Assembly (NCBI GenBank): GCA_003153755.1
Contig: PMBG01000168.1
Location: 5,805 to 40,612 of the forward strand
Source: Chloroflexota bacterium
GTDB lineage: Bacteria; Chloroflexota; Limnocylindria; Limnocylindrales; CSP1-4
Reading direction: 5' to 3'
Length of the DNA: 34,808 nt
The notes beneath the pieces were generated by a model. That model saw only the letters and a list, made by a program, of their open reading frames with translations. It ran no database searches and was not told the DNA's origin. The translations under genes were made by a program, and so were the position numbers. Shown here in pieces: positions 1 through 34,808 of this stretch (positions are counted from its first letter, which is position 1; the number at the start of each line of letters is the position of its first letter).

Positions 1-560
1 GCCAGGAAGAGCTGAAGCTGATGCTCGGCCTGACGCGACCCAAGTACTTCATACCGATCCACGGCGAGTTCCGGATGCTGGTGCAGCACGGCAGGCTCGC
101 GGTAGAGACGGGCGTGGAGCCGGAGAACGTGTTCATCATCGAGAACGGCCAGCCCATCGAGTTCTTCGCCGATGGCAGCGCCCGTCGCGGCGGCCCGGTG
201 ACTTCAGGCTACGTGCTCGTGGATGGCCTTTCGGTCGGCGGAGTAGGGGAGGTCGTTCTTCGCGACCGACGTGCCCTTGCCAGCGACGGAATGTTCATCG
301 TGGTGGTAACCGTCGACAAACAGTCGGGCAAGGTCGTCGCCAAGCCGGAGATCGTGACGCGCGGCTTTGTCCATGGAAACGAGCGGGACCCGCTGATGGA
401 AGGTGCCGTGGAGCACATCATGGCGGCCGTGGAGAGCCCCGGTGATCGTACGAGTGAGGTAGGGCTGCTCAAGAGCCAGATCAAGGACTCCGTGTCGCGC
501 TATCTCTACGAGCAGACTCGTCGCCGGCCCCTTGTGTTCCCCGTCGTGGTGGAGGTGTAG
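1..560 (+). CDS. rnj: Ribonuclease J, C-terminal part (5' end outside window)
   Basis: Metallo-beta-lactamase/beta-CASP ribonuclease that acts in mRNA turnover and rRNA maturation. The frame is open from position 3, where the residues QEELKLM precede the first ATG, so the gene begins upstream of the window. The stretch TRPKYFIPIHGEFRML is the late beta-CASP histidine motif typical of RNase J. The following 150 or so residues match the RNase J C-terminal domain in size and layout: VLVDGLSVGGVGEVVLRDR, then MFIVVVTVDKQSGKVV, then a basic end at LYEQTRRRPLVFPVVVEV. The TAG stop directly touches the ATG of ftsK, and GGAGG just before that stop probably serves ftsK. This is the first visible gene of a five-gene run on the same strand. 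The family call is firm; which RNase J paralogue it is cannot be told. Confidence 0.93.
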   Translation, partial: QEELKLMLGLTRPKYFIPIHGEFRMLVQHGRLAVETGVEPENVFIIENGQPIEFFADGSARRGGPVTSGYVLVDGLSVGGVGEVVLRDRRALASDGMFIVVVTVDKQSGKVVAKPEIVTRGFVHGNERDPLMEGAVEHIMAAVESPGDRTSEVGLLKSQIKDSVSRYLYEQTRRRPLVFPVVVEV

Positions 561-3002
561 ATGCCCGCGCGAGCCTCTTCCACCCGGACGAGCCGATCGG
601 CGCCTGCGCCGCGCCGGCGTCAGCCCGCACGCACCTGGAACATCTCCGGCGAGATCGTCCGCCTGCTGATCGGTCTCGGAATGCTCCTGTTCGGCGTCAC
701 GCTGCTCATCGGGCTGCTGATCCCGAAGGGCCAGCTGACGGACCTGGAGCGCAACGCCGTCGCCCCGTGGTTCGGCAGTACCAGATGGATCCTGGCCTTC
801 GGCCTGGTGGCGTTGGGCTACTACCTGGAACGGGCCCGTGGCGAGAAGTGGGACTGGGAGCTGGCGCTGTTGGGGAGTGGCGTATCGCTCGTTTCGCTTA
901 CCGGCGTCATGGGGGTGCTCTTTGCGCCCGGCACGCGCCCCTCGGGTGGGATCATCGGCCGCGCCATCTCCGACTTCCTGGCGCCCCTCATCACTGCGCC
1001 CGGTGCAGGCATATTCCTGACGATCCTGATGGTGTCCGGGCTCCTGCTGGCGCTGGACATGTCACTGCCTGCCGTCATGGCTCCGGTGGGCCGCCTGATG
1101 TGGCGGGCGATCGATCATCTATTCCGGCCCGCCCCTGAGGTAGCTGCCGCTCCGGCTGCCACGACAGGCACGGCCACCGCCATCGCCACCGGCGTCGCCC
1201 GGGCAGATAGATCCGCGACCCGGCCGGACAAGGCCGAACCTGAAGCAGCGGCAACGGCCGCACCCGCGCGGGGACGTTTCGGCGAAGACCGAGTGTCCAC
1301 GATTCCGGTTGCGATCCCCAGCGTCGGCGTGATCTCCTCGACGTTCGCCCCGCCTGCAACTCCTGGGAGTACTCGCGAGGCGGCCGCGGCGCGTGGGGAC
1401 GCGAGAGCATCCGGCGACGGCCTCAAGGAGCCGCTCTCGGTTCGGGACGGCGCACCGATCCGGGGTGGGCGTCCCCCTGCCGACGCCCCGGCCCAATCCA
1501 AGCTCGGCCCCATGGAGCTCGGCACAACCGCGGTGGCAACGGCGCTGAAGACGATGCCGGAGTACCACCTCCCGCCGCTGGCCCTCCTGGATGACATCGC
1601 GCCGCCAAAGATCGGCGACAACCCCATGGATCACGAGCGCAATGCCGCGATCATGGAAGCTAAGCTCGCGAGCTTCAATATCCCGGCGCGAGTGGTCACC
1701 TGGAACGCCGGTCCCGTCGTCACTCAATACGAAGTGGAGCCCGCACCGGAGATCAAGGTCAGCCGGATCGAAGGTCTTGCCGACGATCTGGCGATGGCCC
1801 TGGCTGCTCGCACGATCCGGATCGAGGCGCCGATACCGGGCAAGAGCGTCGTGGGCATCGAGATCCCCAACAAGGATTTCAACATCGTCGCCTTGCGGCG
1901 GATCCTGGAGGAAGTGGACTTCCGGGCAGCCTCCAAGCTGACGTTCGCCCTGGGCCGCGATGTGGCAGGGCATGCGCGTGCCGCAGACCTCGCCAAGATG
2001 CCCCACATGCTGATAGCGGGCGCAACCGGCTCGGGCAAGAGCGTCATGGTGAACGCCCTGATCAGCAGCCTCCTCTGCAACGCCACCCCCAACGAAGTCC
2101 GGCTTATCCTGATGGACCTGAAGCGGGTGGAGCTTTCGGCTTACAACGGCCTACCACACCTGATGGTCCCGGTGATCACCGAGCCGGACCGCGCCAAGGC
2201 GGCACTCAAGTGGGCCGTCGTGGAGATGGAGAACAGGTACCGCCGTTTCGCCGGGGCGAACGCGCGAAACCTCGCCGGCTACAACGAGACGCGCGCCGAC
2301 CCGGCCGACAAGATTCCGTACCTCGTGATCATCATCGACGAGCTCGCCGACCTGATGATGCGAGAGGGGAAGAATGTCGAGGACCCCATCGTCCGGCTTG
2401 CCCAGAAGGCCCGGGCGACGGGCATTCACATGGTTCTCGCCACACAACGGCCGTCCGTGAACGTCGTTACCGGCCTGATCAAGGCGAACTTCCCGAGCCG
2501 TATCGCGTTCGCGATGGCATCCCAGATCGACTCACGAACCATCCTGGATATGCCCGGCGCCGAGGATCTGATCGGCCGCGGCGACATGCTGTTTCAGCCC
2601 GCCGACCTTCCGCGGCCTATACGACTCCAGGGCGTCTACGTTTCGGACAAGGAGATCGGGAACGTCTGCGAGCATTGGCGGGCCGAGGCAGAGCCCCACT
2701 ACGACATGGGCATCATCGAAACCGGCGAGGAGCCGGAAGGTGGCCGTGAGGAGATCTCCGACGACGATGCCGACCGTCTCCTTCTCGATGCCGTCGGCGT
2801 CATCCAGGAGTACGATCGCGCATCTGCGTCGCTGCTACAGCGGCGCCTCAAGATCGGCTACGCGCGTGCGGCTCGAATCATCGACCAGCTGGAAGCTCGG
2901 GGGTACATCGGCCCGTTCGATGGATCGAACGCCAGACAAGTACTGATACGCGATAGTGCGCCGTCCAGCCCGAACCCCGGGTACGGCGAGGATGAGGCAT
3001 GA
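561..3002 (+). CDS. ftsK: DNA translocase FtsK/SpoIIIE
   Basis: ATP-driven double-stranded DNA pump that clears chromosome termini through the closing septum. The 813 residues begin with a basic tail and about four membrane segments (roughly residues 28-190). An Ala/Pro-rich linker follows (about 190-330), then the motor domain. Walker A is GATGSGKS at 487-494 and Walker B is LVIIIDELAD near 588-597. The C-terminal winged-helix gamma domain, which reads polarity sequences in this family, is seen in LLLDAVGVIQEYDRASASLLQRR and in RIIDQLEARGYIGP (about 730-785). The start is the ATG abutting the RNase J stop, with GGAGG 5 nt upstream. The stop overlaps the next gene by 4 nt (ATGA). Size and domain order are normal for the family. 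Confidence 0.96.
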   Translation: MPARASSTRTSRSAPAPRRRQPARTWNISGEIVRLLIGLGMLLFGVTLLIGLLIPKGQLTDLERNAVAPWFGSTRWILAFGLVALGYYLERARGEKWDWELALLGSGVSLVSLTGVMGVLFAPGTRPSGGIIGRAISDFLAPLITAPGAGIFLTILMVSGLLLALDMSLPAVMAPVGRLMWRAIDHLFRPAPEVAAAPAATTGTATAIATGVARADRSATRPDKAEPEAAATAAPARGRFGEDRVSTIPVAIPSVGVISSTFAPPATPGSTREAAAARGDARASGDGLKEPLSVRDGAPIRGGRPPADAPAQSKLGPMELGTTAVATALKTMPEYHLPPLALLDDIAPPKIGDNPMDHERNAAIMEAKLASFNIPARVVTWNAGPVVTQYEVEPAPEIKVSRIEGLADDLAMALAARTIRIEAPIPGKSVVGIEIPNKDFNIVALRRILEEVDFRAASKLTFALGRDVAGHARAADLAKMPHMLIAGATGSGKSVMVNALISSLLCNATPNEVRLILMDLKRVELSAYNGLPHLMVPVITEPDRAKAALKWAVVEMENRYRRFAGANARNLAGYNETRADPADKIPYLVIIIDELADLMMREGKNVEDPIVRLAQKARATGIHMVLATQRPSVNVVTGLIKANFPSRIAFAMASQIDSRTILDMPGAEDLIGRGDMLFQPADLPRPIRLQGVYVSDKEIGNVCEHWRAEAEPHYDMGIIETGEEPEGGREEISDDDADRLLLDAVGVIQEYDRASASLLQRRLKIGYARAARIIDQLEARGYIGPFDGSNARQVLIRDSAPSSPNPGYGEDEA

Positions 3003-4465
3003 CCAGCAGCTTTTCCTCTCGACGACCACCGCGCCGAGTGATCGGCCGCAAGGGATACGCCGGCGCGACGTCCGCGTCCGGCCGATCCGGTGTGGGGGAT
3101 AGACTCCGCGAGGCCAGAGAGGCCAGGGGCCTCGATATATACCGCGTGGAGCGAGATACCAAGATCCGCGTCAAATACCTGTCGGCGCTCGAGGACGGTG
3201 AGTTCACCGAGTTGCCGGGCGACGTATACACGCGCGGTTTCCTGCGCAACTACGCCTCATACCTTGGCCTCGACGCGGACCAGATCGAAGAGGCGTGGCA
3301 CGAAGAGGCAGGCAGCCGGCCCGCGCGTCAGGCGCTGGTCGTCGGGCCGCAGCCCATCGCGATCCCGAGTCGCGGGTTCGTGTTGCAGCGGAGCCACTTC
3401 GCCCTGCTGGGCGTGCTCGTCGTCGTAGCCATCGTGGTCGCCTACTTCGGCTTCCAGATGACCCGCTTCCTGTCGTATCCGACCCTCGGTGTGACAACCC
3501 CCAACGCGCTGAACATCGATGTGCCGGCGAACACGACGGGATACACGCTCAACGGCACAGCGACAGCCGGATCTACGGTCGAGATAGACCAGGACGCCAG
3601 CGCCCTGCAGACCGTGGTTGCGGATGACGCCGGGCACTGGTCGCGGCTCGTGACACTCCACCCGGGCTCCAACCAGTTCAACGTCACGGCCCGCAATCTC
3701 GATACCAACCACGCGAGCAAGGTGACTCAGATCATCATCAGAGTCCCTGAGGTGACACCCACGCCGCCCACGCCGGTGGTTGGCGTGACCACTCCCACGA
3801 ACGGGACCATTTCCAAGAACGGCAAGGTAACCGTCACCGGCACCAGCAGGATGGTGGCGACCGTGACGCTCACGGCCGTGTATCTCGGTGCGCCGCCGCC
3901 GGGCGGGGCCACCGTACCGCCGCCTGCCACGGCCGGCTCGCCAAGCCCGATTGCGTCAGGTTCACCGGGCGCGTCCGCTTCGCCTTCTCCCGTTGCGTCG
4001 AAGGTCGTCGTCGGACCAAGTCCTTCGGCGGGCCCCTCGCCGGTTTCGGTTCACCCGAACACCGACGGAAGCTATTCGTTGCCGATCACGCTTGGGCCCG
4101 GCAGCTGGCAGCTGAATGTCGTTGGCACGGCCGCCACTACGGGTCGTCAGACGGCGACGGCTTCGGTGACCGTCTCGGTGCCGTACACCGGCGTAACGGT
4201 CACCGTCAAGATCCAGGGCACAGGTTCGGGGGCTTCGGTCGCGCTCTGGCAAGACGGCGTTTCGATCGGCGGCGGCATACGGCCCGATGGCTGGGAAGTG
4301 ACTCTCGTTGCCGCGAGATCCGTATGCATCTACACGCCACGGGCGAACAACACCTTCATCACGATCAACGGACTCGACAACGGGACGGTTGGTCGCTTCG
4401 GCGGGACGCATCTCTACATCGACATCGCGGGTCCCAAGAACGTCGCCAGTTGCCCGGGGGGCTGA
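2999..4465 (+). CDS. RodZ-like membrane HTH protein with Ig-like region and DUF4115-type C-terminus
   Basis: A 488-residue, probably bitopic membrane protein. Residues about 31-101 form a Cro/RodZ-type helix-turn-helix (GDRLREAREARGLDIYRVE, then ALEDGEF and YTRGFLRNYASYLGLD). One transmembrane helix lies at about 134-151. The outside part holds an Ig-like/glucodextranase-B-like region (TLNGTATAGSTVEID), a second such segment, a Pro/Ser/Gly-rich linker (about 300-350) and a DUF4115-like end (VALWQDGVSIGGGIRPDGWEV). Known RodZ proteins link the MreB cytoskeleton to wall growth; that role is inferred here from domain order and from the ftsK, pncC and murC-like neighbours. The ATG overlaps the ftsK stop, suggesting translational coupling. 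The protein is longer than typical RodZ because of the Ig-like insert. Confidence 0.85.
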   Translation: MTSSFSSRRPPRRVIGRKGYAGATSASGRSGVGDRLREAREARGLDIYRVERDTKIRVKYLSALEDGEFTELPGDVYTRGFLRNYASYLGLDADQIEEAWHEEAGSRPARQALVVGPQPIAIPSRGFVLQRSHFALLGVLVVVAIVVAYFGFQMTRFLSYPTLGVTTPNALNIDVPANTTGYTLNGTATAGSTVEIDQDASALQTVVADDAGHWSRLVTLHPGSNQFNVTARNLDTNHASKVTQIIIRVPEVTPTPPTPVVGVTTPTNGTISKNGKVTVTGTSRMVATVTLTAVYLGAPPPGGATVPPPATAGSPSPIASGSPGASASPSPVASKVVVGPSPSAGPSPVSVHPNTDGSYSLPITLGPGSWQLNVVGTAATTGRQTATASVTVSVPYTGVTVTVKIQGTGSGASVALWQDGVSIGGGIRPDGWEVTLVAARSVCIYTPRANNTFITINGLDNGTVGRFGGTHLYIDIAGPKNVASCPGG

Positions 4466-5005
4466 GTGGGTAGCGAGCCCGAACTTCGACTGATTGAACG
4501 CCTGCAGGCCCTATGCCTGGATCGCGGGGTATCGGTCGCCGTCGCTGAGTCGTGCACCGGTGGCCTGGTCGCAAAACTCATCACGGACCTGGCGGGGTCC
4601 AGCTCGTACTTTCGAGGCGGCGTCGTCTCGTATGCGAACGACGTAAAGGTGGAGTTGTTGGGTGTTCCGTCGGATCTGCTCGAGGCTCACGGCGCAGTCA
4701 GTGCTCAGGTCGCCCGTGCAATGGCGTCCGAAGTCCGCCTTCGCCTGCGCGCCGACTTGGGCGCCTCGGTGACCGGCGTGGCCGGACCGGGCGGCGGGAC
4801 TGCGGCGAAGCCGATCGGCCTCACCTACGTTGCCGTGTCCGGCCGGGACGGTGAGGAAGTCCGGCGATTCCTCTGGAACGGCGATCGTGACTTCAACCGC
4901 CACGCGAGCGCTCAGGCGCTTGTCGAGCTGCTCCTGAGCCGGCTCGAGTCTCCTATGACGGCAACCGCCGACGCGGCTTCCGGCGAGCCCGGCGAGGCTA
5001 CGTGA
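4466..5005 (+). CDS. pncC: Nicotinamide-nucleotide amidohydrolase, PncC/CinA C-terminal family
   Basis: Deamidates NMN to nicotinate mononucleotide in NAD repair and salvage. The 179 residues consist of the stand-alone CinA C-terminal domain. Visible motifs are VAESCTGGLVAKLI (about 26-39), FRGGVVSYANDVKVELLGV (about 49-67) and SVTGVAGPGGGTAAKPIGLTYVAVS (about 106-130). Ser29 in the AESCTGG motif and the Tyr/Lys of SYANDVK are the expected catalytic residues. The N-terminal COG1058 molybdopterin-like domain of full CinA is absent, as in E. coli PncC. It starts at GTG directly after the upstream stop and its own stop overlaps the next GTG by 4 nt, so it sits inside the operon. The NAPRT gene at 9178-10659 belongs to the same NAD salvage theme but is on the other strand. 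Confidence 0.93.
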   Translation: MGSEPELRLIERLQALCLDRGVSVAVAESCTGGLVAKLITDLAGSSSYFRGGVVSYANDVKVELLGVPSDLLEAHGAVSAQVARAMASEVRLRLRADLGASVTGVAGPGGGTAAKPIGLTYVAVSGRDGEEVRRFLWNGDRDFNRHASAQALVELLLSRLESPMTATADAASGEPGEAT

Positions 5006-6570
5006 CCGACGTGCGAGGCGCGGCGTCGGTTGGCAGCGGACTTGCGCCCGTCCGGGATGCCAGACGGATAAGCGAGGGTGAGGCGATCCACGTGGTGGGG
5101 GCCGCCGGCGCCGGCGCCAGCGCGGCCGCATTGCTCGCCGCTGAGGCCGGAGCGCTGGTCACGGGGTGCGATGCGGGCGGTCCGTCTCCGTACAGCCCGG
5201 CAGTCGAGGCCGCTGGGATAGCCCTGGACTGGGCGCACTCGGCTTCGCACGTTACGAGAGCCCCTCGACCAGAGCGTCTCGCCGTGACCAAGGCACTAAC
5301 CGCCGTGGCTCCGAACCACCCGGAGCTCGAGGCCGCGCGCGCCGCCGGCATTCCTGTCGAGCCCTGGCAGCAGGTCATCGCCGATGCCGCGGTGGACAGG
5401 CGGCTCGTGGCCGTCGCGGGCACTCACGGCAAGAGCACGACGGCCGGATGGCTCGTACACGTGCTGGTAACCGCCGGCGCGGACCCGTCGGCGTTCGTTG
5501 GAGCGCTGCTCCCAGGCGCAATGACCGGTGGATTGCCGTCGACGGCGCGGCGAGGCGCCGGGCAGGCGTTCGTCGTTGAAGCCGACGAGTACGCGGGCAA
5601 TTTCGACCCGTACCGTCCGGAGGTGACGGTGCTCACCTCTGCCGAGTGGGATCACCCCGACGTGTTCGCCGATCGTGCGGCGGTCGTGGACTGCTTCGCG
5701 GCGTGGTTGAGGCGCAACGGCGGTCGGCAGCCGGTCCTGATCGCCAACGTGGCGGATCCGGGAGTGACCGCCGTGCTGGAGCAGCTTCGCGATTGGCACG
5801 GTCTTGTGATCGGTACCTGGCTCCTGGACGGTGCTTCAAGGCCGCAGGACCGCCGTGCGGCCGAGATCAGGGAACGCTTTGCGACGGCCGCGGGCCCGGC
5901 TCAGGCACTCATCGGGCGCGTGACCTCCGCCGGACCGGAAGGCACGGCTCTGGAGATCACGGGGTCCATCCGCGGATTGCGAGGCAGCGCCCTGGAGTTG
6001 CGCCTTCGCCTCGCAGGCCGCCACAACGCGGCGAACGCGCTGGGAGTGGCCGGGGCGGCTCTCGCGCTTGGCCTGGATCCACGTTCGGTCGCCGGCGGGC
6101 TTGCGGGGTTCGGCGGCGTCGGCCGGCGTCTCGAGCGGAAGGGCGAAGGCAAGGGAGTCGTCGTTTACGACGACTACGGCCACCATCCCACGGCCATTCG
6201 TGAGACTCTCGCGGCGATACGACAGCTGGAACCCGGCCGACGTGTTTGGGCGGTCTACGAGCCGCTTACCTACCACCGGACGGCGGCCATGCTCGCCGAG
6301 TTCGCGGAGGTTCTCGCAACGGCCGACGCGGTGGCAATCGCCGATATCTGGGCAAGTCGCGATCCGGACACGACAATAACCTCGGCCGCGGCACTGGCAG
6401 AGGCAACCGGCAGGCTCAGGCCTGGACTTGTGTCGGAAGCGCCCGGGTCTGTGGAGGCAACCGCGGCATGGCTGGCCGGAGCGGTGCGTACAGGTGATGC
6501 GGTGCTCGTGATGGGAGGCGGCAAGAGTTATCGAATTGCCGAACTCCTCGTGGAGGCGCTGAACCGTTGA
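5002..6570 (+). CDS. murC: Mur ligase, UDP-N-acetylmuramate--L-alanine ligase (MurC)-like
   Basis: Cytoplasmic ATP-dependent ligase of peptidoglycan synthesis; MurC adds L-Ala to UDP-MurNAc. The 522 residues show a Rossmann start (HVVGAAGAGASAAALLAAEAG, about 30-50), the ATP loop GTHGKST at 140-146, EADEY near 193-197, WDHPDVF near 216, the domain-3 anchor RLAGRHNAANALG (about 336-348), and YDDYGHHPTAIRETL (about 389-403) followed by YEPLTYHRT. The last two resemble MurC (DYGHHP, QPHRYSRT). EADEYAGNF and AEWDHPDVF lean toward Mpl, so the substrate is not certain. The GTG start overlaps the pncC stop. TTGACA occurs just after this gene but lacks a convincing -10 partner. Confidence 0.85.
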   Translation: MTDVRGAASVGSGLAPVRDARRISEGEAIHVVGAAGAGASAAALLAAEAGALVTGCDAGGPSPYSPAVEAAGIALDWAHSASHVTRAPRPERLAVTKALTAVAPNHPELEAARAAGIPVEPWQQVIADAAVDRRLVAVAGTHGKSTTAGWLVHVLVTAGADPSAFVGALLPGAMTGGLPSTARRGAGQAFVVEADEYAGNFDPYRPEVTVLTSAEWDHPDVFADRAAVVDCFAAWLRRNGGRQPVLIANVADPGVTAVLEQLRDWHGLVIGTWLLDGASRPQDRRAAEIRERFATAAGPAQALIGRVTSAGPEGTALEITGSIRGLRGSALELRLRLAGRHNAANALGVAGAALALGLDPRSVAGGLAGFGGVGRRLERKGEGKGVVVYDDYGHHPTAIRETLAAIRQLEPGRRVWAVYEPLTYHRTAAMLAEFAEVLATADAVAIADIWASRDPDTTITSAAALAEATGRLRPGLVSEAPGSVEATAAWLAGAVRTGDAVLVMGGGKSYRIAELLVEALNR

Positions 6571-6603
6571 GTTGACAGCCGGCCGGGACGCCGGTGATTC
6601 GTG

Positions 6604-6632
6604 ATGACCAACCGCGCCGACTGGGGCACAAT
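6604..6632 (+). promoter_or_regulatory. Candidate promoter for yajQ
   Basis: ATGACC (6604-6609) and CACAAT (6627-6632) are separated by 17 nt and lie in the only sizeable gap of this region, between the murC-like gene and yajQ. Both hexamers match the sigma-70 consensus only partly. This would give a leader of about 65 nt before the yajQ Shine-Dalgarno site. Confidence 0.3.
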
Positions 6633-6702
6633 CTGCACATACGCTGGTGGTCCCAGGATGGCCGGGCTCGGGAAGCCATCCAACACGAAGTCAGGAGGCT
6701 GA

Positions 6703-7194
6703 ATGGCCGGAGACTCCTCATTCGACGTCGTCAGCGATTTCGACGATCAGGAACTGCGCAACGCCCTGGACCAGGTCCAGCGGGAAGTCGGGCAGCGCTA
6801 CGACCTGAAGGGCGCGACGTATGAGCTCACCGAAGGCAAGACGGAACTGGTTCTCACCACGGACGACGAATATCGAGCGAAGGTGATCCGCGAGCTGATC
6901 GAGTCGAAGGCCATTCGACGAGGTCTCTCGCTCAAGATCTTCGACTGGGGCAAGGTCGAACCGTCCGGTGGAAACAAGGTGAAGCAGACGATCACCCTTC
7001 GGCGGGGCCTCAGCGATGAACTGGCGAAGAAGCTCAGCAAGCTGATCCGCGACGAGTTCCCAAAAGTCCGATCTCAGATCCAGGGCGACGCCCTGCGCGT
7101 ATTCGCTAAGAGCCGAGACGATCTTCAGGCGGTCATCAAGCGCCTGAAGGAACTCGACGAACCTGTTGCACTCCAATTCGAGAACTACCGGTGA
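6703..7194 (+). CDS. yajQ: YajQ family nucleotide-binding protein
   Basis: Small cytoplasmic protein of the YajQ/UPF0234 family. Members bind nucleic acid or nucleotides, and some bind cyclic di-GMP and act as transcription co-regulators. The 163 residues span the whole family: SSFDVVSDFDDQELRNALDQ at the start, RYDLKGATYEL, the centre SLKIFDWGKVEPSGGN, KQTITLRRGL, and the end LKELDEPVALQFENYR. The start is fixed by AGGAGG at 6693-6698, 4 nt before the ATG. It stands apart from the upstream operon by 132 nt and probably has its own promoter. A membrane EAL phosphodiesterase at 21356-23635 shows that cyclic di-GMP turnover exists in this organism, but ligand binding by this protein is not shown by sequence. 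Confidence 0.94.
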   Translation: MAGDSSFDVVSDFDDQELRNALDQVQREVGQRYDLKGATYELTEGKTELVLTTDDEYRAKVIRELIESKAIRRGLSLKIFDWGKVEPSGGNKVKQTITLRRGLSDELAKKLSKLIRDEFPKVRSQIQGDALRVFAKSRDDLQAVIKRLKELDEPVALQFENYR

Positions 7195-7239
7195 GAACCG
7201 CCCGGTAACCCGGCGCGGGGATCCGAAGGAGTAGCGGCC

Positions 7240-9141
7240 ATGGCTATGAGCGAGCACCAGGCTCCTGCGGGCGAGGCTCCTGCGGGCGAGGAGCCAACAG
7301 GCGGCCAGCCTGTTGGCTTTGGCGAGGCTCCTGCGGGCGAGGCTCCTGCGGGCGAGGAGCCAACAGGCAACCAGCCTGTTGAAACGGAGGCGATGACGGT
7401 GGGCGCTGCCCTTGCGGATGGCCTTGCCCGTGCCGGTGTCAAGATCGCGTTCACGGTCCCCGGAGAGAGCGTCCTCGGATTGCTGGAGGGGCTCTCGGCC
7501 CGGCACGTCCGCCTTGTTGCCACCCGTCACGAGGCTTCCGCGGCGTTCATGGCGGGAGCCGTGTCACAGCTGACCGGTCGTCCCAGCCTTTGTATCGGAA
7601 CACGTGGGCCGGGCGCAGCCAATCTCGCGATCGGCCTGCACGCCGCCCGCGCCGATTCGGCACCGGTGATCGCGATCGTTGGAGGAGTACGGCGCAGCTT
7701 GCAGGGTCGGGAAGCGTTCCAGGAGATGGACGTCGTCCGCGCATTCGATCCGATCGTCAAGTGGGCTGCCGAGCTGAGGGACCCGGCGGATGCCGCCTCA
7801 ATCGTGGAGAGGGCTGTCGCGTCGGCAACCAAAGGCAGGCCGGGTCCCGTGCTCATCTCGGTACCGGCCGACGTGTTCGACGTGGTTGCACCCGGCGGCA
7901 ACGGCCACTCACCAGCGCTCCATCTCGAACACCACAACGATCCAGATCCGATCCTCGTCCGCAAGATCCTGCACCTCCTCACCGGCGCTGAGCGCCCGCT
8001 GATCCTTGCGGGCGCGGGGGTGCTTCGAGCCCGCAGTACGGATGCCCTGGTGAAGTTCGCCGAGACGATTCGGGTCCCGGTAGTTGCCTCGTGGCGGCGG
8101 GGCGATGTCTTCCCGAACGACAACCCGCTCTACCTGGGAATGACCGGAAACGGCGCTCCGCCCAACGTCCTCGAGCGCTTGGAGTCGGCGGACGCATTGC
8201 TCGTCCTCGGCTCCCGGCTGGGTGAGATCACAAGCTTCGGATACCAGATTCCCGGACCGAGCACACGCTGGGCGCAGGTGGACCTGGAGCCTCGGGGAGC
8301 CGCTTCGGCCAACAGACCAGAAGTGGTCATGGCGGCGGACGTCGCCGCCTTCCTGAGGGTGGCACAGCGAGTCCTGGCGCGCGCCGCCTTCGATGCGGCC
8401 GCCTTGGATGCGAGGACGGCCGCCAACCTGGTCGATCGGGCGGCGTATGAAGTGGCCTCTATCGTCGACGATGAAGCCTGGGATGGACCCGGAGTACATC
8501 CGGGACGTGTGATCGCCACTCTCGCCCGAGTACTCCCGCCCGAGACGATCATCACAACCGATGCGGGCGACTTCGGCACGTGGGCTGCCCGCGGATACAG
8601 GTTCCATCGGCCGGGCACATTCCTTGGATCGACCGCCGGCCCGATGGGCTATGGCTTGCCGGCGGCCATCGGGGCTACCCTGGCGCGACCGGGCAGGCTT
8701 GCCGTGGCACTCGCCGGGGACGGCGGATTTGCTATGACAATGGCCGAGATAGAGACGGCGGTTCGCGAGCGGGCCAAGGTGGTTGCGATCGTCTTTGACA
8801 ACGGCCGCTACGGCGCCATCTCGCGCAGTCAGGCCGGCCGCGGGGACCGGACCGGACTCGCCACTCATCTGGGCTCGGTCGATTTCGCTCAGATAGCGGA
8901 CGCCTGCGGTGCGCTGGGTCTCTCCGTCAACAGCGACGAGGAGTTCGAACCAGCCCTCCGGCAGGCCCTCGAAGCCGGAAGACCAGCGGTGCTGCATTTG
9001 GCCCTCGACGCGCGATGGACGACGCCGGGCGTCGCTCCCGCGCCGGACGTCGCCGCGGATGCGCCCGACGCGAGTGAGCCGCCGGGTGCCGTCGATCAGG
9101 GCGATCCGGCAGAACCGGAAACGACGCTCTCGGAGCAGTAG
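7240..9141 (+). CDS. Thiamine-diphosphate-dependent enzyme, acetolactate synthase-like
   Basis: Member of the ThDP enzyme superfamily (acetolactate synthase, benzoylformate decarboxylase, oxalyl-CoA decarboxylase). The catalytic part has the usual order: Pyr domain from MTVGAALADGL at residue 52 with the activating Glu98 (RHEASAAFMAG), a central domain, and a PP domain with the ThDP/Mg motif GDG at 493-495 ending at Asn521 (FDNGRYG). The exact reaction cannot be read; branched-chain ALS is only one option. The first 51 residues are a repetitive Ala/Pro/Gly/Glu extension encoded by a 66-bp tandem repeat, and the last 35 are acidic and disordered-looking. AAGGAG at 7226-7231 supports the ATG at 7240. 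A start at 7393 would remove the repeat but has only a poorly spaced GGAGG. Confidence 0.88.
   Translation: MAMSEHQAPAGEAPAGEEPTGGQPVGFGEAPAGEAPAGEEPTGNQPVETEAMTVGAALADGLARAGVKIAFTVPGESVLGLLEGLSARHVRLVATRHEASAAFMAGAVSQLTGRPSLCIGTRGPGAANLAIGLHAARADSAPVIAIVGGVRRSLQGREAFQEMDVVRAFDPIVKWAAELRDPADAASIVERAVASATKGRPGPVLISVPADVFDVVAPGGNGHSPALHLEHHNDPDPILVRKILHLLTGAERPLILAGAGVLRARSTDALVKFAETIRVPVVASWRRGDVFPNDNPLYLGMTGNGAPPNVLERLESADALLVLGSRLGEITSFGYQIPGPSTRWAQVDLEPRGAASANRPEVVMAADVAAFLRVAQRVLARAAFDAAALDARTAANLVDRAAYEVASIVDDEAWDGPGVHPGRVIATLARVLPPETIITTDAGDFGTWAARGYRFHRPGTFLGSTAGPMGYGLPAAIGATLARPGRLAVALAGDGGFAMTMAEIETAVRERAKVVAIVFDNGRYGAISRSQAGRGDRTGLATHLGSVDFAQIADACGALGLSVNSDEEFEPALRQALEAGRPAVLHLALDARWTTPGVAPAPDVAADAPDASEPPGAVDQGDPAEPETTLSEQ
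7261..7380 (+). repeat. 66-bp tandem repeat with paired hairpins inside the ThDP enzyme gene
   Basis: Two copies with 66-nt spacing (7261-7314 and 7327-7380, joined by GFGE codons) encode APAGEAPAGEEPTG plus GQPV or NQPV. Each copy itself repeats GAGGCTCCTGCGGGC. Each also contains two adjacent inverted repeats: GGCTCCT/AGGAGCC with a 7-nt loop (7275-7295 and 7341-7361), and AACAGGC/GCCTGTT with a 5-nt loop (7296-7314 and 7362-7380). The second stem is extended to 9 bp in copy 1 (7294-7316). The frame is kept throughout. The two copies differ only in the second loop and at the edges. Confidence 0.9.
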
Positions 9142-9143
9142 GC

Positions 9144-9178
9144 AGTTCGGGGTGCCTTCAGACGGGCAGCCCCGAACT
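9144..9178. terminator. Bidirectional hairpin between convergent genes
   Basis: The arms AGTTCGGGG and CCCCGAACT (9 bp) continue inward as TGCC/GGCA with one bulged G and an 8-nt loop. It fills the whole gap between the ThDP enzyme gene and the convergent nicotinate phosphoribosyltransferase gene, touching the stop of the latter. There is no clear U-tract on either strand, so it may be a Rho-assisted or structure-only terminator. Confidence 0.75.
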
Positions 9179-10659
9179 CAGCCGGCCTTGTGCCCGCGCC
9201 GTCGCTCGAGCACGAGTTCGGTGCGGCGGTTGTGCAGGCCGCGCTCCAGACCCACGGGGTAGACGTGCGGGTTGAGCAACCGCCTGATCGCCGGGTGGAG
9301 CCTGCCAAGCTGGTCGCGTGCCCGGCCGCGGATCTCTTCGAGAGACGGAGCGGCGGTCACGCGCTCTCCGGATCGCAGTGCGGGAACGAGCAACTCCTCG
9401 CGCCTCCAGGCCGGGTCGATCGCTCGCATATGGAGAGCGTCGGCCGGATCAACGATGACGTCGCCGTCGGGATCGGGGAGGTCCTCGTCGTAGATCATGT
9501 CCGCGCGGAACCGGCCGGTCGAGTCGACGTATCGCCGTACGCCGAGGACACCGGGGATCGAGGTCTTTGCGCTGAGTTCGGACACTTTCACCGGGTAGCG
9601 CCAACCGCCGCCGGGTTCGCAGATTGCCGTGAGCTTGTAGATCGCGCCGAGAGCCGGCTGATCGAAGCATGTATCGAGCTTGGTACCGACGCCCCAGATG
9701 TCGATGCGGGCGCCCTCGGCGCGCAGAGAGGCGATCGTGTGCTCATCGAGATCGTTCGACGCTACGACCTTGGTTTCGGTGAAACCCGCAGCGTCCAGCA
9801 GCCGGCGCGCTTCGATGGATAGGTAGGCGAGGTCGCCGGAATCGAGTCTGATCGCGTCGAGTGTGCCACCCCGGGCCTTGAGCTTCCGCCCGGTCTCTAT
9901 GGCATGGGCGACGCCGGCCAGCGAGTCGTACGTGTCCACGAGGAGCGTGACGTTGTCGGGCTGGGCGTCGGCGTATGCGTCGAAGGCCGTCTGCTCGTCG
10001 TCGAATACCTGAACCCATGAATGCGCGTGCGTACCTCGCACCGGGATGCCGTACAGCCGGCCCGCAAGGACGTTGGAAGTGGCGGCGACACCTCCTATAT
10101 AGGCCGCTCTAGCCGCCGACAGCGCCCCATCGGGACCCTGGGCTCTCCTCAGGCCGAACTCGAGGACCGGACCGCCGCCTGCCGCCTCAACTACCCGCGC
10201 GGACTTCGTGGCGACCAGCGTCTGGAAGCCCACCACGGTCAGGAGCATGCTCTCTACGAGCTGGGCCTGGAGCAGAGGGCCGCGAATCCTCACCAGCGGC
10301 TCGTTGGCGAAAGCAACCGTCCCTTCGGGGATCGCGTCCACGTCGCAGGTGAAGCGAAAGCCCGCGAGCAGCTCAAGGAACTGGTCGTTGAAGAGTCTCG
10401 TGCCGGCGCCGCCGGTGAGGCCTCGGAGATGCTCCAGGTCCGCCCCTTCGAAGCTCATCCCTTCGAGGATCTGCAGGGCGGTCTCGAGTCCGGCCGTCAG
10501 GGCATATCCGCCTTCGAACGGAAGCGTTCGGAAGCTGAGCGAGAACACGGCCTCACGGTCGGCGACGTCCGCGGTCACGTACCCCGCTGCCATCGTGAGT
10601 TCGTAGAGGTCCGTAAGGGTGGCCAGGGTGGGGCGATACAGGTCAGATACGCGGGGCAC
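9178..10659 (-). CDS. pncB: Nicotinate phosphoribosyltransferase
   Basis: Converts nicotinate and PRPP to nicotinate mononucleotide in NAD salvage. The 493 residues match the bacterial NAPRT family. Visible landmarks are LTDLYELTMAAGY at the N-terminus, FRTLPFEGGYALTAGLE, LEFGLRRAQGPDGALSAARAAYIGG, GTHAHSWVQVF, LLVDTYDSL, AIRLDSGDL, KVVASNDLDE and GVGTKLDTCFDQPALGAIYKL. It starts at GTG (10657-10659), which lies 17 nt inside the end of the upstream gene, so the two are probably cotranscribed and coupled. Together with PncC in the first operon this gives two NAD salvage enzymes in the window. Length and motifs are complete and no damage is seen. Confidence 0.95.
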   Translation of the reverse strand: MPRVSDLYRPTLATLTDLYELTMAAGYVTADVADREAVFSLSFRTLPFEGGYALTAGLETALQILEGMSFEGADLEHLRGLTGGAGTRLFNDQFLELLAGFRFTCDVDAIPEGTVAFANEPLVRIRGPLLQAQLVESMLLTVVGFQTLVATKSARVVEAAGGGPVLEFGLRRAQGPDGALSAARAAYIGGVAATSNVLAGRLYGIPVRGTHAHSWVQVFDDEQTAFDAYADAQPDNVTLLVDTYDSLAGVAHAIETGRKLKARGGTLDAIRLDSGDLAYLSIEARRLLDAAGFTETKVVASNDLDEHTIASLRAEGARIDIWGVGTKLDTCFDQPALGAIYKLTAICEPGGGWRYPVKVSELSAKTSIPGVLGVRRYVDSTGRFRADMIYDEDLPDPDGDVIVDPADALHMRAIDPAWRREELLVPALRSGERVTAAPSLEEIRGRARDQLGRLHPAIRRLLNPHVYPVGLERGLHNRRTELVLERRRGHKAG

Positions 10660-11254
10660 CGGGCCCTCGCTCGTCGTGTTTCTCAGGCTTTGGCTCGTGG
10701 CGCTTGAGGGGCAACGGGACGGCAGGCTTGGGCTCGGGTGTCAGCTGCTTGGGGGACTCCGTTGAGACTATCAATTCCGAAATGGCTTCCAGGGTGCCGA
10801 TGATGGTCGACACGAGCAGGCCCACAGTGGGGTACTGGAGGACGATCGGGGCGGGTGCGTCGGGATGGTAGCTCTCGAGCATCGTGATGTTGCCGTTGTA
10901 CACGCGCTCCATCGTGGAGCCCTCGAGAAGCGCCAGGCCGGCATCCACCGCCCGGCCGGCCACGAGGCGCAGGTCCGTGTCCGTCTCATTGAAGATGCAT
11001 TCGGGGGTCGCGCCGGTAGAGATCGGGAGGGGTGAAGGCAAGGCCGCGAGCAGGTCTGAGATCGTCGTCTGCGACTCGGGGCTGAGGCCGCCGCGACGGA
11101 TGACGCGGCCAGTCTCCTGCGGCCAGTTCATGTCTATCCGCGTCCGCAGCGATAGCAGGCGCATGCGGCACACGTCCACGGAATCCAGTCCGAGCGGAGT
11201 TCGGATACGAGCCTCGAGCTCTGCTCTCGCCGACAGCATCTTCGGCTCTGACAC
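10643..11254 (-). CDS. Conserved-looking protein of unknown function upstream of pncB
   Basis: I do not recognise this protein. It is soluble-looking, about 203 residues from the GTG chosen here. An Arg/Glu-rich first part (MLSARAELEARIRT, VCRMRLLSLRTRIDMNWP) is followed by an alpha/beta middle (ESQTTISDLLAALPSPLPISTGATPE, NETDTDLRLVAGRAVDAGLALL) and a Pro/Lys-rich tail. The open frame extends to a TTG at 11314. I prefer GTG 11254 because GGGG lies 6 nt upstream and because the extra codons overlap a possible promoter motif shared with another gene (11286-11304). It overlaps pncB by 17 nt, so a role tied to NAD salvage is possible, but that is inferred from position alone. Confidence 0.6.
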   Translation of the reverse strand: MSEPKMLSARAELEARIRTPLGLDSVDVCRMRLLSLRTRIDMNWPQETGRVIRRGGLSPESQTTISDLLAALPSPLPISTGATPECIFNETDTDLRLVAGRAVDAGLALLEGSTMERVYNGNITMLESYHPDAPAPIVLQYPTVGLLVSTIIGTLEAISELIVSTESPKQLTPEPKPAVPLPLKRHEPKPEKHDERGPGAPRI

Positions 11255-11285
11255 GACGCACCCCAGTTCAATCGTTTGCGCATCC

Positions 11286-11304
11286 AGTGTCCTCAGGATA
11301 GCCC
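11286..11304 (-). promoter_or_regulatory. Candidate promoter motif, copy 1 (shared with 16476-16494)
   Basis: Read on the minus strand this is GGGCTATCCTGAGGACACT. It matches 17 of 19 bases with a site upstream of the second hybrid kinase, on the same strand. TATCCT could act as a -10 for the unknown gene upstream of pncB. No matching -35 is evident. Confidence 0.35.
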
Positions 11305-11427
11305 TCCCGCGCAAATACCCCGCCGTTCAGGGCGTCTGGTGCGCCTCGCGGACGGATGGCGATGCGGCCGCGCAACGTGACTCTCGACAAAGGGGTTGGC
11401 AATGCCTTTGTCGCGGATTCCGCGCTG

Positions 11428-11433
11428 TACACT
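11428..11433 (+). promoter_or_regulatory. -10 hexamer of a probable leaderless promoter (hybrid kinase)
   Basis: TACACT ends 7 nt before the ATG at 11441, placing a transcription start at or next to the start codon. No Shine-Dalgarno sequence is present. No good -35 is seen at 16-18 nt. Confidence 0.5.
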
Positions 11434-11440
11434 CGCCTGA

Positions 11441-13669
11441 ATGGGCGCTACTCGCGAGGTGCGTACGAAGCCGGCCACCAGCGACGCCGGGGTCGGGGCC
11501 GGCGCTGTGGACGCGCGCGCGACGGCGGCGCTTGTCGAATCGGAAACTCGCTATCGAGAGGCGCTCGCGGCCGCGACTGCAGCCCTCCGGAACGCCCAGG
11601 CACTCTACAAGGTGAGCAGCTCCCAGGTTGCCGCAGAGAGTCTGCACTCGGTCCTGCAGCGAGTCGTGGACGCGATCGTCGAGGCGTTGCCGGTCTTTCG
11701 CGTGCATCTCTTCGCCGTGGACATGGAGCGGCGCACGGTCAAGGGGCAACTTCGCGGCGGACCGGACGCCGAGCAGATCCCGGACATCGACTTCGACGAA
11801 CTGATGAGCGGGCTGGCCGGGTGGGTGATGCGCAATCGAGAGGCCACCTTGTCGCCGGGCGGGGTTCGCGACCCCAGGGAGTCGGACGAGGTGGACGCCA
11901 GGCGCAGGGCCAGCGGTCACGGGCCAATGGTCGTGGCTCCGATGCTGTACGACGATAGGGCGCTGGGTGTCATCGTGGTCACGAATCTGCCCGGAGAGCG
12001 TGAGTACGGGCCTGCGGACCTGGACCTCATCACCGCGATGGCCAGACAATCCGCCGTGTCGATCGAGAGCACGGCGCTCCGTGAGGAGTTGCAGGCGGCC
12101 CGGGACGAACTGGAAGAGCGCGTGGCGTTGAGAACGGCGGAGCTTGCCGAGAGCGAGGAGAGATACAGGCGGATCACCGAATCGATCACCGACTATGTCT
12201 ATACGGTCGTCCTGGATCCGGCGGGCCGGCCTGTGACGAACCACGGCCCCGGCAGCGTGCCGGTGACGGGCTACTCGCCGAACGAGTTCACCGCGAATCC
12301 GAACCTATGGCTCGAGATGGTGGTACCCGAGGATTGCGAGACTGTGATCGGTCAGGTCCACGAACTCACGAAGAAGCGTTGGGCCAGGGCGGTCGAGCAT
12401 CGGATCGTTCGCAAAGATGGGGTCATTCGGCTCGTTCGCTCCACGCTCGTTCCGCATCTGGACCCGAGCGGGAAGCTTCTCGGTTGGGACGGCCTGATCC
12501 AGGACGTTACCGACCGCCGGGCGCTGGAAGAACAGCTTGTTCAGGCACAGAAACTGCAGAGCATCGGCCGGCTGGCGGGGGGCGTCGCACACGACTTCAA
12601 CAACTTGCTGACAGCGATCCTCGGCAACGCCGAGCTCGCGCTCATGGATCTTCCGGCGAGCCATCCTGCCAGTGAGAGCGTTACGGAGATCTCGAAGGCG
12701 GCCGAAAGGGCGGCGAGCCTGACCCGGCAGCTCCTGGCTTTCGCGAGGAAGCAAGTAATACAGCCGGTTCCCACGGACCTCAGCGCCGCTGTGGCGGGGT
12801 CCGTCGAGATGCTGCGGAGACTCCTTGGCGAGGACGTGGAGATCACCGCCGTACTCGATCAGGGACTGGGAATCGTGATGGCGGATCCGGGGCAGGTTCA
12901 GCAGCTGCTGATCAACCTGACTGTGAACGCTCGCGACGCGATGCCGTACGGGGGACACCTCGTCATCGAGACGGGCAACGAGGTCGTAGGCGACGAGTAC
13001 CAGTCCGCACACCCGGAGATTTCACCCGGTCGATACGTAACGATTGCCGTGACGGACACGGGTGCAGGGATGAGCCCGGAAGTCCTTGGTCACGCGTTCG
13101 AGCCCTTCTACACCACGAAAGGCCTTGGGGAGGGGACCGGGCTCGGTCTGGCGACGTGCCATGGGATCGTCAAGCAGAGCGGCGGGCACATATGGGTTCA
13201 CAGCGAGGAAGGCCACGGGACTACGGTCACGATCCTGCTGCCGGAAGCCCAGAACGCGCGGTTGGACCGCGTGGTCAGCGTGCCGCTCCCGCCGCCAACC
13301 GGCGCCGAGAGCATCCTCGTGGTGGAAGACGATGAGAGCGTACGGCGCCTTGCCGTCCTTGGACTGCGGTCCAACGGATACGTTGTCTCGGAGGCGTCAA
13401 ACGCTACGGTGGCCCTCGAGATGGCGACCACGTCCGATCACCTTGACCTTGTGGTGAGTGACGTGATCATGCCGGGTATGCGCGGGCCCCAACTCGCGGC
13501 TCGTCTGCGTGAATTGAGGCCGGAAATCAAGCTGCTCCTCGTCTCCGGGCACGCCGATACGGACGAGTCGTTCCGGGACGCTGATGGACGCACGCTGGAG
13601 ATGCTGCCCAAGCCGTTCACACCCGAACGGCTTGCACGGAAGGTGCGACAGATCCTCGACGGCATGTAG
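11441..13669 (+). CDS. Hybrid sensor histidine kinase (GAF-PAS-HisKA-HATPase-REC)
   Basis: Soluble hybrid two-component kinase of 742 residues with no membrane segment. In order: a short disordered start, GAF domain (about 62-215), coiled coil (about 211-245), PAS domain (about 240-360), dimerisation domain with phospho-acceptor His384 in GGVAHDFNNLL, and ATPase domain with N-box NLTVNARDAMP (about 492-502), G1 DTGAGM (539-544) and G2 GTGLGL (565-570). The C-terminal receiver (about 624-740) has acidic pair ED/D at 629-631, phospho-acceptor Asp674 and Lys724. There is no output domain and no response regulator next door, so a partner must act elsewhere. The ATG has no SD but sits 7 nt after a TACACT hexamer. 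The input signal cannot be told. Confidence 0.93.
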   Translation: MGATREVRTKPATSDAGVGAGAVDARATAALVESETRYREALAAATAALRNAQALYKVSSSQVAAESLHSVLQRVVDAIVEALPVFRVHLFAVDMERRTVKGQLRGGPDAEQIPDIDFDELMSGLAGWVMRNREATLSPGGVRDPRESDEVDARRRASGHGPMVVAPMLYDDRALGVIVVTNLPGEREYGPADLDLITAMARQSAVSIESTALREELQAARDELEERVALRTAELAESEERYRRITESITDYVYTVVLDPAGRPVTNHGPGSVPVTGYSPNEFTANPNLWLEMVVPEDCETVIGQVHELTKKRWARAVEHRIVRKDGVIRLVRSTLVPHLDPSGKLLGWDGLIQDVTDRRALEEQLVQAQKLQSIGRLAGGVAHDFNNLLTAILGNAELALMDLPASHPASESVTEISKAAERAASLTRQLLAFARKQVIQPVPTDLSAAVAGSVEMLRRLLGEDVEITAVLDQGLGIVMADPGQVQQLLINLTVNARDAMPYGGHLVIETGNEVVGDEYQSAHPEISPGRYVTIAVTDTGAGMSPEVLGHAFEPFYTTKGLGEGTGLGLATCHGIVKQSGGHIWVHSEEGHGTTVTILLPEAQNARLDRVVSVPLPPPTGAESILVVEDDESVRRLAVLGLRSNGYVVSEASNATVALEMATTSDHLDLVVSDVIMPGMRGPQLAARLRELRPEIKLLLVSGHADTDESFRDADGRTLEMLPKPFTPERLARKVRQILDGM

Positions 13670-13768
13670 TGGCGTCGCGGACCTTGCCATCCGGCCCCGT
13701 CGTGGCACCCGACGTACCATGCTCACAGAAGCAGAACGGCCTCAGTCCGACAGAGGAGAACAACGCCC

Positions 13769-14605
13769 GTGACCGCAGTGCCGAACATCAAGCTCAACAA
13801 CGGCGTCGAGATCCCGCAGCTCGGCTTCGGCGTCTTCCAGATCGCTCCGACGGAGACTCGCGCGGCGGTCGTGGAGGCTCTAAGGGTCGGGTACCGGCAC
13901 ATCGACACCGCGGAGATGTACGGCAATGAACGCGAGGTGGCCGAGGGAATCAGGGAGTTCGGCATCGACCGCGCCGAGGTCTTCGTGACGAGCAAGCTCA
14001 ACAACGGGTTCCACGCTAGAGACGCGGCGCTGCGGGCGTTCGATGAGTCGCTCGCCGTGATGAAGCTCGACTACCTCGACCTGTTCCTGATCCACTGGCC
14101 GCTTCCCGCCGTCGGCGATTTCGTCGAGACATGGAAGACCCTCGAGGAGATCCATCGGACCGGCCGGGTCCGGGCGATCGGCGTATCCAACTTCCAGGCG
14201 GGACACCTGGATAGACTGGCTGCCCAGGCCACGATGGTACCCGCGGTGAACCAGATCGAGATCCACCCCTACTGGGTTCAGGACGACGTGCGCGCCGCCG
14301 ACGCGGCACGGGGCATAGCCACCGAGGCATGGTCACCCATCGCCCAGGGTCAGGTGCTTGACGATCCGGTGATCGTGAAGATCGCCGCGAGGCTCAATCG
14401 CAGTGCCGCGCAGGTGACCCTGCGGTGGCATATACAGCGCGGCGATATCGTGTTCCCGAAGTCAACGACGCCCGCTCGTATAGCCGAGAATTTCGCGATC
14501 TTCGACTTCGCGCTCACGGCCCCGGACATGGCCGCGATCACGGCTCTTCATCGAGCGGACGGTCGCCGCGGTCCGAACCCGGACGAGTTCAACTGGATCC
14601 CCTGA
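13769..14605 (+). CDS. Aldo/keto reductase
   Basis: NADPH-dependent oxidoreductase that reduces aldehydes or ketones; the substrate cannot be inferred. The 278 residues match the short 2,5-diketo-D-gluconate reductase-like group. The catalytic tetrad is visible: Asp46 and Tyr51 in GYRHIDTAEMYGNE, Lys76 in VFVTSKLNN, and His109 in LDLFLIHWPLP. Later motifs are GVSNFQAGHLDRL, NQIEIHPYWVQ, AWSPIAQG and the cofactor loop FPKSTTPARIAENFAIFDF. It starts at GTG 13769 with GAGGAG 10 nt upstream. It is followed after 15 nt by a convergent kinase gene, with no convincing terminator between them. Confidence 0.95.
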   Translation: MTAVPNIKLNNGVEIPQLGFGVFQIAPTETRAAVVEALRVGYRHIDTAEMYGNEREVAEGIREFGIDRAEVFVTSKLNNGFHARDAALRAFDESLAVMKLDYLDLFLIHWPLPAVGDFVETWKTLEEIHRTGRVRAIGVSNFQAGHLDRLAAQATMVPAVNQIEIHPYWVQDDVRAADAARGIATEAWSPIAQGQVLDDPVIVKIAARLNRSAAQVTLRWHIQRGDIVFPKSTTPARIAENFAIFDFALTAPDMAAITALHRADGRRGPNPDEFNWIP

Positions 14606-14620
14606 TCCGGGCTCGGACCT

Positions 14621-16417
<1,797 letters not shown>

Positions 16418-16475
16418 TCGTTGGCTACTCCAGCCGGATCTGGTCCGTCTGTCGCGCAGAGAGACACCAGGCCCG

Positions 16476-16494
16476 AGTGTCGCCAGGATAGCCC
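16476..16494 (-). promoter_or_regulatory. Candidate promoter motif, copy 2 (shared with 11286-11304)
   Basis: Minus-strand GGGCTATCCTGGCGACACT, lying 59 nt or more upstream of the kinase ATG at 16417. It is the near-twin of the site upstream of the pncB-linked gene, with two differences in 19 bases. TATCCT is the possible -10. Confidence 0.35.
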
Positions 16495-16539
16495 GCGAGA
16501 CCGCAATTCGTACCAGTTGTCGCGCGCCGGACGATCGGA

Positions 16540-17022
16540 CTACTCGCGGGATTCTGCCAGCCGCCTGAGGGCGAGGCCCTGTACCCGGCAGGTGAGCCAC
16601 TCGCGCATGACACGGGCGCCGTGGCTCTCGTAGAACTCGATCGCGGGTTCGTTCCAGTCGAGGACGTTCCAGACAAAGCGCGTCCAGCCCTCTCGGACAG
16701 CCGTGGCTGCAAGTTCTTGAAGCAGCGCCTTCCCGATACCGTGGCCGCGGAAGGCAGGGCGGACAAAGAGGTCCTCCAGATAGATGCCGGGTCTGCCCTC
16801 CCACGTGCTGAAGTTCAGGAACCAGAGGGCGAAGCCGGCGGGCTGGCCCTTCCACTCGGCCATCGTGACGCTGATGAGCGGGTGTTCGGAGAACGCGTAG
16901 CGCGCTATGTCCGCCTCCGTCGCCACGACCGCGTCGGGCTCGTGCTCGAACTCGGCGAGGTCTCGCACGTACTGGAGGATCTGGGCCGCATCCGATGCGA
17001 CTGCCGGTCGAAGGGTGAGCAT
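16540..17022 (-). CDS. GNAT family N-acetyltransferase
   Basis: Acetyl-CoA-dependent N-acetyltransferase of 160 residues, closest in flavour to the diamine (spermidine/spermine SAT-like) group; the substrate is an inference. Visible features are the N-terminal LRPAVASDAAQILQYVRDLAEFE, the strand FALWFLNFSTWEGRPGIYLEDLFV, the acetyl-CoA pyrophosphate loop RPAFRGHGIGKALLQELA (Q/RxxGxG/A type, about 90-107), and the motif-B end WNVLDWNEPAIEFYESHGA. The ATG at 17022 has no SD but follows TAGAAT by 6 nt, which suggests a leaderless mRNA. It lies upstream of the hybrid kinase on the same strand, with a gap of about 120 nt. Confidence 0.93.
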   Translation of the reverse strand: MLTLRPAVASDAAQILQYVRDLAEFEHEPDAVVATEADIARYAFSEHPLISVTMAEWKGQPAGFALWFLNFSTWEGRPGIYLEDLFVRPAFRGHGIGKALLQELAATAVREGWTRFVWNVLDWNEPAIEFYESHGARVMREWLTCRVQGLALRRLAESRE

Positions 17023-17028
17023 CGGCCG

Positions 17029-17034
17029 ATTCTA
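17029..17034 (-). promoter_or_regulatory. -10 hexamer of a probable leaderless promoter (GNAT gene)
   Basis: Minus-strand TAGAAT ends 6 nt before the ATG at 17022. There is no Shine-Dalgarno sequence. Five of six bases match TATAAT. Confidence 0.55.
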
Positions 17035-17205
17035 GCCCCACTCCGCCATTTGAAAGGCCTATCCCCAAAGGCCGAGTCCTGCTCCCAGGATCGCTAGCCG
17101 GCGTTCATTGGCCACCATGGCGAGACTGTCAGGACAGGCGTGCGCAATGGGCGCAAGATTGTCACCCCAGTCGGCGGGAATGCCGGTATCGCAGACGAGG
17201 ATCAG

Positions 17206-17463
17206 ATGACCAAGCGGTCGAGGTACGAGCGCGAACAGCGCGATGCCGCCAATGTGCGGGTCAAGCAAATCACAGCCGAGTGGGAGCGTGCCATCTCACC
17301 CGAGCGCGCCGCGGAGTTCGCCCTCGAGGTAGAAGCCGCAAGAGCGCGTGGCCCGCGGCCGAAGCAGCCCGACATGGCTCCCGGAACCCTCCCGAACCCG
17401 CCTCGACCGGGCCTCGTGATCCGGCGCGAGAAGAAGGAAGAGACCCGGCGCCCCAAGTACTAG
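17206..17463 (+). CDS. Small charged protein of unknown function
   Basis: An 85-residue hydrophilic protein rich in Arg, Glu and Pro. It starts MTKRSRYEREQRDAANVRVK, continues through a probable helix (ITAEWERAISPERAAEFALEVEAARA) and ends in a Pro/Arg/Lys-rich tail (PGLVIRREKKEETRRPKY). I recognise no family. The open frame reaches back to 17140, but ATG 17206 has ACGAGG 5 nt upstream and the preceding residues look non-coding. The opposite-strand frame over the same interval is Arg/Ser-rich and looks like a shadow. Helix-forming charge patterns and an SD support a real gene; function is unknown. Confidence 0.55.
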   Translation: MTKRSRYEREQRDAANVRVKQITAEWERAISPERAAEFALEVEAARARGPRPKQPDMAPGTLPNPPRPGLVIRREKKEETRRPKY

Positions 17464-17560
17464 CAGGCGTTGCGATGCCGGGTCGGTGCGCTGATCCGGC
17501 TAGCCGCTTCTGACAGTGCCGCAGGCCGGTGCCGCGGGAGGCGCGCGGATGACGGCCGGC

Positions 17561-17989
17561 TCAGGGTTGGAGGCGTGCGTCTGTGGCGGGATCGCACGCG
17601 CCTGAGTAGAGTCGGTCTAGAGCCAGCCGGAATAGCGGCTCGTCCGGCGCGGCTCGATGGAATAGCGTCAGGCACGAGCGGAGCTTCATCGCATCGATCG
17701 AGCCGAGGATCTGCTCTGCGGTCCGGCTCTGGATCGTCAGGACGATGCCGACGCATTCCCGCAGTCGAGACCCCAGGACGGGGTGGGCGAGATATGCGCG
17801 TGCCTCGTCAAGGGAGCCGATCCCAAAGCGCTGTGACATCTCGCTGTAACCCAGGCCGGCGATCTGCGGAAAGACGAACCAGATCCAGTGACCGGTCTTG
17901 ATCCCGCACCTGAGCTCCGTGAGCACGCCTCCGTAGACGCCGTCCTGCGCCAGGACGAACCGATCGAGGTCGAATGTCATAGCCGACAT
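17561..17989 (-). CDS. DUF1810 family protein
   Basis: A protein of 142 residues (139 from the second ATG) covering the full DUF1810 family, whose function is not established. The pattern is clear: FDLDRFVLAQDGVYGGVLTEL, the signature GHWIWFVFPQIAGLG, FGIGSLDEARAYLAHPVLGSRLREC, and KLRSCLTLFHRAAPDEPLFRLALDR. The frame stays open to 18214, but upstream residues overlap the sigma factor gene and look spurious. Two in-frame ATGs exist (17989 and 17980). The second gives a start closer to the family norm and lies 7 nt after CACAAT, a weak -10. It is divergent from the sigma factor gene, about 105 nt away. Confidence 0.88.
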   Translation of the reverse strand: MSAMTFDLDRFVLAQDGVYGGVLTELRCGIKTGHWIWFVFPQIAGLGYSEMSQRFGIGSLDEARAYLAHPVLGSRLRECVGIVLTIQSRTAEQILGSIDAMKLRSCLTLFHRAAPDEPLFRLALDRLYSGACDPATDARLQP

Positions 17990-18094
17990 TGTGGCGTCGA
18001 CCGCGGCCCGCAATGCGGTATTTCCCTGCCGATTGTCCGGATTCCCCCGGTGGCGCGTTCTACAGACAGGCGACAATGCGGCAGGGAGGCAAGC

Positions 18095-18688
18095 GTGACC
18101 GGGATCGAGCTGGCTGGTTTGGACAGCTCCGAGGCGGCAGGGGAGCGGGACGAGGAAATAGTCTCGACGGCGCGACCCTCTGAAGCCATTGCCGCTCTCT
18201 ACCTGCGGCATCACCTGAGCCTATTCCGATACCTGCGTGCAAGGACGGGTTCGGACGACGAGGCGGGGGACCTCACGGCAATCGTCTTCGAGCGTGCATT
18301 TTCCTCGATGGCGCGGTATCGCCCGAGGGGCGGAGGAATCGTAGCCTGGCTGTTCACGATCGCCCGGAACGCCGCCCTTGACGCGGGACGTGCCGAGCGC
18401 CGACATCGGCTCGTAGTGGAGCCCGCCCGGAGCGTGGACGCCGAGGCCGAACCGCGTGAGCCGGTCGGGCTCGAAGAAACGGTGATGAAACGCGAGCAGA
18501 TGGCGGACCTCCGCGCCAGGGTAGACGGTCTTCCGGCCGTGCAACGAGAGGCGATCGTCCTTCGCTACGCCGGCGGCCTGACTGCTCGCCAGATCGCCGG
18601 AACGATCGGCAAGAGCGAGGCCGCAACCCAGAAGCTACTCAGCCGTGCGCTCGAGACCCTGAGGGAGTCCTACCGTGACGATCAATAG
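18095..18688 (+). CDS. RNA polymerase ECF-type sigma factor
   Basis: Sigma-70 family factor of 197 residues with only regions 2 and 4. Region 2 is LYLRHHLSLFRYLRARTG, then DLTAIVFERAFSSMARYRP and GIVAWLFTIARNAALDAGR. Region 4 is LRARVDGLPAVQREAIVLRY, then GLTARQIAGTIGKSEAATQKLLSRAL, which is the -35-binding helix-turn-helix. The open frame extends to 17888, but GTG 18095 is preceded by GGGAGG at 5 nt and the earlier codons are antisense to the DUF1810 gene. The stop lies 14 nt inside the next gene, a membrane protein that probably holds the factor inactive until a surface signal arrives. I could not find a convincing autoregulated promoter upstream. Confidence 0.92.
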   Translation: MTGIELAGLDSSEAAGERDEEIVSTARPSEAIAALYLRHHLSLFRYLRARTGSDDEAGDLTAIVFERAFSSMARYRPRGGGIVAWLFTIARNAALDAGRAERRHRLVVEPARSVDAEAEPREPVGLEETVMKREQMADLRARVDGLPAVQREAIVLRYAGGLTARQIAGTIGKSEAATQKLLSRALETLRESYRDDQ

Positions 18689-19742
18689 AGCCGCAATTGC
18701 GGACTCGCCCGAGCTGCTCGAGTCGCTGCTGGTCGATGCCTATTGCGCTGAGATCCCGCAGGCCCTGGCCGCCACGCTCGACAAGCTTCCGGCAGATCTC
18801 GCCGGGCGAGGGTCACAACCTGCCCGACTTCCGCGCCCGGCCCAGTGGTGGCGCAGCTTGCCACGCCGCCGACGTCTGACGGTGGCACCAGTGCTCGTCT
18901 CGGTTCTGCTGACCGCGGCCTTCCTGGTCGGTACGTCCGCCTCAGGTGGCCCCGCCGCCTTCTACGACGAGGATGGCGGCTACATGTGGCAACACGCACA
19001 GGTTCTGCGTATGGACAAGGTCGTCGATGGCTACCGGATAACGCTGGAGCGTGCCTACGCAGATGCCAACCAGATGCTGGTGGGCATCACAGTGGTGGAC
19101 ACGCAGAACAGATCGCACGACCTGCGAGTCGGCAAGGTGTCGGTGGCCGACAGCGCCGGCGGCACATGGGAGAACACCACGGGAGGCTCGGACCCGGTCA
19201 ACGTCACGACGACCGCGTCGCTCTACCTCTTCGATCATGATCCGGGGGCGGCACCGTCCGGCCGACGGAAATTCTCCGTAACCGTGGCCACGATCTCGGG
19301 CAACTCAGATGCCGCCTCGCCGCAGGATGTCCCCGTCAACGCGGAGTTCGACTTCGAGTTGACGGTGCCGGCGGCCCTTGAAGCAACACCGCGCGCTTCT
19401 GCTGTGAGCAACGGGGTGACCCTCACGGTCGATCGGATAATCACTTCGCCGTCGGCGGTACGGATGGAACTCAGCGTCGCCGGCGCGCCGTCGAGCGGGC
19501 ACGATTGGACTCCCATTGCGCGCGTGAGCCACGCCGGCCGGGAGCTCAACGGCGGGCACTCGTCCATCGCCCAGGGCAGTGCGCTGACCATCCTTTACAC
19601 CGGCGATGGTGTCGATGACCCAACCGGCGATTGGACCGTCACTGCCGGTGAGCTGATGGGTTCGGCGCCCACCGAGGGCAGCCCGTGGGAGCATGAGGTA
19701 CGGGTCCAGGGAGACTGGACGATCAAGTTCACCCTGCCCTAG
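18675..19742 (+). CDS. Membrane-anchored DUF4179-like protein, probable anti-sigma factor
   Basis: A 355-residue type II membrane protein. The cytoplasmic N-terminus (about 1-70) is acidic then Arg-rich (SLPRRRRLT), followed by one transmembrane helix (about 71-90) and a large beta-rich outside region. The first part (YRITLERAYADANQMLVGITVVD) resembles DUF4179 and the second (NGVTLTVDRIITSPSAVRMELSV) resembles DUF5643, a pair found in proteins encoded after ECF sigma factors. I see no zinc anti-sigma (HxxxCxxC) motif. GTG 18675 overlaps the sigma stop by 14 nt and has GAGGGAG at 7 nt. The anti-sigma role is inferred from context and topology. Confidence 0.8.
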   Translation: MTINRAAIADSPELLESLLVDAYCAEIPQALAATLDKLPADLAGRGSQPARLPRPAQWWRSLPRRRRLTVAPVLVSVLLTAAFLVGTSASGGPAAFYDEDGGYMWQHAQVLRMDKVVDGYRITLERAYADANQMLVGITVVDTQNRSHDLRVGKVSVADSAGGTWENTTGGSDPVNVTTTASLYLFDHDPGAAPSGRRKFSVTVATISGNSDAASPQDVPVNAEFDFELTVPAALEATPRASAVSNGVTLTVDRIITSPSAVRMELSVAGAPSSGHDWTPIARVSHAGRELNGGHSSIAQGSALTILYTGDGVDDPTGDWTVTAGELMGSAPTEGSPWEHEVRVQGDWTIKFTLP

Positions 19743-19744
19743 GG

Positions 19745-19797
19745 GCCGGAGGGCATCGTCGGCTGCGCCAGTGAGGTGGTGGCGCAGCCGCTCCGGC
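19745..19797. terminator. Nested bidirectional hairpin terminator
   Basis: Inner stem CGGCTGCGCCA/TGGCGCAGCCG (19760-19770 with 19780-19790, 11 bp perfect, 9-nt loop) is enclosed by outer stem GCCGGAG/CTCCGGC (19745-19751 with 19791-19797, 7 bp) with an 8-nt bulge on one side. It sits between the DUF4179-like gene and the convergent esterase gene. No U-tract is seen. Confidence 0.8.
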
Positions 19798-19801
19798 TGG
19801 G

Positions 19802-21274
19802 TCAGAACTGATTGATGAACGCCCACGCCTCCGGTGGATTCCAGCTGTTGCTCTGACCTGCGTCGTGCGGGGTCGGATTGTGGTCGCCGTCGAAGGCGCA
19901 CCATTCGACCGGGTACTTCGGAGAACCACCCTTGTATATCGTGCAGACATGCGTCCCGCTGCCTACCGCAGGCTCGGGTGCGGTTTGCGGCGTTACGCCG
20001 TTGACCTGTATGAAGTGGTCGCGAAGGCTCCGGCCGTTGGAGATGTTCAGGACACTGTCGCTCAGGCCGTGCGACGCGTAGAAGGCGACGGGCTTCGTGC
20101 CGTCGGAGCAGCCACTCAGCTGCGACCCCGAATAGAGGGCGACCGCCCGGAATACGTTGGATCTGTCGCAGGCGAGTTCGTAGGACATCGCCGCGCCGAA
20201 GCTGAACCCGTTGGCGAAGATCCGGCTCGTGTCGATGCAGAGGCTGGATTCGAGCTGGCCCAGGATTGCGTCCGTGAACTCGACGTCCTGGCCGCCGCTA
20301 TTTGCCCAACCCGTGTTGTTACCCGAACCCAGGCCCACCGGCGCCACGAATATCGTGCTGTTGTTGGCCAGATTCCAGAGGCCGTAGAAAGGGCTTTCCG
20401 TTGCGCCGATGCCGTCGGCCACCTGTTCCGCCGTGCCGCCCCCCCAGTGATAGGCCAGGACGAGCCGGTAGGGATGCTTGGCGTCGTAGTTGTCCGGAGT
20501 GCGGAGGATGTACGACCGGGAGCCATTGCTGTCGATTGTGATCGTGCCGTTCGCCAGTGTCCGGGTTGTACCGCAGCCCGCGCTGGGTATGGCGTCCGCG
20601 CTGTTGGTGGGCGGTGCCGCGGCCGGAGGAGTGGGAGTCGCGGCCGGGGGAGTGGCAGTCGTGCCGCTGCCCGTGACGGTGATGCCGTTGACCTTGGGGT
20701 TCTCCGTGCCGACTACGAACTTGATGACGACCTGGCCACTCGAATTGGCAGTGGTGGCAAAGGTTCGTGCGATTGCGCGGTTGCCGCCGCCGGCACTCAC
20801 GTAGATGTCGAAGTCGGTGAGTACCGCGGTGCCGTTGATGGTCACGCTGAACACGCGTTGACCTGCCCGCGTCATGTAGGTCTCGGCGAAGTAGAGGGTT
20901 ACGGTCTGGGCGCCAGAGCGGTCGGGGATCGTGTACGTCATCGCTCCGTAGCGCTCGGTTCCGAAGACGGAAGCGGGCGGCGGGTTGGATGTGATCTGCG
21001 ACGTGTCGACCGTCTCGGTGTTGGCGAAGGTGGTGCCACCGGTGAAGAACTGATCCGCCCAGAAGCTACCTGCGACCTGGCCGCCTGCGTTGATGGAGAC
21101 TGTACCCGGGGCGGCCGCGCCGGCCGTGGCAGCGGTGGAAACCGGCGCGGAGGAAAGCGGCGCGGAGGCGCCGGCACTGACCGAGGCCGTGCCGGTCGAG
21201 CCGGAACACGCCGAAAGGCCGGCGACCAAAACCGCGAGGCCCGCAAGTAGTTTGGGGAAGTGTGTGGCTTGCAT
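19802..21274 (-). CDS. Lipoprotein with malectin-like domain and CE1/PHB-depolymerase-type esterase domain
   Basis: Exported lipoprotein of 490 residues. The signal peptide ends in the lipobox LSAC with Cys23. A Ser/Ala linker leads to a malectin-like carbohydrate-binding domain (about 57-202; SINAGGQVAGSFWADQFF, YGAMTYTIPDRSGAQTVTLYFAE, VNGITVTG). A Pro/Thr linker and an alpha/beta-hydrolase of the polyhydroxybutyrate depolymerase/feruloyl esterase type follow (about 234-490). The nucleophile is Ser358 in GFSFG, the acid is probably Asp406 (HGLSDSVL), and the His lies in FDGDHNPTPHD near 470. The likely role is surface cleavage of a polysaccharide ester or polyester; the substrate is unknown. 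ATG 21274 lacks an SD and sits 6 nt after TACGAT. Confidence 0.88.
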   Translation of the reverse strand: MQATHFPKLLAGLAVLVAGLSACSGSTGTASVSAGASAPLSSAPVSTAATAGAAAPGTVSINAGGQVAGSFWADQFFTGGTTFANTETVDTSQITSNPPPASVFGTERYGAMTYTIPDRSGAQTVTLYFAETYMTRAGQRVFSVTINGTAVLTDFDIYVSAGGGNRAIARTFATTANSSGQVVIKFVVGTENPKVNGITVTGSGTTATPPAATPTPPAAAPPTNSADAIPSAGCGTTRTLANGTITIDSNGSRSYILRTPDNYDAKHPYRLVLAYHWGGGTAEQVADGIGATESPFYGLWNLANNSTIFVAPVGLGSGNNTGWANSGGQDVEFTDAILGQLESSLCIDTSRIFANGFSFGAAMSYELACDRSNVFRAVALYSGSQLSGCSDGTKPVAFYASHGLSDSVLNISNGRSLRDHFIQVNGVTPQTAPEPAVGSGTHVCTIYKGGSPKYPVEWCAFDGDHNPTPHDAGQSNSWNPPEAWAFINQF

Positions 21275-21280
21275 TGCCCA

Positions 21281-21286
21281 ATCGTA
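21281..21286 (-). promoter_or_regulatory. -10 hexamer of a probable leaderless promoter (esterase gene)
   Basis: Minus-strand TACGAT ends 6 nt before the ATG at 21274. No Shine-Dalgarno sequence and no clear -35 are visible. Confidence 0.5.
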
Positions 21287-21355
21287 CCGTCTCTGCGTGA
21301 GCCGCGATCTCAGACAGGTCGAGTAATCAACTGGTCCGCCGAAGCCGCTGCCGGT

Positions 21356-23635
21356 CTACGCGACGGCTCGCTCGTCCTTCGATCCATCGTGACGAACCGG
21401 GTGGGCTGCCTCCGAGCCGAGCAGGCGTAGGACCTGTTCGATCGGAGCCGGCCGGCCGAAGAGATATCCCTGGCAATAGCCCACCCCGAGCCCGCGCAAT
21501 GTGGCCAGTTCCTCCTCCGTCTCAACACCTTCGGCTACGAGGGCGCAGTCCGTCTCCGCCGCGAACGCCACCATGCTGGAGATGAGTGCCCTTCGGGCCG
21601 GATCCGCGTTCACGCCCCGGACGAGGGCAATATCCAGCTTCACGATCTGCGGACGGATCTCCAGAATGTGCCGGAGACCGGCGAAGCCCGCACCGGCATC
21701 GTCGACGGCCACCCGTACGTGCCCGCGCAGCTGGTCGAGGGCCGCGCGCAGCTTCGTGTAGCTCTCCACAGGAACCTGCTCGGTGATCTCGAGGACGGTG
21801 TCGCGTGTGGAAGACTCGAGGGTCGAGACCAGAGGCAAGAACGCGGTTGCGAGCGCAGGGGAGACGTTGAGGCTCAGATACGCGTTCGAAGGGAGGAACT
21901 CGGCCTCCTCCTGGGCTGCGTTCATCGTGGCGACCTCCAGCTGTACGCCGAGGCCAGCCATGGCGGCGTCCGCGAACCACAGGTCGGGGCGACGGCCATC
22001 GGCGAAGCGAGTCAGGGCCTCGTAGCCGACGGTACGCCCCGATGCCAGCTCCACGATCGGCTGGAATACCGGCTGGTACTCGTGGTTCTCGATGATTGCC
22101 ACCACGCGAGCCTGTATCTCCTCCAGCCGGGCACGCGCCACGAGCATCGGGCCAAGCAGGGCGCCGGCTACGACACCGAATTCTCGGGCGGTGCTGAGTC
22201 GCTCGACCAGGACGGACTCCGACGGGAGTCCATACGAGCCCAGAGATATCACGCCGAGCACGTCGTCTTTCCAGGTGAGTGGCGCGTTTACCACGCACGT
22301 GATTTCCGGTCCGAATACGCCACCGCGGCCGGCGACGGAGTCCGGGCGCCGGTTCTCGATCCAGGGGCCCGTACCGGCACGGTCGTGGAGTTCGCGGGCT
22401 CGCTCCTCCGGGAAGACGCCCGTAAGTCCACGCGGTATCTCCTTCATGTGCGTGGCGCCCAGCAGTACGGCCGCTCGGTTGGGCATGAAGCCGGTGAGAA
22501 CCGACGTGTCGATACCGTCGATCGCCAGGGCCTCGCGGCAGATGTGTGCCGCAGTCTCCTCGGCCGTCTCGGCGACCTCGAGACGCGATAGCGAGCGGAG
22601 CACAGCCTCTCGGACGCGAAGCTCTCGCTCCAAACGGGCCAGGGATTGACGCTGAGACACGATTGCCCGGCGTTCGTTCCTCGTCAGGAGCATTTGCCGG
22701 CCAAGTGTCAGGACGGCGACGATGCCCGTTCCTACTTTGAGTACCTCGGCGTCCGACGTGTCCGAGGGCCACAGGACCAGGATCGCGACGCAGATGGCCG
22801 CGGCAACCGGCGGCAGCACGTCCGCCAGGATCTGGGACGCTCGCTCGCTCTGGGCGGCGCCCGACGGGATCGCTTTCCAACTCGCTGCACCGTAGGCACA
22901 GAGTAGAAGACCCGCGCTGAAGGCATAATCGGTCGGAGTGACGATTGGCATGAACGCCGAGCCCGACTGCGGTTGCGACGCCAGTTGGAACCCGACCATG
23001 GAGATCCCACCGAAGACCAGGCCTGTCAGGATCCCGAACGGTCCGCTCAGGCGAACCGGAACGCCGCGATCCAGCAAGGCCAGAGTCGCGGCGAGGGGGC
23101 CGGCAAGCGCGAGTGTGCCGGCGACTGCATTGCTCAGGTCGCCCGGGTTGAGATAGGCCGTCGGCGCGAGACCATGCCAGATTACCCAGACAATCGTGCC
23201 CGAGGCCGAGAGCAGGATGGTCGTGTCGAGGGCGATCCGAAGCCACACGGACCGCGGTGTTGATCCGACGATGACACGAGCAAGGCAGACCATCACCGCG
23301 CCAACAGTCACCGCGACGAGGGCGTCTCCGACGACCGTCCATATGTCACGCGCAAATGGCAACGCCCAAACCGACACTGCGACAGCCGCCAGCGCGCTCG
23401 AGATGGCGACCCACTTGGAGACGAAGCGGCGTTCCGGGCTGACCTCCCGACTCTGGCGGTACGCTCGGATGAGAACGAGGACGGCGACCGTCGCGACGCC
23501 GAACTGTTGTCCGGTGTCGATGGCTACTCCGACGCCGCCGCCGATCAGGAATACCGGCGAAACGGTCGTGAGTGACGCGGCCGCAGCCAGAAGCAGCACA
23601 TTGCGCAGTGGGAGTGTCGCGAGATATCGCTTCAC
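21356..23635 (-). CDS. Membrane GAF-EAL protein, cyclic di-GMP phosphodiesterase
   Basis: Polytopic membrane protein of 759 residues that should hydrolyse cyclic di-GMP. About nine or ten hydrophobic helices fill residues 10-320, followed by a coiled linker, a GAF-like domain (about 345-500) and an EAL domain (about 515-735). The EAL domain keeps its metal and catalytic residues: EAL in GYEALTRF, Asn in LSLNVSP, Glu in LEITEQ, the pair in VDDAGAGFAGLRH, Lys in IVKLD, and AEGVETEEE with QGYLFGRP. It is therefore probably active. No GGDEF domain is present. It starts at GTG 23635 with GGAGAG about 11 nt upstream. Any wider FtsH-EAL-esterase order on this strand is not clearly an operon, since gaps are 80-150 nt. 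Confidence 0.93.
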   Translation of the reverse strand: MKRYLATLPLRNVLLLAAAASLTTVSPVFLIGGGVGVAIDTGQQFGVATVAVLVLIRAYRQSREVSPERRFVSKWVAISSALAAVAVSVWALPFARDIWTVVGDALVAVTVGAVMVCLARVIVGSTPRSVWLRIALDTTILLSASGTIVWVIWHGLAPTAYLNPGDLSNAVAGTLALAGPLAATLALLDRGVPVRLSGPFGILTGLVFGGISMVGFQLASQPQSGSAFMPIVTPTDYAFSAGLLLCAYGAASWKAIPSGAAQSERASQILADVLPPVAAAICVAILVLWPSDTSDAEVLKVGTGIVAVLTLGRQMLLTRNERRAIVSQRQSLARLERELRVREAVLRSLSRLEVAETAEETAAHICREALAIDGIDTSVLTGFMPNRAAVLLGATHMKEIPRGLTGVFPEERARELHDRAGTGPWIENRRPDSVAGRGGVFGPEITCVVNAPLTWKDDVLGVISLGSYGLPSESVLVERLSTAREFGVVAGALLGPMLVARARLEEIQARVVAIIENHEYQPVFQPIVELASGRTVGYEALTRFADGRRPDLWFADAAMAGLGVQLEVATMNAAQEEAEFLPSNAYLSLNVSPALATAFLPLVSTLESSTRDTVLEITEQVPVESYTKLRAALDQLRGHVRVAVDDAGAGFAGLRHILEIRPQIVKLDIALVRGVNADPARRALISSMVAFAAETDCALVAEGVETEEELATLRGLGVGYCQGYLFGRPAPIEQVLRLLGSEAAHPVRHDGSKDERAVA

Positions 23636-23788
23636 TTGGACAAGTGCTCTCCGACCAGGTCATACAGAGTCACGAACCCCCTCGATCGCGCCGCAGCGGC
23701 CACCCAGCGCCGAGCGCCAACTTGAGGGTTCTCCCCTACGGAGATGTCGGTCGGTTGGGGGTAGAGGTGTAGGCCTCTTCGGCCGTTC

Positions 23789-26002
23789 CTACTCGGCCGA
23801 CCGGGGAACGCCCCGCCAGCCGCGCCACCAGTTGAGCAGCAGCAGGCGAACTGCAGACAGTCCCGTGCGGTGCGGTCGGTTGGGTTGGCGCTTCGGGTGT
23901 AGAGGCGTGGGCGTGGAAGCCCGGATGGCCGCCGAAGTCCCCGAACTCACGACGGACGTGGCGACGAGATCCTCGATCTCATCCCAGCTTCTGGGTTGGC
24001 TCTTGGCACTGCGCCACTGCTTCTCGACATCCGCGGAAGGAGAGAGAGTTCCCTCGAATAGAGCGTCGAACTGGGCTCCGTCTATTCGCTCGTGCTCGTA
24101 GAGGTACGCAGCGACACGTGTGAGCCGCTTCATTTCGGCAAGGAGCGCCTCGCGTGCCTGCGTATAGGCCTGGTCCAGAATCGAGGCGATCGCCCGGTCC
24201 ATTGCCGCGCGAACGCCGGCCGAAAGTGAGGCGTCGTCCCCGACAACCCGCAGGCTCAGGGTGCCACGGCCGGACCTGCCCAGATCCAAGGAATCTGGAT
24301 CGTGGCCCATGCCCCATTTCGTGACCATGTTCGTGGCAATCTCGGACGAGGTCTCGAGGTCGTTGGCCGCGCCGCCGGTCACATCCTCGAAGAGGATGGC
24401 TTCTGCTGCTCGGCCGCCCATGAGAGCGACAAGCCTTGCGCGAACGTCCGACTCGGAGGGCAGGTAGTCGTCTTCAGACGATGAAACGGTGACGCCCAGA
24501 GCGTCGCCGTGTGCGAACAGACTGATCTCCTCCACGCGCCGGCGGTCGCCGAAGAGCCGGCTGCATACGGCGTGCCCTGCCTCGTGCGCGGCGATGATGC
24601 TCCGCTCGCGCTCATCCATAGAGCGCTTGCGGGACGTACCCAGGATCGACTTCAGCCAGCCGTCGTGGATGTCGGCGGGTGTGATCCTCTGGTGACTCCG
24701 GCGGGCGGCGTAGATTGCGGCTTCGTTGAGCAGATCGGCAAGATGGGCGCCGCTCATACCCGCCGTACGGCGTGCCACCGTCTCCATGTCCACGGCATCT
24801 TCGAGCGGCTTGCCCACGGCGTGGATCCCCAGGATGGCCCGGCGACCGTCGATATCCGGCAGGGGAACGTTGACCTTGCGAGTAAAGCGTCCGGGGCGCA
24901 GGACGGCCTGGTCGAGCGTGTCGAGCCGGTTGGTGGCCGCGATCACGACGATCGACTCGGACGACGAGAAGCCGTCCATCTCGGCGAGCAGCTGATTGAG
25001 TGCCTGCTCGCGTTCGTCGTTTGAGTTGTTGCCACCGCGCGCCTTGGCAAGCGCGTCGATTTCGTCGACGAAGATGATCGCCTTGCCGAACTTGCGGGCC
25101 ACAGCGAACAGGTTTCGTACCCGCTTTGCGCCGACGCCAACGTACATCTCAACGAAGCCCGAGCCCGACATCGACACGAAGGCGACGCCGGCCTCGGTCG
25201 CCGTGGCGCGCGCAAGCATTGTCTTTCCGGTGCCGGGAGGTCCGTACAGGAGCAAGCCGCGCGGGATCACTGCTCCCAGAGCGCGGAATCTGTCGGGCGA
25301 CTTCAGGAACTCAACGACCTCGGTGAGTTCGAGCTTGGCCTCGTCGCATCCGGCGACGTCGGCGAACCTTACCGGGCGCACCACCGATGATCTGTCACCG
25401 TCGAGTCGGTTTGGGTCTGACGGGAGAATGACGTGGTAGCTGCCCGTTCCCTTGCCGCTGTCCAGGCCGTTTCTGCGGATGAGGACCACGACGACGATGA
25501 GCACCATCACCATCATGGCGATCTGTGGAACGCTGCTCAATGGATCCGACGATCCGGAGCCCGTGCCGGACACGCCGTTTGTCGGAGGTAGCTGGGTCAC
25601 CGAGTCCGCCGCGATGAGGCGTCCGAAGCCAAGGCTGCGTAGCGCGATCAGGGCGTCATCCGGGGATACGGCCAGGGTCACCCGGACCCACTGACCGCTC
25701 GTCGTCCTGGCAGCGAGGACATCTGTCGAGGCCGTCGATTTGGCGACGGAAACGTCGGACGGAGCCGTGACCAGGGAGATCGTGGCAACCTCGCCGGCCT
25801 CGATGTGGCGTTCGAGGTCCAGCAGCGTCCAGTCGGCACTGAAGGTGTACGTGTTGGCTGCCGGAGTGGGGGAGTTGAAAGCGCCGGTGAGCAACGCCAA
25901 CGACAGGCCGCCGCCGATCAGGATGACCGCCGCCCCGAGGCCGAGGGTTAGCGCAATATGGCGCTGGACCATCCCCCAGGTCCGTCCAATTAGTCGTCGC
26001 AT
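23789..26002 (-). CDS. ftsH: FtsH-like membrane AAA+ zinc protease
   Basis: Membrane-bound ATP-dependent metalloprotease of 737 residues. Two transmembrane helices (about 16-38 and 160-177) bracket an outside domain of about 120 residues. The AAA module has Walker A GPPGTGKT (254-261), pore loop FVEMYVGVG (283-291), Walker B IIFVDEID (309-316) and an arginine-finger region TNRLDTLDQAVLRPGRF. The protease site is HEAGH (473-477), with third ligand Asp548 in GGAANDLE. All catalytic residues are kept. It ends with an unusual tail of about 70 residues that is basic, Pro-rich and finishes LLLLNWWRGWRGVPRSAE. GGAG lies 7 nt before the ATG. Divergence from housekeeping FtsH (FAVARKFGKAIIFVDEIDALAKARGG) suggests a paralogue. 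Confidence 0.93.
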   Translation of the reverse strand: MRRLIGRTWGMVQRHIALTLGLGAAVILIGGGLSLALLTGAFNSPTPAANTYTFSADWTLLDLERHIEAGEVATISLVTAPSDVSVAKSTASTDVLAARTTSGQWVRVTLAVSPDDALIALRSLGFGRLIAADSVTQLPPTNGVSGTGSGSSDPLSSVPQIAMMVMVLIVVVVLIRRNGLDSGKGTGSYHVILPSDPNRLDGDRSSVVRPVRFADVAGCDEAKLELTEVVEFLKSPDRFRALGAVIPRGLLLYGPPGTGKTMLARATATEAGVAFVSMSGSGFVEMYVGVGAKRVRNLFAVARKFGKAIIFVDEIDALAKARGGNNSNDEREQALNQLLAEMDGFSSSESIVVIAATNRLDTLDQAVLRPGRFTRKVNVPLPDIDGRRAILGIHAVGKPLEDAVDMETVARRTAGMSGAHLADLLNEAAIYAARRSHQRITPADIHDGWLKSILGTSRKRSMDERERSIIAAHEAGHAVCSRLFGDRRRVEEISLFAHGDALGVTVSSSEDDYLPSESDVRARLVALMGGRAAEAILFEDVTGGAANDLETSSEIATNMVTKWGMGHDPDSLDLGRSGRGTLSLRVVGDDASLSAGVRAAMDRAIASILDQAYTQAREALLAEMKRLTRVAAYLYEHERIDGAQFDALFEGTLSPSADVEKQWRSAKSQPRSWDEIEDLVATSVVSSGTSAAIRASTPTPLHPKRQPNRPHRTGLSAVRLLLLNWWRGWRGVPRSAE

Positions 26003-26238
26003 CGCGATCTCCAGTCACGCTCAAGCCCAGTTCCCTTCTCGTCGGGGCTTGGGCCGAGACTGTCGGCGAGAGTCGCGCGAGCACGATGGCCCTCGGGTCA
26101 CGCTGGACCTCCAGACCATTTCGATGGGGTGGGAGACCTCCAGGCTACTCCTCCGGAGCGTTTCCGTCGCCCACACGTTTGGGGGGCGGGCGATGACCCC
26201 TGAATGCCGTACGAGGCCGGCGCCTTCGGCGGCCCCCG

Positions 26239-28437
26239 TCAGAGCGCCGGGCAGTACTCGGCCGACTTCCCAATGGCGGCATACGGGCAGGCCGCGGAGT
26301 CGATGAGGTAGAGCAAGGCCCCGCGATTTCTCGCCGTCTGCTTCGCGATCACCGAACCGGGCACGTAGACGATGCCTCGGCCGGCCGCGGCTGTCGGGTA
26401 TAGCTCAAACGTAAACGAGAAGATGCCGTACGTCCCGTACATCCAGTCGATCTCGTCGCCGTCGCTCGGGAAAAGGAGGCTGGACTGCTCGTATCCATAA
26501 CCGTTCATCGACGCCATCTCGGCGGCCATGCTTCGGAAGACGGCGAAGTCGTCCGGCTTCATGTCCGGCGGGAAGTGGGCGTACGTGTAAGCGTACGGAT
26601 ACAGGATCAACTCGCCGTGCGTGTGAAGGGTGACGTGCGTGCGGATGCGCTGCTTGCCGTCCTTGACGCGGCTTGCGACGAAGTCGGCGATAGCCCTGGT
26701 TTCGGGAGCCGAGAATGCGCTCGGGCCCCAGTAGAGGTTGCTCCACTTGAGGGCGCTCCCGGCGGCGCCGGAGGCCCACATGTAGCCGTAGTTGCGATTG
26801 AGATCCGTGCCGATGGTCGTACTGCCCTCGTTGGGCTGCCTGTTCTTTCGCCAGAAGTTGTACGGGTTCCCCGACAGGTCATAGACCCAGCCATCGGGAT
26901 TCACGGCAAACACGATCCAGATCACCCGCTCGTCCACGAGGCGGTGGACATACGGGTCCGTCGCGTAGTCCGACGTGAGGGTGTGGAACAGGTAGAGGGC
27001 CTGCTCCACGCCCAGGTGCTCACTGGCATGGTGGAGGGCATCCACGAGAACCTCGGGCTTGTCCTCGTCGAGCGCCACGTTGCTCGAAACCTTGGCGGCC
27101 CATATGTCGCGGCCTTCCGCGCTCTTCCCGATCGAGAAGATGTGAACGAGCGACGGATAGGCGATCTCCGTGGCCCGGAGAATCGTGAGAAGCTCGCCGG
27201 GGTCGTGGTAGTCGGAGTCCGACGCCGGATACGTGGCCTTTTCGGTGGGGATGGTGATGGTGCCGTCGGCGAACCCAACTACCTCGCCGCCGATCACGTC
27301 GGAGAGGGGCCCCACCACGTAGATCCGTCGGGGCTTGTGGCCGATCAGGCTGTCACGCGTGGAGATGGGCAGCTGGTCGCCGGAGGCGGTGAGGAGAATC
27401 GGCGCCCCGTACGCGGCCGCCAGAGGAACCGCTGCAAGACCACCCAGCTCGGTGACGCCACTAGTGGCAACTACAGCCGTGGCCGATGGGAAGAGGCGCG
27501 TCGCGACCGCGGCGGCCGTGGCATATCGGTCCGCGCCCCCGACGCGTTCCACCTCGGGGCCCATTGCCTGGATCGCCGCGACCACTCCGCCGGAGACGGC
27601 CGCCGTGTTGCCCACGACTACGACGCGGCGAGGGTGTAGCCGCCGCAACTCGGCGACGGTTGCCGGCGGCAGCGAATCGGCCGCCGCAAGTAGCAGGGGA
27701 GCGCCCAGCGTGGCCGCGGCCGGACCGGCGACCAGGGCGTCGAAGAAGCTCCCTGCGGCCGCGATGACCACCGAATCGATGCCGGGCTCAAAGTCCCGAG
27801 CAGAGATCGCCGCAGCCAGATCCCACGCGGTCTTGCCCCCGACCCGCTCCACGGTGGTGCCGGAGCCGAGAAGGTCGGCCGCCATTCGCAGTACGGCGTC
27901 GCCGATAACGGTCGTCCCGCCGACGACCACCACACGTGTCGGTTTCAGCCGAGTCAACTCGTTGGCGACGCTGGAGGTCAGCGAGTCCGCGGTCGTGTAG
28001 AGGATCACTCCGTGGTCTCGTGCGGCCGCGACCCCGGCGGCAACCGCGTCCGCATAGGCTGCGCTCGACACCAGGTAGACCACGCTCATCCGCCCCGCAT
28101 GTGACATCTCGCCCGAAATCGAGATCGCGACAGTAGCGCGGTCCTGGCCGTCCAGACGCACGGTCACCCGACCGGGAAGAGACCGGCCATCGGGAACCAT
28201 GGGAGTGAATCCGGCCGCTGGCGTGACCGTCCCGCTGATCAGCAAGAGCCCTGCGCAAAGCAGGGATGCCGTGAGCCAGGGTGTGCGGCGGATGGTGGCC
28301 GACTTGCGTCTTGGGCTCAGCCGGTGATCCTCGAGCGGGTCGCTGGACCGCAGAGTACGTTCCGGACCAGTTCGGTCAACCCCAATTCGGCGACTCAGTG
28401 TCCGCGGCCGCCTTGCCCTCGACGTGAATCCGCTCAT
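26239..28437 (-). CDS. Exported M14 zinc carboxypeptidase with cell-wall-binding (CWB2) repeats
   Basis: Exported two-part protein. A basic leader and hydrophobic segment (about 54-70, WLTASLLCAGLLLISG) are followed by about three CWB2-type repeats (about 118-390; RVVVVGGTTVIGDAV, VERVGGKTAWDLAAAI, VERVGGADRYATAAAVA), which anchor proteins to wall polymers. The M14 carboxypeptidase domain (about 405-732) has zinc ligands H470xxE473 and His605 (LHTHGEL), substrate Arg in DLNRNYGYMW, and catalytic Glu678 in FTFELYP. It should trim peptides or wall peptides outside the cell. The open frame runs to 28902, but that part is antisense to the next gene. ATG 28437 overlaps a small gene by 62 nt and lacks an SD. 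A CTG at 28320 with GAGG 6 nt upstream gives a cleaner signal peptide. Confidence 0.87.
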   Translation of the reverse strand: MSGFTSRARRPRTLSRRIGVDRTGPERTLRSSDPLEDHRLSPRRKSATIRRTPWLTASLLCAGLLLISGTVTPAAGFTPMVPDGRSLPGRVTVRLDGQDRATVAISISGEMSHAGRMSVVYLVSSAAYADAVAAGVAAARDHGVILYTTADSLTSSVANELTRLKPTRVVVVGGTTVIGDAVLRMAADLLGSGTTVERVGGKTAWDLAAAISARDFEPGIDSVVIAAAGSFFDALVAGPAAATLGAPLLLAAADSLPPATVAELRRLHPRRVVVVGNTAAVSGGVVAAIQAMGPEVERVGGADRYATAAAVATRLFPSATAVVATSGVTELGGLAAVPLAAAYGAPILLTASGDQLPISTRDSLIGHKPRRIYVVGPLSDVIGGEVVGFADGTITIPTEKATYPASDSDYHDPGELLTILRATEIAYPSLVHIFSIGKSAEGRDIWAAKVSSNVALDEDKPEVLVDALHHASEHLGVEQALYLFHTLTSDYATDPYVHRLVDERVIWIVFAVNPDGWVYDLSGNPYNFWRKNRQPNEGSTTIGTDLNRNYGYMWASGAAGSALKWSNLYWGPSAFSAPETRAIADFVASRVKDGKQRIRTHVTLHTHGELILYPYAYTYAHFPPDMKPDDFAVFRSMAAEMASMNGYGYEQSSLLFPSDGDEIDWMYGTYGIFSFTFELYPTAAAGRGIVYVPGSVIAKQTARNRGALLYLIDSAACPYAAIGKSAEYCPAL

Positions 28438-28606
28438 TGCGAGGGGCACCGCAAAGTGTGCAGCTGTCGTCAATCGGGTGTTCGCTAATCCGGCCTTCCT
28501 CCGCGACCAGTGGGAAGCCTTCCGGGTAGACGGCCGGGACTGCGGGGTTGGCCTGGAAGGGGTGCGGCAGGTTCTTATCGGGTGCTGATGTCTTGGATGC
28601 GTCCAT
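28376..28606 (-). CDS. Small CxxC protein of unknown function
   Basis: A 76-residue soluble protein with one CxxC pair in DDSCTLCGAPRNERIHVEGK, a possible half zinc knuckle or redox pair, preceded by a Pro-rich, acidic part (NLPHPFQANPAVPAVYPEGFPLVAEEGR). I do not recognise the family. Support for a real gene: AAGGA lies 8 nt before the ATG, the composition is balanced rather than Arg-rich, and it ends just where the downstream exported peptidase would sensibly begin. It overlaps the longest start of that peptidase by 62 nt, so the peptidase may start later. It is divergent from the ATC-hydrolase-like gene. Confidence 0.55.
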   Translation of the reverse strand: MDASKTSAPDKNLPHPFQANPAVPAVYPEGFPLVAEEGRISEHPIDDSCTLCGAPRNERIHVEGKAAADTESPNWG

Positions 28607-28773
28607 TTGGCGATCCTTTGAGCTTCACGATTCGGGCACGTCAGAAGCCCGAGGCGGCGTCGATAGTCCAGCGTACTTCCGCCCGGCGGCTCGTCATTAC
28701 GGCTTGTCATCGGAATGGCCCGCGTCGCGTCCGATTGGCCTGGTTCGCGGCGCGGCCGCCCCGTACCCTGGCC

Positions 28774-28779
28774 TAGAAT
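28774..28779 (+). promoter_or_regulatory. -10 hexamer of a probable leaderless promoter (ATC hydrolase-like gene)
   Basis: TAGAAT ends 6 nt before the ATG at 28786, with the same spacing and sequence as the GNAT promoter on the other strand. There is no Shine-Dalgarno site. Confidence 0.55.
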
Positions 28780-28785
28780 TCGGCT

Positions 28786-29349
28786 ATGAATACGGAGCAG
28801 ATCGGGGTCTGGCGGGACTTGCTCGGGTGGCTCGACGGGTGGTTCGAGCCGGAGAAGGTCGCGAGCCACGCCTTCGACCGGGCCAAGTCCGAGCTGTTCC
28901 AAGAGATCGCGCGGGCATGGCGGGCGACGGATGACAAGATCGAGGCGCTCGAGTTCGTCAGCGCCTCACACGGACGCGCGCGGGTGCTGGACCTGATTGG
29001 GAGGCTTTGCGCGGACGAAACCTCGGCTCACTGGGCATCGCTGACCGCGCGGGAGGGCCGGTCGCTCGACGACCTCGTGCGTCTTCTGTGGGAGCCGCTG
29101 CCCGGGCAGGGTTTCGAGTTCAAGATGGAGCGCACGCCGGACAGCCTGCGGATCCACTGCACGTCCTGCCCCCAACATGACCTCGCGGCTGCCATCGGTG
29201 GTGAGGAGTGGCTCTATGCCCTCGTCTGCTCCACCGATCTCCATGTCTGCGCCACTTTCGATCCGCCCATTCGTTTCGAGCGGACGAAGACGCTGATGCA
29301 AGGCGACGCTTACTGCGATCACACGTACCTCGTGGAGACGCCGGCTTAG
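28786..29349 (+). CDS. L-2-amino-thiazoline-4-carboxylic acid hydrolase family protein
   Basis: A 187-residue cytoplasmic protein. The C-terminal half carries the family pattern: an HCTSCPQHDLAAAIGGEEWLY stretch, LVCSTDLHVCATFDPPIRFERTKTLMQGDAYCDHTYLVE. Conserved Cys, Asp and the RTKTLMxGDxxCDH end are typical of the family named after the Pseudomonas enzyme that opens the thiazoline ring on the way to L-cysteine. Most family members have no tested activity, so the substrate here is unknown. The N-terminal half is helical (WRDLLGWLDGWFEPEKVASHAFDRAK). The start is ATG 28786, 6 nt after TAGAAT and without an SD. A small hairpin follows the stop. Confidence 0.78.
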   Translation: MNTEQIGVWRDLLGWLDGWFEPEKVASHAFDRAKSELFQEIARAWRATDDKIEALEFVSASHGRARVLDLIGRLCADETSAHWASLTAREGRSLDDLVRLLWEPLPGQGFEFKMERTPDSLRIHCTSCPQHDLAAAIGGEEWLYALVCSTDLHVCATFDPPIRFERTKTLMQGDAYCDHTYLVETPA

Positions 29350-29364
29350 CTCCGCAGGCCGGAG
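29350..29364 (+). terminator. Short hairpin after the ATC hydrolase-like gene
   Basis: CTCCG/CGGAG with a 5-nt loop begins immediately after the TAG stop. It is short and lacks a U-tract, so it is only a candidate. Confidence 0.35.
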
Positions 29365-29434
29365 TGGGGGAGCGTCGCCACTCACACGGGCAGCCCGGCG
29401 CGCGAGTCAGCCGGTGCATCCAGTGGGTCCGCGG

Positions 29435-29463
29435 TTGCCCGATTTGCACTTCGTCCATATCGT
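29435..29463 (+). promoter_or_regulatory. Sigma-70-type promoter for the exported-protein cluster
   Basis: TTGCCC (29435-29440) and TATCGT (29458-29463) are separated by exactly 17 nt. This gives a leader of about 50 nt ending in AGGAGG before the lipoprotein gene at 29519. Confidence 0.55.
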
Positions 29464-29518
29464 CCCGCGAGACGAAAGCGCCCAGACCGACGCAGGTCCG
29501 CTTTCTGTAGGAGGCGGA

Positions 29519-31117
29519 ATGGGCCAGGTGCTGGGCCGCGGCAACGAGAGTCGTCGACGCGCGTTCCCCGGGGGAGCCATCGCCGTCGCCTTCCTGGTGG
29601 TCCTGGTGGCCCTGGTGGCCGGGTGCGGATCGGCATCGCCGCCGTCGACGGGTTCGCCGGCATCGAGTGCGCCGCCCAGCCCTGCGGCGGTAATCGCGCA
29701 GCCACCAAACCTGTCGCCCGACGACGCGCTGAGAACCTACGGCTACGGCCCGACCGCCAATCCGGCGGTGACGTTCCAGCCGGACGTCGTGGTGGTGGGC
29801 GGCGGTCCCGCGAGCATCCGATGGGCCGGTGAGGACGGCCACACGTGGGCGATCGATCCGGCCGCGCCCGGTGCTTCGAAGCTCCAGGTTGGCTCGGTGA
29901 TGCTGCTGACCAGCCGCGCGGTAGGCCGGGTGATCGGCCTTGCGGACCAGGGTGGCAACCGCGTCGTCACCCTTGGGCCTGTGCAGCTGACCGAAATCTT
30001 CGCCGACGCCAATTTCAACCTCGACCAGCCGGTCGACCTCGGCTCGATGTCCTACCAGGCCCTCCCGCAGACGCCGACCGACGTGACGACCCCGTCGGCC
30101 TCGGCCTCTTCGGACCCCGCCGGAAACCTCAACGACAATGGCGCTTCCCCGTCTCCGGGCGCGCTGACGATGCCGGCGGTGCGCTTCGCTGCGTATCGCG
30201 GCGCCACGATGACGCCCGGCGGCTTCCTCGGCGACACGACCGCGAAGCAACTCCCGCCCGCCGGCAAGGCCTGCCAGGAGGTCACGCTGGCGGGAAGGTG
30301 GCTGGTCAAGCCGTGCGTCGAGTCGGGCAAGATCTCGCTCGGCGTGGACTACAGGGCCGGCGAGACCCTCAAGCTCGGGGGATCCATCGTCTTCCGGACG
30401 CAGGACCCGCACGCCCTTGCAAAGGTCCAGATCCAGAACGGAAGCCTCGCCAGCCCAACCGTGATCCTCGACGGGATCAAGGGCATCGACGTGAACATCG
30501 CAGCCGGAACGGCCGAAGGCGCCAAGGACGACGGCAAGTTCAAGTTCGAGATCCCGATCGAGGTCGAGCTGCCCATCCCGCCGGGTCCCGAGACGTTGGG
30601 GATCCCGCTCAATATCGTGCTCGAGTTCAAGGTGCTGGTCGAAGTGGCCCTATCGGGCAAGAACTCGACCCTGCAGGCGGGGGCCTCGTACAACCTCGAT
30701 GGCGAGATGGGCGTACGTGACGGGCAGGTCGTTTCCCCCACGCTCACGGTCAATAAGTCGCTGCTCGACGGCATTTCGGGGATCACGCTCGGGCCGAGCG
30801 GAGTCGTATTCGCGGCCAAGTTCAAGCTCCATTTCGGGTTGGGCATGGAAGGCTTCATCGCCGGTCCGTACGCCACCACGACCTTCTCCGTGGGCGTCAG
30901 CAAAGGCTCTGTTCTCGGCAGCCCAATCGCCAATTGCATGGGCGCCACGATCGCCCTGTGGGTGGGCGGCGGTGTGGGCGTGACCGTCGATTTCAGCAAG
31001 TACACGAGCTTCCTGGCCAAAGCCGTGACCAAGTTCAAGAACGAGGTTGAGAAGAGTTGGAACGTCTACACCGTGACGAAGACAGTCCCCGATTCCGCGG
31101 CGTGTCAGGCGCAGTGA
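29519..31117 (+). CDS. Large lipoprotein of unknown function
   Basis: Exported protein of 532 residues. The basic start (MGQVLGRGNESRRR) leads to a hydrophobic core and the lipobox LVAGC, then a Ser/Pro-rich linker. The body is beta-rich with no family I recognise: VGSVMLLTSRAVGRVIGLAD, LKLGGSIVFRTQDPHALAKVQIQNG, KFKFEIPIEVELPIPPGPETLG, LNIVLEFKVLVEVALSG. A Gly/Val-rich stretch, ATIALWVGGGVGVTVDF, follows near the end. It is probably anchored on the outer face of the membrane. ATG 29519 is set by AGGAGG 4 nt upstream; the frame is open back to 29414 but lacks an SD there. It is first of three consecutive exported proteins, and its stop overlaps the next GTG. Confidence 0.83.
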   Translation: MGQVLGRGNESRRRAFPGGAIAVAFLVVLVALVAGCGSASPPSTGSPASSAPPSPAAVIAQPPNLSPDDALRTYGYGPTANPAVTFQPDVVVVGGGPASIRWAGEDGHTWAIDPAAPGASKLQVGSVMLLTSRAVGRVIGLADQGGNRVVTLGPVQLTEIFADANFNLDQPVDLGSMSYQALPQTPTDVTTPSASASSDPAGNLNDNGASPSPGALTMPAVRFAAYRGATMTPGGFLGDTTAKQLPPAGKACQEVTLAGRWLVKPCVESGKISLGVDYRAGETLKLGGSIVFRTQDPHALAKVQIQNGSLASPTVILDGIKGIDVNIAAGTAEGAKDDGKFKFEIPIEVELPIPPGPETLGIPLNIVLEFKVLVEVALSGKNSTLQAGASYNLDGEMGVRDGQVVSPTLTVNKSLLDGISGITLGPSGVVFAAKFKLHFGLGMEGFIAGPYATTTFSVGVSKGSVLGSPIANCMGATIALWVGGGVGVTVDFSKYTSFLAKAVTKFKNEVEKSWNVYTVTKTVPDSAACQAQ

Positions 31118-31686
31118 GCGAACGCATGGGTGGCCGTTATCGATTGGGCGTGCCGGCGCTCGGCCTCGTCGTCAGCCTCGCGCTGGCCGCGTGCTCGGGC
31201 GCCGCAGCGACAGCTGCCACGCCGACCAAGGCTCCCACGGCCGATGCGACCGCACCCACCGAAACGGCAGCGGCGACGGACGCCCCGCTCGTCACGGACG
31301 CCCCGCTTCCGGACCCATGCAAGCTTCTGACGCAGGACGAAGCCGACACGCTCGCCGGCGTGAAGCTCGGGGCGGTCCTGCCCGAAGGCTCGCCGACCAC
31401 CAACTGCGTCTGGCCGGCCCCAACCACCGGGTCCGTCGCCCAGGTTGAGGTTGGGGTAGGGGACGGGGCCAAGAAGTTCCTCGACATCGACAAGGACACG
31501 CTCGGCCACACGTTCGCGCCGGTCTCCGGTCTGGGGGACGAAGCATGGCAGGAGAGCGACACGATCTTCGTCCGAACCGGCAACCTCTGGTTCTCGCTGC
31601 ACCTCGTCAAGCTGGACGCCTCCCCGAACGACCAACCGAACATGGTGACCCTCGCGAAGACGATCCTGAGCCGTATAGGGAAGTAG
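31114..31686 (+). CDS. Lipoprotein, DUF3558-like
   Basis: A 190-residue lipoprotein with signal peptide and lipobox LALAAC, a linker of Ala/Thr/Pro repeats (about 25-65), then a compact domain. The domain starts DPCKLLTQDEADTLAGV and has a second Cys in TNCVWPAP; the two cysteines probably pair, as in DUF3558 proteins of actinobacteria. The end FVRTGNLWFSLHLVKLD followed by a helix fits the same fold. The role of that family is unknown. GTG 31114 overlaps the upstream stop (GTGA), suggesting coupling with the large lipoprotein; ATG 31126 is an alternative start with a similar leader. Confidence 0.82.
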   Translation: MSERMGGRYRLGVPALGLVVSLALAACSGAAATAATPTKAPTADATAPTETAAATDAPLVTDAPLPDPCKLLTQDEADTLAGVKLGAVLPEGSPTTNCVWPAPTTGSVAQVEVGVGDGAKKFLDIDKDTLGHTFAPVSGLGDEAWQESDTIFVRTGNLWFSLHLVKLDASPNDQPNMVTLAKTILSRIGK

Positions 31687-31771
31687 GGGACTCGCGACCC
31701 GCGATCACGTCCCGGCCCGCCCGATCGTCTATGGTCCGCGATAGGTCATAGAAGTGAGGGGCAGGTCGAGA

Positions 31772-33031
31772 GTGAACGACATCAGCATGGGCCGCCGGGC
31801 GCTTGCCGGCCTTGTGGTTTTGGTGGCATGCCTGGCACTGGCTGGAGGGCTCGCTCTCGGGATATCGGCGGCCCGTACGCCGTCCGGCGCCGCGAGCGGC
31901 AGTCCGATCGCCGCTCCGAGCGCCGCGAACGCCAGTCCGAGCGCCGCTCCGACCTTACCGCCCTCCGCGTCGCCACGCCCGAGCGTGTCGCCAACGCCAG
32001 GTGCCACGGCGACCGCCGTCGAGGCGACCGTCGTCGCCCGCGTCCCCAACTGCCAGAACCCGCTTGGCTGGGACTACGCGGTTTCCGGCAACGACCTCTT
32101 TGTCGTGTGCGACGCACTGAATGCGCCCAGCCCGTATAGCGGGCCCGGAGGCCCCTACATTGCGCGGGTGGACCTGACTACTAGCAGGGTCACCGCCACG
32201 TACAGGTACAAGACCCCCATGACCTACATCGAGGGTTTGACCGTGGAGAACGGCGGCCTCTGGTTCGAGGGCATCTTCGGCGGCTCGGGCTGTTCGGGCG
32301 ACTGCAGGGGCTGGCGCCGCGTCGACCGGTTCGACATCGCGACCGGCAAGACCACAGTCGAAATCCCCGATGTCGGGCTGGTGGGCAGCTCTTCCGGATA
32401 CATCTGGGTCAGGGACTCGCTGGTGGAGAATGGCCCGCTGCGGAAGCTGGACCCCAAGACGGGCCGGGAGGCGGGCCGCATCCCGTTCAACATGGGCGGC
32501 GCCCAGTTCGCCTGCGGGTCGTTCTGGGGCACAACAGGGACCACCCTGGGAACGCCCGACACAACCACAACCGTGGCACACATCGACCCGGTCCAAGGAA
32601 CGGTCCTGGCCTCGTTCACCCTGCCGGGCCGGTTGCGTGGCCTGGAGTCGGTCGGTAAGGAGTGCTGGGCGACCGTGGAGCCGGGCGGAGACGACCCGTA
32701 CACCGCCTACTATGCCGACCACTTCGTTAGGATCGGCAATTCCGGGGTGGAGGACTCCAGCCCCATATTCCAACTCGAGAACCACTCGGGTACCACCTCG
32801 GAGGCCTACCTGGACATCCAGGCCGGTTCGTTCTGGCTGGTCCACGACGACGGCGTGGCAACCGCGACCCTGCAGCGAGTCGACCCCCTTACGTGGCAGC
32901 CCACGGGCACGCAGTGGCAGACCGGCGCTTCCGGCTACCAGGGTGATCCGTTCGCGATCATCGGTGGATCGGTCTGGGTGTTCGACAACGACGGCGGGAT
33001 CTCGCGCCTGGACATTCCGCTCGGCTCATAG
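31772..33031 (+). CDS. Exported beta-propeller-like protein of unknown function
   Basis: About 419 residues. An N-terminal membrane anchor or signal segment (LAGLVVLVACLALAGGLALG) and a Ser/Ala/Pro linker with a 33-nt DNA repeat precede a beta-rich domain. The domain repeats blades of about 40-50 residues that resemble PQQ/Vgb-type propellers: WDYAVSGNDLFVVCDAL, IARVDLTTSRVTATYRYKT, GGLWFEG, RFDIATGKTTVEIPD, GYIWVRDSL, LRKLDPKTGREAGRIPF, GSFWLVHDDG, GSVWVFDNDG. It may bind a ligand or partner outside the cell. GAGGGG about 10 nt upstream favours GTG 31772 over GTG 31754. It follows the two lipoproteins after a gap of about 85 nt. Confidence 0.78.
   Translation: MNDISMGRRALAGLVVLVACLALAGGLALGISAARTPSGAASGSPIAAPSAANASPSAAPTLPPSASPRPSVSPTPGATATAVEATVVARVPNCQNPLGWDYAVSGNDLFVVCDALNAPSPYSGPGGPYIARVDLTTSRVTATYRYKTPMTYIEGLTVENGGLWFEGIFGGSGCSGDCRGWRRVDRFDIATGKTTVEIPDVGLVGSSSGYIWVRDSLVENGPLRKLDPKTGREAGRIPFNMGGAQFACGSFWGTTGTTLGTPDTTTTVAHIDPVQGTVLASFTLPGRLRGLESVGKECWATVEPGGDDPYTAYYADHFVRIGNSGVEDSSPIFQLENHSGTTSEAYLDIQAGSFWLVHDDGVATATLQRVDPLTWQPTGTQWQTGASGYQGDPFAIIGGSVWVFDNDGGISRLDIPLGS
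31901..31952 (+). repeat. Short 33-nt repeat in the linker of the propeller gene
   Basis: AGTCCGATCGCCGCTCCGA (31901-31919) recurs 33 nt later (31934-31952) with one difference. It encodes SPIAAPSA and SPSAAPT within a flexible linker. Confidence 0.6.
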
Positions 33032-33146
33032 CCGGCGGCCTGTCACGGATCCTCAGCTTCCGCCGCCGTGGACTGCCTGACGGGTCATCCGCCGGCCTCT
33101 CCGCCTCCTACTGGGAACGACGGCCAGACTGAGGACGCTCACACAT

Positions 33147-33788
33147 ATGGGAGGTATGCAGACGTTGGCACGAGATGATGAGCGCCTCGCGCGCTCGCAA
33201 GAAGCACCGATCGTGGGCGGATTGCCCGAAGCCCCCGGGATCCGGGTGGCCATACAGCTGACGCCGGCGCTGGACAGCCATCTGCTCGGGCTCGCCGATG
33301 CCCTCCTGGTCGACGAGTACCCAGGTGCCACGATCGATCGCGCGGAACGGGAGATGCTCGCGGAAGCCGTGTCGGCCGGGAACGACTGCTTCTTCTGCAT
33401 GGACTCGCACGGAGCGCATGCCGCGGCTCTTCTCGAGAAGGGCGGATCCACGCAGCTGCTGCCGCTCATCGAGGCGATCAAGCTCGGGTCGTTCGACGAG
33501 TTCTCGCCAAAGATGCGCGCACTGATAAGGGTCGCCCGCACGGTGGGCCGAGCGCCCCGGGAACTCACCGCGGACGACGTGGCGTCCGCACGGGCGGCGG
33601 GCGCGACCGATGCGGACGTACAGCTGGCGGTGCTCATCGCGTCGGCGTTCTCCATGTACAACCGGATGGTGGACGGTTTCCGAGCCCGCACCGCATCGGA
33701 TACGGGGGCTTACCGAACTCGCGCCGCCCAGATCGCCGAGGCGGGCTACAGCATTCGACCGGCAGTCCCCGCGTCCGGCCGCGCCTGA
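33147..33788 (+). CDS. Carboxymuconolactone decarboxylase/AhpD-family peroxidase-related protein
   Basis: A 213-residue cytoplasmic protein of the AhpD-like fold. The redox signature is C81-FF-C84-xxx-H88 in NDCFFCMDSHGAHAAAL, which in AhpD-type proteins accepts or passes electrons during peroxide reduction. The helical frame IDRAEREMLAEAVSAGND before it and ALIRVARTVGRAPRELTADDVASARAAGATDADVQLAVLIASAFSMYNRMVDGF after it are typical. GAGGA lies 11 nt before ATG 33147; an ATG at 33156 has GGAGG only 1 nt away and is less likely. No partner peroxiredoxin is adjacent. The gene converges with the SRPBCC gene. Confidence 0.9.
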   Translation: MGGMQTLARDDERLARSQEAPIVGGLPEAPGIRVAIQLTPALDSHLLGLADALLVDEYPGATIDRAEREMLAEAVSAGNDCFFCMDSHGAHAAALLEKGGSTQLLPLIEAIKLGSFDEFSPKMRALIRVARTVGRAPRELTADDVASARAAGATDADVQLAVLIASAFSMYNRMVDGFRARTASDTGAYRTRAAQIAEAGYSIRPAVPASGRA

Positions 33789-33803
33789 ACCGGCCTCGGC
33801 AGG

Positions 33804-33820
33804 CGTCGATCAGATCGACG
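33804..33820. terminator. Hairpin between convergent AhpD-like and SRPBCC genes
   Basis: CGTCGA/TCGACG, 6 bp with loop TCAGA, lies in the 35-nt gap between two converging stops. Position and symmetry suggest a shared terminator; there is no U-tract. Confidence 0.5.
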
Positions 33821-33823
33821 TGA

Positions 33824-34333
33824 CTACCCTTGGAGCACGCTGACTCCGGATATCAGGATGGCGTCGATCTGGCCGACCGCCTGCGTGATTCCCTCCTCCA
33901 TGCCCATGGCGAGGATCTGCTCCATCGCCTCGGTGCTCGGGAAGCGGCTCTCGATCGACATCCGCGTTCGGCGGGCATCGATCCGCTCGATCGTCACGCG
34001 CCCTTCGTTGCGCGGCAGTGAGTCGTTCGGTGTCCCGTCGTCGTTCGCGAACCCGTCCATGAAGAAGAGCCGGCGCGGAGGGTCCACCTCTACGACGTCC
34101 CAGTAGCCGTGCATCTGGTCTCCGGCCGGCCCGGTCATGTGGTAAGCGGCGTGACCGCCGGGCGTGAGGTCGTGGGCGGTGAAGGTCGCGGGGTAGGTGG
34201 GCGGACCCCACCAGCGCTCGAGCTGGCGCGGATCGGCCCACAGGTCCCACACGCGCTCCGGTGTGGCCTCGAACTCGGCGATCAGGGTCATCGTCAGGGC
34301 TTTGGGATCCTTGCGAACGGCGATGACGGTCAT
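33824..34333 (-). CDS. SRPBCC/AHSA1 family protein
   Basis: A 169-residue protein of the START-like (Activator of Hsp90 ATPase homologue 1) family, with a deep pocket for hydrophobic ligands. The signature FEATPERVWDLWADPRQLERWWGPP near the N-terminus and GGHAAYHMTGPAGDQMHGYWDVVEVDPPRRLFFMDGF are clear, as is the C-terminal helix AMEQILAMGMEEGITQAVGQIDAIL. ATG 34333 overlaps the ArsR stop (ATGA) and has AAGGAG 8 nt upstream. The frame opens further to 34393 but that part overlaps ArsR. ArsR-SRPBCC pairs are common and the SRPBCC partner is usually co-regulated; the ligand is unknown. Confidence 0.93.
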   Translation of the reverse strand: MTVIAVRKDPKALTMTLIAEFEATPERVWDLWADPRQLERWWGPPTYPATFTAHDLTPGGHAAYHMTGPAGDQMHGYWDVVEVDPPRRLFFMDGFANDDGTPNDSLPRNEGRVTIERIDARRTRMSIESRFPSTEAMEQILAMGMEEGITQAVGQIDAILISGVSVLQG

Positions 34334-34665
34334 GCTTCGGTCTCCTTGCTGAGCGTTATGAGGTCGGTCATGCGGTCGATGCGGCCACGCCACAGCGACT
34401 CGTACTCGTCGAGCAGCCCGCGGGCGAGGCGGAGCGCCTCCATGTTGGTGCGCACCACCTTCCGACGACCCGAGCGTTCCTTGGAAATCAGGCCGGCGCG
34501 TTCGAGCACGGCGACGTGTTTCTGCACGGCCGCGAAGCTCATCTGGAAGTGCCCGGCAAGCTCCACGACTCCCTCACTACCGTCGAGCGCTCGCAGGACG
34601 ATGTCACGCCTGGTTGCATCGGCCAGCGCGGCAAAGACGTGGTCGACGTTGAAGGTTGTGTCCAT
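34330..34665 (-). CDS. ArsR family winged-helix repressor
   Basis: A 111-residue DNA-binding protein. The helix-turn-helix is seen in VFAALADATRRDIVLRALDGSEGVVELAGHFQMSFAAVQKHVAVLERAGLISKERSGRRKVV. No Cys metal-binding motif is present, so it is not a classical arsenic sensor. It belongs to the type encoded with SRPBCC proteins. ATG 34665 directly follows a perfect 24-bp palindrome, its probable operator, giving autoregulation of both genes. The open frame reaches 34728, but the extra codons run through the palindrome. Confidence 0.93.
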   Translation of the reverse strand: MDTTFNVDHVFAALADATRRDIVLRALDGSEGVVELAGHFQMSFAAVQKHVAVLERAGLISKERSGRRKVVRTNMEALRLARGLLDEYESLWRGRIDRMTDLITLSKETEA

Positions 34666-34689
34666 GGATACAACCATATGGTTGTATCC
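34666..34689 (-). promoter_or_regulatory. Perfect 24-bp palindromic operator of the ArsR-SRPBCC operon
   Basis: Each half-site is GGATACAACCAT; the two halves are exactly complementary with no spacer. It covers the proposed -10 TATGGT (34673-34678) and touches the ArsR start codon, so bound repressor would block the promoter. Confidence 0.85.
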
Positions 34690-34701
34690 GAGACCGGTCA
34701 A
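34673..34701 (-). promoter_or_regulatory. Promoter of the ArsR-SRPBCC operon
   Basis: On the minus strand TTGACC (34696-34701) and TATGGT (34673-34678) are 17 nt apart. The start of transcription would fall at about 34666, right at the ATG, again giving a leaderless or nearly leaderless mRNA. Confidence 0.55.
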
Positions 34702-34762
34702 CAACCGGGGTAGGGGAGACCGCCACACGGGACACCGAACCTACCGGCGTGCCGGAGCCGAA

Positions 34763-34808
34763 GCTACACCCGGACGTAGCCCAGATACATGGCGCCCGAC
34801 GCGAACTG
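34763..34808 (-). CDS. C-terminal end of an unidentified gene (partial)
   Basis: The minus strand from the window edge reads QFASGAMYLGYVRV followed by TAG. The composition looks like protein, and it stops about 100 nt upstream of the ArsR gene on the same strand. Fourteen codons are too few to identify a family. Confidence 0.35.

Follow-up and report, generated by a model that had tools for sequence, protein, structure and literature searches.

What is the DNA that opens an otherwise standard acetolactate-synthase-type gene in a Chloroflexota bacterium, and how did it come to lie there in frame? The window analysed here, a stretch of 34,808 nucleotides, contains a ThDP-dependent enzyme gene whose first codons hold a tandem 66-nt repeat (Table 1). 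The earlier note had described this repeat together with paired hairpins, and had read them as a palindromic element tolerated in coding DNA, or as a translated mRNA structure controlling expression, rather than as the outcome of selection on the protein. The repeat is real: positions 7259-7315 and 7325-7381 are 96% identical over 57 nt in a 66-nt register, and TRF reports a period of 66 (score 174). TRF also reports a period of 15, so the 66-nt unit is composed of 15-nt units, and after the protein start MAMSEHQ each copy encodes EAPAG EAPAG followed by a diverged, palindrome-bearing stretch, EEPTG GQPVG FG. The top NCBIfam match of the host gene, NF006052 ('thiamine pyrophosphate protein'), scored under the family cut-off.

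Table 1. Features of the ThDP enzyme gene and of its N-terminal segment (window coordinates).
Feature	Position	Strand	Basis and remarks
ThDP-dependent enzyme gene, acetolactate-synthase type, 633 aa	7240-9141	+	Pfam TPP_enzyme_N/M/C
Shine-Dalgarno-like AAGGAG, 8 nt 5' of ATG 7240	7226-7231	+	sequence reading; AAGGAG/GGAG at the same place in most insert-free orthologues
In-frame inserted segment, codons 8-52	7261-7395	+	N-termini of orthologues; 20/20 others without the segment
66-nt copy no. 1	7259-7324	+	self-comparison and TRF
66-nt copy no. 2	7325-7390	+	self-comparison and TRF
Two exact 15-nt units (GGCTCCTGCGGGCGA), EAPAG frame	7260-7289	+	sequence reading, genus pattern search
Two exact 15-nt units, EAPAG frame	7326-7355	+	sequence reading, genus pattern search
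Hairpin 1, GGCTCCT-N7-AGGAGCC	7275-7295 and 7341-7361
Hairpin 2, AACAGGC-N5-GCCTGTT	7296-7314 and 7362-7380
Palindrome AGCCAACAGGC-GGCCA-GCCTGTTGGCT, 11-bp stem	7292-7318	+	sequence reading; within the genus common only to G000:C27
Palindrome AACAGGC-AACCA-GCCTGTT, 7-bp stem	7362-7380	+	sequence reading; 1 mismatch to the genus-search pattern

The ThDP enzyme is present in all 21 genomes of the genus, at 69-78% identity, and the other 20 orthologues have an N-terminus of about 11 residues (e.g. MSMTENQGATT) with the conserved TVGAAL directly after it; none of them carries the insert. With respect to the orthologous MSMTENQGATT/TVGAAL junction the window gene has a net gain of 41 codons, and since this number is not divisible by five the window site must have been altered after the insertion. 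The earlier note had allowed that homologues might share the extension without the palindromes, or that translation might begin at 7393. The first did not occur, as the homologues lack the extension altogether, and the second is unlikely: insert-free orthologues keep AAGGAG or a similar motif and an ATG at the position equivalent to 7240, and an ATG equivalent to 7393 is found in only 2 of the 21 orthologues (the window and G020), so that a start at 7240 is the simplest reading. The C-terminal tail of the enzyme (window 9000-9141), rich in Asp, Pro, Glu and Ala, seems to be variable too, with orthologue matches ending at differing points. A tree of the ThDP gene, built for dating the spread, left 11 of 19 inner branches open, and the repeat-bearing species form no single resolved clade. 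Elsewhere in the window, at 31878-31952, a 33-bp tandem repeat (score 115) lies in a protein that has no Pfam match, within its Ala/Pro/Ser-rich N-terminal region, which is predicted to be secreted or anchored.

Comparison of genomes, all of them MAGs, indicated that the spreading unit is the 15-mer GAGGCTCCTGCGGGC (encoding EAPAG) inside the 66-bp repeat, and not the 66-bp repeat itself. The 17-mer GGCTCCTGCGGGCGAGG, with at most one mismatch, was found at 155 places in 10 of the 21 genus genomes against 7 places for the reversed control, which is far beyond chance; G009 alone accounts for 75 of these places, in 21 clusters. A similarity search (E 0.001) matched 13 of 61 genomes, namely 12 of the 21 of the genus, 1 of 16 from other genera of the same family and 0 of 24 more distant ones, and nine of the genus genomes gave no match in either the similarity search or the 17-mer search. 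In the window genome (G000) two further loci were found, a 73-bp stretch with the palindrome (C27, 88% identity) at the C-terminus of an ABC transporter gene and about 1.5 units (C52) at the C-terminus of SufC. Arrays range from single units up to about eight. In G009 and G011 an EVPAG variant of the unit is repeated at several loci, which speaks for the copying of whole blocks. Among the genomes of 84,980 species the exact 23-mer was present in 23 stretches, 22 of them in MAGs named Chloroflexi bacterium and one in an Acidobacteria-labelled MAG. The latter is a six-unit EAPAG array (L043:1732-1823), the sole place in that genome, which may reflect a mislabelled bin, a misbinned contig or a transfer, three origins that look alike in these data. 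The exact 23-mer was also present in two IMG/VR contigs (L064:4632-4648 and L065:1185-1201), near the C-terminus of a predicted gene and in the EAPAG frame; these are possible carriers, or chance matches. Literature searches of titles and abstracts returned no published description of the 15-mer repeat.

To place the arrays with respect to genes, we extracted the surroundings of the clusters (60 regions), predicted their genes using a simple codon model that had learned from the window genes, and examined 63 arrays, 29 of them multi-unit (at least two overlapping 17-mer matches) and 34 single. All 29 multi-unit arrays lie in predicted genes, 24 in the EAPAG frame, four in the ASPAG frame, which is the 15-mer read from the opposite strand (in UvrD, an acyltransferase, signal peptidase I and PrmA), and one as SLARR, with none intergenic; at a coding fraction of 0.905 this is only mildly beyond expectation. 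Two pairs among the 29 are not independent, L097/L105 and L101 (start)/L112, the latter being identical over the compared stretch and from the same sample. Thirteen arrays are near the C-terminus, eight near the N-terminus and eight internal (one cut by a contig end). According to Pfam and NCBIfam the hosts include CinA, a DNA polymerase III delta' type protein, CoaBC, BirA, PolX, an NYN protein, an M16-type protein, UvrD, LigA, Obg, an S1 protein, ABC ATPases, TsaB, an acyltransferase, PrmA, signal peptidase I, SufC, the C-terminal part of adenylosuccinate lyase, CheA, a class-III aminotransferase and a glutamyl/glutaminyl-tRNA synthetase; no family was found in either database for the hosts at L102 (two genes), L117 and L145. 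The hosts are dozens of unrelated, mostly housekeeping genes of one uncultured Chloroflexota group, whose proteins would thereby gain floppy loops and tails. The 34 single matches are distributed as EAPAG (16), SLARR (8), intergenic (6), ASPAG (2) and ARLLR (2), and because 22 of them carry a mismatch and eight read SLARR, some may be chance matches. Three SLARR units, at L139 (G001), L147 (G016) and L115 (G018), share the site VSLARRSLIDF in a protein that we take to be GatB, where the unit may be native or stem from an old insertion.

Orthologues were compared for filled and empty states of each site. The array in Obg of G018 separates VLDLG from TRRPTIADVPG, two motifs that are 3-10 residues apart at 19 other loci, and the alignment with the solved structure 1udx breaks exactly at this site; in BirA of G009 the array is flanked by WPNDIVA and RKVAGIL, with a gap at the site in the alignment with the solved BirA. 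The insertion is exactly 30 bp in TsaB of G011 when compared to G009 and G020, and exactly 15 bp at the C-terminus of an ABC ATPase of G009 when compared to G013. Filled sites are rare: one of 20 loci for Obg, one of 16 readable (17 fetched) for BirA, one of 20 for PolX and one of 21 for TsaB, and exact units in two of 19 readable loci (20 fetched) for SufC; among the 19 ABC ATPase loci fetched, G009 and G011 have exact units and G006 and G012 altered ones. This pattern is best read as insertion and not as loss elsewhere, most clearly at the internal sites. Array length changes in whole units, with about one unit in SufC of G000 and six in that of G001. L097 and L105 (G009:C28 and G009:C232), near-identical copies of one gene region that may be a strain mixture or a duplication, differ in a block of 107 bp and, inside the array, by 30 bp. 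The BirA loop that holds the EAPAG array in G009 contains unrelated in-frame repeats in G003 (L189) and G005 (L190), and other in-frame repeats were seen in G014 (L211), G011 (L213) and G018 (L214) in the PolX loop that likewise holds an EAPAG array in G009; the expansion of unrelated repeats there indicates that these loops are generally permissive.

The 15-mer thus occurs in many unrelated genes and in both orientations, beside homologous sites that are empty, and its arrays grow and shrink by whole units. We consider it probable that the segment in the ThDP gene is an in-frame insertion from a dispersed 15-bp coding minisatellite, which would spread by short-match copying and be shaped by slippage and purifying selection. 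Template switching, or recombination between imperfect matches, would carry a copy of an existing array to a place where another gene happens to match it over a few bases (GGCGAGGC-like seeds). Slippage after landing would add or remove units, and the frame would survive since 15 is a multiple of three. Purifying selection would leave landings only in the ends and loops of proteins, where a floppy insert resembling XTEN or PAS does little harm. In make-up, EAPAG resembles XTEN, a polymer used as a disordered tail. ASPAG resembles the PAS polymers, which are likewise used as disordered tails (PMC3715784). In the window genome, of two sites, the start of the ThDP gene and the end of the ABC transporter gene, one would have received from the other a copy of a derivative with the 11-bp palindrome between its units, and the 73-bp stretch that the window and G000:C27 have in common at 88% supports such block copying.

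Several observations bear on these steps. The arrays end at many different phases, their ends being somewhat concentrated at GGCGAGGC, and neither fixed termini nor a transposon-like end was found. Seven hand-picked empty sites match the unit over 4-6 bases, with a mean of 5.3 against 3.7 for random gene sites (p 0.005 against random and 0.017 against loop-like sites), values that are biased upwards, as both sites and orthologues were hand-picked and alignment puts gaps beside matches; the test favours short-match copying but is suggestive only. Within genes, GGCGAGGC (n=97) falls 56 times in the EAPAG frame, 10 times in the ASPAG frame and 31 times in the other four, and seeds account for part of the frame preference. 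In turn, 28 of the 29 multi-unit arrays are in these two frames, both of which give small and hydrophilic peptides, against 31 of 97 seeds outside them (about 2e-4, hand-computed); that arrays hardly ever occupy another frame suggests that harmful landings have been removed. Copying at short matches would also fit a genus without detected MutS: MutS_I (PF01624) was found in none of the 21 genus genomes (six of them at least 90% complete) and in 11 of 14 control genomes, and lack of MutS eases both slippage and recombination between imperfect matches. MutS loss was rejected as the trigger of the spread, because MutS is undetected in all 21 genomes and cannot explain the difference between repeat-rich and repeat-free species.

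Among the alternatives, the one that survives best, with a small probability, is that of a palindromic mobile element, RPE- or MITE-like, moved by a hairpin-recognising enzyme, the 15-mers being its flanks. The paired hairpins of the earlier note are present as described at both 66-nt copies, and the second stem of copy 1 extends to 11 bp (AGCCAACAGGC/GCCTGTTGGCT), so that its bases overlap hairpin 1. This stem is kept with a variable loop at two loci of the window genome, and in-frame insertion into genes is a known habit of the Rickettsia palindromic elements (RPEs; review PMC10969869). However, the 15-mer forms palindrome-free arrays elsewhere in the genus, the phases of their ends vary, and at the examined sites no target-site duplication could be told apart from the repeat itself. 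Hairpin 1 arises incidentally where AGCC follows the 15-mer, and it is only partly kept at the second locus, L002. The pattern AGCCAACAGGC-N5-GCCTGTTGGC(T) was found at two loci of G000 alone, in three copies if the shorter-stemmed second one is included (loops GGCCA, AACCA and CGCGC), which are too few to judge selection on the stem; with up to three mismatches, genus-wide matches outside G000 were at control level. On this genus-wide search the palindrome was rejected as the dispersed element, and the part of the earlier note that took the palindrome pair for the element is not supported. Judging from these matches, the palindromes are a local elaboration confined to the window genome, and would mark a multi-unit block copied between two genes of one genome.

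Slightly less probable is that EAPAG tails and linkers are useful peptides that evolved many times through local slippage. Nearly all arrays being in the EAPAG or ASPAG frame agrees with this, as do similar native loops nearby (DAPAG in BirA, EPAVG in PolX) and the other repeats expanded in the same two loops. The codon data contradict it: 78 of the 82 EAPAG pentapeptides in called genes are spelled GAGGCTCCTGCGGGC, which uses GCT (8.5% of Ala codons) and CCT (8.0% of Pro codons), and a single spelling with two rare codons at such frequency indicates that the DNA was copied. The units of any single array lack independence, but different arrays have the spelling in common, and the synonymous drift expected of a linker under peptide selection was not observed in this set. 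In addition, the same DNA forms antisense arrays, the hosts have no common function and most orthologues lack the repeat. In this regard the general claim of the earlier note, a DNA-level element tolerated in coding DNA rather than protein-level selection, is borne out by the 20 insert-free orthologues, by identical DNA in dozens of unrelated genes and by the single synonymous spelling.

Its second suggestion, a translated mRNA hairpin that controls expression of the ThDP gene, we regard as very unlikely. Two stable hairpins do lie just 3' of the start codon, but the RNA fold of 7220-7400 is not significant (z -1.58, with 15 of 200 shuffles at least as stable), the orthologues lack the segment, and at its second locus (L002) the palindrome lies 3'-terminally in a different gene; across the genus most copies are palindrome-free, and some arrays are antisense to their gene. 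DNA folds of the single 66-nt copies (z -1.38 and -1.53) and of L002 (z -0.88) were no better than shuffles, and mRNA or DNA structure as a selected feature was rejected on this range of z (-0.88 to -1.58). An assembly or binning artefact, with short reads misjoined at the repeat, is equally improbable: all genomes are MAGs, long arrays exceed short-read resolution and one stretch is identical in G009 and G018 from the same sample, but in Obg, BirA, PolX and TsaB the sequences on either side of the array come from one and the same gene, a read is longer than arrays of 17-47 bp, and the repeat is present in differently named MAG sets (fen_10xx, GL140_3, Chersky).

The dispersed coding minisatellite that we favour partly resembles several known systems. 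The RPEs, reportedly described by Ogata et al. in 2000 and 2002, are the closest known kind in behaviour. According to the review PMC10969869, they form ten families of palindromic elements of about 150 bp, with 44 insertions in one genome, many of them in frame. Like them, the 15-mer is present as many near-identical DNA copies in frame in unrelated conserved genes of one genus, absent from orthologues and apparently tolerated as extra peptide; unlike them, it is tandem, non-palindromic outside the window genome, and read in two frames from two strands, and where RPEs and MITEs have defined ends and units of about 100-150 bp it has a 15-bp unit that ends at many phases. PARCEL repeats are likewise variable-number tandem repeats inside ORFs and dispersed within genomes; by their definition, against which the 15-mer was compared, they have a 25-residue amphipathic motif with dyad symmetry, mostly in ORFs of unknown function and membrane proteins, whereas the 15-mer encodes five hydrophilic residues in housekeeping enzymes. 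Ordinary intragenic VNTRs (minisatellites) of bacteria are of local origin and differ from gene to gene. The 15-mer shares with them frame-keeping length change in whole units, as in the G009 copies and SufC, but it is one DNA word common to dozens of genes. MIRU and STRR are also short, dispersed and tandem; they are mainly intergenic, in contrast to the multi-unit arrays of the 15-mer.

In-frame selfish DNA in conserved genes is known from Rickettsia, and the Chloroflexota repeat is an independent case from another phylum, with a far smaller, non-palindromic unit. Because empty and filled versions of the same sites coexist, including single-unit steps (+15 and +30 bp), one can study the movement of very short repeats for which no enzyme is visible, and also the way in which essential enzymes, Obg, BirA, TsaB and UvrD among them, acquire new disordered loops. 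We tentatively propose, as a possibility somewhat short of an even chance, a self-propagating coding minisatellite: a 15-bp word that propagates between genes through short-match recombination, in a lineage with no detected MutS, and that survives as frame-keeping, disordered peptide from either strand, EAPAG (XTEN-like) or ASPAG (PAS-like). If true, this would be a spreading repeat adapted to life inside essential genes, which repeatedly gives rise to new protein loops and tails.
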